From Agromyces agglutinans (lineage in GTDB: Bacteria; Actinomycetota; Actinomycetes; Actinomycetales; Microbacteriaceae), in the NCBI RefSeq assembly GCF_009647605.1, contig NZ_WJIF01000009.1, positions 272-64,271 of the forward strand: DNA of 64,000 nt, in the 5' to 3' direction. The number at the start of each line of letters is the position of its first letter. Within the stretch, counting starts at the first letter, position 1. Below are positions 1 through 64,000 of the stretch, one piece after another. Both the position numbers and the translations under genes were made by a program. Under the pieces are notes generated by a model. The model searched no databases. It saw only the letters and a program-made list of their open reading frames with translations, and was not told where the DNA came from.

Positions 1-153
1 GTATCTTCACCCGACTGAACCAGGAGCGCTTCTCGCTCTCTCCGGCCCGCCGCGGCGACATATGAAAACCTACCCGGCGCCCGGCCGCACCGCCAAATCA
101 CCGCCGCATCCCGGGCGTGTCGCGCGGCCGGCCCGGGGCCCGCCGGACGACGA

Positions 154-182
154 AGGGCCTCCGGCGTGCTGCCGGAGGCCCT
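154..182 (-). terminator. Terminator of the first aldo/keto reductase gene
   Basis: A perfect 12-bp stem with a 5-nt loop (166-170) lies 20 nt past the stop of the minus-strand reductase. There is no strong U-tract, which is common in actinobacteria. The rest of the stretch from 1 to 201 shows nothing else I can support. Confidence 0.7.
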
Positions 183-201
183 GCTCAACACGGGTTTCGC
201 G

Positions 202-1050
<849 letters not shown>

Positions 1051-1125
1051 TCACGCGGGGCGTGGCATCCGACAGCCGGTTCGCCCACCGCGATCACCGC
1101 CCGCCGGTCGCGGCGGCGCGCGTCG

Positions 1126-1131
1126 TACGAT
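1126..1131 (+). promoter_or_regulatory. -10 box TACGAT of hrpA, near-leaderless
   Basis: TACGAT lies 8 nt before the ATG at 1140, so transcription would begin within about 2 nt of the start codon. The GGAGGG between them could also act as a Shine-Dalgarno if initiation is further upstream. Confidence 0.5.
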
Positions 1132-1139
1132 GGAGGGCT

Positions 1140-4100
1140 ATGCCTACGACGATCACCTATCCGCCCGAGCTGCCGGTCTCCGCGCAGCGCGAGGAGATCG
1201 CGCGCGCGCTGCGCGATCACCAGGTGGTCATCGTCGCGGGCGCCACGGGCTCGGGCAAGACCACGCAGCTGCCGAAGATCTGCCTCGAGCTCGGGCGCGA
1301 GTCGATCGCGCACACCCAGCCGCGCCGCATCGCCGCGCGGACGATCGCCGAGCGGGTGGCCGAGGAGCTCGGCAGCGAGGTCGGCGGGCTCGTCGGGTAC
1401 CAGGTGCGGTTCACCGACCGCGTCAGCGAGTCGACGGCGATCAAGGTGATGACCGACGGCATCCTGCTGAACGAGATCCACCGCGATCGCGACCTGCGCC
1501 GCTACGACACGATCATCATCGACGAGGCGCACGAGCGCAGCCTCAACATCGACTTCCTGCTCGGGTACCTCAAGCGCCTGCTCCCCCGTCGTCCCGATCT
1601 CAAGGTGATCGTCACGAGCGCGACCATCGATCCCGAGAGCTTCGCGCGGCACTTCGCGGATGCCTCGGGCGAGCCGGCCCCGGTGATCGAGGTGTCGGGG
1701 CGCACCTACCCGGTCGAGATCCGCTACCGACGGCTCGGCGGCCCCGCGAGTGCGGGCGCTCCTCGACCACCGGAATCCGAGGAGTCCGACGACGAGGGCG
1801 CCGCGGCCTCCGATCGCGACGTGCAGCGGGGCATCCTCGACGCGCTCGACGAACTGGAGCGCGAGTCATCCGGCGACGTGCTCGTCTTCCTCTCCGGGGA
1901 GGGTGAGATCCGCGACGCCGAGCAGGCGGTGCGGGCGCACGCGAGCCGGCGCGGCGGCGCCGGCGTCACCGAGGTGCTGCCCCTCTACGGGCGCCTCTCG
2001 TCCGCCGACCAGCATCGCGTCTTCGAGCCGTCCAAGGTGCCGGGGCTCCGACGGCGCGTGGTGCTCGCGACGAACGTCGCCGAGACGAGCCTCACGGTTC
2101 CCGGCATCCGGTACGTCATCGATGCGGGAACCGCGCGCATCAGCCGCTACTCGGCGCGCTCCAAGGTGCAGCGCCTGCCCATCGAGGCGATCTCGCAGGC
2201 GTCGGCGAACCAGCGCTCGGGGCGGTCGGGCCGAACGAGCGACGGCATCGCGATCCGGCTGTACGGCGAGGAAGACTTCGAGCGGCGGCCCGAGTTCACC
2301 GACCCCGAGATCCTGCGCACGAACCTCGCGGCCGTCATCCTGCAGATGGCCTCGCTCGGGCTCGGCGCGATCGAGGAGTTCCCGTTCCTCACACCGCCCG
2401 ACTCGCGTGGCATCCGCGACGGGCTCGACCTGCTGCGCGAACTCGGGGCGCTCGACGACGGCGGCGACGCGTCGCGCGGGCCGCGGCTGACCCGCGTCGG
2501 CCGGCAGCTCGCGCGCCTGCCGATCGAGCCGCGATTCGCGCGCATGGTGCTCGAGTCGAAGCCGCAGGGCGTCTCGCGCGAGGTGCTCGCGATCGTCGCC
2601 GGGCTCACGATCCAGGACCCGCGCGAGCGGCCGCTCGAACGCCGCGAGCAGGCCGACGCCGCGCACGCGAGGTTCGTCGATCCGACCAGCGACTTCCTCA
2701 CCCTGCTGAACCTCTGGAACCACCTCGAGGAGCAGCAGCGCGAGCTCTCGGGCAGCGCGTTCCGGCGCATGTGCAAGTCGGAGTACCTGAACTACCTGCG
2801 CGTGCGCGAGTGGCAGGACCTGTACCGCCAGCTCGTGCGGCTCGCGAAGCCGCTCGGCCTGCACGTGGCCGCGCAGGCGGGTGCGCCGAACCCCGACGGC
2901 ATCCACCGTGCGCTGCTGTCGGGCCTGCTCTCGCACATCGGGCTCCGCGACGACGCGAAGACCTCGAGCGGCCGCGGCGGCGCGGGCGGGGCGCGCGAGG
3001 CCGAGCGCAAGGGCCGGCGAGCACAGGCCGAGTTCCTCGGCGCGCGCGGCACGCGGTTCGTGGTCTTCCCGGGATCCGCCCTGGCGAAGAAGCCGCCCGC
3101 GGCGATCATGAGCGCCGAGCTCGTCGAGACCAGCCGGCTCTTCGCCCGGATGAACGCGGCCATCGATCCCGCGTGGGCCGAACCGCTCGCGGGCGCCCTC
3201 GTGCGCCGCACGTGGAGCGAACCGCGCTGGGAGCGCCGGCAGGGCTCGGCCGTCGCCGACGAGAAGGTGACGCTCTTCGGCGTGCCGATCGTGCCCAAGC
3301 GCCGTATCCAGCTCGCCCGCATCGACGCGCAGCTCGCGCGCGAGCTCTTCGTGCGCCACGCGCTGGTCGAGGAGGACTGGGACCTCAGCCGCTTCGACCA
3401 GCGCCTGTTCGCGTTCGCCCGGAGGAACCGGGAGCTGCGTCGCGAGCTCGGCGAGATCGAGGAGCGCACGCGCCGGCGCGACATCCTGGCCGGCGACGAG
3501 GCGGTGTTCGCGTTCTACGACGCCCGGGTCGCGGCCGAGGCGACCGACGTGCGCGCCTTCGAGACGTGGTGGCGCCGCGCCTTCCGCGAGTCGCCCGACC
3601 TGCTCACGATGACGACGGCCGACCTCGTCGAGGAGGAGTCGGCCGACCGCGAGGGCGGATTCCCCGACCGCTGGCGCCAGGGCGACCAGACGCTGCGCCT
3701 GGCCTACCGATTCGAACCGGGTGCCGACGACGACGGCGTGACCGTCATCGTGCCGCTCGTGCTCCTGCCGCGGCTCGACGCCGTCGGCTTCGATTGGCTC
3801 GTGCCCGGCCTGCGCGACGAGCTCATCACCGCGATGCTCCGGACGCTGCCGAAGGTGCTGCGCCGCCAGGTCGTGCCGGCGGCCGAGTGGGCCGCGAAGA
3901 TCTCGGCCGAACTGCCGCCCGGCCCCGAGTCGGGCGAGACGCGCGAACCGCTCAGCGTCGTGCTGGCGCAGGCGATCCGGCGGCTCACGTACGCGCCGGT
4001 CGACCCGTCGGACTTCGACCTCGACCGGGTGCCGCCGCACCTGCGCGTCACGTTCCGCGCGGTCGACGAGCGTGGGCGTCCCGTCGGCGACGACAAGGAC

Positions 4101-5225
4101 CTCGCGGCGCTGCAGGCGCGGCTCGCCGACCGTGCGGCTCGCGCCGTCGCGTCGACGTTCACGGCACCGGATGCCTCGGGCCGCGGTCGACGCGGTCGCG
4201 GCGGGGCTGCGGGAGCCCCGGTCGACGGGCTCCCGATCGGGCGGATGGGCGACGCCGCGAGCCGAGGCGACGGCGCGGGTGCAGGGGGCGCATCCGGCAC
4301 CGGCGGTCACCTCGGCGAGCGCTCCGCCACCGCGGCGCCGGGCTCGATCGAGCGCGCCGGCCTCACCGCGTGGGAGTGGGACGAACTGCCCGCGCACGTC
4401 GACACCCGCCAGTCCGGCAACGTCATCCGCGCGTACCCCGCACTCATCGACGACGGCGCGTCCGTCTCGCTCCGCCTGCTGCCGACCGCCCACGAACGGG
4501 ATGCCGCGAGCCCGCGGGGCATCCGCCGCCTGTTGGTGTTCGCGACGCCGTCGCCCGTCGCCTACGTGCAGGAGCACCTCTCGAACGACGAGAAGCTGCG
4601 GCTCGCGGCGAGCGCGTACGCGGGCCCGCGGGCGCTGCTCGACGACTGCCTGCTCGCCGTCGTCGACGAGGAGCTGCGGGCGAGGCATCCGAACGCCCTG
4701 CTGTTCACGCGCACCGAGTTCGAAGCGGTGCGCGACGCGATCTCGGCCACGGTCATGGAGCGCATGTTCGACGCGGTCGCGCTCGTCGCGCGCATCCTGC
4801 GCGCCGCACGCGAGGCCGACCAGGCGATCTCGAAGGCGGCGAGCCTGCAACTCATGTCGCCGCTCGCCGACGCCCGCGCCCAGCTGGAGGCGCTCGTGCC
4901 CGCGGGATTCGTCTCGATGACAGGGCTCGAGCGACTGCGGCACGTGCCCCGCTACCTCGAGGGCATCGTGATGCGCGTGCAGAAGCTCCAGGCCGATCCC
5001 GGGCGCGATCGACGGTCGATGACCGAGTACGAGGGCGCCGCAACGGCCTTCGCGAAGGCCGGCGGCACCGTGCCGATCGCTCCCGACGCCGACCCGGCGC
5101 TCGTTCGCGCACGCTGGATGCTCGAGGAGCTGCGTGTGGGGCTGTTCGCGCAGGAGCTGCGCACCGCTGAGCCGGTCTCCCCCCAGCGCATCGCCAAGGC
5201 GCTCGCCGTCGTTACGATGAACTGA
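1140..5225 (+). CDS. hrpA: ATP-dependent RNA helicase HrpA
   Basis: DEAH-box RNA helicase of the HrpA type, 1361 aa. Motifs in order: Walker A GATGSGKTT at residues 34-42, the DEAH box at 128-131, the SAT motif in VTSATID near 160, and the C-terminal helicase motif QRSGRSGR in the region read from about 2200. The helicase-associated (HA2), OB-fold and long HrpA-specific C-terminal (DUF3418) regions follow, which gives the usual 1300-residue length. An ATG at 1062 is in frame, but the start at 1140 fits the Walker A spacing of the family and sits behind TACGAT and GGAGGG. A low-complexity Gly/Ala segment at about residues 1020-1065 looks like a linker. An MFS gene follows after 1 nt. Confidence 0.95.
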   Translation: MPTTITYPPELPVSAQREEIARALRDHQVVIVAGATGSGKTTQLPKICLELGRESIAHTQPRRIAARTIAERVAEELGSEVGGLVGYQVRFTDRVSESTAIKVMTDGILLNEIHRDRDLRRYDTIIIDEAHERSLNIDFLLGYLKRLLPRRPDLKVIVTSATIDPESFARHFADASGEPAPVIEVSGRTYPVEIRYRRLGGPASAGAPRPPESEESDDEGAAASDRDVQRGILDALDELERESSGDVLVFLSGEGEIRDAEQAVRAHASRRGGAGVTEVLPLYGRLSSADQHRVFEPSKVPGLRRRVVLATNVAETSLTVPGIRYVIDAGTARISRYSARSKVQRLPIEAISQASANQRSGRSGRTSDGIAIRLYGEEDFERRPEFTDPEILRTNLAAVILQMASLGLGAIEEFPFLTPPDSRGIRDGLDLLRELGALDDGGDASRGPRLTRVGRQLARLPIEPRFARMVLESKPQGVSREVLAIVAGLTIQDPRERPLERREQADAAHARFVDPTSDFLTLLNLWNHLEEQQRELSGSAFRRMCKSEYLNYLRVREWQDLYRQLVRLAKPLGLHVAAQAGAPNPDGIHRALLSGLLSHIGLRDDAKTSSGRGGAGGAREAERKGRRAQAEFLGARGTRFVVFPGSALAKKPPAAIMSAELVETSRLFARMNAAIDPAWAEPLAGALVRRTWSEPRWERRQGSAVADEKVTLFGVPIVPKRRIQLARIDAQLARELFVRHALVEEDWDLSRFDQRLFAFARRNRELRRELGEIEERTRRRDILAGDEAVFAFYDARVAAEATDVRAFETWWRRAFRESPDLLTMTTADLVEEESADREGGFPDRWRQGDQTLRLAYRFEPGADDDGVTVIVPLVLLPRLDAVGFDWLVPGLRDELITAMLRTLPKVLRRQVVPAAEWAAKISAELPPGPESGETREPLSVVLAQAIRRLTYAPVDPSDFDLDRVPPHLRVTFRAVDERGRPVGDDKDLAALQARLADRAARAVASTFTAPDASGRGRRGRGGAAGAPVDGLPIGRMGDAASRGDGAGAGGASGTGGHLGERSATAAPGSIERAGLTAWEWDELPAHVDTRQSGNVIRAYPALIDDGASVSLRLLPTAHERDAASPRGIRRLLVFATPSPVAYVQEHLSNDEKLRLAASAYAGPRALLDDCLLAVVDEELRARHPNALLFTRTEFEAVRDAISATVMERMFDAVALVARILRAAREADQAISKAASLQLMSPLADARAQLEALVPAGFVSMTGLERLRHVPRYLEGIVMRVQKLQADPGRDRRSMTEYEGAATAFAKAGGTVPIAPDADPALVRARWMLEELRVGLFAQELRTAEPVSPQRIAKALAVVTMN
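5213..5218 (+). promoter_or_regulatory. -10 box TACGAT inside the 3' end of hrpA
   Basis: TACGAT overlaps the last codons of hrpA and lies 8 nt before the GTG at 5227. It would give the MFS gene its own near-leaderless transcript besides read-through from hrpA. Confidence 0.45.
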
Positions 5226-5226
5226 C

Positions 5227-6435
5227 GTGGGCAGCTACTCGGAACTCCTCAAGACGCCGGGGGTCGCGCGGATCATCGCGGCCCAGCTGACGGCGCGCTT
5301 CCCGGGCGGCATGCTCTCGCTCGCGTTCCTGCTGCACGTCGAGCAGCAGACCGGCTCCTACGGATCCGCCGGCCTGGTGCTGGCGGCGACCTCGATCGGC
5401 CAGGCCGTCGCCGGTCCCCTCACGAGCCGGCTGATGGGCCGGTTCGGCATGCGGCCGGTGCTCATCCTCACGCTCGTCGTCTGCGCGAGCGCGGTGGTCG
5501 CGATCGGCACCCTCCCGCTGACGGTGCCGCTCTACATGGCGATAGGCCTGGTCTGCGGACTCGCGACGCCGCCCGTCCAGCCGGCGGTTCGCACCATCTA
5601 CCCCAAGATGGTGAACTCACGCCAGCTCACCCCGCTGTTCTCGCTCGACGCCTCGGCCCAGGAGATCATCTGGGTCGTCGGTCCCGTCGTCACGACGTTC
5701 GTGTCGACCCAGGTCGGCACGGAGTGGGGCATCCTGCTCGCCGCGGTGATGATGATCGGCGGCGGAATCTGGTTCATCTCGTCGCCCGAGCTCGGCCGCG
5801 TGCGCATCCCGCGGTCGAAGCGCCGGTTCGGAACGGTCCTCGCCCGACCCCCCGTGCTGCTCGCGACCGTCGTCGGGTTCCTGCTCATCGCCGCGTGCGC
5901 GGCGATCGAGGCGGGCGTCGTCGCGGTGTTCGGCCACGGCGGAGCCGAGGCCGGCATCGTGCTCGCGATCTTCTCGGTCGGCAGCCTCGCCGGCGGCCTC
6001 TTCCTCGGCCACGTGCCGATCGGGCCGTGGTCGACCGCGCGGCGCATGGGCATCGTCTTCGTCGGCACGGCGCTCGCGGCGTTCGGCATGAACTTCCCGT
6101 GGCTGTCGGTGTCGCTGTTCATCGCCGGCATCGGCATCGCGCCCGCGCTCGCGGTGCTGTTCGCGATCGTGTCGGCGAGCGTGAAGTTCTCGGACACCGC
6201 CGAGGCGTACGGCTGGGTCGGCACGGGGCAGCTGATCGGCGCCGCGCTCGGCTCGGCGCTCGCGGGCCTGCTGATCGACGAGTTCACCGCGGTCGGCGCG
6301 TTCTGGGCGGCGGGAGCGTTCGCATTCCTCGGCGTGCTCGTGCCGGTGCTCGGCGTACGCTGGCATCCAGATCTTCGCGGGCGCGACGCGAGCCCGCTGC
6401 CCGACACCGAGCCGGTGCAGGTCACGCCGAGCTGA
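5227..6435 (+). CDS. MFS transporter (12 TM)
   Basis: Major facilitator superfamily carrier, 402 aa, with about 12 hydrophobic segments spread over the whole length. The loop after TM2 has SRLMGRFGMRPVLI, a recognisable form of the MFS A-motif. The start is GTG one base after the hrpA stop. The C-terminus ends in a short charged cytoplasmic tail. The type resembles drug/metabolite MFS proteins of actinobacteria, but the substrate cannot be assigned. Confidence 0.88.
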   Translation: MGSYSELLKTPGVARIIAAQLTARFPGGMLSLAFLLHVEQQTGSYGSAGLVLAATSIGQAVAGPLTSRLMGRFGMRPVLILTLVVCASAVVAIGTLPLTVPLYMAIGLVCGLATPPVQPAVRTIYPKMVNSRQLTPLFSLDASAQEIIWVVGPVVTTFVSTQVGTEWGILLAAVMMIGGGIWFISSPELGRVRIPRSKRRFGTVLARPPVLLATVVGFLLIAACAAIEAGVVAVFGHGGAEAGIVLAIFSVGSLAGGLFLGHVPIGPWSTARRMGIVFVGTALAAFGMNFPWLSVSLFIAGIGIAPALAVLFAIVSASVKFSDTAEAYGWVGTGQLIGAALGSALAGLLIDEFTAVGAFWAAGAFAFLGVLVPVLGVRWHPDLRGRDASPLPDTEPVQVTPS

Positions 6436-6514
6436 CGGCCGCGGGCCTCACGGGCTCCCGAGTCGACGCTCGCGACTCCACGGAACGCACCACGAGCAGA
6501 ACGGAGCAGATCGG

Positions 6515-7342
6515 ATGACCCTCACTCCAGCACCTCGACTGCCGCTCACCGACGGGGCGACGATCCCGCAGCTCGGCTACGGGCTCTACAAGGTCCCGGC
6601 CGCCGATGCCCGTGAGCTCGCCCTCTCCGCCATCGACGTCGGCTACCGGCATCTCGACACCGCGGCGTTCTACGCCAACGAACGCGAGGTGGGCGAGGCG
6701 GTCCGCGAAGCGCCCGTGCCACGCGACGAACTGTTCGTCACGACCAAGGTGTGGAAGGACGACAACGGGTACGACTCGACGCTGCGCGCGTTCGACGACT
6801 CGATGACGCGGTTGGGCCTCGAGCGGCTCGACCTGTACTTGATCCACTGGCCCGTGCCGTCGACCGACCGCTACGTCGACACCTGGCGCGCGATGATCCG
6901 CCTGCAGGCCGAGGGTCGCGTCCGTTCGATCGGCGTCGCCAACTTCCACGCCCACCACGTCGAACGCCTGGTCGCCGAGACCGGCGTGACCCCGGTGATC
7001 AACCAGGTCGAGCTCCACCCGTGGCTGCCGCAGACCGAGCTGCGGTCCTTCCACGCGTCGCGGGGCATCCTCACCGAGGCCTGGTCGCCGCTCGCTCGCG
7101 GTCGCGTGCTCGACGACCCGACGCTCGCCCGCATCGCCGCCCGGCACGGCCGCACCCCGGCCCAGGTCGTGCTGCGCTGGCACGTGCAGCTCGGCAACGT
7201 CGTCATCCCGAAGGCGTCCTCGCCCGAACGGATCCGCGCGAACCTCGACGTGTTCGGGTTCGCGCTCGATGCCGACGACCTCGCGGCGATCGCTGCCCTC
7301 GAGACGGGCGAGCGCACCGGGCGCGATCCCGAGTTCGACTGA
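6515..7342 (+). CDS. Aldo/keto reductase
   Basis: Second aldo/keto reductase of the window (275 aa). The tetrad residues are present: Asp and Tyr in RHLDTAAFYANE, Lys in FVTTKVW and His in LYLIHWP. The NADPH site shows PKASSPERIRANLDVF. It is clearly related to the protein at 202-1038 but diverged along its whole length, so it is an old paralogue rather than a recent duplicate. ATG start with GGAGCAG upstream. The stop is 6 bp from the end of the convergent flavin reductase gene. Confidence 0.92.
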   Translation: MTLTPAPRLPLTDGATIPQLGYGLYKVPAADARELALSAIDVGYRHLDTAAFYANEREVGEAVREAPVPRDELFVTTKVWKDDNGYDSTLRAFDDSMTRLGLERLDLYLIHWPVPSTDRYVDTWRAMIRLQAEGRVRSIGVANFHAHHVERLVAETGVTPVINQVELHPWLPQTELRSFHASRGILTEAWSPLARGRVLDDPTLARIAARHGRTPAQVVLRWHVQLGNVVIPKASSPERIRANLDVFGFALDADDLAAIAALETGERTGRDPEFD

Positions 7343-7348
7343 CCGACG

Positions 7349-7996
7349 TCAGGGTCGCCCGGCTTCGGGCGCTGCCCCGGGTCGCATCATGCGGAACCTC
7401 GCGGCGTCGTCGATCGTGAAGTAGTCGGCCGGGCCGCCGCCGCGGAGCACGGGTTCGGCGGCGACGGTGTCGTAGGCGCCCTCACGCACGAGGTCCGCGC
7501 GAATGTGCACCATCACGACCTCGCCGAGCACGAGCCACGCGTCGACCTCCGCGCCGTCGGCGCCCGCGAGCCGGATGATCCGGCTCAGCCGGCATTCGAA
7601 CGTCACCGGGCTCGCGGCCACGCGGGGCGGAGCGACGACGGTCGACGCGATGGTCTCGAGGCCGGCGACGTCGAACTCGTCGACCGCGCCCGGCAGTTCG
7701 GCCGAGGTGCGGTTCATCTGCTCGGCGAGCGGGCGGGTCGCGAGATTCCAGACGAACTCGCCGGATGCCTCGACGTTGGCGACCGAGTCCTTCCAGCGCA
7801 GGCTCGAGAACCCGATGATCGGCGGACGGTAGTTGAACAGGTTGAAGAAGCTGTAGGGCGCGAGATTGCGCGCACCATCCCGTGCGAGCGTCGACACCCA
7901 GCCGATGGGGCGCGGCGCGACGATCGAGTTCAGCGGGTCGTGGGCCAGCCGATGCCCTTCCGAGGGGCGGTAGCTGTGCGTCGTCGGTTCCGTCAT
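7349..7996 (-). CDS. Flavin reductase family protein (FMN-binding split barrel)
   Basis: Flavin reductase-like split-barrel protein, 215 aa from the chosen start. N-terminal features of the family are clear: IVAPRPIGWVST, then NLAPYSFFNLFNY and PIIGFSS, which form the flavin site. Such proteins bind FMN and reduce free flavin or act on small ring compounds. The longer in-frame start (8131) would add an N-terminus that overlaps the promoter of the divergent gene. The ATG at 7996 begins the conserved part, 10 nt after a TACGCT -10 box. A possible partner is one of the monooxygenases nearby, but that is only inference. Confidence 0.85.
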   Translation of the reverse strand: MTEPTTHSYRPSEGHRLAHDPLNSIVAPRPIGWVSTLARDGARNLAPYSFFNLFNYRPPIIGFSSLRWKDSVANVEASGEFVWNLATRPLAEQMNRTSAELPGAVDEFDVAGLETIASTVVAPPRVAASPVTFECRLSRIIRLAGADGAEVDAWLVLGEVVMVHIRADLVREGAYDTVAAEPVLRGGGPADYFTIDDAARFRMMRPGAAPEAGRP

Positions 7997-8130
7997 GACG
8001 AGCGACAGCGTAGCGGCGAACGCACCCGCCGCGGACTTCGTTGGGGCCGTTCGCCGACTCCCAGCCAACTGCGATCCGATCGTGACCGGACTCCCGGCGG
8101 GCATCCAGACATCGACCATCGGCTCGCCCA

Positions 8131-8136
8131 TACCGT
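8131..8136 (+). promoter_or_regulatory. -10 box TACCGT, leaderless, for the DUF4349 gene
   Basis: TACCGT is followed by exactly 6 nt and then the ATG at 8143, so the predicted +1 falls on the start codon. No Shine-Dalgarno lies between. Confidence 0.55.
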
Positions 8137-8142
8137 GAGCCC

Positions 8143-9105
8143 ATGACTCGCATCGCAGCCGCGGCGGCCGCCGCCGTCACCACCGCCCTCCTGCTCGCGG
8201 GATGCTCCGCGGGCTCCGGTTCGGATGCCTCGGCACCGATGTCCGACCCCTCCGTCGCGTCCCCAGAGACGCACCGGTTCACCGAATCCGATGGTTCCGA
8301 CACCTCGGCCGAGATGCAGGCGGCCGACGAGGAGGCATCCGGTGACGAGGCATCCGGCGGCGAGCCCTCCGACGAGGAACGCAGCGTCATCAGGACCGGC
8401 TGGATCCGACTCACCGTCGACGACCCGATCGCCTCGGCCGACGAGATCGCCGACCTCGCGACCGGCGTCCGCGGACGCATCGACACCCGCACGGAGACGC
8501 CGGGTACCGACATCCAGTCGGCGCGCGCGCAGCTCGTCCTGCGGATTCCGGCCGACGATCTCGACGGCGTCGTCGAGGACCTCCGCGAACTCGGCATGGT
8601 CGACGAGGTGTCGCTGAACGCCTCGGACGTCACCCGGCAGCGACAGGACCTCGACGCGCGGATCGACGCGCTCGGTGCCTCGGTCGACCGGCTCACCGAA
8701 CTGCTCGCGCAGGCGACGACGACGAGCGACCTCATCGAGATCGAGTCGGAGCTCACGACCAGGCAGGCCGAGCTCGACAGCCTCACCGGGCAGCGAGACG
8801 CCCTGGTCGACCAGGTCGACTACTCGACCCTGACCGTCGATCTCATCACCGAGGACATCTCGCCGGAGCCGAAGCCCGACGACTTCTGGAGCGGGCTCGC
8901 CGCCGGCTGGGAGGCGCTGGTCGGATTCGGTGCGGGACTGCTCGTCGTGCTCGGCGTGCTCCTGCCCTGGATCGCCCTGCTCGCCGCGATCGCGGCCGTC
9001 GTCGTCGCGATCGTGGTCGTCTCGGTGAGGGCCGGCACCCGCCGTCGCGAACCGGATGCCGAGGTCGAGGCATCCACCCCCGACGAGGAGCGACGCGAGG
9101 CGTAG
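8143..9105 (+). CDS. DUF4349 domain lipoprotein
   Basis: Predicted lipoprotein, 320 aa. The N-terminus is a signal peptide with the lipobox LLAGC, Cys at residue 21. A Ser/Asp/Glu-rich linker follows to about residue 80. The DUF4349 domain comes next (IRTGWIRLTVDDP onward), including a coiled-coil stretch of heptads around residues 165-220. A C-terminal membrane segment lies near 265-290, followed by a basic then acidic tail. It should sit outside the cytoplasmic membrane, held at both ends. Function of DUF4349 proteins is unknown; an envelope role is inferred from layout only. Confidence 0.85.
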   Translation: MTRIAAAAAAAVTTALLLAGCSAGSGSDASAPMSDPSVASPETHRFTESDGSDTSAEMQAADEEASGDEASGGEPSDEERSVIRTGWIRLTVDDPIASADEIADLATGVRGRIDTRTETPGTDIQSARAQLVLRIPADDLDGVVEDLRELGMVDEVSLNASDVTRQRQDLDARIDALGASVDRLTELLAQATTTSDLIEIESELTTRQAELDSLTGQRDALVDQVDYSTLTVDLITEDISPEPKPDDFWSGLAAGWEALVGFGAGLLVVLGVLLPWIALLAAIAAVVVAIVVVSVRAGTRRREPDAEVEASTPDEERREA

Positions 9106-9108
9106 GCT
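9103..9108 (+). promoter_or_regulatory. -10 box TAGGCT, leaderless, for the acyl-CoA dehydrogenase gene
   Basis: TAGGCT overlaps the stop codon of the DUF4349 gene and lies 6 nt before the GTG at 9115. Confidence 0.5.
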
Positions 9109-9114
9109 GGCGCC

Positions 9115-10272
9115 GTGACCCCGGAAGAGCTGCTCACCGACGACCTCATCGAACGGATCCGCGAACGGGCGGCGGGGTACGACGAACGCAACGCGTTCTT
9201 CGACGAGGACCTCGCCGACCTGCAGGCTGCCCGTTACCTTCGGGCGCTCGTGCCCGTCGACCTCGGCGGCCTCGGCTGGTCGCTCGAAGACGCGGTCCGC
9301 GGGCAGATGCGCCTCGCCGGCGCGGCCCCAGCGACCGCGCTGGCCGTCAACATGCACCTCGTCTGGACCGGCGTCGCGAAGGTGCTCCGCGATCGCGGCG
9401 ACGACACCCTCGGGTTCGTGCAGCGCGAGGCGGGCGAGGGCGAGGTCTTCGGCTTCGGCATCAGCGAGGCCGGCAACGACCTCATGCTGTTCGGCTCCCG
9501 CACCGTCGCCGAGCCGCTTCCCGGCGGCGGCTACCGCTTCACGGGTCGCAAGATCTTCACATCGCTGGCTCCCGCGTGGACCCGGCTGGGCACGATGGGT
9601 CTCGACACCGCCTCCGACGACGGCCCGAAGGTCGTGTACGGGTTCATCGACCGCGAGGACCCCGACGTGAAGGTGCTCGACGATTGGGACACGCTCGGCA
9701 TGCGCGCGAGCCAGAGCCGCACGACCGTGCTCGACGGCGCGTTCGCGGCGCCCGACCGCATCGTGCGTCGGCTCGATCCCGGCCCCAACGCCGACCCCAT
9801 GATCTTCGGTGTCTTCGCGTGCTTCGAACTGCTGCTCGGCGCCGTCTACACCGGCATCGGCGCGCGTGCGCTCGAGCTCGCGATCGCCGCGGCCCGCCGG
9901 CGCACGTCCATGAAGCACGGGGGCAGGCCGCTCGCCGAGGACCCCGACATCCGGTGGCGCATCGCCGACGCCGCGCTCGCACACGACGCGATCGAACCGC
10001 AACTGCGCTCGCTCGCGCGCGACGTCGACGCCCTCGTCGACCACGGCACCTTCTGGTACGCGAAGCTCGCGGGCGCGAAGGTGCGCGCCACCGAGACGGC
10101 GAAGCACGTGGTCGACCAGGCCGTGCGGGTCTCCGGCGGCTCCTCCTACTTCGCGGGCAACGAGCTCGGCCGCCTCTACCGCGACGTGCTCGCGGGCATC
10201 TTCCACCCCTCCGACGACGAGTCGGCGCACTCGACCATCGCGAACGCCTGGCTCGGCCCGGTCGGCGGGTGA
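9115..10272 (+). CDS. Acyl-CoA dehydrogenase family protein
   Basis: FAD-dependent acyl-CoA dehydrogenase fold, 385 aa, with the three usual parts: N-terminal helical domain, a central beta domain (GFGISEAGND, then GRKIFTSLAPAW, and DTLGMRASQS), and a C-terminal helical bundle ending in RVSGGSSYFAGNELG. Position and length agree with acyl-CoA dehydrogenases, but the set also includes flavin monooxygenases of the DszC/HsaA type. The catalytic base is not clear to me, so the oxidised substrate is open. GTG start 9 nt after the previous stop. Confidence 0.85.
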   Translation: MTPEELLTDDLIERIRERAAGYDERNAFFDEDLADLQAARYLRALVPVDLGGLGWSLEDAVRGQMRLAGAAPATALAVNMHLVWTGVAKVLRDRGDDTLGFVQREAGEGEVFGFGISEAGNDLMLFGSRTVAEPLPGGGYRFTGRKIFTSLAPAWTRLGTMGLDTASDDGPKVVYGFIDREDPDVKVLDDWDTLGMRASQSRTTVLDGAFAAPDRIVRRLDPGPNADPMIFGVFACFELLLGAVYTGIGARALELAIAAARRRTSMKHGGRPLAEDPDIRWRIADAALAHDAIEPQLRSLARDVDALVDHGTFWYAKLAGAKVRATETAKHVVDQAVRVSGGSSYFAGNELGRLYRDVLAGIFHPSDDESAHSTIANAWLGPVGG

Positions 10273-10303
10273 TGCGCCCTCGCGGCGCCTCGCCGGCCCT
10301 CAC

Positions 10304-10309
10304 TAGACT
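10304..10309 (+). promoter_or_regulatory. -10 box TAGACT before the small membrane protein
   Basis: TAGACT would start a transcript with about a 50-nt leader to the GTG at 10369, which has a good Shine-Dalgarno (TGGAGGT). This contrasts with the leaderless genes around it. Confidence 0.45.
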
Positions 10310-10368
10310 GGCCGTGGATCGCGCCGCCGCACCGGAACCGGCGCCGACAGCGCCACTGGAGGTCACCC

Positions 10369-10545
10369 GTGAACACCGTCCTGTTCCTCATCACCATGGC
10401 CGTCTTCGTCTTCGGCATGTGGCTCATGGGCAACGCCTCGCACATCACGGGCTTCGAGGCCATCGTCTTCATCGCGGGGATCCTCTGCATCGCGATCGCG
10501 ATGGCGATCCCGATCAACATCCTCGGCAAGGGCAAGGGAGCCTGA
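10369..10545 (+). CDS. Small membrane protein, unknown function
   Basis: A 58-aa protein made almost wholly of two hydrophobic segments: residues 3-20 (TVLFLITMAVFVFGMWLM) and about 31-50 (AIVFIAGILCIAIAMAIP), followed by a short Lys/Gly tail. GTG start with GGAGG 6 nt upstream. Its stop is 3 nt before the TTG of the AlaX-like gene, so the two are probably co-translated. I do not recognise the family. Confidence 0.6.
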   Translation: MNTVLFLITMAVFVFGMWLMGNASHITGFEAIVFIAGILCIAIAMAIPINILGKGKGA

Positions 10546-10548
10546 TCG

Positions 10549-11469
10549 TTGGCGTTCCCTGCCGAAGACACCCGGGTCACCTACCCGGCCGGTGAGCTCA
10601 CCGCCGTCGCGAACGTCCTCGCCGTCCTGCCGGTGCCGGCGACCGATGAGGCACCGGCGCGGATCGCGGTCATCACCGATGTGACGAGCATCCATCCCGT
10701 CGACGTGGCCTGGCCCGACCACCCGGCCGACGGAGGCGTGCTCGTGCTTCCGGCGACGGGGGCCGAGTTCACGATCGCCGATGCCGTGGTCGCCGCGACC
10801 GACGGCGAGGCGATCCACCTCGGCTCCGACATCCCCGTGCGGAAGGGCACCGACGGCTGGGCCTTCCTCGTCGCGCATCTCATCGAGGCCGACGACGGCG
10901 CGATCCGGCTCTCGGCCGGCGACGAGGTGCGCCTCGAAGCGGATGCCGTGCGCCGCCGCGCCCTCTCGATCGGCCACACCGCGTGCCACCTCGCGTCGCT
11001 CGCGCTGAACCGCGCCGTCGCCGACCGATGGTCGAAGCAGCCGCGCGCGGACGAGCTCGGCGCGCCCGACTTCGACACGGCCGCGATCGAATCGTCGCGC
11101 ATCGAACCGGGCGGCTCGGTCGACCGGTACCGCCTGAACAAGTCGATGCGTCGCGCGGGCTTCGACGTCGCGAGCCTGGTCGACGCCGACGACGTGGCGC
11201 TCGCCCGGCTCGAGGCATCCGTGCATGCGACCGTCGCCGAGTGGATCGCCGGCGGCGGCGCCGTGCGCATCGAATGCGACGGCGAGGGCCTCACCGATCG
11301 CCGCAGCTGGGTCGCCGAGCTCCCGGAGGGGATCGTGCGCACGCCGTGCGGCGGCACGCACCCCGACTCGCTCGCCGACCTCGGCGACCTGCAGGTGCGA
11401 CTCACCCTCGACGACGACGCCGGCACGCCGGTTCTCGTGATGACCACACGCGCGACGCCGCGCGGGTAG
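10549..11469 (+). CDS. AlaX-like tRNA-editing / metal-dependent hydrolase homologue
   Basis: A 306-aa protein that resembles the editing (second additional) domain of alanyl- and threonyl-tRNA synthetases. It carries both halves of the zinc site at the right spacing: H143-x3-H147 in GHTACH and C267-x3-H271 in CGGTH. The N-terminal part (1-130) matches the small beta barrel seen in AlaX proteins. Known AlaX proteins remove Ser or Gly wrongly joined to tRNA-Ala. No aminoacylation domain is present, so it would act in trans. TTG start, 3 nt after the small membrane protein. Substrate is inferred from family only. Confidence 0.6.
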   Translation: MAFPAEDTRVTYPAGELTAVANVLAVLPVPATDEAPARIAVITDVTSIHPVDVAWPDHPADGGVLVLPATGAEFTIADAVVAATDGEAIHLGSDIPVRKGTDGWAFLVAHLIEADDGAIRLSAGDEVRLEADAVRRRALSIGHTACHLASLALNRAVADRWSKQPRADELGAPDFDTAAIESSRIEPGGSVDRYRLNKSMRRAGFDVASLVDADDVALARLEASVHATVAEWIAGGGAVRIECDGEGLTDRRSWVAELPEGIVRTPCGGTHPDSLADLGDLQVRLTLDDDAGTPVLVMTTRATPRG

Positions 11470-11497
11470 GGCGGGCGGCGACACCCGTCGGCAGGGT

Positions 11498-11503
11498 TAC
11501 GAT
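11498..11503 (+). promoter_or_regulatory. -10 box TACGAT, leaderless, for the antiporter regulator gene
   Basis: TACGAT lies 7 nt before the GTG at 11511. The in-frame ATG at 11502 overlaps the -10 box itself, which argues for the GTG as the true start. Confidence 0.5.
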
Positions 11504-11510
11504 GGCGAAC

Positions 11511-12005
11511 GTGGGTATTCGCATCGAGAAGGTCGACCTGCCCGGCATCGGCGTCCGGCACGACCTGGTGACCGAGGGCGGTCGCCGAATCAGCGTCGTC
11601 TCGCATCGCGACGGCGAGCGCGACCTGGGATTCTTCGACATCGACGATCCCGACGCGTGCCGCGACTCCATCCCGCTGAACGACGACGAGGCCGCCGCGC
11701 TCGCCGACGTGCTCGGCGCCTCGGTGATGCTCTCGCGCCTGACGAGCCTGTCCGACGAGACGGCCGGGCTCTACACCGAGCAGATCGCGCTGCCCACCGA
11801 CTCCCCCTACCTCAATCGCACGCTCGGCGACACGAAGGCGCGCACTCGCACGCACGCCTCGATCGTCGCCATCGTGCGCGACGGCGACGTCATCCCCTCG
11901 CCGACTCCCGCGGAGCGGTTGCGTGCGGGAGACGTCATCGTCGTCGTCGGCACTCGTGAAGGACTCGACGGGGTCTCCCGCCTGCTCGCCACCGGCCCAG
12001 ACTGA
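11511..12005 (+). CDS. Cation:proton antiporter regulatory subunit (KhtT-like, TrkA-C)
   Basis: Cytosolic regulatory subunit of a CPA2 antiporter, 164 aa. The N-terminus reads GIRIEKVDLPGIGVRHDL, the usual opening of KhtT proteins. The C-terminal 80 residues form a TrkA-C/RCK_C domain (IVAIVRDGDVIPSPTP, then LRAGDVIVVVGT). In Bacillus KhtT binds c-di-AMP and protons and gates KhtU; that is family knowledge. The gene is followed after 11 nt by the antiporter. ATG at 11502 would add three residues, but the promoter favours GTG 11511. Confidence 0.85.
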   Translation: MGIRIEKVDLPGIGVRHDLVTEGGRRISVVSHRDGERDLGFFDIDDPDACRDSIPLNDDEAAALADVLGASVMLSRLTSLSDETAGLYTEQIALPTDSPYLNRTLGDTKARTRTHASIVAIVRDGDVIPSPTPAERLRAGDVIVVVGTREGLDGVSRLLATGPD

Positions 12006-12016
12006 CCGGGGCCGCC

Positions 12017-13198
12017 ATGCACGAGACCACGCTGCTCCTGATCGAAGCCGGCGCGCTGCTCCTCGGCATGAGCCTGCTCGGACGACTCGCCGCCGTGATC
12101 GGCGTCTCGCCGATCCCCGGCTACCTGCTGCTCGGCCTCGCCTTCGGCGACGGGGGCCTCATCCCGTTCGACGCGAGCGCGGAGTTCTTCCAGGTCGGCT
12201 CGGAGATCGGCGTCATCCTGCTGCTCGCGCTGCTCGGCCTCGAGTACACGGCCGACGAGTTGTTCGGGAGCCTCAAATCGGCGCGCACGGCGGGCATCGT
12301 TGACGCGCTGCTCAACGCGGTTCCCGGCGCGGCCCTCGCCCTGCTGCTCGGCTGGGGGCCGGTCGCCGCGGTCGCCCTCGCCGGCGTGACCTGGGTCTCC
12401 TCGTCGGGCGTCATCGCCAAGCTGCTGCGCGACCTCGGCCGGCTCTCGAACCGCGAGACGCCGGCCATCCTCGCGATCCTCGTCATCGAGGACCTCGCGA
12501 TGGCGTTCTACCTGCCCGTGCTCTCGGCGCTCGTGATCGGCGTGAGCCTCTGGCAGGGCGCCGTCTCGGTCGCGATCGCGGTGGCCGTCGTGAGCGGCAT
12601 CCTCTTCGTCGCGCTGCGCTTCGGCTGGCTCGTCTCCAAGCTGTTCCCCGCCGACCAGTACGAGCCGCTGCTGCTCGGCGTGCTCGGACTCACGATGCTC
12701 GTCTCCGGGCTCGCGGCCGAGGTGAACGTGTCGGCCGCGGTCGGCGCGTTCCTCGTCGGCATCGCGCTCTCGGGGCGCGTCGCCGAGAACGCCGGCCAGG
12801 TGCTGACGCCGCTGCGCGACCTCTTCGCCGCGATCTTCTTCGTGTTCTTCGGGCTGACGACGGATGCCTCGGAGCTCGTGTCGATGCTCCTGCCCGCGCT
12901 CGCGCTCGCCCTCGTCACGATCCTGACCAAACTCGCGACGGGCGTCTACGCCGCGAGGAAGGCGGGCGTCGGCACGCTCGGCCAGTGGCGCGCCGGCTTC
13001 TCGCTCGCCCCGCGCGGCGAGTTCTCCATCGTCATCGCCGGGCTCGCGGTCGGCGCCGGCGTGGCACCGCAGCTCGCCCCGCTCGCGACGGCCTACGTGC
13101 TCATCACCATCATCGCCGGCACGTTCCTCGCGCGCGTGCCCGATGCGGCGTGGTTCCGCGACGCGGTGCGCCGCCGGCGCCTCGCGAAGACGGGCTGA
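12017..13198 (+). CDS. Cation:proton antiporter (CPA2, KhtU/KefB-like)
   Basis: Integral membrane antiporter of the CPA2 family, 393 aa, about 12 membrane segments. Family signs include GYLLLGLAFGDGG near residues 35-47, FLVGIALSGRVAEN and the C-terminal FSLAPRGEFSIVIAG. It lacks the C-terminal RCK_N domain of KefB/KefC, which fits its pairing with the separate regulator just upstream. The pair would exchange K+ (or another monovalent cation) for H+. Convergent with the LLM oxidoreductase gene, 20 bp apart. Confidence 0.88.
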   Translation: MHETTLLLIEAGALLLGMSLLGRLAAVIGVSPIPGYLLLGLAFGDGGLIPFDASAEFFQVGSEIGVILLLALLGLEYTADELFGSLKSARTAGIVDALLNAVPGAALALLLGWGPVAAVALAGVTWVSSSGVIAKLLRDLGRLSNRETPAILAILVIEDLAMAFYLPVLSALVIGVSLWQGAVSVAIAVAVVSGILFVALRFGWLVSKLFPADQYEPLLLGVLGLTMLVSGLAAEVNVSAAVGAFLVGIALSGRVAENAGQVLTPLRDLFAAIFFVFFGLTTDASELVSMLLPALALALVTILTKLATGVYAARKAGVGTLGQWRAGFSLAPRGEFSIVIAGLAVGAGVAPQLAPLATAYVLITIIAGTFLARVPDAAWFRDAVRRRRLAKTG

Positions 13199-13218
13199 CG
13201 ACGGCGGATGCCTCGGGC

Positions 13219-14349
13219 TCAGGCTTCGCGGGCGCCCGGGGTGTCGGCGGCGTCGCCGGAGTCGGCGGCATCCGCTTCGGCGGCGGCGTCGGCGGAGTCC
13301 GCGGCATCCGCTTCGTCGGCGGCCAGCAGCTCGCGGACGCGGGGCACGACCTCGGTCGCGTACCGCTCGATGCTGGAGAGCATCGCCTCGTGCGGCAGCG
13401 TGCCGTTGGAGTACTTGAGGTCGAACCGGCGGGCGCCGATCGCGCGGACCGCAGCGGCGATCTTCTGCGCGACGGTCTCGGGCGAACCCGCGTAGAGGGC
13501 GCCGTGCGCCGCCTCGTTCTCGAAGTGCTCGCGCGTCGTCGCACCCCAGCCGCGCTCGCGGCCGATGCGGTCGATGATCACCTGGTAATGCGGCCAGAGC
13601 GTGTCGAGCGCCTCCTGGTCGGTGGCCGCCACGAAACCGGGCGAATGGATCGCGATCGGCTGCTCGGCGTGGCCGAACTGCTCGAGCGCGCGGCGGTAGA
13701 GGTCGGCCAGCGGCGCGAAGCGCGCCGGCGAACCGCCGATGATCGCGAGGACGAGCGGGAGTCCGTAGCGTGCCGTGCGCACGACCGACTCGGGGCTGCC
13801 GCCGACGCCGATCCACGTCGTCAGGGGCCCGTGCTCGAGCCGCGGGTACACCGACTGGTCGGTGAGCGCGGGACGCAACGCGCCCGACCAAGTCACCGGT
13901 TCCTGCGGGAGCAGGGCGGCGAACAGCTCGAGCTTCTCCTCGAAGAGCTCCTGGTACCGGCTGAGGTCGTAGCCGAAGAGGGGGAACGACTCGATGAACG
14001 AGCCGCGGCCGAGGATCACCTCGGCCCGCCCGCCCGAGAGTCCGTCGAGCGTCGCGAAGCGCTGGTAGACGCGCACGGGATCGTCGGAGCTCAGCACGGT
14101 GACCGCCGACCCGAGGCGGATGCGCTCGGTCCGCGACGCGATCGCGGCGAGCACGACCTCGGGGGCGGAGACCGCGAACTCATGCCGGTGGTGCTCGCCG
14201 ACGCCGAAGAAGTCGAGGCCGAGGCGGTCGGCGAGCTCGGCCTCCGCGACGACGTTGCGCAGCACCTGCGCCTGCGAGAGCGGGGTGCCGTCGGCGCCGA
14301 GCGTGACATCCCCGAACGTGTCGAGCCCGAATTCGACCTGGTGGGTCAT
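13219..14349 (-). CDS. LLM-class flavin-dependent oxidoreductase
   Basis: Luciferase-like monooxygenase fold, 376 aa. Features of the class: FGVGEHHRHEFAVSAPEV near residues 49-66, GSAVTVLSSDDPVRVYQRF, and GVGGSPESVVRTARYGLP. These proteins use FMNH2 or F420. The last 33 residues are a repeat-like Ala/Asp/Ser tail (ADAADSADAAAEADAADSG) outside the fold. ATG start with GAGGGAG upstream. A -10 box TAGTCT lies at 14426-14431 on the minus strand. Substrate not predictable. Confidence 0.88.
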   Translation of the reverse strand: MTHQVEFGLDTFGDVTLGADGTPLSQAQVLRNVVAEAELADRLGLDFFGVGEHHRHEFAVSAPEVVLAAIASRTERIRLGSAVTVLSSDDPVRVYQRFATLDGLSGGRAEVILGRGSFIESFPLFGYDLSRYQELFEEKLELFAALLPQEPVTWSGALRPALTDQSVYPRLEHGPLTTWIGVGGSPESVVRTARYGLPLVLAIIGGSPARFAPLADLYRRALEQFGHAEQPIAIHSPGFVAATDQEALDTLWPHYQVIIDRIGRERGWGATTREHFENEAAHGALYAGSPETVAQKIAAAVRAIGARRFDLKYSNGTLPHEAMLSSIERYATEVVPRVRELLAADEADAADSADAAAEADAADSGDAADTPGAREA

Positions 14350-14577
14350 GGCTGCTCCCTCTTCCCGTCCGGCGGGCCGCCGGCTCCATTCGCGTGCATC
14401 GACCTGCGGAACCGGTTCGGACTCGAGACTATTCCCTCGGCGTTCCGGGCGGCCAGTGGGAGGATGACGTCAGGGAATGCGCGATCGGGGGCCGACGTTG
14501 TCCATGTCGGCGCATGCATCGGCTGCGTCATCCGATCGCCCGCGACGCGGGTCCGCCGTCCACGGGAGGTGCGCGAC

Positions 14578-15231
14578 ATGACCGAACATCCGGTCGTCGG
14601 CATCTTCGGTGCCGGCAAGGTGGGAACCGCCCTCGCGCGCCTGCTCATCGACTCGGGGCACCGCGTGCTGATCGCCGGCTCGCCGAGGCAGACCGCGCTC
14701 GACCTGCTCGTCTCCGTGGTGGCGCCCGGCGCCGAGGTCGTGTCGGCCGACGACCTGGTCGAGGCCGCCGACGTCATCGTGCTCGCCATCCCGTTCGGGA
14801 AGTCGTCGACGCTGCCGTGGCATCGCTTCGACGGCCGCATCGTCGTCGACGCGATGAACTACTGGCCGCCGATCGACGGGAACATCGCCGAGGTCGACGC
14901 CGATCCGCGATCGACGAGCGAGATCCACGCCGCACGCAACCCGGCCGCGCGACTGGTCAAGAGCCTGAACCACCTGGGCTACCACGACATGGAGGACGAC
15001 AGGCTCCCCGCCGGATCGCACCTGCGTCGAGCCCTCGCCGTGGTCGGCGACGACGACGAGGCCCGCCGGGTCATCGCGCGACTCATCGACGCGATCGGCT
15101 TCGACCCGGTCGATGGCGGCACGCTCGCGCACGGGGTCGCGCTCGAGCCGGGGCATCCGGCCTTCGGACAGGCGCTCTCGGCGGCCGAGTTGGGCGTCCT
15201 GCTCACGCCGGCGGCGCACCTGGCCGCCTGA
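14578..15231 (+). CDS. NADPH-dependent F420 reductase-like NAD(P)-binding protein
   Basis: Rossmann protein, 217 aa. The nucleotide site is GIFGAGKVGTALARLL at residues 8-23. ADVIVLAIPFGK and VVDAMNYWPPIDG follow, as in F420H2:NADP+ oxidoreductases (fno) and related coenzyme-handling proteins. Other members have no F420 activity, so the cofactor is unproven. ATG start behind GGGAGGT. It is divergent from an LLM oxidoreductase, a class that can be F420-dependent; a shared F420 link is possible but inferred. Confidence 0.75.
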   Translation: MTEHPVVGIFGAGKVGTALARLLIDSGHRVLIAGSPRQTALDLLVSVVAPGAEVVSADDLVEAADVIVLAIPFGKSSTLPWHRFDGRIVVDAMNYWPPIDGNIAEVDADPRSTSEIHAARNPAARLVKSLNHLGYHDMEDDRLPAGSHLRRALAVVGDDDEARRVIARLIDAIGFDPVDGGTLAHGVALEPGHPAFGQALSAAELGVLLTPAAHLAA

Positions 15232-15296
15232 CCGGTGCCGCGCGGCGCGCTCTCGGCCGCCACTCGGCGCCGTCTGGCGGGCGGGCGCCGCTGGGA

Positions 15297-15302
15297 TAGG
15301 GT
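15297..15302 (+). promoter_or_regulatory. -10 box TAGGGT of the MFS gene
   Basis: TAGGGT would start a transcript with a roughly 50-nt leader that carries GAGGAG shortly before the ATG at 15357. Confidence 0.4.
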
Positions 15303-15356
15303 GTCTGCACCCCTGCCCCGCGTCCGCTCCCGACGGACCCGCCCGAGGAGCGCCCA

Positions 15357-16823
15357 ATGCCCCGATCCCGCCTGTTCGGCCCCCTCGCCGCCATCGTCGG
15401 CTTCCTCGCCTTCGTCGAGTTCACGAGCGGCATCATCCAGGGCTACTACACGCCCATGCTCACCGACATCGCGCGGCATCTCGGCATCCACGACGCCGAC
15501 GTCAACTGGCTCGAGGGCAGCCAACTGGCGCTCTCCGCGCTCGTCGTTCCCGCGTTCGCGAAGCTCGGCGACATGGTCGGCCACAAGCGGATGCTGCTGA
15601 TCTCGACCGCCGTCACGGCGGTCGCCTCGACGGTGCTGCCGTTCACCGACTCGTTCGCGGTGTTCCTCGCCGCGTGGGCGATCCAGGGCTTCTACTCGGT
15701 GTGGCTTCCGCTCGAGGTCGCGCTGATCTGGTCGCGCTCGCGGCGGGCCGGGCACTCCGCCTCGGTCACGGCGAAGGCGGCGGGCCTGCTGGTCGCCGCC
15801 CTCGAGCTCGGCGCCATCTCGGGCGCCCTGGTCGGCGGCGCCCTGGTCGACGCCCTGCCGCTCAGCACCGTGCTGCTCATTCCCGCCGCGGCCGTCGTCG
15901 CGTGCTTCTTCGTCATCCTGTTCGGGGTCAAGGAGTCGCCCGAGCTCGCGGGCGGACGCCTCGACACGGTCGGACTCGTGCTCGTCTCGCTCGCGCTGCT
16001 CGCGCTCACCGGCGGGCTCAGCTTCCTCCGACTGAACGGCCCGGCCGACCTGCTGTCGTGGGGCCTGGTCGGCGCCGGTGTGGTGCTCGGCGCCGTGTTC
16101 GCGCGCTTCGAATTGCGGCACCCCGACCCGCTGATCGACGTGCGGATGTTCCGTTCCCCGGCCCTGCGGCCCGTGTTCCTGACGGCCGGCCTCTTCGGCG
16201 TGAGCGTGCTCGGCGCGCAGGCGCCGCTCTCGACGTTCGCCCGCACCGATCCCGAGGTCACGGGCTACGGGCTCGGCACGCAGGGCTTCGCGACGTCGCT
16301 GCTGATCGGCGTGTACCTGATCGCGATGATCGTCGGCGCGCTCGTGTTCCCCGCCGCCGCCCGTCTGCTGACGCCGCGCATCACCCTCATGATCGCCGCA
16401 TCGCTCGTCGCCGTGGGCTACCTCCTCTTCCTGCCGCTGCACGCGACCTACGCGCAGGTCGTCGTGAACATGGTCATCGCCGGCATCGGCTCGGGCGCGC
16501 TCGTCGCCGCGCTCCCTGCGGCCGCCGCGGCCGCCGCGCCGGTGCACCAGACCGGCGTCGCGACCGGGCTCACGAACTCGGTCAAGACGGTCGGCGGCGC
16601 GATCGCGTCGTGCGTCTTCGGCATCGCGCTGGCCGGCCACGCCCTCGGCGGCGCGGCCGCCGGCGGCGCCGAGGCGGGCGGCACCGCCGGTTCGTTCTCG
16701 GGGTACGTCACGGTGTGGCTCGTCTGCGGGCTCACCGCGGTCGCCGCGGTCGTGCTGCTCGCCTTCGTGCCCCGATTCGCCTTCACGGATGCCGCAGCCG
16801 AGGAGCCCGTCGGCATACGCTGA
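15357..16823 (+). CDS. MFS transporter (14 TM, drug:H+ antiporter type)
   Basis: Major facilitator, 488 aa and about 14 membrane segments, which places it in the DHA2-like group. The loop after TM2 shows AKLGDMVGHKRML, matching the A-motif (GxxxDxxGxR/K). The C-terminal third has a run of Ala/Gly-rich helices. Exporters of this type handle drugs or metabolites; no specificity is visible. The 3' end carries a 19-bp tandem duplication that spans the stop codon. Confidence 0.88.
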   Translation: MPRSRLFGPLAAIVGFLAFVEFTSGIIQGYYTPMLTDIARHLGIHDADVNWLEGSQLALSALVVPAFAKLGDMVGHKRMLLISTAVTAVASTVLPFTDSFAVFLAAWAIQGFYSVWLPLEVALIWSRSRRAGHSASVTAKAAGLLVAALELGAISGALVGGALVDALPLSTVLLIPAAAVVACFFVILFGVKESPELAGGRLDTVGLVLVSLALLALTGGLSFLRLNGPADLLSWGLVGAGVVLGAVFARFELRHPDPLIDVRMFRSPALRPVFLTAGLFGVSVLGAQAPLSTFARTDPEVTGYGLGTQGFATSLLIGVYLIAMIVGALVFPAAARLLTPRITLMIAASLVAVGYLLFLPLHATYAQVVVNMVIAGIGSGALVAALPAAAAAAAPVHQTGVATGLTNSVKTVGGAIASCVFGIALAGHALGGAAAGGAEAGGTAGSFSGYVTVWLVCGLTAVAAVVLLAFVPRFAFTDAAAEEPVGIR

Positions 16824-16848
16824 GCCCGACGGCATACGCTGAGCCCGA
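16811..16848 (+). repeat. 19-bp tandem duplication across the MFS stop codon
   Basis: Two perfect 19-bp copies (16811-16829 and 16830-16848) sit head to tail. The TGA stop lies inside the first copy; the second copy is wholly downstream. Confidence 0.9.
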
Positions 16849-16915
16849 CGGAAGGTCGCGCTGCCGGACGCGATCGAGAAGCTCCCGAGGCCGGAGCGCG
16901 ATCGCATCCTCCCGA

Positions 16916-18400
16916 TCAGGTGACGTCGCCGAGCGCGCGACGCCGCCGCCGTCGAGCGCCGAGGTCGGCCAGGCCGAGCGCGAACGCGAGGGCGAGGAAG
17001 ACCCCGACCGCGATCATGCCGTAGCCGTACGCGTGGTGGTAGACCGCGAGGTCGCCCCCGGCGCCGTCGCCCTCGCGCCAGATGGTGGCATAGAACAGCG
17101 AGAGCGCGATCGCCGTGCCGACCGCCGTGCCGATGCGCTGACCGAGCTGGCCGACCGAGCCCGCCAGCCCGCCCTGGCGCACCGGGACCTCCGCGAGCGT
17201 CAGCGTCTGGTTCGGCGAGATCACGAGCCCGCCGCCGAAGCCCGCGACGATCATCGTCGCAGCCATCGCCCACGGCGTCATCTCGGGCGGCGTCAGGACC
17301 GCGGCCAGCACGAGCCCGCCGAAGCCGACCATCAGGATCACGAGGCCCCAGACGACCAGCGGCCTTCCGATGCGATCGACGACCGTGCCGCCCCACCACG
17401 ATGCGGCGGCGCTCGTGAGCGCGAACCCGATGCTGACCATGCCGGCGTAGACCGGCTCGATCGCGAGCCCCTCCTGCAGGTAGAGGGTGGTCAGCAGGAA
17501 GGTCGGCGGCATCGCCGAGAAGTATGCGGTCGCGAGCGCGGTGCCGTTGCGGTACGAGCTCACGCCGAACAGCGCGAGCGGAACGAGCGGATGCCTCCCC
17601 GTTGCGGCGTAGTGGCGCTCCCAGGCGATGAAGGCCGAGATGCCGAGGAGGAAGACCACGAGCGTCCACCAGCGCGCGGGGTTGTCAGTCGGCGCGCCCG
17701 TGGTGAAGAGGAACGGCCACATGAGCGACACGACGGTGATGCCGAAGAGCAGGAGGCCGACCGGGTCGAGTTCGAGTCGGCGCGGAGGGCGCTCGGTCGG
17801 ACCAGGCAGGAGCTTGATCGCGAGCACGATCGCGATCAGCGCCAACGGCACGTTCATCCAGAAGATCCAGCGCCAGCCGTCGGCGGCGCCGCCGAGCGCG
17901 ATCATGAGTCCGCCGAGCGTCGGCCCGAACGCCGTCGAGATGCCGATCGTGGCGCCGAACAGCCCGAAGGCCCGCCCGCGCTCGGCACCCTGGAACAGTT
18001 GTTGCACGAGTCCGAGCACCTGCGGCATCTGGATGCCCGCGGCGACGCCCTGGAGCAGCCGACCGACGAGCAGGACCAGGGCGTTCGGCGCGATCGCGCA
18101 GACGATGCTCGTGACCAGGAACCCGGTGAGCCCGATCAGGAACATCGCCTTGCGCGAGCGCTGATCGCCGATGCGGCCCGCCGGCACGAGGGTGAGGCCG
18201 AACGTGAGCACGTAGCCCGAGACGATCAGCTGCAATTCGGTCGATCCGACGCCGAACGCCTCCTCGATCGAGGGCAGCGCGACGTTGACCTTGGTGAGGT
18301 CGAGGATGGTGAGCGCCGCCACCGCCACGCACACCCAGTACGCCCGCCAGCGCTGCGACGCCGTGAGCGGGATCGACTGCGTGTCCAGTGGCCGAGTCAT
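16916..18400 (-). CDS. MFS transporter (14 TM, DHA2/EmrB-like)
   Basis: Second large MFS exporter, 494 aa from the ATG at 18400. The family motif appears as AGRIGDQRSRKAMFLIG after TM2, and LLQGVAAGIQMPQVLGL corresponds to the motif C region in TM5. About 14 hydrophobic segments. An in-frame ATG at 18460 would add 20 residues without family features, so the inner start is preferred. It is convergent with the other MFS gene and only distantly related to it. It lies downstream of tRNA-Ala and a terminator, so it probably has its own promoter. Confidence 0.88.
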   Translation of the reverse strand: MTRPLDTQSIPLTASQRWRAYWVCVAVAALTILDLTKVNVALPSIEEAFGVGSTELQLIVSGYVLTFGLTLVPAGRIGDQRSRKAMFLIGLTGFLVTSIVCAIAPNALVLLVGRLLQGVAAGIQMPQVLGLVQQLFQGAERGRAFGLFGATIGISTAFGPTLGGLMIALGGAADGWRWIFWMNVPLALIAIVLAIKLLPGPTERPPRRLELDPVGLLLFGITVVSLMWPFLFTTGAPTDNPARWWTLVVFLLGISAFIAWERHYAATGRHPLVPLALFGVSSYRNGTALATAYFSAMPPTFLLTTLYLQEGLAIEPVYAGMVSIGFALTSAAASWWGGTVVDRIGRPLVVWGLVILMVGFGGLVLAAVLTPPEMTPWAMAATMIVAGFGGGLVISPNQTLTLAEVPVRQGGLAGSVGQLGQRIGTAVGTAIALSLFYATIWREGDGAGGDLAVYHHAYGYGMIAVGVFLALAFALGLADLGARRRRRRALGDVT

Positions 18401-18473
18401 CGTCACCACCCTACCGACGCTCGCCGACCGCCCGGATGCCGCCGCCCGCGAGCCGTACACGCCCCGAAACCAC

Positions 18474-18512
18474 GAACGGCTGAACCCGCGACAACCGCGG
18501 ATTCAGCCGTTC
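18474..18512 (-). terminator. Terminator after tRNA-Ala
   Basis: A 17-bp stem with a 5-nt loop (491-495). The single irregular pair is a G-U wobble on the minus strand but a C-A mismatch on the plus strand, so it serves minus-strand transcription. It lies 22 nt past the tRNA 3' end, and a TTT follows. Confidence 0.75.
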
Positions 18513-18534
18513 ATGATGTCGCGAGGACATCGAC

Positions 18535-18610
18535 TGGTGGACCCAGGGGGATTCGAACCCCCGACCTTCTCATTGCGAACGAGACGCGCTACCAACTGCG
18601 CCATGGGCCC
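18535..18610 (-). tRNA. tRNA-Ala(CGC)
   Basis: Complete cloverleaf of 76 nt with CCA encoded. The anticodon loop TTCGCAA gives anticodon CGC, which reads GCG. The acceptor stem is GGGCCCA paired with TGGGTCC and contains the G3-U70 wobble pair that identifies tRNA-Ala. A -10 box TAGAGT lies at 18623-18628 on the minus strand, 12 nt before the mature 5' end. Confidence 0.95.
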
Positions 18611-18667
18611 GAGCCGTGAACGACTCTATCATCCCGAGAAGGGTGGTGCAGACCACCGCAGCCGCGA

Positions 18668-19723
18668 TCAGACCGCCTCGCGACGACGACGCAACACCGT
18701 GTCGAGGCTCTCGAATCCGGGAGTCGTGTCATCGACCACGCCCATGCGGGCGTAGGGGTTGGTCGCGGTGCCGGCCGGCGCGCCGGCTTCGACGGCGGGC
18801 CGCTGCGCGGGCGCCGATCGCGGTGCGAGCGTGGGCACCTTCGGTGCGAGTTCGGCGGCGCGCTCGGCGAGCTCGGCCTCGACGGCGGACCTGCGCAGCT
18901 GCTCGGCCTCCTGGATCGACGCCATCGCCGCGGCGGCGATGGTGCCGCGCGAGAGGTGCAGCGCCTTGGGGAGGGTCTGCGGCGTCCAGCCCTCGTCGGG
19001 CTCCGCCTCGGCCTCGGCGAGTTCGATCGGCTCGAACGGCTGCGATTCGGGCTCGGGTGCCGCCACGACGGCGACGGATGCCACGGCCGGCCGCCTGCGC
19101 GCGAGCGCGAGGACGCCCGCGAATCCGACGACGACGCCGGCGACGCCGAGGCCCGCGACGAGGATCGGCAGGCCGAACGCGGCACCGACGAGGCCCACGA
19201 TGACCGTGACCAGCGAGAGCAGCATGACCAGCGAGCAGAGCGCCCGCCGGCGGCGCAGGGATCGCCTCGCCGCGGCATCCGCGGTGCTCCGAGCGGGAGC
19301 CGCCGCGGGTTCGAAGGCCGCCGCGGGCTCGGAGGCCGCCGCCGCCGCTGGCGCGGCCACGATCGCGATCGGCTCGGTCGCGAGGGCGCGCGCCGCCACC
19401 GCCCGGGCGGCGAGGGCGTGTTCGGCGGCGAGGATGCGCTCGGCGATCGCCAATTGCTCGGCGGCCTCGGCCTCGAGCCGCGCCGCCTCGGTCTGCTCGG
19501 CGAGGATGCGCTGCTGCACGGCCACCTCGCGCGCGGTGGCCTCGATGCGCACCGGCTCGGGCGTCTCCGCGGTCTCGGCGAGGATGCGCAGGGTCTGCTG
19601 CAGCCGAACCGCGTTGCGCTCGGTGGCGACGTACTGGCGCTGGCGGAGCCAGGTCGGCAGCAGGTACGCGATCCAGAGTGCGGCGGCGACGGCCACCAGC
19701 ACACCCCCACCGATCGCATCCAT
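18668..19723 (-). CDS. Membrane protein with Ala/Glu-rich coiled coil, unknown function
   Basis: A 351-aa protein with one N-terminal membrane segment (residues 5-22), a long Ala/Glu-rich region predicted as coiled coil (about 35-150), two further membrane segments (about 163-205, SLVMLLSLVTVIVGLVG onward), and a soluble acidic C-terminus that ends in a basic patch. I know similar proteins only as hypothetical or 'large exoprotein' entries in Microbacteriaceae. It is next to rimJ and galU, 52 nt after rimJ on the same strand, so it may be the last gene of that operon. Function unknown. Confidence 0.65.
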   Translation of the reverse strand: MDAIGGGVLVAVAAALWIAYLLPTWLRQRQYVATERNAVRLQQTLRILAETAETPEPVRIEATAREVAVQQRILAEQTEAARLEAEAAEQLAIAERILAAEHALAARAVAARALATEPIAIVAAPAAAAASEPAAAFEPAAAPARSTADAAARRSLRRRRALCSLVMLLSLVTVIVGLVGAAFGLPILVAGLGVAGVVVGFAGVLALARRRPAVASVAVVAAPEPESQPFEPIELAEAEAEPDEGWTPQTLPKALHLSRGTIAAAAMASIQEAEQLRRSAVEAELAERAAELAPKVPTLAPRSAPAQRPAVEAGAPAGTATNPYARMGVVDDTTPGFESLDTVLRRRREAV

Positions 19724-19775
19724 GGGTCAACGCTAGGTCACCGGCGCCTCGCGACCCGAATCGGCGCGGGGCGTG

Positions 19776-20438
19776 TCAGCGATCGGCGGTCCGGAGCGGG
19801 TGCGCCGCGGCGGCGCGGTCTTCCGCCGGGATGCGCGCGGCGTCTTCGGGCACGCGCCCGGAGCGCCACCGCTCGAGCACCCCGCCAGGCACCTCCTCGG
19901 CGACCAGCCCGAAGGCGTAGTGGTCGCGCCAGTCGCCGTCGATGTGGATGAACCGACGACGAAGCCCCTCGTAGCGGAAGCCCAGCTTCTCGACGACGCG
20001 CAGCGACGCCTGGTTCTCGGGACGGATGCAGATCTCCATGCGGTGCAGCCGCAGCGTGCGGAAGCAGTAGTCGGTCGCGAGCGCGACCGCCGTCGGGGTG
20101 ATCCCCCGCCCCGCGACATCCTGCGAGACCCAGTAGCCGATCGACGCCGACGAGAGCGACCCGTAGGTGATGCCCGAGACGTTCAACTGCCCGACGATGC
20201 GCCCGTCGGCCTCGAGGACGAAGGGCAGCCCGTGCCCGGACCGCGCGTGCGCCGTCAGGCTGCGGATGCTCGCGCGGGTGTCGATCACGCCGCCGCCGCC
20301 GGGGTACGTCGCCTCCCACCGCCGCAGCCAGCCGCGGTTGTCGAGGAGCACGCGTTCCAGGGGCTTCGCATCACGGGCCCTGATCGGGCGCAGGACGAGA
20401 TCGCCATCGCGGAGCGTCGGCAGGACGGCGGCGGGCAT
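19776..20438 (-). CDS. rimJ: GNAT N-acetyltransferase (RimJ/RimL type)
   Basis: GCN5-related acetyltransferase, 220 aa. The acetyl-CoA-binding part reads IGYWVSQDVAGRGITPTA (motif A, with the loop DVAGRGI), then RMEICIRPENQASLRVVEKLGF and YEGLRRRFIHIDGDWRDHY, which is characteristic of RimJ-type proteins. RimJ acetylates the N-terminus of ribosomal protein S5 in E. coli; here the target is inferred. Translation starts 3 nt after the galU stop, and a -10 box in the galU end allows separate expression. Confidence 0.8.
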   Translation of the reverse strand: MPAAVLPTLRDGDLVLRPIRARDAKPLERVLLDNRGWLRRWEATYPGGGGVIDTRASIRSLTAHARSGHGLPFVLEADGRIVGQLNVSGITYGSLSSASIGYWVSQDVAGRGITPTAVALATDYCFRTLRLHRMEICIRPENQASLRVVEKLGFRYEGLRRRFIHIDGDWRDHYAFGLVAEEVPGGVLERWRSGRVPEDAARIPAEDRAAAAHPLRTADR

Positions 20439-20440
20439 GC

Positions 20441-21385
20441 TCAGACTGTAGCGTCTGCGGCGCCGGCCCGATCCGCCGCGCCGGCAGCGCCGGAAGCACC
20501 CGCGGCGACGAACTCGGTGAGCCAGGCGCGCAGGTCCGGGCCGAGGTCGTCGCGGTCGGCGGCCAGCTGCACGACGGCCTTGATGTAGTCCAGCTTGTCG
20601 CCCGTGTCGTATCGACGGCCGCGGAACACGACCCCGTACACCCCGCCCGTGCCCTCGACGTCGCCGGCCATCTCCATCAACGCATCGGTGAGCTGGATCT
20701 CGCCGCCCTTGCCCGGAGCGGTGCGTTCGAGCACCTCGAAGACCTCGGGCTTCAGCACGTACCGGCCGATGACGGCGTAGTTCGAGGGCGCGTCCTCCTT
20801 CGCGGGCTTCTCGACCATGCCCGTGATGCGCACCACGTCGGGGTCGTCGGTCGGCTCGACCGCTGCTGCGCCGTACAGGTGGATCTGGTCGGGGTCGACC
20901 TCCAGCAGGGCCACGATCGACGCGTCCCGGCCGACCTGCTCATCGAGCATGCGGGTCAGCAGCACGTCGCGCGCGTCGATGATGTCGTCGCCGAGCAGCA
21001 CCGCGAACGGCTCGTCGCCGACGTGCATCTCGGCTCGCAGCACGGCGTGCCCGAGCCCCTTCGGTTCGCCCTGGCGCACGTAGTGCATGTCGGCGAGGTC
21101 GGTCGACTCCTGCACCTTCTGGAGCTTCGCGGTGTCGCCCTTCGCCTCGAGGGTGTACTCGAGCTCGGCCACGTGGTCGAAGTGGTTCTCCAGGGCGTTC
21201 TTGTTCCGGCCGGTGATCATCAGCACGTCGGTCAGCCCGGCGGCGACCGCCTCCTCGACCACGTACTGGATCGCGGGCTTGTCCACGACCGGCAGCATCT
21301 CTTTCGGCATGGCCTTCGTCGCGGGCAGGAAGCGGGTGCCGAGACCGGCGGCCGGGATCACGGCCTTCGTGATACGAGTCGTCAT
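20441..21385 (-). CDS. galU: UTP-glucose-1-phosphate uridylyltransferase
   Basis: GalU makes UDP-glucose from UTP and glucose-1-phosphate for cell-wall sugars and trehalose. The protein has 314 aa, typical length. The nucleotide signature PAAGLGTRFLPATKAMPKEM is at residues 10-29, followed by VDKPAIQYVVEEAV. The UDP-glucose site shows GLGHAVLRAE and EKPAKEDAPSNYAVIGRY. The ATG at 21385 begins the family's conserved N-terminus; the longer in-frame ORF reaches into the divergent gene and is not used. A TACGCT -10 box lies 6 nt upstream. Confidence 0.95.
   Translation of the reverse strand: MTTRITKAVIPAAGLGTRFLPATKAMPKEMLPVVDKPAIQYVVEEAVAAGLTDVLMITGRNKNALENHFDHVAELEYTLEAKGDTAKLQKVQESTDLADMHYVRQGEPKGLGHAVLRAEMHVGDEPFAVLLGDDIIDARDVLLTRMLDEQVGRDASIVALLEVDPDQIHLYGAAAVEPTDDPDVVRITGMVEKPAKEDAPSNYAVIGRYVLKPEVFEVLERTAPGKGGEIQLTDALMEMAGDVEGTGGVYGVVFRGRRYDTGDKLDYIKAVVQLAADRDDLGPDLRAWLTEFVAAGASGAAGAADRAGAADATV
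20445..20450 (-). promoter_or_regulatory. -10 box TACAGT, leaderless, for rimJ
   Basis: TACAGT lies inside the last codons of galU and 6 nt before the rimJ ATG. Confidence 0.5.
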
Positions 21386-21391
21386 CGCTTC

Positions 21392-21397
21392 AGCGTA
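21392..21397 (-). promoter_or_regulatory. -10 box TACGCT, leaderless, for galU
   Basis: TACGCT lies exactly 6 nt before the galU ATG. The divergent fthC promoter is about 55 bp away, so the two genes share a short control region. Confidence 0.55.
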
Positions 21398-21448
21398 CCG
21401 GCCACCCCTGCACGCAGCGTCGTCGGCGGCTCCCACCACCTCGGGTCC

Positions 21449-21454
21449 TAGGAT
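21449..21454 (+). promoter_or_regulatory. -10 box TAGGAT, leaderless, for the cyclo-ligase gene
   Basis: TAGGAT lies 7 nt before the ATG at 21462. An in-frame ATG at 21453 overlaps the box, so it is unlikely to be transcribed. Confidence 0.55.
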
Positions 21455-21461
21455 GTGTGGC

Positions 21462-22040
21462 ATGCCCGACGATCCGGCCGTGGTCAAGCGCATCCTCCGC
21501 GCCGAACTCCGCGAGCGCCGACGCAACATGCCGGCCCACGAACGCGAGCTCGCGACCGAGGGGTTCACCGCCCGCCTCCAGGAGTTGGTCGGCTCGACCG
21601 ACGCGCGTTCGCTCTCGTGCTACCTCTCGATGCCGTCCGAGCCCGACACGCGCCCGTTCGTGAACTGGGCCGAGGCGCGGGGCATCCGCGTGCTGTTCCC
21701 GGTCACGCGAGATGACGGGCTGCTCGACTGGACCGTCGGCGAAGCGCAGACCGAGCGGCTCGGCCCCACCGGGGTGCCCGAGGCCGAGGGCGACCTGCTC
21801 GGGCCGATGGCCATCAACGACGTCGACCTGATCATCGTGCCCGCCGCCGCGGTCGACGCGACCGGCATGCGCCTCGGCTGGGGTCGGGGCTATTTCGACA
21901 AGACCCTCGGTTCGATGGGAAAATGTCCCCCGGTGTACGCCGTGGTCTTCGACGGCGAGTTCGTCGAGTCCGTGCCCCGCGAGGTGCACGACCAGCCCGT
22001 GAACGGCGTCGTCACCCCCACGCGCATCGTCGCGTTCTGA
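21462..22040 (+). CDS. 5-formyltetrahydrofolate cyclo-ligase
   Basis: Converts 5-formyl-THF to 5,10-methenyl-THF with ATP (MTHFS). 192 aa, normal length. N-terminal KRILRAELRERRRNMP carries basic residues used in ATP binding. The C-terminal signature is LGWGRGYFDKTLG around residue 135, with DLIIVPAAAVD before it. It sits divergently from galU and upstream of fmdB, a conserved actinobacterial order. The start at 21462 fits the leaderless promoter. Confidence 0.93.
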   Translation: MPDDPAVVKRILRAELRERRRNMPAHERELATEGFTARLQELVGSTDARSLSCYLSMPSEPDTRPFVNWAEARGIRVLFPVTRDDGLLDWTVGEAQTERLGPTGVPEAEGDLLGPMAINDVDLIIVPAAAVDATGMRLGWGRGYFDKTLGSMGKCPPVYAVVFDGEFVESVPREVHDQPVNGVVTPTRIVAF

Positions 22041-22083
22041 GCCGGGCCTCCGCCCGGCGCATCCAGCCACCCGAGAGACCGTC

Positions 22084-22461
22084 ATGCCCACCTACTCCTA
22101 CCGCTGCACCGAGTGCGGCAACGCCTTCGACATCCAGCAGGCCTTCACCGACGATTCGCTCACGACCTGCCCTGCGTGCGGCGGCCGGTTGCGCAAGCTC
22201 TTCAACACGATCGGCGTCACCTTCAACGGCTCCGGCTTCTACCGCACCGACTCGCGCAGCGGGTCGGGCGGCGGTTCGTCCGAGGGCCCGAGCGGGGGGT
22301 CCTCCAAGAGCTCGGATGCCTCGGGCGGCGGCTCCTCGTCGGGTTCGGGTTCGTCGGGCTCCGGATCGTCGGGTTCGGGTTCGTCGGGCTCCGGTTCGTC
22401 CACGTCCGGTACCTCGTCGTCCGGTTCGAGCTCGTCCGGGTCCTCGGCTAGCGTGGCCTAG
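22084..22461 (+). CDS. FmdB-family zinc ribbon protein with Gly/Ser tail
   Basis: Small zinc-ribbon regulator-like protein of the FmdB family, 125 aa. The ribbon spans residues 1-45 with the four cysteines in CTECGNAF and CPACGGRL. The rest, about residues 55-120, is a Gly/Ser repeat, encoded partly by a perfect 30-bp tandem duplication (22341-22370 and 22371-22400). FmdB proteins are thought to be regulators but the role is unproven. It is 43 nt after the cyclo-ligase gene and 38 nt before mscL, so the three probably form an operon. Confidence 0.85.
   Translation: MPTYSYRCTECGNAFDIQQAFTDDSLTTCPACGGRLRKLFNTIGVTFNGSGFYRTDSRSGSGGGSSEGPSGGSSKSSDASGGGSSSGSGSSGSGSSGSGSSGSGSSTSGTSSSGSSSSGSSASVA
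22341..22400 (+). repeat. Two perfect 30-bp tandem units in the fmdB tail
   Basis: Units 22341-22370 and 22371-22400 are identical and encode alternating Gly and Ser. Being a multiple of three, copy-number change would keep the frame. Confidence 0.85.
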
Positions 22462-22499
22462 GCGCCGCGATCGGCGAGCCGAGCGTCGGGGAGGGACAC

Positions 22500-22988
22500 A
22501 TGCTCAAGGGTTTCAAGGAATTCATCCTTCGCGGGAACGTGATCGAACTCGCGGTCGCGGTCGTGATCGGCGCGGCGTTCACCGCGGTCGTCAACTCGGT
22601 CGTGACGAACCTGATCAACCCGCTGATCGGTGCCATCTTCCGGGCAGACAGCCTCGACACGGCGCTCGTCGTGACGATCCCGTCGCTCGACGGCGAGGGC
22701 GCGCAGATCAAGTTCGGCGCCGTGCTGGGCGCGCTCCTGACCTTCGCGATCGTGGCCGCGGTCGTCTACTTCGTCTTCGTGCTGCCGATGAACACGCTCA
22801 AGGAGCGGGCAGAGGCCAAGCGCAAGGCGGGCCGGCCCGACCCCGACGAGCCGGAGAGCGAGCTCACCCTGCTCGCCGAGATCCGCGACCTGCTCGCCGC
22901 GCGTCCGCAGCGGTCGTCGCAGCCGTCCGAGCCGACGCCTCCGACGGGCGACGCGCCGACGTCCGGCTCGGGCCGCCACGCCGGGTAG
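22500..22988 (+). CDS. mscL: Large-conductance mechanosensitive channel MscL
   Basis: Pentameric channel that opens on membrane tension in hypo-osmotic shock. 162 aa. The N-terminal helix has MLKGFKEFILRGNVIELAVA, followed by TM1 (VVIGAAFTAVVNSVV) with the DLIxP-like turn as NPLIGAIF. TM2 is about residues 80-100. The cytoplasmic tail is longer than in E. coli and rich in Pro, Ser and Thr. ATG start behind GGGAGGG. Confidence 0.95.
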   Translation: MLKGFKEFILRGNVIELAVAVVIGAAFTAVVNSVVTNLINPLIGAIFRADSLDTALVVTIPSLDGEGAQIKFGAVLGALLTFAIVAAVVYFVFVLPMNTLKERAEAKRKAGRPDPDEPESELTLLAEIRDLLAARPQRSSQPSEPTPPTGDAPTSGSGRHAG

Positions 22989-23010
22989 CCCGGCACTCGG
23001 CGACCGGTAT

Positions 23011-23026
23011 CAGCCCGATCGGGCTG
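23011..23026. terminator. Palindrome between convergent genes
   Basis: A perfect 16-bp palindrome (CAGCCCGA/TCGGGCTG) between the mscL stop and the end of the small minus-strand gene. It could terminate both ways, but the hairpin would be short because the centre GATC must form the loop. Confidence 0.4.
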
Positions 23027-23028
23027 CG

Positions 23029-23253
23029 CTACCAGTGCGGCGGCCGCTCGCGCGTGATGCGCTCGTCGTCGTGGCCGCCACGGCCGCGACCGCGCGACTC
23101 GGCGTCGTCCTCGCCCGGCACCGCCGGCTCGGGCGACGGGTCGCTGCCCGGAGCCGGCGTGAGCTTCGCACGACGCGCTCGGCCGGCCGCCCGCTCGACG
23201 CGCTGGCGCGGGGCGGGCTCGCCCGACGGGGCATCCGAACGGTCGCCGGTCAT
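23029..23253 (-). CDS. Small charged protein coupled to the SF1 helicase
   Basis: A 74-aa, low-complexity, Pro/Arg/Glu-rich protein with no clear fold until the C-terminus, which reads HDDERITRERPPHW. I have seen an ending of the type DERLxxDRPPHW in other actinobacterial small proteins but cannot name the family. Its ATG overlaps the helicase stop in an ATGA arrangement, so translation is coupled. The position suggests a partner of the helicase. Function unknown. Confidence 0.6.
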   Translation of the reverse strand: MTGDRSDAPSGEPAPRQRVERAAGRARRAKLTPAPGSDPSPEPAVPGEDDAESRGRGRGGHDDERITRERPPHW

Positions 23254-26200
23254 GAGGCGGCGCGCGCGGCCGGCTCCTCCTCGGGCTTGCCGAGGAGGCT
23301 GGCGACGCGGTTCGCGACCGCGTCGGGGTTGCCGAACAGTTCGAAGCTGTGCACGCGCAGGTAGTGCCAGCCGAGCCGGCGCAGCACGTCGGGGCGAAGG
23401 CGCAGCGACTCGCGCAGGCTCTGTCCGGCGAGGGCGGCATCCGTCTCGACGACGACGGCCTTGCCCGCGTGCGCCGCGGCGAGCGCGAGGCTGCCGCGGT
23501 AGTCGAGCTTCACGCGGACGCCGCGGCGCTCGAGCCGCGCGGCGAGATCGACGAGCATGGCGTCGGGCGCGGTGCCGGCGGCGTCGCGCGCCTGGCGCTC
23601 CTCCGTCTGGCTCAGCACCTGCGCGAGCGCGAGCACGCCGTGCGACTGGCGCTCCTCGTCGATGTGGTCGGGCCGGAAGGCCGAGATGACGTCCATCGAA
23701 CGCCGCGCCCGGGTCATGCCGACCGCGAGCAGGCGGTCGCCGCCGGGTTCGCCGAGCGCACCGAAGTTCGACAGCAGCCGGCCGTGCGGCGTGCGCCCGT
23801 AGCCGACCGAGAACACGACGCGGTCGCGGCTCTGCGCCACCGCCTGCTCGAGGGTGAGCACCGTGAACGGCTCCGCGCGATCCTTCAGCAGGAACTCCGA
23901 CAGGTCGCGCCGCTTCGCGAACGCCGCCAGCACGGCCTGGTGCACGCGCGCGGCGTGCCGCGGGCTCGCCGTGATGACCATGAGCGACTCGCGCGGGCGC
24001 TTCACGGCGTGCTCCATGACGAGTTCGACGACCTTGCCGACCTCCTGGTCGAGGCTCTCGACCGTACCCGTCAGCGGGTCGGGCAGGCCGTTGCCGTCGA
24101 CGTAGTGCAGGCGGAGGCTGCCGTGGCCGAGGAAGCTTCCGGCCCACGGGTGCGACTGGATGCGCCCGCCGTAGAAGCGGCGGTTGACGAGCTCGGCGAG
24201 GTCCTCGCCGCCCGCCCGGTAGCTGCGGGTCAGCGTCATGGTCGGCAGCAGCTCGCCGAGGCGGGCGAGGGCCGAATCGGCGTGCAGCGCGTCGACGCCG
24301 AGCTCGGTGCCGGCGCCGCCGGCCACGCGATCGCGGTCGTCGATGCCGGTCTCGAAGAGCGTGGGGGTCTGGGTGACCGGGTCGCCGAAGGCGACGACCT
24401 GCTTCGCGCGCCGGATGGCGCCGAGGTTCTCGGCGATGGTGGTCGCGCCGGCGTCGACGAGCACCACCGCGTCGAAGGCGATGCGGTCGGAGATGCGCTC
24501 GACCTCGTACGGCGACGCGAGCCAGACCGGCGCGAGCGCGCGCAGCAGGGTGGGCGCGGCCTCGTGCAGTTCGGCCGGGCGCACCCGGTCGGAGCGGAGC
24601 ATCCGCTTGAGTCGCTCCGCCTCGTCGGGGTGGTCGACGAGCGCGACGTTCCAGTTCTCGGCGAGGCGCCAGGCGGCGAGCGGCCCGCTCGCCGAGGCGT
24701 GCGCCTCGTCGACCAGGCGGAAGTCGGCCTCGAGGCGATCGAGCACCTGCGTGTTCGCGCCGAGCAGCGCCTTGTCGCTCGCGAGCACGCCCTCGAGCAT
24801 GGACTGCCACCAGGCGAGCTCGAGCTCGTCGGCGACCTGGTGCTCGAGCACATGCCGTTCCGACAGGTCGCGCAGGAGCGGGTCGAGGCCGAGGTCGCGC
24901 AGCCGAGCGAGCAGCGCCGTGCGTTCCTGGAGGTGCGCGAGCACGTCGGAGTCGGCGGCGAGGCCCGCGAGCAGGCTCGTGAGCTCGCGGATCGGGCGCG
25001 CCGCGAGCTGGCGCGGCGTTCCGGCGAGCCCGAGCGGGCGGTCGAGCGACGCGAGGTCGCTGGCGACGGTCTGGAACGCGACCCGGACATCGTCGATGCC
25101 GACGGGAACGCCCGGGGTCGCTCCCGCCTCGGAGTAACGCTGCCAGAGCGTGCGCTGCTGCTGGATGCCACGGAGCGCCGCATTCAGGTCGGTCACGTGC
25201 ACGCCCGGGCGCACGAACTCGAGCGCGTGCCGCCGCAGTCGTCGGCGGTTCGCCCCCGACATCCCCGGCGAATCGCGGCGCGAGCCGGTCGCGGCGATGA
25301 GTTCGCCGAGCGGCCGGTCGAACACCGACGGGCGGAACCGGTCGAGCGTGTCGCGCACGTCGAGCAGCAGTCGCAGGAAGACGCCGAGCTCGGCGACCGA
25401 CTCGAACTGGCGAAGCCGCGTCTGCGCGATGAGGGCGCGGCCTCGTTCGAGCAGTCGCGGCACCTCGGTGCGGTGCAGTCGCTTCGCGAGCGCGTGCGCG
25501 GCCTCGGACTCGGCGGCCGTCTCGAACGCGGCGCCGTACCAGGGCGAGTCGCCCGGGCCGTACTTGAACTCGCCGAGCGCTGCGGCGCGCACCAGGTCGC
25601 GTGCCACCTCGGGGCGCTTCCCGGCGATGCGCACGAGGCAGTCGTGGTCGAGGCGGGCGGTCGTGTGGGGGGCCGGCTGCACCAGGGCGAGTCGCGAGAG
25701 CTCGACGAGGGCGTCGAGCACGGATGCCCCGAGCGCGGGGTCGCGCCGGGTCAGCGACGAGCGGTAGTCGAGCAGCACCTTGCGCAGCCGAACGAGCGCG
25801 TCGTCGACGTCGGCGACCCGCGGCCGCTCGGCCTTCTCATTGCGCGAGATGGACTGGATCAGCTCGCGTCGCAGGCCGTTCGTCGTGACCGCCGCGCCCG
25901 CGAGACCGACCTGGCCGAGCCGGTGCGCGATGCCGTCGAGGCTCGCCCGGCGCGCGCCGACGACGAGCACGCGCTGGTTCTTGGCGACGAGCGCGCCGAC
26001 CGCGTTCACGATCGTCTGGGTGCCGCCGGTGCCGGGCAGCGTCTTCACGACGAGGGATGCCCCGGCCTCGATCTCGGCGACGACCTGTTCCTGTTCGGGG
26101 TCGGCGTCGAGCAGCAGGCGGTCGCCCTGGGGCGGGCGCTGATCCTGCGGCACGATCGTCGCGGGCTCGCCACGCGCCGCCGCGAGCGCGGCCCGCGCCG

Positions 26201-27017
26201 ACGGGTTGCCGGCGATCGCGTCGATGACCGGGTGCTCGAGGTCGGCGGCGTCGGCGGCCATCGCCGGGCCGACCTCGGCGAAGCTCGACACGACGAGCCT
26301 CGGCGCCACGCGGAACCACGGGAGGTGCGAGGTGAGCCCACGGAGCCGGTCGATCACCGGTTGCGGCTTGAAGACACCGTTCGAGATCGCGAGCGCGACG
26401 AACGCGTCGGCGTCGAGCGTGATCTGGAACTGCGCACGCAACTCGCGGGCGAGCGCCGGGTTGAGGAAGGGCTGGCCCTTGAGCTTCAGCTCGAAATCCC
26501 GCCCGTAGCGGCGGATGGCGAGCGGCCGCAGCAGCACCGGGGCCAGGAATTCCTCGCCGTCGTTGCGCCAGTTCGCCAGGCCGATCGCGAGATGCACCGA
26601 CTCGATGCCGCGGACCGAGCGCAGCTCGATACCCTTCTGCGTGATCTCCGCGGCGGCGACCTTCGCGTTGCGCAGCGCCAGCTCGTCGCGGATGAGGCTC
26701 GACAGCAGCGTCGACTTCCCGGTGATGAACTGCGGCAGCCCGCCCGGATGCGTCGTCGACAGCTCGATGCGCGTGCGCGGCGTGTCGACGAACCGCACGA
26801 GCGGCGAGCGGCCGCCGACCGCGGCCAGCTCCGCGAGCCAGCGGGAACGGGCGGGATCGGCGACGTTCCCGGCGACCAGCGTCGGGTCGCCGACGCTGAT
26901 GCCGTCTGGGCTGGTGTGATGCTGGCTCATGGCTTCCGGGGTGAGATCGTCGGCGGCGGCATCCGACTCGGGAGGAAGCGTTTCCTCCTCGTCAGGGTTC
27001 CGATCGAGCCGCGGCAC
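23250..27017 (-). CDS. SF1 helicase-like protein with C-terminal MTES_1575-type REase-like domain
   Basis: A 1255-aa superfamily 1 helicase-like protein. The Walker A region at residues 326-335 reads TLPGTGGTQT: the Lys of GxGK is Gly (codon 26022-26024). Motif II reads VVLVDAGATT, lacking the DE pair of DEAS. Other motifs are intact: AFGDPVTQTP (III), LTRSYRAGGEDLAELV (IV), VFSVGYGRTPHGRLL (V) and AVGMTRARRSMDV (VI). The last 100 residues (VKLDYRG, VVVETDAAL, then RLGWHYLRVHSFELFG) match the nuclease-like domain named after Microbacterium testaceum MTES_1575. GTG at 27017 is chosen because TATCCT lies 6 nt upstream; ATG 26930 is the alternative. Confidence 0.8.
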   Translation of the reverse strand: MPRLDRNPDEEETLPPESDAAADDLTPEAMSQHHTSPDGISVGDPTLVAGNVADPARSRWLAELAAVGGRSPLVRFVDTPRTRIELSTTHPGGLPQFITGKSTLLSSLIRDELALRNAKVAAAEITQKGIELRSVRGIESVHLAIGLANWRNDGEEFLAPVLLRPLAIRRYGRDFELKLKGQPFLNPALARELRAQFQITLDADAFVALAISNGVFKPQPVIDRLRGLTSHLPWFRVAPRLVVSSFAEVGPAMAADAADLEHPVIDAIAGNPSARAALAAARGEPATIVPQDQRPPQGDRLLLDADPEQEQVVAEIEAGASLVVKTLPGTGGTQTIVNAVGALVAKNQRVLVVGARRASLDGIAHRLGQVGLAGAAVTTNGLRRELIQSISRNEKAERPRVADVDDALVRLRKVLLDYRSSLTRRDPALGASVLDALVELSRLALVQPAPHTTARLDHDCLVRIAGKRPEVARDLVRAAALGEFKYGPGDSPWYGAAFETAAESEAAHALAKRLHRTEVPRLLERGRALIAQTRLRQFESVAELGVFLRLLLDVRDTLDRFRPSVFDRPLGELIAATGSRRDSPGMSGANRRRLRRHALEFVRPGVHVTDLNAALRGIQQQRTLWQRYSEAGATPGVPVGIDDVRVAFQTVASDLASLDRPLGLAGTPRQLAARPIRELTSLLAGLAADSDVLAHLQERTALLARLRDLGLDPLLRDLSERHVLEHQVADELELAWWQSMLEGVLASDKALLGANTQVLDRLEADFRLVDEAHASASGPLAAWRLAENWNVALVDHPDEAERLKRMLRSDRVRPAELHEAAPTLLRALAPVWLASPYEVERISDRIAFDAVVLVDAGATTIAENLGAIRRAKQVVAFGDPVTQTPTLFETGIDDRDRVAGGAGTELGVDALHADSALARLGELLPTMTLTRSYRAGGEDLAELVNRRFYGGRIQSHPWAGSFLGHGSLRLHYVDGNGLPDPLTGTVESLDQEVGKVVELVMEHAVKRPRESLMVITASPRHAARVHQAVLAAFAKRRDLSEFLLKDRAEPFTVLTLEQAVAQSRDRVVFSVGYGRTPHGRLLSNFGALGEPGGDRLLAVGMTRARRSMDVISAFRPDHIDEERQSHGVLALAQVLSQTEERQARDAAGTAPDAMLVDLAARLERRGVRVKLDYRGSLALAAAHAGKAVVVETDAALAGQSLRESLRLRPDVLRRLGWHYLRVHSFELFGNPDAVANRVASLLGKPEEEPAARAAS

Positions 27018-27023
27018 ACTGGG

Positions 27024-27029
27024 AGGATA
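27024..27029 (-). promoter_or_regulatory. -10 box TATCCT, leaderless, for the SF1 helicase gene
   Basis: TATCCT lies 6 nt before the GTG at 27017, which decides the start in favour of the GTG over the ATG 29 codons downstream. Confidence 0.5.
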
Positions 27030-27136
27030 CGTGCCGGATGCGCCGGAAGCGTGCAACTTCGCCGCGAAGCGTCGTTTTGGACCCGCTCGGGATGCTCCGT
27101 AGCCTTGGGGCATCCGCCCGATCAGGAGGACCCGCC

Positions 27137-27442
27137 GTGCAGACCATCTCCCCCGTCGACGCCCACGCCGTCGACGACGCCTACATCATCGACGTGCGCG
27201 AGGCCGACGAGGTCGCGCGGGCGCGCATCGACGGCGCGGTGCACATCCCGCTCGGCGAGCTCGTCTCGCGCGTCGACGAGGTGCCGCGCGATCGCACGGT
27301 GTACCTCCTCTGCGCCGTCGGCGGGCGCAGTGCCCAGGCGACGCAGTACCTCGCCGCCCAGGGCGTCGATGCGGTCAACATCGACGGGGGCATCGTCGGC
27401 TGGTACCGGGCCGGGCTCCCGGTGACCACCTCGGCCGACTGA
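27137..27442 (+). CDS. Rhodanese-like sulfurtransferase
   Basis: Single rhodanese domain, 101 aa. The active-site loop is CAVGGRSAQ with the catalytic Cys at residue 59; YIIDVREADEVARARI and IDGAVHIPLGEL are family motifs. Such proteins move sulfane sulfur, but the acceptor is unknown. GTG start behind AGGAGG. The gene is alone between two minus-strand genes. Confidence 0.9.
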   Translation: MQTISPVDAHAVDDAYIIDVREADEVARARIDGAVHIPLGELVSRVDEVPRDRTVYLLCAVGGRSAQATQYLAAQGVDAVNIDGGIVGWYRAGLPVTTSAD

Positions 27443-27487
27443 GCCGGCGGGTCGGCGGCGCGAGCGCCGCTCAGGAGCGGGCGCCGC

Positions 27488-28585
27488 TCAGGCGCCCTGC
27501 AACTCGAGCCCGTGCGCCGCGGCGACGCCTTCGTTCGTGAGCCGGCCGCCGGTCGCGTTGAGCCCCTTCGCGAGCGCTGCGTCCTCGGCGAGCGCGGCCT
27601 GCCAGCCGAGGTCGGCGATCTTCGTCGCGTACGGCAGCGTCGCGTTGGTCAGGGCGGGCGTCGAGGTCGCCGGCACGGCGCCGGGCATGTTCGCGACGCA
27701 GTAGAAGATCGCGTCGTGGACCCGGTAGGTCGGGTCGGCGTGCGTCGTCGGGTGCGAGCCCTCGAAGCATCCGCCCTGGTCGATCGCGATGTCCACGAGC
27801 ACCGCGCCGGGCTTCATCTGCGCGACCATCGCGTCGGTGACGACCTTCGGCGCGGCGGCGCCGGGCACGAGCACCGCACCGATGACGAGGTCGGCGTCCT
27901 TCACCTGGCGCGCGATCTCGTAGGGCGACGAGGCGAGGGTCTTGATGCGGTGGCCGTACCGGTCGTCGATCTCCCGGAGCTTGGGCAGCGAGATGTCGAG
28001 CACGGTGACGTCGGCGCCGAGGCCGAGCGCGGTCTGGGCGGCCTGTTCGCCCGCGACGCCGCCGCCGATGACGACCACCTTCGCGGGAGACGTGCCGGGC
28101 ACGCCGCCGAGGAGCACGCCGCGTCCGCCGTGCGACGCGTGCAGCGACGCCGCGCCGACCTGCGGTGCGAGCCGCCCGGCGACCTCCGACATGGGCGTCA
28201 GCAGCGGCAGCGACCGGTCGGCGAGCTGGACGGTCTCGTAGGCGATGGCCGTGACGCCCGAGTCGAGGATCGCGCGCGTGAGCGGCAGGTCGGCCGCGAG
28301 GTGGAGGTAGGTGAAGAGCGTGAGGTCCTCGCGGAGGAACCCGTACTCCTGCTCGATCGGTTCCTTGACCTTGAGCACGAGTTCGGCCGACCAGGCCTCC
28401 GACGCGGTCGCGACGATCGTCGCACCGGCTGCGGCATACTCCTCGTCGGCATAGCCGGCACCGAGGCCGGCACCCGCCTGGATGTCGACACGATGGCCGC
28501 GCTGGGTGAGCGCGTGCGCGCCGGCGGGGGTCATGGCGACGCGGAACTCGTTGTTCTTGACCTCTGCGGGCACTCCGATGTGCAT
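27488..28585 (-). CDS. ald: Alanine dehydrogenase
   Basis: NAD-dependent L-alanine dehydrogenase (alanine to pyruvate and ammonia), 365 aa, normal length. The N-terminus MHIGVPAEVKNNEFRVAMTP contains the Arg of the substrate site; KVKEPIEQEY carries a conserved Lys. The NAD site is VVIGGGVAGEQAAQTALG with ADVTVLDIS, and DIAIDQGGCFE is a family signature. ATG at 28585 starts the conserved N-terminus. It is divergent from an Lrp-type regulator, an arrangement known for aldR-ald in mycobacteria. Confidence 0.95.
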   Translation of the reverse strand: MHIGVPAEVKNNEFRVAMTPAGAHALTQRGHRVDIQAGAGLGAGYADEEYAAAGATIVATASEAWSAELVLKVKEPIEQEYGFLREDLTLFTYLHLAADLPLTRAILDSGVTAIAYETVQLADRSLPLLTPMSEVAGRLAPQVGAASLHASHGGRGVLLGGVPGTSPAKVVVIGGGVAGEQAAQTALGLGADVTVLDISLPKLREIDDRYGHRIKTLASSPYEIARQVKDADLVIGAVLVPGAAAPKVVTDAMVAQMKPGAVLVDIAIDQGGCFEGSHPTTHADPTYRVHDAIFYCVANMPGAVPATSTPALTNATLPYATKIADLGWQAALAEDAALAKGLNATGGRLTNEGVAAAHGLELQGA

Positions 28586-28639
28586 GGCGATCTCCGAATG
28601 CTGTGGTGGCGGGATGCCTCCATCGTCGCGCGTCGTTCG

Positions 28640-28716
28640 TCGCAACGAAAGCCTGACCGCATTCTGTTCGATAGACTGCCGAGTATTCATTCGATTGTTC
28701 GACAGAGGACCCCACG
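28640..28716. promoter_or_regulatory. AT-richer control region between ald and the Lrp gene
   Basis: This stretch is clearly lower in GC than its surroundings, with the repeated words TTCGAT and TTCG in several places and a plus-strand TAGACT -10 box at about 28670-28675. It is the likely site for Lrp-type binding to both genes. The exact operators cannot be fixed by eye. Confidence 0.5.
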
Positions 28717-29223
28717 ATGACCGATGCGCCGCAGATCAGCGCGACGTCGAACCCGTACGGGCTCGACGCGGTCGACCGGCAGATCGTCGCCCTGCTGCAC
28801 GAAAATGCGCGGATCCCGAACGTCGATCTCGCGAAGCGCGTCGGCGTCTCCCCCTCCACCTGCCTCGCCCGGGTCCGCTCCCTGCGCGAACGCGGGGTCA
28901 TCGTCCGCTACACCGCCGAGATCAACCCGGCGGCGCTGGGCTTCACCCTGCAGGCCCTCGTGAGCGTTCGCATCCGGCCGGGCGCCCGACACCTGATGGA
29001 GCAGATCTCCGATGACCTGCGGCGCGAGCCCGAGGTCGCGCAGCTCTTCTTCCTGGGCGGCACCGAGGACTTCCTGATCCACGTCCGCGTGCGCGACAGC
29101 GAGCACGTGCGCCAGTTCGTGCTGAAGAACCTCTCGGCGAATCCGGCGGTCGCCCTCACCGAGACCAACCTCGTGTTCGAGCACCACACGGCGCATTCGG
29201 CCGGGCTTCGCGCGGTCCTCTGA
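28717..29223 (+). CDS. Lrp/AsnC-family regulator, probable regulator of ald
   Basis: Leucine-responsive regulator type, 168 aa. The N-terminal winged helix reads LDAVDRQIVALLHENARI with recognition part AKRVGVSPSTCLARVRSL. The C-terminal RAM domain (residues about 75-155) includes GFTLQALVSVRIRPGARH and LFFLGGTEDFLIHV. Such proteins form octamers and bind amino acids. Divergent from ald, so control of alanine use, like AldR, is likely. ATG behind GAGG. Confidence 0.9.
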   Translation: MTDAPQISATSNPYGLDAVDRQIVALLHENARIPNVDLAKRVGVSPSTCLARVRSLRERGVIVRYTAEINPAALGFTLQALVSVRIRPGARHLMEQISDDLRREPEVAQLFFLGGTEDFLIHVRVRDSEHVRQFVLKNLSANPAVALTETNLVFEHHTAHSAGLRAVL

Positions 29224-29244
29224 ACCGGTCGGCGTCCGAACCGG

Positions 29245-30312
29245 TCAGCGCCCGAGCGGCAGGATCTCCCCGAGGTCGAGTGCCGTCGGCTCCTCGAGTT
29301 GGTCGTAGGTGCAGCTCGAGGCATCCCGATCGGGTCGCCACCTGCGGAACTGGGCGGTGTGCCGGAACCGGTCGCCCTCCATCTGGTCATAGGCGACCTC
29401 GACGACGAGCTCGGGCCGAAGCGGCACGAACGACAGGTTCTTGCCGGCGCTCCACCGGCTGACGGCCCCCGGCATGCGTGTCGACGCGTGCGCCTCCTGG
29501 TCGGCCCACTCGCCCCATGGATGCCTCGACAGGTCGTCCTCGACGAGCGGCTCGAGCTCGGCGACGAGGCTCGCCCGCCGGGCCATCGGGAACGACGCGG
29601 CGACGCCGACGTGGTGCAGCCGGCCGTCGTCGCCGTAGAGCCCGAGCAGCAGCGACCCGACGATGCCCCCGCTCTTGTGCCAGCGGAAGCCCGCCACCAC
29701 GCAGTCGGCCGTTCGGTCGTGCTTGATCTTGAACATCGTGCGCTTGTCGGGCTGGTAGGTGCCGTCGAGCGGCTTGGCGACGACGCCGTCGAGGCCCGCA
29801 CCCTCGAACCGGGAGAACCAGTCGCGCGCGACGACCGGGTCACCGGTGGCCGGCGTGATGAAGACCGGGTCGGATGCCTCGGCGAGCGCCTGCTCGAGCA
29901 GGCGGCGGCGCTCGCCGAACGGCCGGCCCGTGAGGTCCTCGTCGCCGAGGGCGAGCAGGTCGAACGCGACGAAGGACGCCGGCGTGCGCTCGGCGAGCAT
30001 GCGCACCCGGCTCGCCGCCGGATGGATGCGCTGCTGGAGGGCCTCGAACTCGAGCCGTCCGTCGATCGCGAGGATGATCTCGCCGTCGACGACGCAGCGG
30101 TCGGGCAATTCCGCCTTCAGCGACTCGACGAGTTCGGGGAAGTACCGGGTCATCGGGCGCTCGTTGCGGCTGCCCAATTCGACCTCGTCGCCGTCGCGGA
30201 ACACAATCGTGCGGAATCCGTCCCACTTCGGCTCGACGTGCCCGACGTCGGGGATCTCCTTGACCGATTTCGCGAGCATGGGCGCGACGGGCGGCATCAC
30301 CGGGAGGTCCAT
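29245..30312 (-). CDS. ATP-dependent DNA ligase (LigC-type)
   Basis: Covalent nucleotidyl transferase, 355 aa. The adenylation lysine lies in motif I EPKWDGFR (residues about 27-34). Motif III VVDGEI, motif IV GLDGVVAK and motif V FKIKHDR follow in order. The C-terminal OB domain starts near residue 215. This length and lack of primase or phosphoesterase domains fit the actinobacterial LigC type, which can work in repair with Ku-like systems. No ku or prim-pol gene lies nearby. Convergent with the Lrp gene. Confidence 0.92.
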   Translation of the reverse strand: MDLPVMPPVAPMLAKSVKEIPDVGHVEPKWDGFRTIVFRDGDEVELGSRNERPMTRYFPELVESLKAELPDRCVVDGEIILAIDGRLEFEALQQRIHPAASRVRMLAERTPASFVAFDLLALGDEDLTGRPFGERRRLLEQALAEASDPVFITPATGDPVVARDWFSRFEGAGLDGVVAKPLDGTYQPDKRTMFKIKHDRTADCVVAGFRWHKSGGIVGSLLLGLYGDDGRLHHVGVAASFPMARRASLVAELEPLVEDDLSRHPWGEWADQEAHASTRMPGAVSRWSAGKNLSFVPLRPELVVEVAYDQMEGDRFRHTAQFRRWRPDRDASSCTYDQLEEPTALDLGEILPLGR

Positions 30313-30434
30313 CCGTCATGGGTAGCATCCGGTTTCTGGCCGGTCAATCCCCTGCCCCGTTGCGGAGGCCGCGCCTACGGTCGTTGATGGGCGGATTCCC
30401 GGATCTCTCAGGAGCCGACCCCGACGAAGGAGCC

Positions 30435-30494
30435 ATGATGTCACGCCACCGACCTGAGGTCGCCGCAGCGGGAAGCCGGAGGTGGTCCCGATGA
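30435..30494 (+). CDS. Short upstream ORF coupled to the next gene
   Basis: A 19-aa ORF starting ATG-ATG behind a strong Shine-Dalgarno (GAAGGAG). Its TGA overlaps the ATG of the next gene (ATGA at 30491-30494). The peptide is Arg-rich (MMSRHRPEVAAAGSRRWSR). A TACGGT -10 box lies near 30373. It may be a coupling leader rather than a functional peptide. Confidence 0.45.
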   Translation: MMSRHRPEVAAAGSRRWSR

Positions 30495-30754
30495 CCATCG
30501 CCGAACCCCCGGCCCCCGAACGGACGCAGTCCACGAGCATCCTGCCGCCGATCGGGGTGTGGTGGCCCATGCTCGAACGCCCGCTGCAGCGGGAGATCCT
30601 CGAGAACCCGCGCGCACCGCTGCGCCGCGTGATCGTGCGACGGATCCTCGAACTGTGCGAACTGGACCGCCCGGTGCCGCTCGGCGCCATGCGACTGACC
30701 GAGAACGAACGCGCCTACCTCGCCGGCTGGACCCACACCGTCGACTGGGACTAG
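30491..30754 (+). CDS. Small protein, unknown function
   Basis: An 87-aa protein with no recognised domain. Residues 20-40 contain a Trp/Pro-rich stretch (PPIGVWWPMLERPLQREI), then a basic helix (PLRRVIVRRILELCELD), and the end is acidic with two Trp. The ATG at 30491 overlaps the stop of the short upstream ORF. The next gene follows after 20 nt. Neighbouring small genes look lineage-specific, so this is probably a Microbacteriaceae protein of unknown role. Confidence 0.6.
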   Translation: MTIAEPPAPERTQSTSILPPIGVWWPMLERPLQREILENPRAPLRRVIVRRILELCELDRPVPLGAMRLTENERAYLAGWTHTVDWD

Positions 30755-30774
30755 GCCGAGCCTGGAGGGGCCGG

Positions 30775-31131
30775 ATGCATCGGATCCACTATGCGGGCGG
30801 GGAGCTCGTCACCGGCGACGCGATCGCCGAGGCGCTCCTGCGTTACGCCGCCGTACTGGCCAAGCAACGAACCGCCGCATCGGTGGAGATCCCCGTCGTC
30901 GGCAACGACGGCGGCCACATCACGGCCAGGTTGCTCCTGGGGCCGGCGAGCCAACTGGTCAGCGAACACCTCGCGGGCGAGGACGACCTCGTCGACGAGG
31001 ACACCCTCGCGATGGTGAACCGGGAGATCTCGCGGCTCGAACCGCACCCGCTCGTGGAGCCCGACACCCGTGACGCCGATGCGACCGACCCGACGAGCCT
31101 GACCGGCGAATACGAGCTGCCCGAGCCCTGA
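30775..31131 (+). CDS. Hypothetical protein
   Basis: A 118-aa protein that starts with MHRIHYAGGELVTGDAIAEA. Residues 30-75 look like a small alpha/beta domain (SVEIPVVGNDGGHITARLLL), and the C-terminus is an Asp/Glu/Thr-rich tail. I cannot name the family, but the opening resembles small proteins with an N-terminal beta hairpin like that in the minus-strand gene at 31189-31401 (VNVLYDGHQYSVGEAEVEAL). GGAGG before the ATG. Confidence 0.6.
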   Translation: MHRIHYAGGELVTGDAIAEALLRYAAVLAKQRTAASVEIPVVGNDGGHITARLLLGPASQLVSEHLAGEDDLVDEDTLAMVNREISRLEPHPLVEPDTRDADATDPTSLTGEYELPEP

Positions 31132-31159
31132 GCCGCGGACGTCCGTGGTCGACTCGCTC

Positions 31160-31197
31160 GGTCGTCGGGTCAGTCGTCGGTCGTCGGGTCAGTCGTC
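31160..31197 (-). repeat. 19-bp tandem duplication across a stop codon
   Basis: Two perfect 19-bp copies (31160-31178 and 31179-31197). The stop of the minus-strand gene (31189-31191) lies in the second copy as read on the plus strand; the other copy is just downstream on the minus strand. Confidence 0.9.
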
Positions 31198-31401
31198 GGC
31201 CGGGATCGGCACGACGCTGATCGGGATGCCCGGGCCGATCAGGAGTTCGGCCGGCTGCGGTCGGCCCTCGCCGAGGTTCAGCGTGACCCAGGAGGGCCCG
31301 CCCGAGCGATAGGCCTCGGTGACCGCCTCCTTGAGCGCCTCGACCTCGGCCTCGCCGACGGAGTACTGGTGGCCGTCGTAGAGCACGTTGACGCGCTTCA
31401 T
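31189..31401 (-). CDS. Small protein, unknown function
   Basis: A 70-aa protein. The N-terminal beta hairpin reads KRVNVLYDGHQYSV, followed by a helix (EAEVEALKEAVTEAYRSG), then a strand rich in hydrophobic residues near the end. Its ATG overlaps the stop of the upstream DUF7882-like gene by 4 nt (ATGA), so the two are coupled. Its 3' end carries a 19-bp duplication. No function known. Confidence 0.6.
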   Translation of the reverse strand: MKRVNVLYDGHQYSVGEAEVEALKEAVTEAYRSGGPSWVTLNLGEGRPQPAELLIGPGIPISVVPIPADD

Positions 31402-31730
31402 CGCTCGCCCTCCGCCGAGGGCGTCGTCGAGCCTGCGGTGGGCTCGGGCACGATGACCAGGCCCGAGGGCGCGTTCGCGGTCTCCATGAGCGCCTCGATC
31501 CAGGCCCGATTGATCGACGGCGGGCGCCCGCCGGCGTACTTGAACACCAGCGGGATCGTCGGATGCATCCACAGCGAGCTCCGGCCGTCACCGATCGCCG
31601 GGTCGTCGCGCCAGCTGAAGAAGAAGGACTCGCTGCGGCGCAGCTTCGCACCGATCACCAACTGGAGGTGCGCGAGCACCCGGTCGTCGAAGTCGACGCC
31701 GAGCGTCGAATCGTAGCTGAGCTTGCCCAT
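31398..31730 (-). CDS. DUF7882-like protein
   Basis: A 110-aa protein that begins MGKLSYDSTLGVDFDDRVLA and contains LRRSESFFFSW and GRPPSINRAWIEALM. These phrases belong to a small family found widely in Microbacteriaceae, which I recall as DUF7882 and which is sometimes wrongly labelled ATP-dependent DNA ligase. There is no nucleotidyl-transferase motif. The Pro/Thr/Glu tail is likely unstructured. Function unknown; translation is coupled to the gene downstream. Confidence 0.65.
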   Translation of the reverse strand: MGKLSYDSTLGVDFDDRVLAHLQLVIGAKLRRSESFFFSWRDDPAIGDGRSSLWMHPTIPLVFKYAGGRPPSINRAWIEALMETANAPSGLVIVPEPTAGSTTPSAEGER

Positions 31731-31870
31731 CGGGTCCCCCGTCGTCCGGTCGTCGTTCGCACCGGATGCCTCAGGTTCGCACGCGCCCGGCCGACTCGGC
31801 AACCGGGTTGACGCGACCCCGTCAGCACGCGGGCGTGCCGCCGGCCGCGAACGGCCCATCCTGGTCGAAG

Positions 31871-31942
31871 TGCCCCTGGAGGGACTCGAACCCCCAACCC
31901 TTTCCTTAGGACGGAACTGCTCTTCCATTGAGCTACAGAGGC
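31871..31942 (-). tRNA. tRNA-Arg(CCT)
   Basis: A 72-nt cloverleaf without encoded CCA. The anticodon loop GTCCTAA gives anticodon CCT, reading AGG, a rare codon in this GC-rich genome. The acceptor stem is GCCTCTG with CAGGGGC. The first pair of the anticodon stem is a mismatch (G27/A43). A -10 box TAGACT lies at 31953-31958 on the minus strand. Confidence 0.92.
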
Positions 31943-32029
31943 TGACCACAGGAGTCTACCGGCTGGCGGTAGCGTGTTCTGCGGCGCGCGGGCGCCCGGG
32001 AGCGCGGCGCAGCCGCGGGAGGAGCGAGC

Positions 32030-33067
32030 ATGCCGGAGACGCGGTCCACGAGGTTCTGGGTGGGAGCGTCCACGACGGGCGCGCTCGGCTCGCCGGCACG
32101 GGGCATCCGCCCGCTCGACGTCGCGAACGACGGCTCGTGGCACCTCGGGGAGCCCGTCGACGTCGGCCCGAACCCCATGTACCTCGCGATCTCGCCGGCA
32201 TCGGGCCTCATGGGCATCGTGCACGAGCAGTCGGAGGGTCTCGTATCGACGTGGACGGTCGAGGGCGACGCCCTGCGGGCGTTCGGCGAGCCGCAGCCGA
32301 CGGATGCCGCCGACCCCTGCCACCTCGCGTTCGACGAGGCGGGCCGCTGGCTCTTCGCCGCGAACTACTCGGGCGGCCGGCTCACCGCGCACGCCGCGAC
32401 CCCCGATGCCGGAACACCCGTGCGCGCGACGACCTTCGCGGGCAGCGGTCCCGACACCGGACGCCAGGAGTCGTCGCACCCGCACCAGGCGGTGCTCGAC
32501 GGCGCCCGCAACCGGGTGCTCGTGCCGGACCTCGGCGCCGACCGCATCCGTTCGGTGGGCCTCGCCGGCCTCCCCGACCGGCTCGAGCACGACGGCGCGT
32601 CCGACGTGCCGATCCACGCAGGGGCGGGTCCGCGCCACCTCGTCATCGCCGGCGACCTCGGCGTGGTCGCGAACGAACTGGACCGCACCGCGAGCCTCAT
32701 CGACCTCGCGCTGGGTCGCGAGGTCGGGGCCTTCGCCGTCGACGCCGCCGTCGAGCCGCGCGGCCTCGGCCTCTCCGCGATCCGCCTCACACGCTGGGGC
32801 ACCGTGCTCATCGGCGATCGCGACGCCGACGCGCTCGTCGCCCTGCGCTTCGACGAGGCCTCGCGCACCCTCGAGCACATCCGCGCGGTATCGACCGGCG
32901 GGAGGCATCCGCGAGACCTCCACCTGACGCACGACGAGCGCTTCGCGCTGGTCGCCGATCAGGCGTCGGACTCGATCGCGATCGTCGCGCTCGACGAGGG
33001 CGTGCCGACGCGCGTGGTCGACACGATCGCGACGCCGGCGCCGGGATGCCTCGCCCGTATGCCGTGA
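32030..33067 (+). CDS. Lactonase-family beta-propeller protein
   Basis: Seven-bladed beta-propeller of the lactonase family (6-phosphogluconolactonase type, as YbhE/Pgl), 345 aa. Family signs are DPCHLAFDEAGRWLFAANY, HPHQAVLDGARNRVLVPDLGAD, GAGPRHLVIAGD and GGRHPRDLHLTHDERF. It could hydrolyse 6-phosphogluconolactone or another lactone. No signal peptide is seen. ATG behind GAGGAG; a TAGCGT -10 box lies about 55 nt upstream. Confidence 0.85.
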   Translation: MPETRSTRFWVGASTTGALGSPARGIRPLDVANDGSWHLGEPVDVGPNPMYLAISPASGLMGIVHEQSEGLVSTWTVEGDALRAFGEPQPTDAADPCHLAFDEAGRWLFAANYSGGRLTAHAATPDAGTPVRATTFAGSGPDTGRQESSHPHQAVLDGARNRVLVPDLGADRIRSVGLAGLPDRLEHDGASDVPIHAGAGPRHLVIAGDLGVVANELDRTASLIDLALGREVGAFAVDAAVEPRGLGLSAIRLTRWGTVLIGDRDADALVALRFDEASRTLEHIRAVSTGGRHPRDLHLTHDERFALVADQASDSIAIVALDEGVPTRVVDTIATPAPGCLARMP

Positions 33068-33143
33068 CCGGACGCCGCCGGCCGCCGCGCCCGCAGCCGT
33101 ACCCGCGGTTGCGCCGACCCGATGCCGTCGGCGTCGGCGTCGG

Positions 33144-33242
33144 CTAGTTGTAGCCGAGGATGACGATGGCCGAGGTGGCGGGCGCGAGCTCGTCGACGAA
33201 CCCGATCTCCTCGTGTCGTGCTTCGTCCATGGGCTGCGTCAT
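33144..33242 (-). CDS. Candidate 32-aa peptide
   Basis: A 32-codon ORF from the ATG at 33242. The first 20 residues are acidic and polar (MTQPMDEARHEEIGFVDELA) and the last 12 hydrophobic and Ser/Thr-containing (PATSAIVILGYN). AGGTG precedes the ATG, and a TAGCGT -10 box lies at 33275-33280. The leader-plus-core look resembles RiPP precursors, but no maturase gene is near. It is the only likely gene in the stretch 33068-33386. Confidence 0.35.
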   Translation of the reverse strand: MTQPMDEARHEEIGFVDELAPATSAIVILGYN

Positions 33243-33386
33243 CGCCGTCACCTGTCCCTGTGTGGAATGCTCCCACGCTACCGGGAGGTCACGATCGGGG
33301 GCATTGGCCGAGTCGTCCAACTCGCGGTGCGCGATTCGCCATGTCGTCGACAATCGCGTCTCGTTCACCCGCTCCGCGGGAGAGCG

Positions 33387-34298
33387 TCAGGCGGGCGGGT
33401 AGAGGTAGATCGCCGAGCTCGCCGGAATGGTGCGCACGTGGTACGAGTGATCGGAGTTCTGGTTGTATTCCTCGATCGTGATCGTGCCGTCGCCGTTGAC
33501 CGCCTGCACGTAGGCCACGTGGTTGTACGGGAACCAGGCGACCGCGCCCACGATCGGCTCGCTGCTGGTGGCCCGGCCGCGCGCGACCCACTCGTCGGCC
33601 CAGGCGTAGGCGCTGCCCGAGGCGAGGTTCGACCAATCCCACTTCCACGGCGGGCTCGTCACGCCGGCGTCGCGGTTCATGCGCCAGGCGACGAAGTCCA
33701 CGCACTCGCGGAAGTAGTAGCGCAGCGGCGACAGTCCGCCGCCGTAGTCGTCGGGCGTCTCGTTCCACCAGGGATAGTCGTCGCCCTCGGCCTGCTGGGC
33801 GGGCGTGTAGTAGGCGCCCGGCCGGTTGACGAGGCTCGCCGCAGCCGAACGCTCGGCGGCCTCGGCCGCCTCGTCGATCTGGACCTTCGTGGTGACCGCG
33901 TAGCCGTCGGCCGAGAGGGCCGCGGCGTTCGCCGCGTCCGACACGTCGACGTCTTGGGCCTGGGCCCGTGTGAGGTTGAAGCGGTCGGAGTTGCCGAATC
34001 CGGCGCTGCCCGGCGCCAAGGCGTACGCGGGCAGCGCCACGGTGCCGATGATCGCCGGCACGACGAGGATGGCCGCGAGCGCGCGGACCGGGCCGTTGCG
34101 CCGAACCGTGCGGCTGGACGGCGCCGCGGGCGGCAAGGCGGTACGAACCGGGGCGGCGGGCCGCGGCATCGATGCCCTCGGACGCGTGGACGAGGCCGCG
34201 GCTTCGGCCGCGCGGCGTGCTGCCCTGCTCGACGGCTGCACGCCGTTCGTCACGTCACCGCTCACGTAGTGGACCTCCGGGACCCGCGTGCGCGACAT
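33387..34298 (-). CDS. Secreted CHAP-domain cell-wall amidase/peptidase
   Basis: Predicted surface peptidoglycan hydrolase, 303 aa. A long basic, Pro/Ala-rich cytoplasmic N-terminus precedes one membrane segment (about 72-93, ending ALPAYALAPGS). The linker contains FNLTRAQAQDVDVSD. The CHAP domain covers about 185-303 with catalytic Cys199 in RECVDFVAWR and His260 in PYNHVAYV; the IEEYN at 276-280 gives the third polar residue. The N-terminal half parallels the NlpC/P60 protein at 35284. GTG at 34304 is a possible earlier start. Confidence 0.85.
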   Translation of the reverse strand: MSRTRVPEVHYVSGDVTNGVQPSSRAARRAAEAAASSTRPRASMPRPAAPVRTALPPAAPSSRTVRRNGPVRALAAILVVPAIIGTVALPAYALAPGSAGFGNSDRFNLTRAQAQDVDVSDAANAAALSADGYAVTTKVQIDEAAEAAERSAAASLVNRPGAYYTPAQQAEGDDYPWWNETPDDYGGGLSPLRYYFRECVDFVAWRMNRDAGVTSPPWKWDWSNLASGSAYAWADEWVARGRATSSEPIVGAVAWFPYNHVAYVQAVNGDGTITIEEYNQNSDHSYHVRTIPASSAIYLYPPA

Positions 34299-34386
34299 GC
34301 GCACGACGGGCGAACTGTCTCGTCACGGTGCAGGGGGCGCGCCGGACTCAGTCCACCATAGGGCACGTCGCCGCGCGTGTCACGAC

Positions 34387-34881
34387 TCACGCGGCCTGGA
34401 GGAATTCGCTCCACTGCGGCAGCGGGCGCTCGAAGCCCCGCACCACCCAGCTGCGGCCGTGGGGCATCCCGGGCGTGAACCGCAACTGCCAGCCCATCTC
34501 AGCGGGCGTGTGGTCGCCCTTCACGTTGTTGCAGCGGAGGCAGCACGCGACGAGGTTCTCCCAGGTGTCGCGTCCGCCGCGCGAGCGCGGCAGCACGTGA
34601 TCGATCGTGGCGGCGGATCCGCCGCAGTACGCGCACCGGTGCTCGTCGCGCCGCAGCACGCCGCGCCGGCTCACGGGAACGCGCTGCACGCGCGGGGGCC
34701 GCACGTACCGGGTCAGCACGATGACGCTCGGTCTGTCCCATTCGCCGCTCGTACCGAGCACCGGGTGCTCCTCGTCGTGCAGGATCACGGTCGCCTTGTC
34801 GTGCATGACGAGCAGGAGCGCCCGCTTGAACGAGACGATGGCGAGCGGTTCATATCCGGCGTTGAGCACGAGGGTGCGCAT
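34387..34881 (-). CDS. HNH endonuclease family protein
   Basis: HNH nuclease, 164 aa. Zinc pair one is C83-x2-C86 (CAYCGG); the catalytic stretch is IDHVLPRSRGG with H95, and N109 in WENL; zinc pair two is C114-x2-C117 (CCLRCNN). The N-terminal 60 residues (RTLVLNAGYEPLAIVSFKRA) form the small domain typical of this widespread actinobacterial group. It has no methylase or helicase partner, so a restriction role is not supported. A long leader with a strong hairpin lies upstream. Confidence 0.88.
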   Translation of the reverse strand: MRTLVLNAGYEPLAIVSFKRALLLVMHDKATVILHDEEHPVLGTSGEWDRPSVIVLTRYVRPPRVQRVPVSRRGVLRRDEHRCAYCGGSAATIDHVLPRSRGGRDTWENLVACCLRCNNVKGDHTPAEMGWQLRFTPGMPHGRSWVVRGFERPLPQWSEFLQAA

Positions 34882-34969
34882 GGGGTGCCTCTCGATCGGA
34901 GCTGGATGGCTTCCAGCCGCGTGAACAGGACGACGGACCGCGCGCGGAGGACACTCGCTTCGACTGCCC

Positions 34970-35068
34970 CGGAAACGAAGAACGGGCACTGTCCAGTGGA
35001 CAGTGCCCGTCGGCATGCGGCTCGCGGTGGCTCCGGGTGACCCGGTGCCCGCGCGCCCGACTGCTGCG
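34970..35068 (-). ncRNA. Candidate small RNA or terminated leader of the HNH gene
   Basis: A -10 box TACGAT at 35075-35080 on the minus strand, a region with a hairpin (CCGGGT/CCCGG, around 35030-35044), and a strong terminator-like hairpin at 34982-35010 followed by TTCTTCGTTT. This would give an RNA of about 100 nt. The HNH ATG lies about 90 nt beyond, so the hairpin may be an attenuator. The stretch 34882-35283 has no protein gene. Confidence 0.35.
34982..35010 (-). terminator. Strong hairpin before the HNH gene
   Basis: Perfect 14-bp inverted repeat with one central base, effectively a 10-12-bp stem with a small loop, followed on the minus strand by a T-rich tail (TTCTTCGTTTCC). Confidence 0.65.
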
Positions 35069-35176
35069 GCGCTGATCGTAGAGCGCGCGCGCATCCGCGG
35101 AATGGATGCCCCACGCGTCGATCATCACCCTCGCTCCGTTCCCGGTTCGCGGTTCGTCACGGACAGGCTACGCGAC

Positions 35177-35210
35177 GAATGGTGCGCCGGAGGTCTCCGG
35201 CGCACCATTC
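35177..35210 (-). terminator. Terminator of the NlpC/P60 gene
   Basis: Perfect 16-bp inverted repeat with a 2-nt centre, 74 nt past the NlpC/P60 stop on the minus strand. Confidence 0.65.
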
Positions 35211-35283
35211 ACAGGCTCGTGTCACGCGATGTTCACCGCTCGGATGCCGCGGATCCGCAGGGCGGGCCGCGACGATCCGGCGA

Positions 35284-36174
35284 TCAGATCCCGATGCGGA
35301 CGATCTCGTAGGAGCTGGTCCAGATGGGCTGCACCCGGACCGAGGCGCCCTCGTACGGCGCGTGCAGGATCATGCCGTTGCCGGCGTAGAAGCCGTCGTG
35401 CCCCGACATGATGACGAGGTCGCCTGGCACGGCCGCCGACTCGGCGATCGGGGTGCCCATGGCGCCCTGACCGGCCGAGGAGTGGGGCATCGAGATGCCG
35501 AACTGCGCGAAGACGTACATGACGAAGCCCGAGCAGTCGAAGCCCGCGGGGGTCGCCCCGCCGTAGACGTACGGCGTGCCGATGTACTGCGTCGCCACGT
35601 TGTAGACGCTCGCGAGGTCGTAGCTCGGGTACGGCGGGTTCGCGAGCAGGTCGGAGACCGCCGGGCCGCTGTACGACGCCGCGTACGAGGTCATCTGCGC
35701 CTCCGCGGCGGCACGCGCCGCGGCTGCGGCGGCCTCGGCGGCGGCCGCGGCCTCCGCCGCGCGGATCGACTCGCCGGTGACGGCGGTGATGCCGTCCTTC
35801 GCGACCGGCGCGGCGATCACGTCGTCGGCCACCTCGACCGACTGCGCCGCGGCCTTGGTCAGGCGAGCCTGCTCGGACTGCGCGAACTGGGGGCCGACCT
35901 GGTCGGGCGACATCGCGTACGCCGGGATCGCGAGCGTGCCGACGAGACCGGCGGAGACCGCGATCACCGTCACGTTCGCGAGGCCGCCGCGGCGCAGGCG
36001 CCGGGTCGACGGCAGCGATGCCGTGACCTCGGGCGTCGGCCGAGAAGCGGTGGCTGGGGCGTCCGCGGCGACGGCGAGCTCCTGCGAAGCCGGGCGCTTG
36101 CGGGGGCGGATGTCGGTGATTCGGGACTTGCGTGGGCTGGTGCCGCTGATGCGACGCCTGGGGGAACGAGCCAA
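35284..36174 (-). CDS. Secreted NlpC/P60-family peptidoglycan hydrolase
   Basis: Cell-wall endopeptidase, 296 aa. A basic N-terminus is followed by one membrane or signal segment (about 66-88, ending LAIPAYAMSPDQ), an Ala-rich coiled-coil linker (about 100-162), and the NlpC/P60 domain. The catalytic residues are Cys214 in FDCSGFV, His259 in SGHDGFY and His271 in ILHAPYEG. The start is TTG at 36174 behind GGAGGT; no ATG or GTG lies near. The secretion half mirrors the CHAP protein at 33387. A 150-nt leader precedes it. Confidence 0.88.
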   Translation of the reverse strand: MARSPRRRISGTSPRKSRITDIRPRKRPASQELAVAADAPATASRPTPEVTASLPSTRRLRRGGLANVTVIAVSAGLVGTLAIPAYAMSPDQVGPQFAQSEQARLTKAAAQSVEVADDVIAAPVAKDGITAVTGESIRAAEAAAAAEAAAAAARAAAEAQMTSYAASYSGPAVSDLLANPPYPSYDLASVYNVATQYIGTPYVYGGATPAGFDCSGFVMYVFAQFGISMPHSSAGQGAMGTPIAESAAVPGDLVIMSGHDGFYAGNGMILHAPYEGASVRVQPIWTSSYEIVRIGI

Positions 36175-36340
36175 GAGGGTACCTCCGTCGCCTGCTCCCC
36201 GAAGGTCGCCCCACCTGGATGCGCTCACGGCGCGTTCACGGGTTCCGGATCGAGCGGTGGGCCCTGAGGAGGCGTCCCGATCTTCGTTCCCGCCGGCTGG
36301 CTGCTGCCGGAGGACTCGACCGAGGATACGCGAGGAATAC
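36175..36340 (-). promoter_or_regulatory. Long GC-rich leader of the NlpC/P60 gene
   Basis: A TATCCT -10 box at about 36324-36329 (minus strand) would give a leader of about 145 nt before the TTG. Some actinobacterial NlpC and Rpf genes carry c-di-AMP riboswitches here, but I could not find that consensus. Treat as a structured leader of unknown type. Confidence 0.35.
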
Positions 36341-36430
36341 CCGAATGTCACATCCCGATAACGGTGCGGTTGAAAACCTTGCGCTGGGACGGTCTGTGGA
36401 GGGGTGGATCCGTCGCGAGGCGCGGTCCCG

Positions 36431-38308
<1,878 letters not shown>

Positions 38309-38313
38309 GCCGC

Positions 38314-38598
38314 GTGCGCTTCTGGCTCAGCGAAGACGAGCGCCGGCCCGACCCCGAGCCGGCGCGCGCCGACGCCAGGAAGGCGGTCGCGGTCGGCACG
38401 GCCGCGTGGCTGGTCGCCATCGGCGTCGCCTGGTGGTTCCGCGTCGAGAGCGCCGAAGCCGGCTACGGATGGCTCCTGCCGATGGCCATCATCGGCTTCG
38501 CGATCGGCGTCGGGGGCCTCGTCTTCGTGCAGCTCCACCGCAGCAGGCGGGCCGCCGCCGAGCGACGGTCGGCCGGTCAGGCGTCGTCGGGGCGCTGA
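38314..38598 (+). CDS. DUF2530 membrane protein
   Basis: Small membrane protein, 94 aa, with two membrane segments: about 28-44 (VGTAAWLVAIGVAWWF) and 52-75 (YGWLLPMAIIGFAIGVG). The N-terminal part is charged and cytoplasmic, the tail basic. DUF2530 proteins are common beside serC or DUF3027 in actinobacteria; function unknown. GTG start. Its 3' end overlaps the convergent DUF3027 gene by 22 bp. Confidence 0.8.
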   Translation: MRFWLSEDERRPDPEPARADARKAVAVGTAAWLVAIGVAWWFRVESAEAGYGWLLPMAIIGFAIGVGGLVFVQLHRSRRAAAERRSAGQASSGR

Positions 38599-39308
38599 GG
38601 GCCCTCGTCGTCGCCCGGTTCCTCACCGTCTGCGGCGTCGTCGCCGGCGTCTTCGTCGTCGGCTTCATCATCCGACGGAGAGTCGTCGAGCGCGTCGATG
38701 TCGATGCCGTCGAAGACGTCGTCGGCGTGGTCGTCGTCATCGTGGTCGTCATCGTCGTCATCGAACTCGTCGTCGAATTCGGACTCGTATCCGTCGGCGT
38801 CGCCCAGCGCGTCGTCGTCGAGGTCGTCGCCCGCATCCGCCCCGTCGCCGGAACCGTCGCCGGAACCGTCGTCGCCCGACCCGTCGCGTTCCTCGGTCTC
38901 GGCGGCCGCCTCGGCGGCCGCCTGTGCGGCGCGATAGTCGGCGAGCCGTTCCGACCACGGCACCCACTCGGGCGCCAGCAGTGCCTGCTCGCCCGGCATG
39001 AGCTCGGTCTCGAGCACGGTCGGCTCGCCGTCGTCGACGCGCGCGATGGTCACGCTCCAGTGCCACCCGCGGTAGCCCGGCAGGTCGGCGGCGAAGAGCA
39101 ACGTCAGCACGCGGTCGCCCTCGACGATGTGGCCGATGACGCTGCCGACCGTCTCGGGCGGCGTCGTCTCGAGCAGGGCCCGCTGCGCGAGCGACGCCGA
39201 GGCGAGCAGCACGTCATCGGCGATGGGCTCGGCAGCCCGTGCGGAATCCGGCGTGCCCTCGGACGCCGAGGGTTGCTCGACGTACTCCGTCTCGTCGGGT
39301 TCAGGCAT
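38577..39308 (-). CDS. DUF3027 family protein
   Basis: A 243-aa protein. Residues about 35-120 form the DUF3027 domain (ADDVLLASASLAQRALLE, then GYRGWHWSVTIARV and APEWVPWSERL). The second half is an extreme acidic tail, Asp-rich from about residue 150 to the end, with runs of five or more Asp. DUF3027 genes lie beside the long cold-shock gene in many actinobacteria. Its ATG overlaps the end of that gene by 8 nt. Function unknown; the acidic tail may mimic nucleic acid, which is inference. Confidence 0.8.
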   Translation of the reverse strand: MPEPDETEYVEQPSASEGTPDSARAAEPIADDVLLASASLAQRALLETTPPETVGSVIGHIVEGDRVLTLLFAADLPGYRGWHWSVTIARVDDGEPTVLETELMPGEQALLAPEWVPWSERLADYRAAQAAAEAAAETEERDGSGDDGSGDGSGDGADAGDDLDDDALGDADGYESEFDDEFDDDDDDHDDDDHADDVFDGIDIDALDDSPSDDEADDEDAGDDAADGEEPGDDEGPQRPDDA

Positions 39309-39681
39309 CGAGGTCGTCCGCGACGCGTCGCAGCACGGCGGCGACGGTGCGCGCCTTCGCCTTGTCGGGGTAGCGGCCACGACGCAGGTCGCCGCCGATG
39401 CCGTCGAGCACCTTCACGAGGTCTTCCACGATGACGGCCATGTCGTCGGCGGGCTTGCGGTGCATCTTGGCGAGGCTCGGGGGTGCGTCGAGGACCCGCA
39501 CCGAGAGCGCCTGCGCCCCGCGCTTGCCGTCGGCGATGCCGAACTCGAGGCGCGTGCCGGCCCGCACCGTGGCTCCGGCCGGAAGCGCGGAGGCGTGCAG
39601 GAACACCTCCTGGCCGTCGTCGGCGGCGATGAAGCCGAAGCCCTTCTCATCGTCGTAGAACTTGACCTTGCCGGTGGGCAT
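39301..39681 (-). CDS. Cold-shock domain protein with C-terminal extension
   Basis: RNA/DNA-binding cold-shock domain, residues 1-65: GKVKFYDDEKGFGFIAADDG (RNP1 KGFGFI) and EVFLHASAL (RNP2). A C-terminal extension of about 60 residues (residues 70-126) follows, with charged helices ending RRVADDLDA. Ordinary CspA proteins have 67 aa; this longer form is common in actinobacteria next to DUF3027. First gene of a two-gene unit with DUF3027. Confidence 0.88.
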   Translation of the reverse strand: MPTGKVKFYDDEKGFGFIAADDGQEVFLHASALPAGATVRAGTRLEFGIADGKRGAQALSVRVLDAPPSLAKMHRKPADDMAVIVEDLVKVLDGIGGDLRRGRYPDKAKARTVAAVLRRVADDLDA

Positions 39682-39774
39682 CGATGAACCTCGCTCGTCG
39701 TGTTGCCGGGGCGCCCAGTAGCGTCCGCCCTCCGCCTTCCAGTCTAGGTCGCGGGCGCCCGTCGGCGCGCTGCC

Positions 39775-39780
39775 ATAAGC
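39775..39780 (+). promoter_or_regulatory. -10 box TAAGCT, leaderless
   Basis: TAAGCT lies 7 nt before the GTG at 39788. The in-frame ATG at 39785 would be only 4 nt away, so the GTG is the likelier start. Confidence 0.5.
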
Positions 39781-39787
39781 TGGGATG

Positions 39788-40063
39788 GTGACTGATCAGG
39801 CTCCCATCGCCGACCATCGCGTCGAACGCGTCCTCGCCTACATGGTGGCCGGCACCGTCGTGGCCTCGATCATCGCGTTCATCGCGGTCATGATCGGCTC
39901 GTTCGCGAATGCGGGCGACACCGGCTGGGCCGAGCAGGGCATCTGGCCGATCGTCCTCGTGTTCCCGCTGATCGGCCTGCCGATCGGGTTCATCCTCCTC
40001 ATCGTCCTGCTGGTCGTGAACGGCGCGCGCCGGCGGCGCGAGGCCCGGCGCGGAACGGACTGA
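39788..40063 (+). CDS. Small membrane protein, unknown function
   Basis: A 91-aa protein with two membrane segments (about 18-41, YMVAGTVVASIIAFIAVMIG, and 50-80, IWPIVLVFPLIGLPIGFI) and a basic Arg-rich cytoplasmic end. The family is not known to me beyond small actinobacterial membrane proteins. It is followed after 7 nt by the helicase-associated gene, so it may be transcribed with it. Confidence 0.65.
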   Translation: MTDQAPIADHRVERVLAYMVAGTVVASIIAFIAVMIGSFANAGDTGWAEQGIWPIVLVFPLIGLPIGFILLIVLLVVNGARRRREARRGTD

Positions 40064-40070
40064 CCCGGTC

Positions 40071-41933
40071 ATGCTCGAGCTCGCCGCGAGGCTCCGCGCG
40101 ATGTCGCGTGAGGAGCTCGCGGGCGCGCTCGGCCTCCGCGAGTTCGACGCCGCGTCGGTGCGCGACCAGTTCGACCTCGCCGAGGCGCTGCTCGCGCCCG
40201 ACTCGCTCGACGCCGCGATCAGCCGCCTCGATCGCCCGCACCTCGCCGTGCTCGCGGCCATCTCCGCGATCGCCGGCGCCGACGGCGCCTTCACCGACGA
40301 CGAGCTGACCGCCGAGCTCGACCGGCTCGAGGCATCCGAAGTCATCGTCGACCGCCTCGGCGCCCTCGTCGACGACCTCTCGCAGCGACTGCTCATCGTC
40401 ACCGGCGACGGGCGCCGCCAGGTGCCCTCGCCGGTCGCGACCCGCCTGCGCTCCCGGCTCGGCGACGACCTGCCGACCGCCGCGGAACTCGCGGCATCCG
40501 CCCCGCCCGTGCTCGCACCCGTCGACGGCGTCGACCGCACGATCCTCGCCCGACGCGGCTCCGAGGCGGCGTTCGCGACGGTCGCGGCGACCGCCGAACT
40601 GGTCTCCGCGCTCGGCATCCAGCCCGCTCGCGAACTCGCGAAGGGCGGGCTCTCGCTGCCCGACTCGAAGCGGCTGGCCGAGGCGACCGCCACCGACCTC
40701 GACCAGGTGCCGCGGCTCTTCCGACGCGCCCTCGAGGCCGGCCTCGTGGCGCGCGACGGCGCCTACTGGCTCGAATCCGACCTCGGCGGTGCGTGGGCCC
40801 TGCTGCCGGCGCCCGAGCGGTGGAAGCGGCTCGTCGAGTGCTGGCGCGAGCGGATTCCGCCGGCGCTCCGCGAGCTCGTCGCCCGACGTAGCGAGACGCT
40901 CTCGGCCTCGGCATTCCGCGACGACGTGCGGTGGCTCTATCCCGCCGGGGGGCGATGGCTCGACGAGGGGCTCGAGCGGCTCTCCGACGAGGCCGAGGCC
41001 CTCGGGCTCGTGGTCGCCGGCGAACCGCTCGAGATCGCGCGCACGGTCGTGGCGGGCGACCTCGACCGGGCCTGCGCCGAGATCGGCGCCGGGTTCCCGC
41101 CGCCCGTCGACCGGGTCTACCTGCAGCACGACCTCTCGGTCGTCGCGCCGGGTCCGCTCGAGCCGTCGATCGACGCGCGCCTGCGCGGATTCGCCGACCT
41201 CGAGGCCCGCGACCTGGCCTCGACCTATCGCGTCAGCGCGGCATCCGTGAACCGCGGTCTCGCGGCGGGCGAGTCGGCCGAGTCGATCCGCGCCTTCCTC
41301 GAGTCGATCTCGCTCACCGGCGTCCCGCAACCGCTCGACTACCTCGTGCACGAGGCGTCGCACCGGTTCGGCAGCGTTCGCGTCGCCGCGGCGCCCGAAT
41401 CGGACGCCCCGGCCCGGGCGTCGATCCGCAGCGACGACGCTCAGCTCATCGGCACCCTCGAGGTCGACCAGTCGCTGTCGGCACTCGCCCTGCGCCGCAG
41501 CGGCGAGCACCGCCTGCTCTCGCGGTTCGCGCCCGACGTCGTGTTCTGGGCCCTCTCCGACGCCAAGTACCCCGTGGCCGCCGAAGACGCCGAGGGGCGC
41601 ATCCTGCGACTCAAGCGACACCGGCTCGCCGCGACGCCGGTGCCGGCGACCCGGTCCGACCCGCTCGCCGACCTCCTCGACCGTCTCGCGAGCGGCGAGG
41701 GCGGGCCGGCGACCGAAGACGCCTGGCTCGCGCGGCAGCTCGAGGCCGCCGCACGCGCGAAGGAGACCCTCACGGTCACGGTGCGCATGCCGGGCGGCCA
41801 GACCGCCGACTACCTGCTCGCCCCGGCGAGCGTCGCGAACGGGCGGCTTCGCGCGCGCGATCGCAAGGCCGACATCGAGCGCACGCTGCCGCTGTCGGCG
41901 ATCGCGGCCGTCGCGCCGGCTCCGGCGGAGTGA
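40071..41933 (+). CDS. Helicase-associated domain protein (XPB partner)
   Basis: A 620-aa protein with no Walker motifs. It carries the helicase XPB/Ssl2 N-terminal-like domain (PF13625 type): the region around residues 340-420 (VYLQHDLSVVAPGPLEP onward and the following repeats) matches that family, and the N-terminal half is made of winged-helix-like segments (VLAAISAIAGADGAFTDDEL). It lies just before xpb, as in mycobacteria (Rv0862c/Rv0861c). It may supply DNA-binding or regulation to XPB; that is inferred. Confidence 0.8.
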   Translation: MLELAARLRAMSREELAGALGLREFDAASVRDQFDLAEALLAPDSLDAAISRLDRPHLAVLAAISAIAGADGAFTDDELTAELDRLEASEVIVDRLGALVDDLSQRLLIVTGDGRRQVPSPVATRLRSRLGDDLPTAAELAASAPPVLAPVDGVDRTILARRGSEAAFATVAATAELVSALGIQPARELAKGGLSLPDSKRLAEATATDLDQVPRLFRRALEAGLVARDGAYWLESDLGGAWALLPAPERWKRLVECWRERIPPALRELVARRSETLSASAFRDDVRWLYPAGGRWLDEGLERLSDEAEALGLVVAGEPLEIARTVVAGDLDRACAEIGAGFPPPVDRVYLQHDLSVVAPGPLEPSIDARLRGFADLEARDLASTYRVSAASVNRGLAAGESAESIRAFLESISLTGVPQPLDYLVHEASHRFGSVRVAAAPESDAPARASIRSDDAQLIGTLEVDQSLSALALRRSGEHRLLSRFAPDVVFWALSDAKYPVAAEDAEGRILRLKRHRLAATPVPATRSDPLADLLDRLASGEGGPATEDAWLARQLEAAARAKETLTVTVRMPGGQTADYLLAPASVANGRLRARDRKADIERTLPLSAIAAVAPAPAE

Positions 41934-41979
41934 TCGCGCCCCGGTAGCCTCGCGCGGCCGACCTCCCACCGAGGGGGCG

Positions 41980-41985
41980 TAGACT
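41980..41985 (+). promoter_or_regulatory. -10 box TAGACT, near-leaderless, for xpb
   Basis: TAGACT lies 8 nt before the ATG at 41994, in the 60-bp gap after the upstream gene. Confidence 0.5.
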
Positions 41986-41993
41986 GGTCGGTC

Positions 41994-43640
41994 ATGTCGG
42001 ACGGCCCCCTGATCGTGCAGAGCGATCGCACCGTGCTCCTCGAAGTCGCCCATCCCCTCGCGGAGGATGCGCGGCACGATCTCGCGGTGTTCGCCGAGCT
42101 CGAACGAGCCCCCGAGCACGTGCACACGTACCGCATCACGCGGCTCGGCCTCTGGAACGCGCGGGCCGCCGGCCACACCGCCGAGGACATGCTCGGCACG
42201 CTCGAGCGCTACGCGCGCTTCCCCGTGCCGCAGACGGTCGCGGTCGACATGCGCGAGACCGTCGCGCGGTACGGCCGGCTCGTGATCGACCGCACCGACG
42301 ACGGCGCGCTTCGCCTGCACTCCGACGACATCGCGGTGCTCACCGAGGTGTCGGGCGCCAAGCGCATCGCGCCGCTGCTGGCCGACCGCATCGACGACAC
42401 GGGCTTCCTCGTGGCGCCGTGGGCGCGCGGCGCGCTGAAGCAGGAGCTCGTCAAGCTCGGCTGGCCGGCCGAAGACCTCGCCGGGTACACGCCCGGCACG
42501 CCGCACCCGATCGACCTCGAACAGGACGGCTGGCACCTGCGCGGCTACCAGCAGCAGGCGGTCGACAACTTCTTCGAGGGCGGTTCGGGCGTCGTCGTGC
42601 TGCCGTGCGGTGCGGGCAAGACGCTCGTCGGCGCGGGCGCGATGGCGACCGCGAAGACGACCACGCTCATCCTCGTCACGAACACGGTGTCGGCGCGCCA
42701 GTGGCGCGACGAACTGCTGCGCCGCACGAGCCTGACGGCCGATGAGATCGGCGAGTACTCGGGGCAGGTGAAGGAGGTCAAGCCGGTCACGATCGCGACC
42801 TACCAGATCCTCACCGCGAAGCGGAAGGGCGAGTACGCGCACCTGTCGCTGCTCGACGCGCTCGACTGGGGACTCATCGTCTACGACGAGGTGCACCTGT
42901 TGCCCGCGCCGGTGTTCAAGCTCACGGCCGAGTTGCAGGCGCGGCGCCGGCTGGGCCTGACCGCGACGCTCGTGCGCGAAGACGGCCGCGAGGGCGACGT
43001 GTTCAGCCTCATCGGCCCCAAGCGGTTCGACGCGCCGTGGAAGGAGATCGAGGCGCAGGGCTTCATCTCCCCCGCCGCCTGCTACGAGGTGCGCATCGAC
43101 CTGCCGCAGGGCGAGCGGCTGCAGTACGCCGCGGCGGCCGATGACGAGCGCTACCGGCTCGCGGCCACCGCGCCGGCCAAGCTCGGCGTCGTGCGCCAGC
43201 TCGTCGAACGCCACCGCGGCGAGCGCATCCTCGTGATCGGCCAGTACCTCGACCAGATCGACGAGCTCGCCGAGGCGCTCGACGCGCCGCAGCTGACCGG
43301 CTCGACGCCGGTCGACGAACGCGAGCGGCTCTTCCAGGAGTTCCGCGAGGGCACGACGCCCGTGCTCGTCGTCTCGAAGGTCGCGAACTTCTCGGTCGAC
43401 CTGCCCGAGGCCACCGTCGCGATCCAGGTGTCGGGCTCGTTCGGCTCGCGCCAGGAGGAGGCGCAGCGCCTCGGCCGGCTCCTGCGTCCCAAGGAGTCGG
43501 GCCTGTCGGCGAACTTCTACACGCTCGTCTCGCGCGACACCGTCGACCAGGACTTCGCGCAGAACCGCCAGCGGTTCCTCGCCGAGCAGGGCTACTCGTA
43601 CACGATCCTCGACGCGCAAACGCTCGCGGCGGCGGCGTAG
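41994..43640 (+). CDS. XPB-type DNA repair helicase
   Basis: Bacterial XPB/ERCC3-type 3'-5' DNA helicase, 548 aa. N-terminal damage-recognition-like domain 1-170; Walker A LPCGAGKT at 203-210; DEVH box at 298-301; TAT at 323-325 followed directly by the RED motif (R328-E329-D330) that marks XPB proteins. The second RecA domain has VVSKVANFSVDLPEA and QRLGRLLRPK. Mycobacterial XPB unwinds DNA in vitro. A repair role is inferred from the family. Confidence 0.93.
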   Translation: MSDGPLIVQSDRTVLLEVAHPLAEDARHDLAVFAELERAPEHVHTYRITRLGLWNARAAGHTAEDMLGTLERYARFPVPQTVAVDMRETVARYGRLVIDRTDDGALRLHSDDIAVLTEVSGAKRIAPLLADRIDDTGFLVAPWARGALKQELVKLGWPAEDLAGYTPGTPHPIDLEQDGWHLRGYQQQAVDNFFEGGSGVVVLPCGAGKTLVGAGAMATAKTTTLILVTNTVSARQWRDELLRRTSLTADEIGEYSGQVKEVKPVTIATYQILTAKRKGEYAHLSLLDALDWGLIVYDEVHLLPAPVFKLTAELQARRRLGLTATLVREDGREGDVFSLIGPKRFDAPWKEIEAQGFISPAACYEVRIDLPQGERLQYAAAADDERYRLAATAPAKLGVVRQLVERHRGERILVIGQYLDQIDELAEALDAPQLTGSTPVDERERLFQEFREGTTPVLVVSKVANFSVDLPEATVAIQVSGSFGSRQEEAQRLGRLLRPKESGLSANFYTLVSRDTVDQDFAQNRQRFLAEQGYSYTILDAQTLAAAA

Positions 43641-43686
43641 CCGGCGGACGTCGGCGCCGCGGCGCATTCGGCGCATTCGGCGCGCG

Positions 43687-44412
43687 TCACGCCTCCGCGC
43701 CGCCCGTCTCGCGCGCATAGCGCAACAGCAGCAGGTCGCCCGCGGGGATCGCGTGCCGCAGTCGCATCGGCTGCGCCCGCTCGGCCGCGCCCTGCACGAT
43801 GCGTCCGGCGTCACCGGCCACGAGCAGGGGGCTGAGGCTGAGGCACAGTTCGTCGACGAGGTCGGCGTCGAGGAGCGATCCGAACAGGTGCGGACCGCCC
43901 TCGCACAGCACCTGGCGCAGCCCCGCCTCCGCGAAGGCATCGCGCGCGGCTCGCAGGTCGACCGCGCGATCGCCGCACACCAGGACGTCGGCGACGTCGG
44001 CGAGCGCGGCGCGACGGTCGGCCGGCGAGTCCGCATGCGTCACCACGAGCGGGCGGGTGACGGCCTTCGCGAACACCGGATGCCCCGGATCGAGCTCGAG
44101 CGCCGACGACACGATCGCGAGGCGGGGCTGGTCGGTCAGTCCCTGCTCGCGGCGCCACGCGGCATCCTCGTCGTCGACGCGGACGCCGCCGTAGCCCTCG
44201 GTGCGAACCGTTCCGGCGCCGACGACCACGACGTCGGCGAGCGTGCGCAGCACCCGCATCGCGAGCCGGTCGTTCTCGTCGCCGAGGCCGCCGCTGCGCC
44301 CCTCGAGGCTGACGGCGCCGTCGAGGCTCATCACGAAGTTCATCCGGATGCGCGGCGTCACCCGGTCGGCGGGCGCGTACGCCTCGAGCAGTCGTTCGCG
44401 GTCGGCGGTCAT
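43687..44412 (-). CDS. RibD C-terminal-like pyrimidine reductase family protein
   Basis: Dihydrofolate-reductase-fold reductase of the RibD C-terminal family, 241 aa. The N-terminal motif RIRMNFVMSLDGAVSLEGRS and VVVGAGTVRTEGYG are typical, with CEGGPHLFGSLLDADLVDEL near residue 165. A related mycobacterial protein, Rv2671, can act as a dihydrofolate reductase. GAGGAG precedes the ATG at 44412; ATG 44427 is a possible longer start. It lies 19 nt after a folP2-type gene on the same strand, which suggests a joint pterin or folate role. Confidence 0.83.
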   Translation of the reverse strand: MTADRERLLEAYAPADRVTPRIRMNFVMSLDGAVSLEGRSGGLGDENDRLAMRVLRTLADVVVVGAGTVRTEGYGGVRVDDEDAAWRREQGLTDQPRLAIVSSALELDPGHPVFAKAVTRPLVVTHADSPADRRAALADVADVLVCGDRAVDLRAARDAFAEAGLRQVLCEGGPHLFGSLLDADLVDELCLSLSPLLVAGDAGRIVQGAAERAQPMRLRHAIPAGDLLLLRYARETGGAEA

Positions 44413-44431
44413 CGGAGCGCTCCTCATCTGC

Positions 44432-45319
44432 TCACCGGTTGTGCTCGAGGAACACCGGCTCGCGCCATCCCTCGATCGCCTCGACCATGCGCATCGCGTC
44501 GACGGTCTCACGGACGTTGTGCACGCGGACGATCCGCGCCCCCTGCAGGACGCAGTACACCGCCGCCGCGATCGAGCCCTCGACCCGCCGGCTGCGATCG
44601 CGCCGGCCGAGGCTCTCGCCGACGAAGTCCTTGTTCGAGAGCGCGACGAGCGTCGGATACCCGAGCGCCGTCACCTCGCGGAGTCGCCGGGTCAGCTCGA
44701 GCGAGTCGAGCGTGTGCTTGTTGAGGTCGTGGCCCGGGTCGACGATGATCCGGTCGGATGCCACGCCCCGCGACTCGGCGAGCGCCACGCGCTCGCGCAG
44801 GAACGCCGCGACCTCGCCGACCACGTCGTCGTAGCGCGGCGACGGGAGCGGCGTTCGCGGCTTCGCGAGGCTGTGGGTGATCACCACGACGGCGCCGGCC
44901 TCGGCGACGACGTCGGCCATCGCCGGGTCGTGGATGCCCGTGGTGTCGTTGATCACGTGGGCGCCGGCCGCGAGCGCGGCACGTGCGACCTCGGGGTGGA
45001 ACGTGTCGACCGAGATGACGACGCCGTCGCCGGCGAGCGCGGCCACGACCGGTACCACCCGATCGATCTCCTCCTCGACGGGGATCGCCGGCCCCGGCGC
45101 GAACTTCGCCCCGCCCACGTCGACCCAGTCGGCCCCGTCGTCGACGGCGCGGCGTGCGGCGTCGACCGCGAGGTGAAGCGCGTCGGTGCGGCCGCGGTCG
45201 TAGAACGAGTCGGGCGTGCGATTCACGATCGCCATCACGGCGACCTGACGGTCGAAGTCGAACTCGCGCGGGCCGATCACGCGGCGCCCGAGCGCCGGAA
45301 CCAGGGCCGACGCGGTCAC
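44432..45319 (-). CDS. FolP2-type dihydropteroate synthase homologue
   Basis: TIM-barrel protein of the DHPS family, 295 aa. The first signature reads VMAIVNRTPDSFYDRG instead of the usual NVTPDSFSDGG, and the second DVGGAKFAPG instead of DIGGESTRPG. These forms match mycobacterial FolP2 (Rv1207 type); M. leprae FolP2 has no DHPS activity in published work as I recall. The Asn-Asp pair INDTTG and VDPGHDLNKHT are present. GTG start overlaps the FAD reductase stop by 4 nt (GTGA), so translation is coupled. The real reaction is unknown. Confidence 0.82.
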   Translation of the reverse strand: MTASALVPALGRRVIGPREFDFDRQVAVMAIVNRTPDSFYDRGRTDALHLAVDAARRAVDDGADWVDVGGAKFAPGPAIPVEEEIDRVVPVVAALAGDGVVISVDTFHPEVARAALAAGAHVINDTTGIHDPAMADVVAEAGAVVVITHSLAKPRTPLPSPRYDDVVGEVAAFLRERVALAESRGVASDRIIVDPGHDLNKHTLDSLELTRRLREVTALGYPTLVALSNKDFVGESLGRRDRSRRVEGSIAAAVYCVLQGARIVRVHNVRETVDAMRMVEAIEGWREPVFLEHNR

Positions 45320-46557
45320 GCGACGTCTCCGGCGAGGGCGTCGAGCGGCACGGTCGGGTCTGCGAGCTCGTCGCGCGACACGATCCGCTCGGAGCGGATC
45401 AGCCGCTGCACGGCGGCGTTCACGTCCCACACGTTCACATTCATGCCCGCGACGACGCGCCCGTCGGCCAGCCAGAAGGCGACGTACTCGCGCGCCGCGA
45501 GGTCGCCTCGGATGACGAGCTCGGCACCGGCGGCGAGTTCGCCGTACCCCGAGTACTCCATGCCGAGGTCGTACTGGTCGGTGAAGAAGTAGGGGATCTC
45601 GCCTGAGCGCACGGTCTCGCCGGCGAGCGCGCGCCCGGCGAGACGACCGCCGGAGTCGGCATTCGCCCAGTGGTCGACGCGCAGGTGCCGGCCGAGCCGG
45701 TCGTTCCAGGTCGCGGCCACGTCGCCCGCCGCGAAGACGTCGGGCGCGCTGGTCGCGAAGCCGGCGTCGGTCGCGATGCCGCCCTCGCGCAGTTCGAGAC
45801 CGGCGGATGCCGCGAGCTGCGTGTTCGGCGTGGCGCCGATGCCGAACACGACGAGGTCGGCGGGCAGGTGCTCACCCGTGCCGAGCACCGCGGCCGCGAC
45901 GCGACCGCTCTCACCCCGGACCGCCGTCACCGCGGCCGGCCGGCGGAACACCACGCCGTGCTCCTCGTGCATCGCCTGGAAGGATCGGCCGAGGTGCTCG
46001 CCGATCGCACCGGCGAGCGGGACGCCGCGCGCGACGACCGTGACCTCGTTGCCGTACTCGCGCGCGGCGGCCGCGACCTCGAGGCCGATCCACCCGCCGC
46101 CGACCAGCACGACGCGCCGGCCGCCCGGCCGCAGCGCCCGGCGCAGCGCCGTCGCGTCGGGCAGGCGGCGCAGGTGATGGATGCCCCGCAGGCCCGCGCC
46201 CGGACCCGCGAACCGGCGCGCCGACGACCCGGTCGCGAGCAGCAGGCGGTCGTAGCCGAGCACCTCGCCCCCGGCCTCGACGGTGTGCGCGTCGACGTGG
46301 ACCGACGTGGCGCTCACGCCGGTGCGCACCTCGACGCGGTGTTCGCGATACCACCGCGCGTCGAGGGGATACACCGCCGACGAGGCATCCGTACCGAGCA
46401 GGTAGCCCTTCGACAGCGGCGGCCGCTCGTAGGGCCTGCGGGGCTCGTCGGCGATGACGACGAGTTCGCCCTCGTACCCGGCTCCGCGGGCCGATTCGAC
46501 GGCCCGGGCCGCTGCGAGCCCGCCACCGACCACGATGATCCGACCGCTTCGCGCCAT
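45316..46557 (-). CDS. NAD(P)/FAD-dependent oxidoreductase (ferredoxin reductase-like)
   Basis: Pyridine nucleotide-disulfide oxidoreductase fold, 413 aa. FAD site IIVVGGGLAAARAVESAR at residues 7-24, then PYERPPLSKGYL. NAD site VVLVGGGWIGLEVAAAA. The second FAD motif is PDVFAAGDVA. These are the marks of rhodocoxin/putidaredoxin reductases and of BphA4-like proteins. No ferredoxin or P450 gene is near. First gene of the operon with folP2 and the RibD-like reductase. Confidence 0.88.
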   Translation of the reverse strand: MARSGRIIVVGGGLAAARAVESARGAGYEGELVVIADEPRRPYERPPLSKGYLLGTDASSAVYPLDARWYREHRVEVRTGVSATSVHVDAHTVEAGGEVLGYDRLLLATGSSARRFAGPGAGLRGIHHLRRLPDATALRRALRPGGRRVVLVGGGWIGLEVAAAAREYGNEVTVVARGVPLAGAIGEHLGRSFQAMHEEHGVVFRRPAAVTAVRGESGRVAAAVLGTGEHLPADLVVFGIGATPNTQLAASAGLELREGGIATDAGFATSAPDVFAAGDVAATWNDRLGRHLRVDHWANADSGGRLAGRALAGETVRSGEIPYFFTDQYDLGMEYSGYGELAAGAELVIRGDLAAREYVAFWLADGRVVAGMNVNVWDVNAAVQRLIRSERIVSRDELADPTVPLDALAGDVA

Positions 46558-46666
46558 GCTCCGAGTCTTCCACCGATCGGGCTCACATGGAGGTCCGATC
46601 GGCCGATCCGGCGACACTCGAAGAATGTTCAGCAAAGATCCAGCCGACCCGCAGCAGAATGGCGAC

Positions 46667-47359
46667 ATGAGCGACGGACCTCGAATTCTCATCGTCGACG
46701 ACGAGCCGAACATCCGCGATCTCCTGACCACGAGCCTGCGCTTCGCCGGCTTCGCCGTGCGAGCGGTCGGCAACGGCGCGCAGACCATCTCGGCCGTGCT
46801 CGAGGAGGAACCGGACCTCATCATCCTCGACGTGATGCTGCCCGACATGAACGGCTTCAGCGTCACGAAGCGGCTGCGCTCGGCCGGGTACACCGCGCCG
46901 ATCCTGTTCCTCACCGCGAAGGACGACACGGAAGACAAGATCACCGGCCTCACGGTCGGCGGAGACGACTACGTCACGAAGCCCTTCAGCCTCGACGAGA
47001 TCGTCGCGCGCATCAAGGCGATCCTGCGCCGCACCATGCACGCCGAGGAGGACGCCGTGATCCGCACGGGCGAACTCACCATGGACCAGGACACCCACGA
47101 GGTGCTGGTCGGCGACGTGCCCGTCGAGCTGAGCCCCACCGAGTTCAAGCTGCTGCGCTACCTGATGCTGAACCCCAACCGGGTGCTCTCGAAGGCGCAG
47201 ATCCTCGACCACGTCTGGGAGTACGACTTCAACGGCGACGCGGGCATCGTGGAGAGCTACATCTCCTACCTGCGCCGCAAGCTCGACCAGCACTCGGCCG
47301 AGCCGCTCATCCAGACCAAGCGCGGATTCGGCTACATGCTGAAGTCCTCGAAGCCCTGA
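46667..47359 (+). CDS. OmpR/PhoB-family response regulator
   Basis: Two-component response regulator, 230 aa. The receiver domain has the acidic pair DDE at 11-13, phosphorylated Asp55 in IILDVMLPD, and the Lys in VTKPFSL. The C-terminal winged helix ends in ISYLRRKLDQ and RGFGYML. In-frame ATG at 46625 would add 14 residues; the ATG at 46667 gives the family's normal start. The kinase gene follows after 63 nt. Confidence 0.93.
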   Translation: MSDGPRILIVDDEPNIRDLLTTSLRFAGFAVRAVGNGAQTISAVLEEEPDLIILDVMLPDMNGFSVTKRLRSAGYTAPILFLTAKDDTEDKITGLTVGGDDYVTKPFSLDEIVARIKAILRRTMHAEEDAVIRTGELTMDQDTHEVLVGDVPVELSPTEFKLLRYLMLNPNRVLSKAQILDHVWEYDFNGDAGIVESYISYLRRKLDQHSAEPLIQTKRGFGYMLKSSKP

Positions 47360-47422
47360 CCCGGCTCCGGCACAGCGTCGGCACAGCCCCGGTTCAGGCA
47401 GCGTACGTAGACTCGCCCAGCC

Positions 47423-49174
47423 ATGCAGCAGACCCTTCCCGAGCGGTGGAACCGCGTCTCCCTTCGCACCAAGATCACCGGTGTGACGGTCCTCATGCTG
47501 ACCCTCGGGCTCCTCGTCTCGGGCATCGGCACGGCGGCGATGCTGCGCGGCTACGTCGAGAACCAGGTCGAGACGAAGCTGAAGGCGATGGCCGCGACGA
47601 ACGCGCTGAAGGAGTACTCGCGCGGCTCGCGCGACGTCTTCATCGCGATCTACGAGCCCGACGGCGAGTTCGACGACGACAACTGGTCGGCGCTGAACGC
47701 GGGCGAGCCGCCGAGGATCCCGCGTGAGCTGCCGCTCGCCGAGGTCCTGAAGACCAATCGCGACGGGTACGTGATCCTCGACGTGCCGGATGCCTCGGGC
47801 CACGAGGTGTACCGTGCGATCCTCACCATCCAGCAGGTCGACCACGGCGAGAACGTCCCCGTCATGATCGCGGTCTCGACGGCTGAGAGCGAGAGCCTGC
47901 TCGCGGCCTACCTCACGATCTACCTCGGGTTCGGATTCGGCGTCATCCTCATCGGCGCGCTGCTCACTCGCATGCTCGTGACCTCGACCTTCACGCCGCT
48001 GCGCGAGGTCGAGCGCACGGCCGCCGCCATCGCCGACGGCGACTTCAGCCAGCGGCTCGGCGGCGCGACGCCCAACACCGAGGTCGGCCGGCTCACGCGG
48101 TCGCTGAACACCATGCTGAACCGCATCGATCGCGCGTTCCGCGACCGCGCGCGCACCATCGACCAGATGCGCCGTTTCGTGGGCGACGCGTCGCACGAGC
48201 TGCGCACGCCCCTCGTCTCGGTCCGCGGCTACGCCGAGCTCTACCGCATGGGCGCCCTCCAGTCGCCCGAGGAGGTCGGGCAGGCGATGGACCGCATCGA
48301 GAAGGAGGCCATCCGCATGGGCGGCCTCGTCGAAGACCTGCTCGCCCTCGCCCGGCTCGACGAGGCGAAGCCGCTCGAACTCGCCGAGGTCGACCTGGTG
48401 CCCCTCGCCCGCGACGCCGCCCTCGACGCGATGGCCGCGAACCCCGGTCGCGTCGTGACCGTGATCGCACCTGAAGAGCGACCGTCGGATGCCCCGGGCA
48501 CGGCGCCCGTCCTCCAGGTCGAGCTCGACCCGGGGCCCGGCAAGGGCGGCCGAGGCAGCCGTTCGTTCGCGGGCGCCACGCTCGCCCGCCTGCGCGGGCG
48601 CCGGGTCAAGGGAAAGTCCGTCGAGGCGGGAGCGTCCGGTGAGGCCGGCGTGCCGACGACGGGGTCGACTCCTGCCCAGGCTCCGGTTCCCGCGCCTGCT
48701 GCGACGGCCGTCGGTGCGGCCGTCGGTGCGGCCGTCGGCGATCCGGTCGCCGCCGCGCCGACCAAGCCGGTCCGCCGCGCGATCGTGCTCGCCGAGGAGA
48801 ACAAGCTCCGCCAGGTGATCACGAACCTGATGGGCAACGCCGTGCGCTTCACGTCGGTCGACAGCCCGCTCGAGATCCGTGTCTCGGTCGACGACGTGAC
48901 CGAGCGCGCGATGCTCGAGGTCGTCGACCACGGTGAGGGCATCCCGCCGCAGATCCGCGAGAAGATCTTCCAGCGGTTCTGGCGCGCCGACACCTCGCGC
49001 ACGCGCGAGACGGGTGGCTCCGGGCTGGGCCTCGCGATCGTCTCCTCGATCGTCGCGGCGCACAATGGCACGGTCGACGTCGTCGAGACGCCGGGCGGCG
49101 GCGCGACCTTCCGGGTCTCACTCCCCCTCGCCGGCTCGCCCGCCGCGCCGCAGCGCGTCGCCGACGGCGCCTGA
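47423..49174 (+). CDS. Sensor histidine kinase with a long insertion
   Basis: HAMP-type kinase, 583 aa. TM1 about 18-42; sensor loop 43-155; TM2 about 160-182; HAMP about 183-240; H-box with His258 in SHELRTP; N-box around 458-475; G-boxes VVDHGEGIPP and GGSGLGLAIV. Between the dimerisation and ATPase parts, residues about 352-452, lies a 100-aa insertion rich in Ala/Gly/Pro/Val/Lys, partly made from a 12-bp tandem repeat. Ligand unknown. A TAGACT box at 47408-47413 may give separate expression. Confidence 0.92.
   Translation: MQQTLPERWNRVSLRTKITGVTVLMLTLGLLVSGIGTAAMLRGYVENQVETKLKAMAATNALKEYSRGSRDVFIAIYEPDGEFDDDNWSALNAGEPPRIPRELPLAEVLKTNRDGYVILDVPDASGHEVYRAILTIQQVDHGENVPVMIAVSTAESESLLAAYLTIYLGFGFGVILIGALLTRMLVTSTFTPLREVERTAAAIADGDFSQRLGGATPNTEVGRLTRSLNTMLNRIDRAFRDRARTIDQMRRFVGDASHELRTPLVSVRGYAELYRMGALQSPEEVGQAMDRIEKEAIRMGGLVEDLLALARLDEAKPLELAEVDLVPLARDAALDAMAANPGRVVTVIAPEERPSDAPGTAPVLQVELDPGPGKGGRGSRSFAGATLARLRGRRVKGKSVEAGASGEAGVPTTGSTPAQAPVPAPAATAVGAAVGAAVGDPVAAAPTKPVRRAIVLAEENKLRQVITNLMGNAVRFTSVDSPLEIRVSVDDVTERAMLEVVDHGEGIPPQIREKIFQRFWRADTSRTRETGGSGLGLAIVSSIVAAHNGTVDVVETPGGGATFRVSLPLAGSPAAPQRVADGA
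48707..48742 (+). repeat. 12-bp tandem repeat in the kinase insertion
   Basis: The unit GCCGTCGGTGCG occurs at 48707-48718 and 48719-48730, with a third, diverging copy from 48731. It encodes Ala-Val-Gly-Ala. Confidence 0.8.
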
Positions 49175-49291
49175 GCTCTCCTGCACAGGCACGCGAGCCG
49201 CGGCCCCGTCCGCGGGACGACATCCCTCCGTCGAGGCGGCCGGCCGGCGACCCTAGCTTGGTGGCACACCAACCACCGAAAGGGACCCACC

Positions 49292-49582
49292 ATGACCGGT
49301 TACCGCGTCGACGGCGAGCACGTGCAGGCCGCCACCCGCTCCGCCCAGGCGATGATGGATCGCATCCAGGCCGACGTCTCGAACCTGCTCGGCCAGCTCA
49401 CGGGGCTGCAGTCGTCGTGGTCGGGGCAGGCCGCCTCGGCGTTCCAGGCAGCGGTCGCCGATTGGCGGGCCACCCAGGCCCAGGTCGAGCAGAGCCTCGC
49501 CGGCCTCAACCAGGCGCTCGGCGTCGCGGGCGCCCAGTACCTCGACGTCGAGCAGGCCAACGCCCGGCTGTTCCTGCGCTGA
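49292..49582 (+). CDS. WXG100-family protein
   Basis: A 96-aa helical hairpin protein of the WXG100/ESAT-6 type, with the turn W43-S-G45 in SSWSGQAASAF. A family YxxxD-like export motif appears in the C-terminal part (QYLDVEQANARL). It should be a type VII secretion substrate or partner. No EccC, EccD or second WXG100 gene is in the window, so it is an orphan here. ATG behind AAAGGGA; TAGCTT at about 49254 is a -10 candidate. Confidence 0.85.
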   Translation: MTGYRVDGEHVQAATRSAQAMMDRIQADVSNLLGQLTGLQSSWSGQAASAFQAAVADWRATQAQVEQSLAGLNQALGVAGAQYLDVEQANARLFLR

Positions 49583-49643
49583 TCCTGCACTGATCCGGCC
49601 GTACCGCCGCGCGCGGAGTCCCGCCCACGTCCCGCGGGGACGA

Positions 49644-49679
49644 CGATGGGCGCCTCCCGTGAGGGAGACGCCCATCGTT
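49644..49679. terminator. Bidirectional terminator between WXG100 gene and groEL
   Basis: A 16-bp stem with a 4-nt loop; one pair is a G-U wobble on the minus strand. It is 37 nt past the groEL stop and 62 nt past the WXG100 stop. Confidence 0.7.
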
Positions 49680-49715
49680 CGATTCGCGGCTCGAGCGCCG
49701 TCGGATCGGCCGCGA

Positions 49716-51377
<1,662 letters not shown>

Positions 51378-51404
51378 TTAGCACTCGGATCGGACGAGTG
51401 CTAA
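51378..51404 (-). promoter_or_regulatory. CIRCE operator (HrcA site), perfect
   Basis: TTAGCACTC-N9-GAGTGCTAA, an exact match to the CIRCE consensus, 43 bp before the groEL ATG. It lies at or just past the predicted transcription start. Confidence 0.97.
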
Positions 51405-51409
51405 CACCG

Positions 51410-51438
51410 ATTCTGGCACTCTCGATTCGAGAGTGCAA
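51410..51438 (-). promoter_or_regulatory. groEL promoter
   Basis: On the minus strand TTGCAC (-35, 51433-51438), 17-bp spacer, CAGAAT (-10, 51410-51415). Both CIRCE sites flank or overlap it. Confidence 0.7.
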
Positions 51439-51439
51439 G
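51413..51439 (-). promoter_or_regulatory. Second, degenerate CIRCE operator overlapping the promoter
   Basis: CTGGCACTC-N9-GAGTGCAAG: same 9+9+9 geometry with the outer bases changed. It sits 35 bp upstream of the perfect site and overlaps the -35 and spacer. Confidence 0.75.
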
Positions 51440-51468
51440 CGAGCGGATGCCCCGCGGGACGGGTCGGC

Positions 51469-52548
51469 TCACGGCGTGAAGGTCACCGATCCGTCGGTCG
51501 GCACGAGCTCGACCCACGTCGTCCCCGGCGCCAGGCGCAGCGGCGAGCCGTCGGCGGCGGTGAGCACGATCGGCGCTTCGCGCGACGCCTTCGACCAGGA
51601 GCCGTGCGCCGTGCGACCGGCCGCCGACACCCACGCCTCGCCCGAGCCGACGAGCACCGTGCGCGGAACGTCGCCGTACGACCAGTCGATCTCGACCCGC
51701 AGCGCGACCACATTCGTCGCACGCAGGCGCTCACCGGATGCCTCGTGGTCGGGCGCGCCCTCCTGCGACCGCAGCCACGTGGCGGAGGGGACATCCCATT
51801 CCCACGACGGGAAGCGCTCCTCCGAGAAGACGAGGTCGATCCGTCCGGTCGGCTGCGCCGCGAAGCCGGCGGGCGCGAGCGGATCGGTCGAGCCGTACGC
51901 GAACTGCGCTGCCGGCGGCGCGAGGTCGACGTGCCGGTCGACGGCCTCGCGTGCCGCCAGGATCACGTCGTGCGGCGACGGACGGTCGTCGGCGCGGTGG
52001 AACAGTCCGGTGTCGTCGTAGTCGAAGACGAGGTTCACGATCGGAGTGTCCTGCATCATCGAGACGAACTGCTCTTGGCCGCCCGAGTACGCGACGAGGC
52101 CGCCGAACGGCACGACGATGTCGGGGTCCATCGGCCGGATCGAGCGCACGGGGCCGACCTCGTCGGGCACGTCGGAGTGCCAGACCGCTGCGTACCGGGT
52201 GAGCCCGCCCTCGACGAGTTCCTCGAACACGATGTCGGCTCGGTTCAGCCCGATCTGCGGTCGGGCCGCCTCATGATCGTCGATCTTCACGGCGATCGAC
52301 GGATGTGCGGGGCTGGCCGAGTCCACGATCGTCCCGCGAAGCGGGGCGAACGCGACCGGTGCCGGCGCCGGCACCTCGGCGGGCATCGGCCGGGCGACCG
52401 CCGGCGCCTCGGTCGCGGTGGTCGGCGTCGGATCGGGCGCCGGCGAGCATGCGGCGAGCGCGGCGACGACGAGCGAGCCGAGCGCGACGAGGGACGCGAG
52501 CGCGAGCGGCGCACGAGTGGCCCCGCGTCCGAGCACATCCCCCGACAT
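51469..52548 (-). CDS. DUF3048 domain lipoprotein
   Basis: Predicted lipoprotein, 359 aa. Signal peptide with lipobox LAAC, Cys34. A Pro/Thr/Ala-rich linker to about residue 70, then the DUF3048 domain in two parts: AVKIDDHEAARPQIGLNRAD, FEELVEGGLTRYAAVWHSD and RSIRPMDPDIV early, and a second lobe toward the C-terminus. YerB from Bacillus is a DUF3048 protein of unknown role. Upstream of groEL on the same strand, with its own stop 31 nt before the CIRCE region. Confidence 0.88.
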   Translation of the reverse strand: MSGDVLGRGATRAPLALASLVALGSLVVAALAACSPAPDPTPTTATEAPAVARPMPAEVPAPAPVAFAPLRGTIVDSASPAHPSIAVKIDDHEAARPQIGLNRADIVFEELVEGGLTRYAAVWHSDVPDEVGPVRSIRPMDPDIVVPFGGLVAYSGGQEQFVSMMQDTPIVNLVFDYDDTGLFHRADDRPSPHDVILAAREAVDRHVDLAPPAAQFAYGSTDPLAPAGFAAQPTGRIDLVFSEERFPSWEWDVPSATWLRSQEGAPDHEASGERLRATNVVALRVEIDWSYGDVPRTVLVGSGEAWVSAAGRTAHGSWSKASREAPIVLTAADGSPLRLAPGTTWVELVPTDGSVTFTP

Positions 52549-52607
52549 GGCGCGATCGTAGCGGGCGGGAACGGGCCGATCCGCGGCGGCGCGCCGCCGC
52601 CCGAGCG

Positions 52608-52643
52608 CGAACGCGCCGCCCGATTCCTCGGGCGGCGCGTTCG
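52608..52643 (-). terminator. Terminator of cspA
   Basis: Perfect 16-bp stem with a TTCC loop, 13 nt past the cspA stop on the minus strand. Confidence 0.8.
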
Positions 52644-52656
52644 AGCGTGCGGGTCG

Positions 52657-52860
52657 TCAGGCGGGGCGCACCGACTCGGCCTGCGGGCCCTTGGCCCCCG
52701 TGCCGACCTCGAACACGACCTGCTGGCCCTCCTCGAGGACCTTGTAGCCCGCCATGTCGATCGCGGAGTAGTGGACGAACACGTCCTGACCCCCGCCGTC
52801 GACCGTGATGAACCCGTATCCCTTTTCAGCGTTGAACCACTTGACGGTTCCGTTCGCCAT
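52657..52860 (-). CDS. cspA: Cold-shock protein CspA
   Basis: Single-domain cold-shock protein, 67 aa. RNP1 KGYGFI and RNP2 VFVHYS are intact in the usual five-strand OB fold. It binds single-stranded RNA or DNA as a chaperone. The gap of 228 bp upstream (52861-53088) holds its long leader, which has no other gene; leaders of cold-shock genes often fold, but I saw no named element. Confidence 0.95.
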
Positions 52861-53088
52861 GCGTTGCTCCCATAGTGCAGTGTGTCGTCAGCACGTGCAT
52901 GTTGCCAGTACCGGGCCACCCCTTCGTGCTGACGTGCACCGGATGATGCGTGGCGTTCCACACGGGATCGAGCGACCGTTTCCAGATTGGTCGGACGCCG
53001 CGGCCCGGCACAAGAGCCCTCTCGTCACGAATGGTCGCAGAATGGCAACGATTCGGCCACGCGGGAACCGTGGGGATCCGGGACGCGG

Positions 53089-53634
53089 TCAGCCTCCGGT
53101 CGCGGTCGCGTAGTCGGCGCCGAGCACGGCGGCCAGCGGCGTGCCGATCTCCGCGAACTTCGGATCGAGGCGCACCTCGGTCTCGGGCAGCGCCTGTGCG
53201 ACGCCGCGTGCCGCGCCCTCGAGGTCGGCCGAGGCGTAGTACACGTAGCTCTCGGTCAGGTCCTGCTCGCTCGCGTTCGCCGTCGCTCCGACGGGGATGC
53301 CTGCGGCCTGCAGCGTCTCCGCCGCGCGCGCGGCGAGGCCCGCGGTCGCGGTGCCGTTCAGCACGGTCACGGGGACGTCGGGCGCGACCGTCGGCTCCGC
53401 GGTCACGACGGGTTCGGCGGGCTGGCTGGCCTGCGGTTCGTCGGCGAAGTCGAGCCGGCCGTTGTAGACGACGACCGCCGCGATCCCCGCTCCGGCGATG
53501 AGCACGGTCGCGAGCGCGGCCCAGCCGAACCGGATCCACCGATAGCCGGGGCGCTGGGGTGCGCGATGCGCGCCGACCCGCTCGATGCCGTGCGGGATCC
53601 GGTCGAACCGGTCGCGAGGGTACTTCTGCGCCAT
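53089..53634 (-). CDS. LytR C-terminal domain protein
   Basis: A 181-aa membrane-anchored protein. Basic cytoplasmic N-terminus, one membrane segment (about 35-57), an acidic Pro-rich linker, and a LytR_C domain (about 86-175, VPVTVLNGTATAGLAARAAE). The domain occurs alone or behind LytR-CpsA-Psr ligases in the cell envelope. No LCP domain here. 29 nt after the DUF3263 gene, so they probably form an operon. Confidence 0.85.
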   Translation of the reverse strand: MAQKYPRDRFDRIPHGIERVGAHRAPQRPGYRWIRFGWAALATVLIAGAGIAAVVVYNGRLDFADEPQASQPAEPVVTAEPTVAPDVPVTVLNGTATAGLAARAAETLQAAGIPVGATANASEQDLTESYVYYASADLEGAARGVAQALPETEVRLDPKFAEIGTPLAAVLGADYATATGG

Positions 53635-53663
53635 GGGGTCCAGTCGGGGTCGGGGCCGCGCGC

Positions 53664-53990
53664 TCAGTCGAGCCGGCGGCCGAGGGTCAGGGTGCGCCGC
53701 GAGCGGGCTTCCGCGCGACCGTCGCGCATCCGCTGGAGTCGCTTCACGAGCATCGGGTCGTGGCGCAGCGCGGCGGGTGCGTCGATGAGCCCGTCGAGGA
53801 TCCGATAGTAGCGGGCGGCCGAGATGCCGAACTCGTCGCGCACGGCCTCCGCCTTCGAACCCGGATGGCCGAAGCTGCGCGCCTCGAACTCGAGGATGCG
53901 CACGGCCCGCTCGTCGAGCCCGTCGGCGTCACGCGGCCCGCGACCACCGCCGCCATCGCCGACGCCGTCGGGAGCCGTGGCACCGCCCAT
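53664..53990 (-). CDS. DUF3263 protein
   Basis: A 108-aa protein with a Gly-rich start and a DUF3263 helical domain (about 25-85): ILEFEARSFGHPGSKAEAVR then FGISAARYYRILDGLIDAP, which looks like a small helix-turn-helix. It lies directly upstream of LytR_C in many actinobacteria. Possible DNA-binding role; not proven. GAGGGAGG before the ATG and TAGGAT at about 54034 as -10. Confidence 0.85.
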   Translation of the reverse strand: MGGATAPDGVGDGGGGRGPRDADGLDERAVRILEFEARSFGHPGSKAEAVRDEFGISAARYYRILDGLIDAPAALRHDPMLVKRLQRMRDGRAEARSRRTLTLGRRLD

Positions 53991-54198
53991 GCTCGCCTCC
54001 CTCTCGCGCCGGCCGGGTGCCGGGCTCCGAGCACATCCTAGGCAGTGGGCGCCTGTGAGGCGTCCGAGTCGATCGGCGTGCCCGCGACCCGGCGGCCGCG
54101 GAACAACCCGGGGCCCGCGGTCGTTGGCCAGTACGCGGGGTTAGGCTGACAGCGCCCGCGTGAGCTGAGTCCGGCCCCGGCCGGGCGGAAGGAGAACG

Positions 54199-54600
54199 AT
54201 GTCATACCGCGTCCAGAAGAGCGACGACGAGTGGCGCGCCGAACTCGGTTCCGAGCAGTTCGCCGTGCTGCGCGAGGCCGCGACCGAGCGGCCGTGGACG
54301 GGTGAACTGCTCGACGAGGAACGCGCCGGCGTCTACACCTGCGCCGCCTGCAACGCCGAACTCTTCAAGAGCGGCACGAAGTTCGACTCCGGATGCGGGT
54401 GGCCGAGCTTCTACGAGTCGGTCCGGCCCGAGGCCGTCGAGCTCATCGAGGACACGTCGCTCGGCATGGTGCGCACCGAGGTGCGTTGCGCGAACTGCGG
54501 CTCGCACCTCGGCCACGTGTTCCCCGACGGCTTCGGCACGCCGACCGGTGACCGCTACTGCATGAACTCGATCGCGCTCGGGTTCACCCCCGAGGCCTGA
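54199..54600 (+). CDS. msrB: Peptide-methionine (R)-S-oxide reductase
   Basis: Repairs R-methionine sulfoxide in proteins. 133 aa. Zinc ligands C48, C51, C97 and C100 (CAAC and CANC); catalytic C121 in [14 protein letters not shown] is a family signature. ATG behind AAGGAG; a TAGGCT -10 box lies at 54144-54149. The nitroreductase gene follows after 3 nt. Confidence 0.95.
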
Positions 54601-54603
54601 TCC

Positions 54604-55155
54604 GTGGCATCCGCTCGTGAGGCGGCGATCGCGAGGCGGTCGTCGCCGAAGGTGACGGATGCCGCGCCCGAGGACGCGCAACTGCTCGAGCTGCTCGGCG
54701 CAGCCGGTCGCGTCGCCGACCACGCGTCGCTCGCCCCGTGGCGCGTCATCGCGCTGCGCGGAGCGGCGCGCGAACGCCTCGGAGCGGCGCTCGTCGAGGC
54801 CGCGCAGGTGTCGGGTGAGGCGGCCGCGAAGCTGCGGTCCAAGCCGCTGCGCGCGCCCCTGCTCGTCGCGCTGGTGGCGACGGTCACGCCCGGGCATCCG
54901 AAGGTGCCCGAGTGGGAGCAGGAGGCGGTCGCCGCGGGCGTCGGGCACCTGCTCAGCCTGCTGCTCGACGAGGCCGGCTGGGGCGTCATGTGGCGCACCG
55001 GCCCGCACACGAGGCATCCGGCGGTCGCGGCCATGCACGGCCTCGCCGACGACGAGCGCCTCCTGGGGTGGCTCTACGTCGGCGGTCGCATCGAGTCGGG
55101 CAAGCCGGGGCGCCCGGCCGAACTCGGCGGCTCCCGGTTCTCGACGCTGTCCTGA
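54604..55155 (+). CDS. Nitroreductase family protein
   Basis: FMN-dependent nitroreductase fold, 183 aa. Signs: RRSSPKVTDAAPEDAQLLEL at the N-terminus (FMN-binding Arg/Ser), VADHASLAPWRV, then GVGHLLSLLLDEAGWGVMWR and LYVGGRI at the end. GTG start 3 nt after msrB. Substrate unknown. Its last 82 bp overlap the end of the convergent DMT transporter gene, if both stops are real. Confidence 0.85.
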   Translation: MASAREAAIARRSSPKVTDAAPEDAQLLELLGAAGRVADHASLAPWRVIALRGAARERLGAALVEAAQVSGEAAAKLRSKPLRAPLLVALVATVTPGHPKVPEWEQEAVAAGVGHLLSLLLDEAGWGVMWRTGPHTRHPAVAAMHGLADDERLLGWLYVGGRIESGKPGRPAELGGSRFSTLS

Positions 55156-56180
55156 GCGTCGGCCGCGACGTGGCGGTGCCTCGTGCGGTGCAGGCTCGCG
55201 AGGGCGACCGCCGCGAGCGCCAGCACCGTGCCGCCGATCGTGGCGACGTCGACGACCCGGCCGTGGGCGGGCAGCAGCAGGTCGAGCGCGAGCGCGGCGC
55301 TGAGCTGCCCCGCGACGCCCGCGAGCGCGAGCACCAGCACGCCGATGATGCGCACGACGATCGCCTGCCCGGCGATGAAGAGGCATCCGATCACGCCGCC
55401 GAGGTACAGCCACGGCTCGGAGGGGAATCGTGCGGGGAACCCCGCTGACGCCGCGTGCACCAGCAGGACCACCACGAGCGCGGTGGTGCCCACCGCGAAG
55501 TTCAGGACGGTCGAGGTCAGCGCGCTCTCGGCGGCGCTGCGCACGCGCCCGTTGACGGCCTGCTGCCAGGCCGCCCCGATGCCCGCGATGAACGGCAGCA
55601 GCATGAGCAGCAGCGGCACGTCGTGGTCGAGCTGCGCCGACACCGCCCAGCCGATCGCCCCGAGGGCGAGCAGGGCGCCCGCGACCCGCGACCAGGTCAG
55701 GCGCCGCCGCCCACCCGGTCCGAGGCCGACGACGTCGAAGACGAGCCCGCCGACCGTCTGCCCGGCGACGATCGCGACCGTGAACACGGCGACGCCGAGG
55801 ACGCCCGCCGAGAGCCCCTGCGTCGTCACGAACCAGGCGCCTGCGAGACCGCCGAGCAGCATCCACCAGGCGATGCGGCGCTCCCGCAGCTCACCGCGCA
55901 GCCGAGCGAACCCCGCACGGCCCGGACGCCAGCAGGCGAGCGCTGCGAGCAGCACCACGAGCCCCGAGCCGAAGGAGATCGCGGCGGCCGCGTAGGGGTC
56001 CGCCAGCGCCGTGGCCAGCTCGCCGTTGATCCGCGACTGCACGGCCGTGCCCGCGCCGCAGACGATCGCGATCGCGACGGCGACCCACACCGGGAGGCGC
56101 GTGCGCTCGGCGTGGCGGTGCACGATCGAGGAATCGGGTGCCGAGGATTCGGGCGAGGGGTGTTCGTCGTGCGGTTCCAT
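55074..56180 (-). CDS. DMT-superfamily transporter (DUF606/YdcZ-like)
   Basis: Membrane protein, 368 aa, about 10 membrane segments in two repeats of five. Each repeat carries a matching phrase: VQSRINGELATALADP in the first and AWQQAVNGRVRSAAESAL in the second, typical of DUF606 proteins. The first ATG (56180) lies 2 nt after tRNA-Thr; GTG 56123 is an alternative. Its C-terminus is hydrophilic and overlaps the nitroreductase gene. Substrate unknown. Confidence 0.8.
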   Translation of the reverse strand: MEPHDEHPSPESSAPDSSIVHRHAERTRLPVWVAVAIAIVCGAGTAVQSRINGELATALADPYAAAAISFGSGLVVLLAALACWRPGRAGFARLRGELRERRIAWWMLLGGLAGAWFVTTQGLSAGVLGVAVFTVAIVAGQTVGGLVFDVVGLGPGGRRRLTWSRVAGALLALGAIGWAVSAQLDHDVPLLLMLLPFIAGIGAAWQQAVNGRVRSAAESALTSTVLNFAVGTTALVVVLLVHAASAGFPARFPSEPWLYLGGVIGCLFIAGQAIVVRIIGVLVLALAGVAGQLSAALALDLLLPAHGRVVDVATIGGTVLALAAVALASLHRTRHRHVAADAQDSVENREPPSSAGRPGLPDSMRPPT

Positions 56181-56182
56181 TG

Positions 56183-56255
56183 AGCCGGCTGCGGGACTCG
56201 AACCCGCAACCCCCGCTTTACAAGAGCGGTGCGCTACCGATTGCGCCAAGCCGGC
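56183..56255 (-). tRNA. tRNA-Thr(TGT)
   Basis: A 73-nt cloverleaf, CCA not encoded. The anticodon loop CTTGTAA gives TGT (reads ACA). The acceptor is GCCGGCT with AGCCGGC; discriminator T as in tRNA-Thr. A TAGGAT -10 box lies at 56275-56280 on the minus strand. Confidence 0.95.
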
Positions 56256-56307
56256 GAGGCGTACCTCGGCCCCCATCCTAGCGACGGCGGCGAGAGCGCC
56301 GAGACGG

Positions 56308-56344
56308 CGATGGGCGGACCGGGCGTCGCCCGGTCCGCCCATCG
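56308..56344 (-). terminator. Terminator of the DsbA-like gene
   Basis: Perfect 17-bp stem with a 3-nt loop, 19 nt past the stop on the minus strand. Confidence 0.8.
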
Positions 56345-56362
56345 CGGTCGCTGCTCCCAGCC

Positions 56363-57295
56363 CTACTGGGCGGGAGTCGGGGTCGGGGTCGGCGTGGCCG
56401 ACGGGTCATCCGTCGACTCGAGCGAGCTCTCGCTCGCCGCCTGCGTGACGAATGCCTGGAACTCGGCCGCGTCCGTCAGCGAGCCGCCGTACGACTTGCC
56501 GTTCACGAGCACGGTCGGCGTGCCCGTGACCGCCGGGATCTCGGCATTCGGGATGGGACCGCTGAGCGCGCGCTCGGTGGAGTCGAGCACCCACGCCTTG
56601 AAGCGCACCTCGTCGATGCACGCGTTCACCTGCGAGGACGCGCCGGCCTCGGCCGCGAGCTCCTTCAGCTGGTCGTTCGTGAGGCCCGTCGAGCCCTCCT
56701 CCGGCTGGTTCTCGAAGAGGATCTCGTTGAAGTCGAAGAACGCCTCGGGAGAGGAGTCGGCGACGCACCCGGCGGCGTTCGCGGCGCGCAGCGAGTACTG
56801 GGTGCCGGCCGACTTGTTGGTCAGGATCGCGATCGGGTGCACCTCGAGGGTCGCCGCGCCCGACTCGACGAGCGTGCGCATCGTCTCGGAGTTCGTCGAC
56901 TCGAACTGGCCGCAGTAGGGGCAGAGGTAGTCGAGGTAGGTCACGATGTTCGCGACGTCGCCGCTCTGGTCCTGCTCGGTGGGCACCGGGTCGTCGCCCG
57001 GCTGCAGCGCCGGCGTCTCGACGGCCGTGATCACGCCGTCGACCCCCTGCAGCACGATGCCGTCGCTGGCCATGTTGCGGGGGCCGGGGCCGGCCGGCTT
57101 GATGCCCTGGAAGATCAGGAACGCGATCAGGCCCGCTACGGCGACGACGCCGACGATCACGCTCGACTGCACGATCACCTTCTTGCGACGGTCGCGCTTC
57201 TTCTGCTCTTCGCGGAGGAGCCGCGCCTTCTCCCGCGCCGCCTCACGGCGATCGTTGCGGGTGGGTCGGGGCTGGCTGGATCCGCCGTTGCTCAT
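56363..57295 (-). CDS. DsbA-like membrane-anchored thiol oxidoreductase
   Basis: Thioredoxin-fold disulfide protein, 310 aa. A highly charged cytoplasmic N-terminus precedes one membrane segment (about 41-63). The domain begins near 110 with the active site C125-P-Y-C128 in LDYLCPYCGQF. The cis-Pro loop is VTGTPTVLVNG, and a second cysteine pair (GCVAD, ACIDE) is present. It acts outside the membrane to form or shuffle disulfides. The tail is Thr/Pro-rich. ATG behind GGAAGAG; TACTAT as -10. Confidence 0.9.
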   Translation of the reverse strand: MSNGGSSQPRPTRNDRREAAREKARLLREEQKKRDRRKKVIVQSSVIVGVVAVAGLIAFLIFQGIKPAGPGPRNMASDGIVLQGVDGVITAVETPALQPGDDPVPTEQDQSGDVANIVTYLDYLCPYCGQFESTNSETMRTLVESGAATLEVHPIAILTNKSAGTQYSLRAANAAGCVADSSPEAFFDFNEILFENQPEEGSTGLTNDQLKELAAEAGASSQVNACIDEVRFKAWVLDSTERALSGPIPNAEIPAVTGTPTVLVNGKSYGGSLTDAAEFQAFVTQAASESSLESTDDPSATPTPTPTPAQ

Positions 57296-57451
57296 CGATG
57301 GTCTCTTCCGGAATGTGCTGTGGGGGCGCGCGCATCCATGCGTGCGAACGCCACAACGATAGTAGGAACGGTGCCTGTGAATCACCCAAGTCCGCCCGGA
57401 CCGAGGCATCCGCACGCGGATTTGACCCGGCCTGCGCGCGTGCGATACTTG

Positions 57452-57526
57452 GTGGGCGTCACCGACGACGCATCATCCATTCACTACGGATCGTCCGGCA
57501 CGTACCTGCCGGTGAAGGAGCAGTAG
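57452..57526 (+). CDS. Candidate 24-aa leader ORF upstream of the ABC ATPase gene
   Basis: A GTG-started ORF of 24 codons (MGVTDDASSIHYGSSGTYLP and four more residues), ending TAG 4 nt before the ATPase ATG. Codon third positions are mostly G or C as in real genes. GATACT at 57444-57449 is the likely -10 of the ATPase gene, so the predicted +1 falls near 57456, inside this ORF. It may be only leader RNA. Confidence 0.25.
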   Translation: MGVTDDASSIHYGSSGTYLPVKEQ

Positions 57527-57530
57527 AACC

Positions 57531-58631
<1,101 letters not shown>

Positions 58632-58660
58632 GTCCCGGCGAGCGCCTCGCGCACATCGAT

Positions 58661-58696
58661 CGGATGCCGGTCGGGCTTCGGCCCGGCCGGCATCCG
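58661..58696 (+). terminator. Terminator of the ABC ATPase gene
   Basis: A 16-bp stem with a TTCG tetraloop and one G-U wobble, 30 nt past the stop, followed by GTTTCC. Confidence 0.85.
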
Positions 58697-58758
58697 GCGT
58701 TTCCGGGCTGCGCGCGGCCGCGGCGCTCGAGGCATCCGCGATCTGGGAGGATCGACCC

Positions 58759-60072
58759 ATGAGCGGTTCCCTCTCGATCACCTCGGCCATGGCCGACCCG
58801 GCCCTGCTCGACCTGCCGTGGGACGTCCCGCTCGAGGCCTGGCCCAATGACACCATCGCCGCGCTCCCGAAGGGCATCTCGCGCCACCTCGTGCGCTTCG
58901 CGCACCTCGGCGGCCACGTCGCGGCCATCAAGGAGACCACGGCCGAGATGGCCAAGGGCGAGTACGAGATGCTGCGCACCCTGCAGCGGCTCGAGATCCC
59001 GTGCGTCGACCCGATCGCGGTGATCACCAACCGCACCGACGCCGAGGGCGAAGAACTCAAGCCCGTGCTCGTCACGCGACACTTGCGCTTCTCGCTCCCC
59101 TACCGGGCCCTGTTCTCGCAGACCCTGCGGCCCGACACGGCCACCCGACTCGTCGATGCGCTCGCGGTGCTGCTCGTGCGCCTGCACATCGTCGGCTTCT
59201 TCTGGGGCGACGTCTCGCTCTCGAACACGCTGTTCCGCCGCGACGCCGGCGCCTTCGCCGCCTACCTGGTCGACGCCGAGACCGGCAAGCTCTACGAGGG
59301 CGGGCTCTCGAACGGCCAGCGCGAGAACGACCTCGAGATCGCCCGGGTGAACATCGCTGGCGAGCTGCTCGACCTCGAGGCCGGCGGCCGCGTGGCCGAC
59401 GAGCTCGACCCGGTGCGCATCTCCGACGGCATCGTCACGGCCTACCGCAGCCTGTGGGCCGAGCTCACGGGAGCCGAGTCGTTCGCCTCGGCCGAGCGCT
59501 GGCGCATCAACGAGCGCGTGAACCGGCTCAACGAGCTCGGGTTCGACATCGAGGAGCTCGCGATCCGCACGGATGACGCGGGCACGACGGTGCGCATCCA
59601 GCCCAAGGTCGTCGACGCGGGTCACCACCAGCGGCGCCTGCTGCGCCTGACCGGCCTCGACGCCGGCGAGAACCAGGCGAGGCGACTCCTGAACGACCTC
59701 GATTCCTACCGCGCCGCGTACGGCAAGGAGTCCCTCGACGAGGAGATGGTCGCCCACGAGTGGCTCATGCGCGTCTTCGAGCCGGTCGTGCGCGCGATCC
59801 CCGTGGAACTCCGCGGCAAGCTCGAGCCCGCGGAGGTGTTCCACCAGCTGCTCGACCACCGCTGGTTCCTCGCGCAGCGCGCGGGCCACGACATCCCGCT
59901 CGCCGAGGCCGTGACCTCGTACATCAACACGGTGCTCCGGCACCGCCGCGACGAGGCGACGATCATCGACCCGCCGACGGGCGCGATCACCACCGCCATC
60001 CCGACGATCGACACCGCGGCGGTCGCCGTGGTCGACCCCGACGACGAGGGCGACTGGCGGCTGAAGGTCTAG
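58759..60072 (+). CDS. DUF4032 protein with kinase-like fold
   Basis: A 437-aa protein. The first half resembles small-molecule or LPS kinases: a Lys in AAIKETTAEMAKGEYE, then FFWGDVSLSNTLFRRD, the counterpart of the HxDxxxxN loop with Gly for His, and YLVDAETGKL as the DFG-like site. The second half is the DUF4032 domain (about 230-410). This arrangement is widely kept in actinobacteria; substrate unknown. GGGAGG before the ATG. Confidence 0.85.
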   Translation: MSGSLSITSAMADPALLDLPWDVPLEAWPNDTIAALPKGISRHLVRFAHLGGHVAAIKETTAEMAKGEYEMLRTLQRLEIPCVDPIAVITNRTDAEGEELKPVLVTRHLRFSLPYRALFSQTLRPDTATRLVDALAVLLVRLHIVGFFWGDVSLSNTLFRRDAGAFAAYLVDAETGKLYEGGLSNGQRENDLEIARVNIAGELLDLEAGGRVADELDPVRISDGIVTAYRSLWAELTGAESFASAERWRINERVNRLNELGFDIEELAIRTDDAGTTVRIQPKVVDAGHHQRRLLRLTGLDAGENQARRLLNDLDSYRAAYGKESLDEEMVAHEWLMRVFEPVVRAIPVELRGKLEPAEVFHQLLDHRWFLAQRAGHDIPLAEAVTSYINTVLRHRRDEATIIDPPTGAITTAIPTIDTAAVAVVDPDDEGDWRLKV

Positions 60073-60114
60073 TCGCGGGGCGGTCTGCCGGCGGGGCGGG
60101 CAGCCGGCCTGCCT

Positions 60115-60146
60115 GCCGGCCCGGCGGGCTGCCGGCCCGGCGGGCT
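60115..60146. repeat. 16-bp tandem repeat in a GC-rich convergent gap
   Basis: Two perfect copies of a 16-bp unit (60115-60130 and 60131-60146). The whole gap 60073-60174 is made of CCGGC and CTGCCGG words that can pair in several ways and may terminate both convergent genes. Confidence 0.75.
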
Positions 60147-60174
60147 GCCGGGCTGCCGGCAGGCCGGGTTGCGT

Positions 60175-61197
60175 CTACCGGGCCGCCGCCGCCCGCAGCT
60201 TCGAGATCTCGTACAGCGTGACGGATGCCGCGATGCCCGCGTTCAGGGACTCGGTCGCCGACGAGATCGGGATCGAGACGATCGCGTCGCAGGTCTCGGT
60301 GACCAGCCGCGAGAGGCCCTTGCCCTCGGAGCCGACGACGACCACGATCGGGCGGTCGGCGAAGCTCAGGCCCGGCAGCTCGACGTCACCGCCGCCGTCG
60401 AGACCGAGCACGAAGACGCCGCGCTCCTTGAGCAGCTTCAGCGTCTGCGTGAGGTTCGTCGCCATCGCGACGGGCACGCGGGCGGCGGCGCCGGCCGAGG
60501 TCTTCCACGCGCCGGCGTTGACGCCGACCGAGCGGCGCTGCGGCACGATGACGCCCTGCGCGCCGAACGCCGCAGCCGAGCGGATGATGGCCCCGAGGTT
60601 GCGGGCGTCGGTGATGCCGTCGAGCGCGACGAACAGGGGAGTCTCGTCGGTCTCGAGCACCTCGTCGAGCAGTTCGATCGGGTGGGCGTACTCGTAGGGC
60701 GGCACCTTGAGTGCGACGCCCTGGTGCACCGCTCCCTCGCCCGCGAGCCGGTCGAGCTCGGGCCGGGTGACCTCGAGCACCGCGATGCCCCGGTTCGTGG
60801 CCGTCTTGATGGCCTCCTTCACGCGGTCGTCCATCTCGATGCGCGTCGCGAGGTAGAGGGTCGTCGCCGGGATCTTCGTGCGCAGCGCCTCGACGACCGA
60901 GTTGCGACCGGTCACGATCTCGGATTCGTCACCCGACCGCGCGCGTGCCGCGGCACCGGATGCCCCGCGCGGTGCGCCGGCGACCTTCTGCCCCGGGCGC
61001 CCCTTGCCGCCGGACGCCTTGTAGCGCTCTTCAGCTGCCTTGCGCTTGCCGGCCGGATGCCACGCGCGGTCCTCCGCCTTCGGCGTCGGCCCCTTGCCCT
61101 CGAGCGACTTGCGCCCGTGACCGCCGGTGCCGACCTGCTTGCCCTTGCCGCCCTTGCGCACGGCTCCGCCGCGCCCCTTGCCGCTGGTGCCCTTCAT
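60175..61197 (-). CDS. rlmB: 23S rRNA (guanosine-2'-O)-methyltransferase RlmB
   Basis: SpoU-family 2'-O-methyltransferase, 340 aa. An 85-residue basic, Gly/Lys-rich N-terminal extension is followed by the substrate-binding domain (IVTGRNSVVEALRTKIPATT) and the knotted SPOUT domain with ITDARNLGAIIRSAAAFGAQ, VVVVGSEGKGLSRLV and SIPISSATESLNAGIAASV. It methylates G2251 of 23S rRNA in E. coli. The ATG overlaps the cysS stop by 4 nt (ATGA). Confidence 0.94.
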   Translation of the reverse strand: MKGTSGKGRGGAVRKGGKGKQVGTGGHGRKSLEGKGPTPKAEDRAWHPAGKRKAAEERYKASGGKGRPGQKVAGAPRGASGAAARARSGDESEIVTGRNSVVEALRTKIPATTLYLATRIEMDDRVKEAIKTATNRGIAVLEVTRPELDRLAGEGAVHQGVALKVPPYEYAHPIELLDEVLETDETPLFVALDGITDARNLGAIIRSAAAFGAQGVIVPQRRSVGVNAGAWKTSAGAAARVPVAMATNLTQTLKLLKERGVFVLGLDGGGDVELPGLSFADRPIVVVVGSEGKGLSRLVTETCDAIVSIPISSATESLNAGIAASVTLYEISKLRAAAAR

Positions 61198-62606
61198 GAG
61201 CCGATGCTCCAATGCGTTCCTGAAGACGAATCCTCGATGGTGATGCCCGCCGCGGCGAGCTCCCCGCGGATGCGATCCGCGGCCTGGTAGTCCTTGGCCA
61301 GGCGTGCCGCCTGGCGGTCGTCGATGAGGCGGGTGACGAGGGCGTCGAGAGCGGATGCCACGGGCCCCTGCTCCGCGGTCGACCAGTGCTGGTCGCGCGG
61401 GTCGATGCCGAGGACGCCGACCATCGCGGTCACCTCGCCGAGCGCCACCGCCGCCTCGTGCAGCAGCTCGCCGTCGAGCGACTGGTTGCCCGCACGAACG
61501 GTGTCGTGCAGCACAGCGAGGGCCTGCGGTACGCCGAGGTCGTCGTCCATCGCTGCGGCGAAGGCGTCGGGCACGGTCTGCGCCACCTCCTGGGCGTACC
61601 GGGTGCCGGCGAGGCGGCGCTCGGCGCGCGTCAGGAAGGTGCGGATGCGGTCGACCGCCGCCTCGGCCTCTGCCAGCGAGGTCGGGCTGTAGTCGAGCGT
61701 CGATCGGTAGTGCGCAGACCCGAGGAAGTAGCGGACCGCCAGCGGCGAGGCGAGGGCGAGCAGCTCGGCCGCGTACACCGAATTGCCGAGCGACTTCGAC
61801 ATCTTCTGGCCGCCGACGTTCACGAGGCCGTTGTGCACCCAGTACCGCGCGAACCCGTCGCCGGCGGCCGTGGACTGGGCGAGCTCGTTCTCGTGGTGCG
61901 GGAACCGCAGGTCGAGGCCGCCGCCGTGGATGTCGAATTCGTCGCCGAGGTAGCGCCGGCTCATCGCCGAGCACTCGATGTGCCAGCCGGGTCGCCCCTC
62001 GCCCCACGGCGAGGCCCACGAGGCCGATTCGGGTTCATCGGCCTTGCGCCCCTTCCAGAGCGCGAAGTCGCGGGGGTCGCGCTTGCCGCGCGGGTCGGCG
62101 TCGGGTGCCGCCTCCATGTGGTCGCGCGACTGGCGGGTCAGCTCACCGTAGGCGGGCCAGCTCGCGGTGTCGAAGTACACGTCGCCCGAGGCATCCGAAG
62201 CCGGATAGGCGTGTCCGCGCTCGATCAGGCGCGCGATCAGCTCCTGCATCTGCATGATGCTCGCCGTGGCACGCGGCTCGTAGGTCGGCGGGAGGATGCC
62301 GAGCGCACGGTAGCCGGCGGTGAACTCGAGCTCGACGCGGTAGGCGAGCGCCCACCACTGCTCGCCCGTGACGGCCTCGAGGATCTTGTCGTCGATGTCG
62401 GTGACGTTGCGGATGAACGTGACGTCGTAGCCGAGATGGGTGAACCAGCGGCGCATGACGTCGTAGTTGAGCGCGCTGCGCAGATGGCCGATGTGCGGGC
62501 TCGACTGCGGCGTCGGTCCGCACACGTACAGACCGACCCGTCCCTCGTGGAGCGGCACGAAGTCGCGCAGCGCCTGGGCCTTGGTGTCGTACAGTCGGAG
62601 CGTCAC
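61194..62606 (-). CDS. cysS: Cysteinyl-tRNA synthetase
   Basis: Class I tRNA synthetase, 470 aa. HIGH motif at 38-41, KMSKS at 268-272. Zinc and cysteine-selecting residues C29, C212, H237 and E241 are present. The C-terminal anticodon-binding region ends near the terminus. It sits between ispDF and rlmB, a widely kept actinobacterial order, and is coupled to rlmB. Confidence 0.97.
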
Positions 62607-62671
62607 CCGTCAAGCCTACCGGCGCCGCCTGCGCGGGCTCGCGCAGCGGGCGGCATCCGGCCGGCGTCGGT

Positions 62672-63934
62672 TCAGGCCCCGGGGTCGTCGACTCGCGCGT
62701 CGAACACGATGGCCGTCGCGATGGCCGCGACGCCCTCGCCACGGCCCGTGAGGCCGAGGGCGTCGGTCGTCGTGGCCGAGACGCTCACGGGCGCGCCGAG
62801 TGCCGCCGACAGCACGCGTTGCGCCTCCTCGCGGCGTGGCGCGAGCTTCGGCCGGTTGCCGACGACCTGCACGCTCACGTTCCCGATGCGGAATCCCGCG
62901 CGCTCGACCTCCTCGCGCGCCCGCGCGAGGAACACCGCGCCGTGCGCACCAGCGAGTTCGGGATCGTCGGTCCCGAAGAGGCCGCCGAGGTCGCCGGCAC
63001 CGGCTGCCGCGAGCAGCGCATCAACGATGGCGTGGCTCGCGACGTCGCCGTCGCTGTGGCCGGCGAGGCCGCGCTCCCCCGGCCATTCGAGACCCGCGAT
63101 CCACAACGGCGTCGCGACGTCGTCGCTGAACGCGTGCACATCGATGCCCGTGCCGATGCGGGGGGCTCCGACGAGCGGTGCGTGCGACGCCGCCGCCGGC
63201 ACCGGCTTGGCCGCGCCCCGCGCCGGGGCGGGCGCGCTCGGCGCCGGCTCGACGACGAGCTGCTCGGCGCGGTGCAGGTCGGCGGGCACCGTGATCTTGA
63301 ACGCGCGCGCGTCGCCGGGCACCACCTCGACGGGCAGGCCCGCGGATGCCACGAGCGCGGCATCGTCGGTGAACTCCTCGGCCGCCTCGGCGTAGGCGCG
63401 CTCGAGCGCGTCGCGAGGGAAGCCCTGCGGCGTCTGGACGGCCGCGAGCTGCGAGCGGTCGACGGTCTCGAGCACACGTCGACCGCTGTCGACGCGCTTG
63501 ATCGTGTCGACCACGTCGAGCGCGGGAACGATGCCGTGGCCTCTCGCCCGCACCGCGTGCAGCACCTCGTCGAAGACGAGCGACGGCGTCAGCGGGCGCG
63601 CGGCATCATGCACGAGCACGGTGTCGACCAGATGGGGCAGCGCGGCCAGTCCGCGCGCGACCGAGTCCTGCCGCGAGCCGCCTCCGGCGACCACGTCGAG
63701 CGGAGCTCCGATCGCTTCGACGGCCGGGCCGACCGCGGCGCGCGCCTGCTCGACCCGGTCGGCCGGGACCACGAGCACGACGTGCGGGATCTCCTGCATG
63801 CCGAGCACGGCATCGATCGCGACCTCGAGCATCGTGCGACCGGCGACCGGCACGAACGCCTTCGGTTCGGGATGCCCGAGCCTGGTGCCGCTGCCCGCGG
63901 CGACGACGATGACGGCGAAGGTCGATGCGCTCAC
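62672..63934 (-). CDS. ispDF: Bifunctional IspD/IspF enzyme of isoprenoid synthesis
   Basis: Fused MEP-pathway enzyme, 420 aa. IspD (1-229) transfers CMP to methylerythritol phosphate: [20 protein letters not shown] and [11 protein letters not shown] 28-residue Ala/Pro linker follows. IspF (258-420) makes the cyclodiphosphate: [12 protein letters not shown] (metal D265, H267), [20 protein letters not shown], and [18 protein letters not shown]-like end. Most actinobacteria carry the genes separately or fused; here it is one frame. GTG start 6 nt after TAGGGT. Confidence 0.96.
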
Positions 63935-63940
63935 GTTCCG

Positions 63941-63946
63941 ACCCTA
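63941..63946 (-). promoter_or_regulatory. -10 box TAGGGT, leaderless, for ispDF
   Basis: TAGGGT lies exactly 6 nt before the GTG at 63934. The stretch to the window end (63947-64000) shows no gene. Confidence 0.5.
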
Positions 63947-64000
63947 GCCCGTGGCGCTGCGGCGGTCCGGCCCGGCGGCCGGGCGCCGCCTCCGGACACG

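Follow-up and report, generated by a model that had tools for sequence, protein, structure and literature searches.

A relative of anti-phage helicase-nucleases as a candidate core pseudo-enzyme of Microbacteriaceae

Why should a bacterium keep a large helicase-nuclease gene whose catalytic NTPase residues have been replaced? The question is raised by a minus-strand gene (23250..27017) in the 64,000-nucleotide stretch of Agromyces agglutinans DNA that was analysed (the window). The frame comprises 1255 codons, from a GTG at 27017 down to 23253 with the stop at 23250-23252, and is described as a pseudo-helicase-nuclease on the basis of its orthologues and a predicted SF1B fold; GTG is the predicted start, while strong conservation among the aligned orthologues starts near residue 60. 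The initial annotation took the product to be either a pseudo-ATPase that binds NTP without hydrolysing it or a scaffold for a C-terminal nuclease-like domain, coupled to a small partner. A literature search by title or abstract start, with subscription journals mostly outside its scope, returned no paper on this gene; one candidate, PMC8467076, turned out to be unrelated. Among curated profiles, the protein matches the candidate anti-phage family PDC-S37 (319 bits, 1.8e-95; a PADLOC profile without a stated cut-off), Hhe (NF042953; 1.1e-37, 149.1 bits against a cut-off of 2000) and ProA (NF058533; 1.5e-89, 301.1 bits against a cut-off of 1500). The DUF4011-like N-terminal region (26445..26663, minus strand, residues 119-191; PF13195, 6.5e-4) scores 20.2 bits, below the gathering score of 22.2 bits that two relatives exceed (L120, 23.5; L150, 29.0).

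The replacement of the Walker A lysine by glycine was borne out: the codon at 26022-26024 is GGC (Gly332), inside the degenerate Walker A motif PGTGGTQT (26013..26036, residues 328-335). In a family alignment of 79 rows (78 loci plus the window) this position is Gly in 68, Ala in 11 and Lys in none. All 40/40 loci of a second set, which overlaps the first in part and contains the gene of the window as well, likewise have a Lys-less P-loop. Close orthologues with normal motifs were thus not found in either set, which rules out a private mutation or a sequencing error. Motif II does read VDAGAT without the glutamate (24441-24458, within LVDAGAT at 24441..24461, residues 853-859), and the degeneration goes further than first described, as the Walker B aspartate is also gone. 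A gap-free alignment pairs FDEASQ of intact relatives with LVDAGA, placing the Walker B Asp at Val854 and the catalytic Glu at Asp855; with one row cut short, position 854 is Val in 72, Leu in 5 and Met in 1, and position 855 is Asp in 78. Motifs III to VI had been considered intact, which holds for the arginines of motif IV (78/79 rows, 1 cut short) and motif VI (77/79; 1 Ser, 1 cut short), but motifs III and V are degenerate. The motif III region contains GDPVTQ (24363..24392, residues 876-885) where intact relatives have GDxxQL, and its Gln, present in 12/13 ATPase-intact short relatives, is Thr in 72 family rows and Ile in 6, with 1 cut short; motif V reads AVAQSRDR in the window versus VQGDERD in intact relatives. 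By entropy the P-loop window ranks at the 1.7 percentile of the family alignment, which places it with the best-conserved parts; motif II is of ordinary conservation (45.7 percentile). A possible alternative P-loop, ITGKST at residues 98-103, was discarded: residue 101 is Lys in 65/79 family rows and mostly Arg in a wider alignment, and the AF2 model lacks a strand-loop-helix there.

The AF2 model of residues 56-1255 (pLDDT 87.4) predicts a UPF1-like tandem RecA fold, with structural matches to IGHMBP2 (Z 19.4; 499 residues superposed, rmsd 4.2), UPF1 (18.4) and Dna2 (18.2), while a sequence search against solved structures gave no match at E<=1. Within the first RecA domain the model places an all-helical insert (24648..25865, residues 385-790; pLDDT 86.4), for which Foldseek gave no match in the PDB at E<=0.001 and the best structural match was VIA (Z 6.3); for a predicted structure, the lack of a solved relative does not show that the fold is new.

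The C-terminus had been said to keep an MTES_1575-type nuclease-like domain. The domain is present (23298..23546, minus strand, residues 1158-1240; MTES_1575/Vsr-type, Pfam 7.3e-6), but it remains under the gathering score of PF18741 (38.2 bits, compared with 26.4 for the protein and 30.7 in the genome scan) and its first catalytic Asp is lost. This Asp is found in 13/13 intact short relatives versus 0/77 of the family rows that reach the position. Nearby, position 1191 is Glu in 73 rows and Asp in 4, and 77/79 rows have Asp at position 1193, the other 2 being cut short; the window of residues 1184-1203 is poorly conserved (83rd percentile of the family alignment). Since the domain has also lost a catalytic Asp across the family, a scaffold for the nuclease is not supported as the protein's reason to exist. 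The gene is not MTES_1575 itself, which according to PMC3710099 encodes a protein of >2,100 residues that contains HEPN and transglutaminase domains. The Agromyces genome has no MTES_1575 match above the Pfam cut-off that would indicate an intact second copy, only two weak ones elsewhere. Separately, a 1367-aa frame elsewhere in that genome has AAA_11 matches above cut-off.

Despite these losses the gene is retained almost throughout the family. It is matched in 297/299 Microbacteriaceae genomes (267/268 of the good ones) and in 85/85 genera, including 32 of the 33 family genomes among those listed at 1.5 Mb or less, down to a genome of ~0.9 Mb (G015). Pairwise dN/dS was 0.20-0.36 in 13 comparisons, with the lowest dN at residues 300-400 in 11 of them. 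The open frame had been read as a sign of selection, and this purifying signal supports a pseudo-ATPase under selection; together with the 297 genome matches it rules out a pseudogene. Among the matches listed, at least 4 family genomes carry one internal stop each (G063, G194, G153, G179). Of 72,556 plasmid records searched, 1 covers 80% of the protein and 338 contain weaker, partial superfamily matches; 1 phage record matches, over 41%.

The gene also has a fixed chromosomal address. It faces a convergent mscL (22500..22988, plus strand; PF01741, 1.2e-36), followed by a zinc ribbon protein that is presumably of the FmdB type (22084..22461, plus; PF09723 Zn_ribbon_8, 5.4e-16), a 5-formyltetrahydrofolate cyclo-ligase (21456..22040, plus, start approximate; PF01812, 2.8e-34) and a nucleotidyl transferase that we take to be galU-like (20441..21436, minus, start approximate; PF00483, 8.1e-30). 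These syntenic neighbours on the mscL side are kept at 65/67 family loci and at 33/39 other loci of the order, among them 7/7 with an intact ATPase. None of 13 long Hhe/ProA-like loci shares the neighbourhood, within the 0.4-2.9 kb of downstream sequence viewable there. The search for co-varying genes turned up no partner; upstream of the helicase gene, conservation is weak, and even the two commonest gene clusters occur at just 9 and 7 of the 46 loci.

Between the pseudo-helicase and mscL lies the 74-aa gene proposed as its small partner (23029..23253, minus strand), in which both the PPHW end and the ATGA overlap were confirmed; its product has no Pfam or NCBIfam match. The pair is recurrent, as the PPHW frame follows in 88/106 evaluable distinct Microbacteriaceae loci and 38/75 others (the PPHW string being absent after the helicase in 18/106 and 37/75, respectively), but the idea of a dedicated helicase-plus-partner unit holds only in part: of the 122 genomes of the class that have the PPHW protein, 81 show no helicase-family match. 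It is a real protein that is not tied to the helicase.

A tree of 91 of 93 aligned rows (L210 and L227, cut by contig ends, were excluded, and two families represented by fragments, f13 and f17, are absent) has 66 Lys-less rows, 58 of which form one clade (SH-aLRT 99) from 16 GTDB families; in sister families within this clade the P-loop is erased, e.g. GVDVPAT and GSSSIET. The AU test, run with LG+G4 on 31 of the 91 rows, rejected a single origin of all Lys-less rows (p-AU 0.0098) but no longer did so once L152 and L153 were removed (p 0.227). At least two losses of the lysine are supported, and a parsimony figure of four is not. For the main clade, tree and synteny together suggest vertical inheritance after one early loss. 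In family f6 the Walker A Lys is lost and the nuclease Asp is kept in 6/7 rows.

Several functions could be proposed for such a protein. The altered P-loop might still bind NTP or another nucleotide without hydrolysis, with binding setting the conformation; the strong conservation in Microbacteriaceae of a P-loop in which Lys has become only Gly or Ala, and the retained arginines of motifs IV and VI, fit this reading. Replacement of the Walker B Asp in 78/79 rows makes Mg binding doubtful, however, and erasure of the P-loop in the sister families means that such a switch cannot be the common function of the clade, so that we consider it unlikely. The same backbone and arginines could be invoked for an active ATPase with non-canonical residues, but Lys, Walker B Asp, catalytic Glu, motif III Gln and the QG of motif V have all changed, and this is highly improbable. 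A nuclease working independently of ATP, with the helicase part as its scaffold, would agree with f6 and with the acidic residues at 1191 and 1193; given the missing first Asp, the poor conservation around it and the sub-threshold domain score, it is very unlikely.

The described families most closely related to it are anti-phage systems or candidates for such, and the protein may still act in phage defence as an ATP-independent sensor of phage nucleic acid, perhaps together with the PPHW protein. A shared address and near-universal presence are unlike the usual patchy spread of defence genes, though, the close form is rarely found on plasmids or phages and both enzymatic sites are altered, which leaves this a doubtful reading. 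That the gene is a functionless, decaying remnant is scarcely credible: the loss of both enzymatic centres and the internal stops listed for four genomes would suit it, but matches persist even in small genomes, neither relaxed dN/dS near 1 nor frequent gene loss is seen and the dead P-loop is among the most conserved segments.

To these readings we prefer, at about even odds, that of a relative of anti-phage helicase-nucleases turned core pseudo-enzyme, probably a nucleic-acid-binding scaffold or sensor without NTP hydrolysis or cleavage. On this view the gene encodes a UPF1/Dna2-type SF1B helicase fused to an MTES_1575/Vsr-type nuclease domain, kin of the anti-phage proteins ProA and Hhe and of the candidate PDC-S37. 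In an ancestor of most of the order it would have had mscL and the PPHW-protein gene as neighbours, and its ATPase residues would have been lost there; from then on it would have been transmitted mainly vertically, as part of the core genome, and within Microbacteriaceae decay would have reached the nuclease centre too. This history has good support, and the present function is what we infer: nucleic-acid binding, a scaffold role and any partner, the PPHW protein included, are putative, and a large RecC-like scaffold or sensor appears the most likely present role. More tentatively, a single domestication of an anti-phage-type enzyme next to mscL and an older, class-wide PPHW gene may have produced a dead, near-universal RecC-like core factor in most families of the order, with a housekeeping part in nucleic-acid handling together with the PPHW protein. 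To our knowledge, it is rare for a dead helicase to be encoded by a core gene, and this one hints at an unrecognised, possibly housekeeping, function for which the labels 'DNA helicase' and 'defence protein' are probably misleading. The dead form is near-universal in Microbacteriaceae, while two other families of this order still have intact relatives at that address. Intact proteins, ATPase-dead ones with the nuclease Asp kept (f6) and those with both sites altered form a natural series in which one can ask how a defence-type enzyme becomes a non-enzymatic core protein.

Compared with known systems, the Agromyces protein shares with Hhe, ProA and PDC-S37 the overall order of parts in profile matches, a DUF4011-like N-terminus, an SF1 core and an MTES_1575-type domain, but it is shorter (1255 aa versus profiles of 1550-1911 positions), has lost ATPase and nuclease residues and sits at a core locus. 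PMC10250203 mentions a Pseudomonas hotspot at which a core DUF4011 gene is accompanied by a small hypothetical gene. Closer in length are the short intact relatives, both those of the same order (f5 and f18, e.g. L135 and L150), which also have the same chromosomal neighbourhood (7/7), and those outside it (L192-L195, L234); they differ in having the Walker A Lys, Walker B Glu and nuclease Asp in 13/13. The predicted fold is shared with the SF1B helicases UPF1, IGHMBP2, Dna2 and Sen1/Senataxin (Z 17-19), although motifs I, II, III and V are degenerate and identity in those alignments is ~13-18%. In mode of action the nearest analogy may be RecC of the E. coli RecBCD complex, in which helicase and nuclease folds without catalysis serve as a DNA-handling scaffold; RecC belongs to another SF1 branch and has partner enzymes, whereas none was found for the Agromyces protein.

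The helicase-like frame runs for 1255 codons on the minus strand, from a putative GTG start at 27017 to a stop at 23250-23252, on contig 26 of a 3.9 Mb genome, and it overlaps by ATGA a 74-aa gene with a PPHW end on the same strand (23029-23253). Its Walker A reads PGTGGTQT (codon 26022-26024, GGC) and its motif II LVDAGAT. The closest named relatives are from Agromyces species (76-83% identity, best segment). A scan of named genomes, with the best 80 of 91 relatives retained, gave 78 distinct loci, mostly labelled Microbacteriaceae or genera within it; five carry broader or odd labels (L036, L043, L049, L056 and L078; one is Acidobacteria) and two are truncated at contig ends (L051 and L077). 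Across these loci and the window (79 aligned rows) the Walker A Lys position is Gly in 68 and Ala in 11, never Lys; the Walker B Asp position is Val (72), Leu (5), Met (1) or a gap (1); the catalytic Glu position is Asp (78) or a gap (1); and the motif III Gln position is Thr (72), Ile (6) or a gap (1). The motif IV Arg is present in 78 rows with one gap, and the motif VI Arg in 77 with one Ser and one gap. The first nuclease Asp position is occupied by Gly (32), Ala (30), Pro (7), Ser (6), Thr (1), Lys (1) or a gap (2), so that Asp is found in 0/77 rows once gaps are excluded. GGTQT was present in 40/40 loci of a second set, which includes the window's own gene and partly shares species with the first.

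The gene is strongly retained: it was matched in 297/299 Microbacteriaceae genomes (E<=0.001), in 267 of the 268 of high quality and in all 85 genera, the two genomes without a match being G094 (82% complete) and G184 (94%). Among listed genomes of <=1.5 Mb, 32/33 match, with sizes rounded and some genomes incomplete. Within the order, 243/248 genomes match some member, short and long pooled, as do 24/24 picked to span families f2-f20; the rows listed for these 24 give one short copy apiece, some split over draft contigs or cut, and three genomes (G303, G311 and G316) have an additional relative of ~2,000 aa. Matches fall to 54/197 genomes in the class and 17/149 in the phylum, counts that take in weak and long relatives with few candidates scored per genome.

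The chromosomal address is also shared. Lying 3' of the gene, and convergent with it, are mscL, a zinc-ribbon gene, presumably FmdB-type, and 5-FTHF cyclo-ligase, followed by a transferase that we take to be galU-like and a GNAT acetyltransferase (Pfam). The zinc-ribbon protein (22084-22461) has a long tail rich in Ser/Gly and, we assume, resembles the mycobacterial chaperone Rv0991c. Counting loci with >=3 kb downstream and at least one downstream neighbour in the expected orientation, the address is kept in 65/67 Microbacteriaceae loci (of 78, L002-L079; 11 excluded as too short) and 33/39 other order loci (of 52, L120-L171; 13 excluded), the latter including all seven ATPase-intact members; the exceptions are L039, L067, L137, L142, L143, L154, L155 and L170. 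The upstream side is not conserved, since its commonest gene clusters occur, by a rough method, in only 9 and 7 of 46 loci.

An AF2 model of residues 56-1255 (43 alignment rows; pLDDT 87.4, pTM 0.75) predicts a UPF1-type fold without the canonical ATP-hydrolysis residues, its top solved neighbour being IGHMBP2 (Z 19.4, rmsd 4.2, 499 residues), with UPF1, Dna2, Sen1 and SETX among the other best. An all-helical insert of 406 residues (385-790; window 24648-25865; pLDDT 86.4) gave no Foldseek match at E<=0.001 and a best VIA Z of 6.3, within noise, and thus no clear solved relative.

The history of the losses was traced on a phylogeny that included 91 of the 93 aligned rows and excluded the motif columns (quick search, no bootstrap). 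Lys is missing from 66/91 rows, 58 of which form one clade of 16 GTDB families (SH-aLRT 99); its sister, f5 plus f18, holds eight rows with Lys and two without. Parsimony counts four changes for Lys, two for the Walker B Glu and nine for the nuclease Asp. A single Lys-less clade was rejected on 31 rows (p-AU 0.0098) but no longer so when L152 and L153 were removed (p-AU 0.227), and two losses of the Walker A Lys are therefore supported. In f38 and L179 Lys is replaced by Arg, which may represent a third loss and an independent path to an inactive ATPase; these short members (f38, within L174-L191; L179, f25) have Walker A GRTQT/GRSQT and motif II EDAGR or MDAHQ. The nuclease Asp, absent from Microbacteriaceae, is present in 6/7 f6 rows (L120, L122, L125, L128, L129, L130 and L166), where the ATPase Lys is lost and the nuclease Glu occurs in 5/7; f6 members may be ATP-independent nucleases.

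Values of dN/dS were 0.20-0.36 across 13 pairwise comparisons picked from the 78 loci (NG86, rough for GC-rich genes). When the protein was divided into six regions, residues 300-400, including the dead P-loop, had the lowest dN in 11/13 comparisons, the exceptions being L012 and L022. When 1236 20-residue windows are ranked by entropy, that of the P-loop lies at percentile 1.7, motif IV at 4.2, motif VI at 9.5, motif V at 13.4, motif III at 28.3 and motif II at 45.7, with the nuclease-like domain at 83.0 (1184-1203) and 5.2 (1200-1219). Together these results indicate that in Microbacteriaceae the dead P-loop is guarded, unlike motif II and a portion of the nuclease domain. The main rival to a scaffold or sensor is set in this family, namely a nucleotide switch that works without hydrolysis. 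Families of the big Lys-less clade differ in their P-loop sequence (GQTQT, GATQL, GVDVPAT, GSSSIET), and ATP handling is therefore not the clade's common job.

A further rival is that the protein still defends against phage, but independently of ATP. Profile scores are 301 bits for ProA (cut-off 1500), 149 for Hhe (cut-off 2000) and 319 for PDC-S37, and intact short relatives score higher yet below those cut-offs (L150: PDC-S37 820, ProA 801, Hhe 554); the protein is therefore a member of the wider Hhe/ProA/PDC-S37 superfamily that falls short of the ProA and Hhe thresholds. Address neighbours were seen in 0/13 long Hhe/ProA-like loci, with only 0.4-2.9 kb downstream to inspect. On mobile elements, 338/72,556 plasmid records match, mostly partially and outside Actinomycetales, a single one, a replicon of 415 kb from Actinomyces oris, reaching 80% coverage at 31% identity, and 1/50,697 phage records matches, at 41% coverage.

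A PPHW-ended frame lies 3' of the helicase in 88/106 evaluable distinct Microbacteriaceae loci and 38/75 order, class and phylum loci elsewhere, one of these (L146) merely a 13-aa frame; only the exact string was searched, variants being scored as missing. Its start falls between positions -60 and +30 relative to the end of the helicase frame in 72/88 and 29/38, and the two frames overlap by exactly 4 bases in 34 and 14, figures biased towards overlaps by taking the first possible codon. No Pfam or NCBIfam model matched four members tested. The C-terminus is conserved (window 23029-23253; L256-L275), resembling GWG[ED]...DDERLLxERPPH[WH], and the GWGE part is lost in Microbacteriaceae. A profile built on 19 of these proteins matched 122/197 class genomes (E<=0.01), once apiece; by hand comparison of lists, 41 also match the helicase query and 81 do not. 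Among 20 regions around class matches, mscL (9) and/or the zinc-ribbon gene was present in 14 and neither in 6, and one (L275) has a short helicase. Given this distribution and context, the PPHW gene probably stood near mscL first, and the helicase joined it later.

A strongly retained protein at a common address thus carries a nuclease-like domain that lacks the first of its catalytic Asp residues. Such a helicase-like protein would serve as a scaffold or sensor that binds nucleic acid or proteins, a role paralleled by RecC of RecBCD. The pairing with a small gene may have a parallel too: one study describes a Pseudomonas aeruginosa defence hotspot flanked by a core DUF4011 gene and a conserved small hypothetical gene (PMC10250203), a pair possibly analogous to that of the helicase and the PPHW protein.
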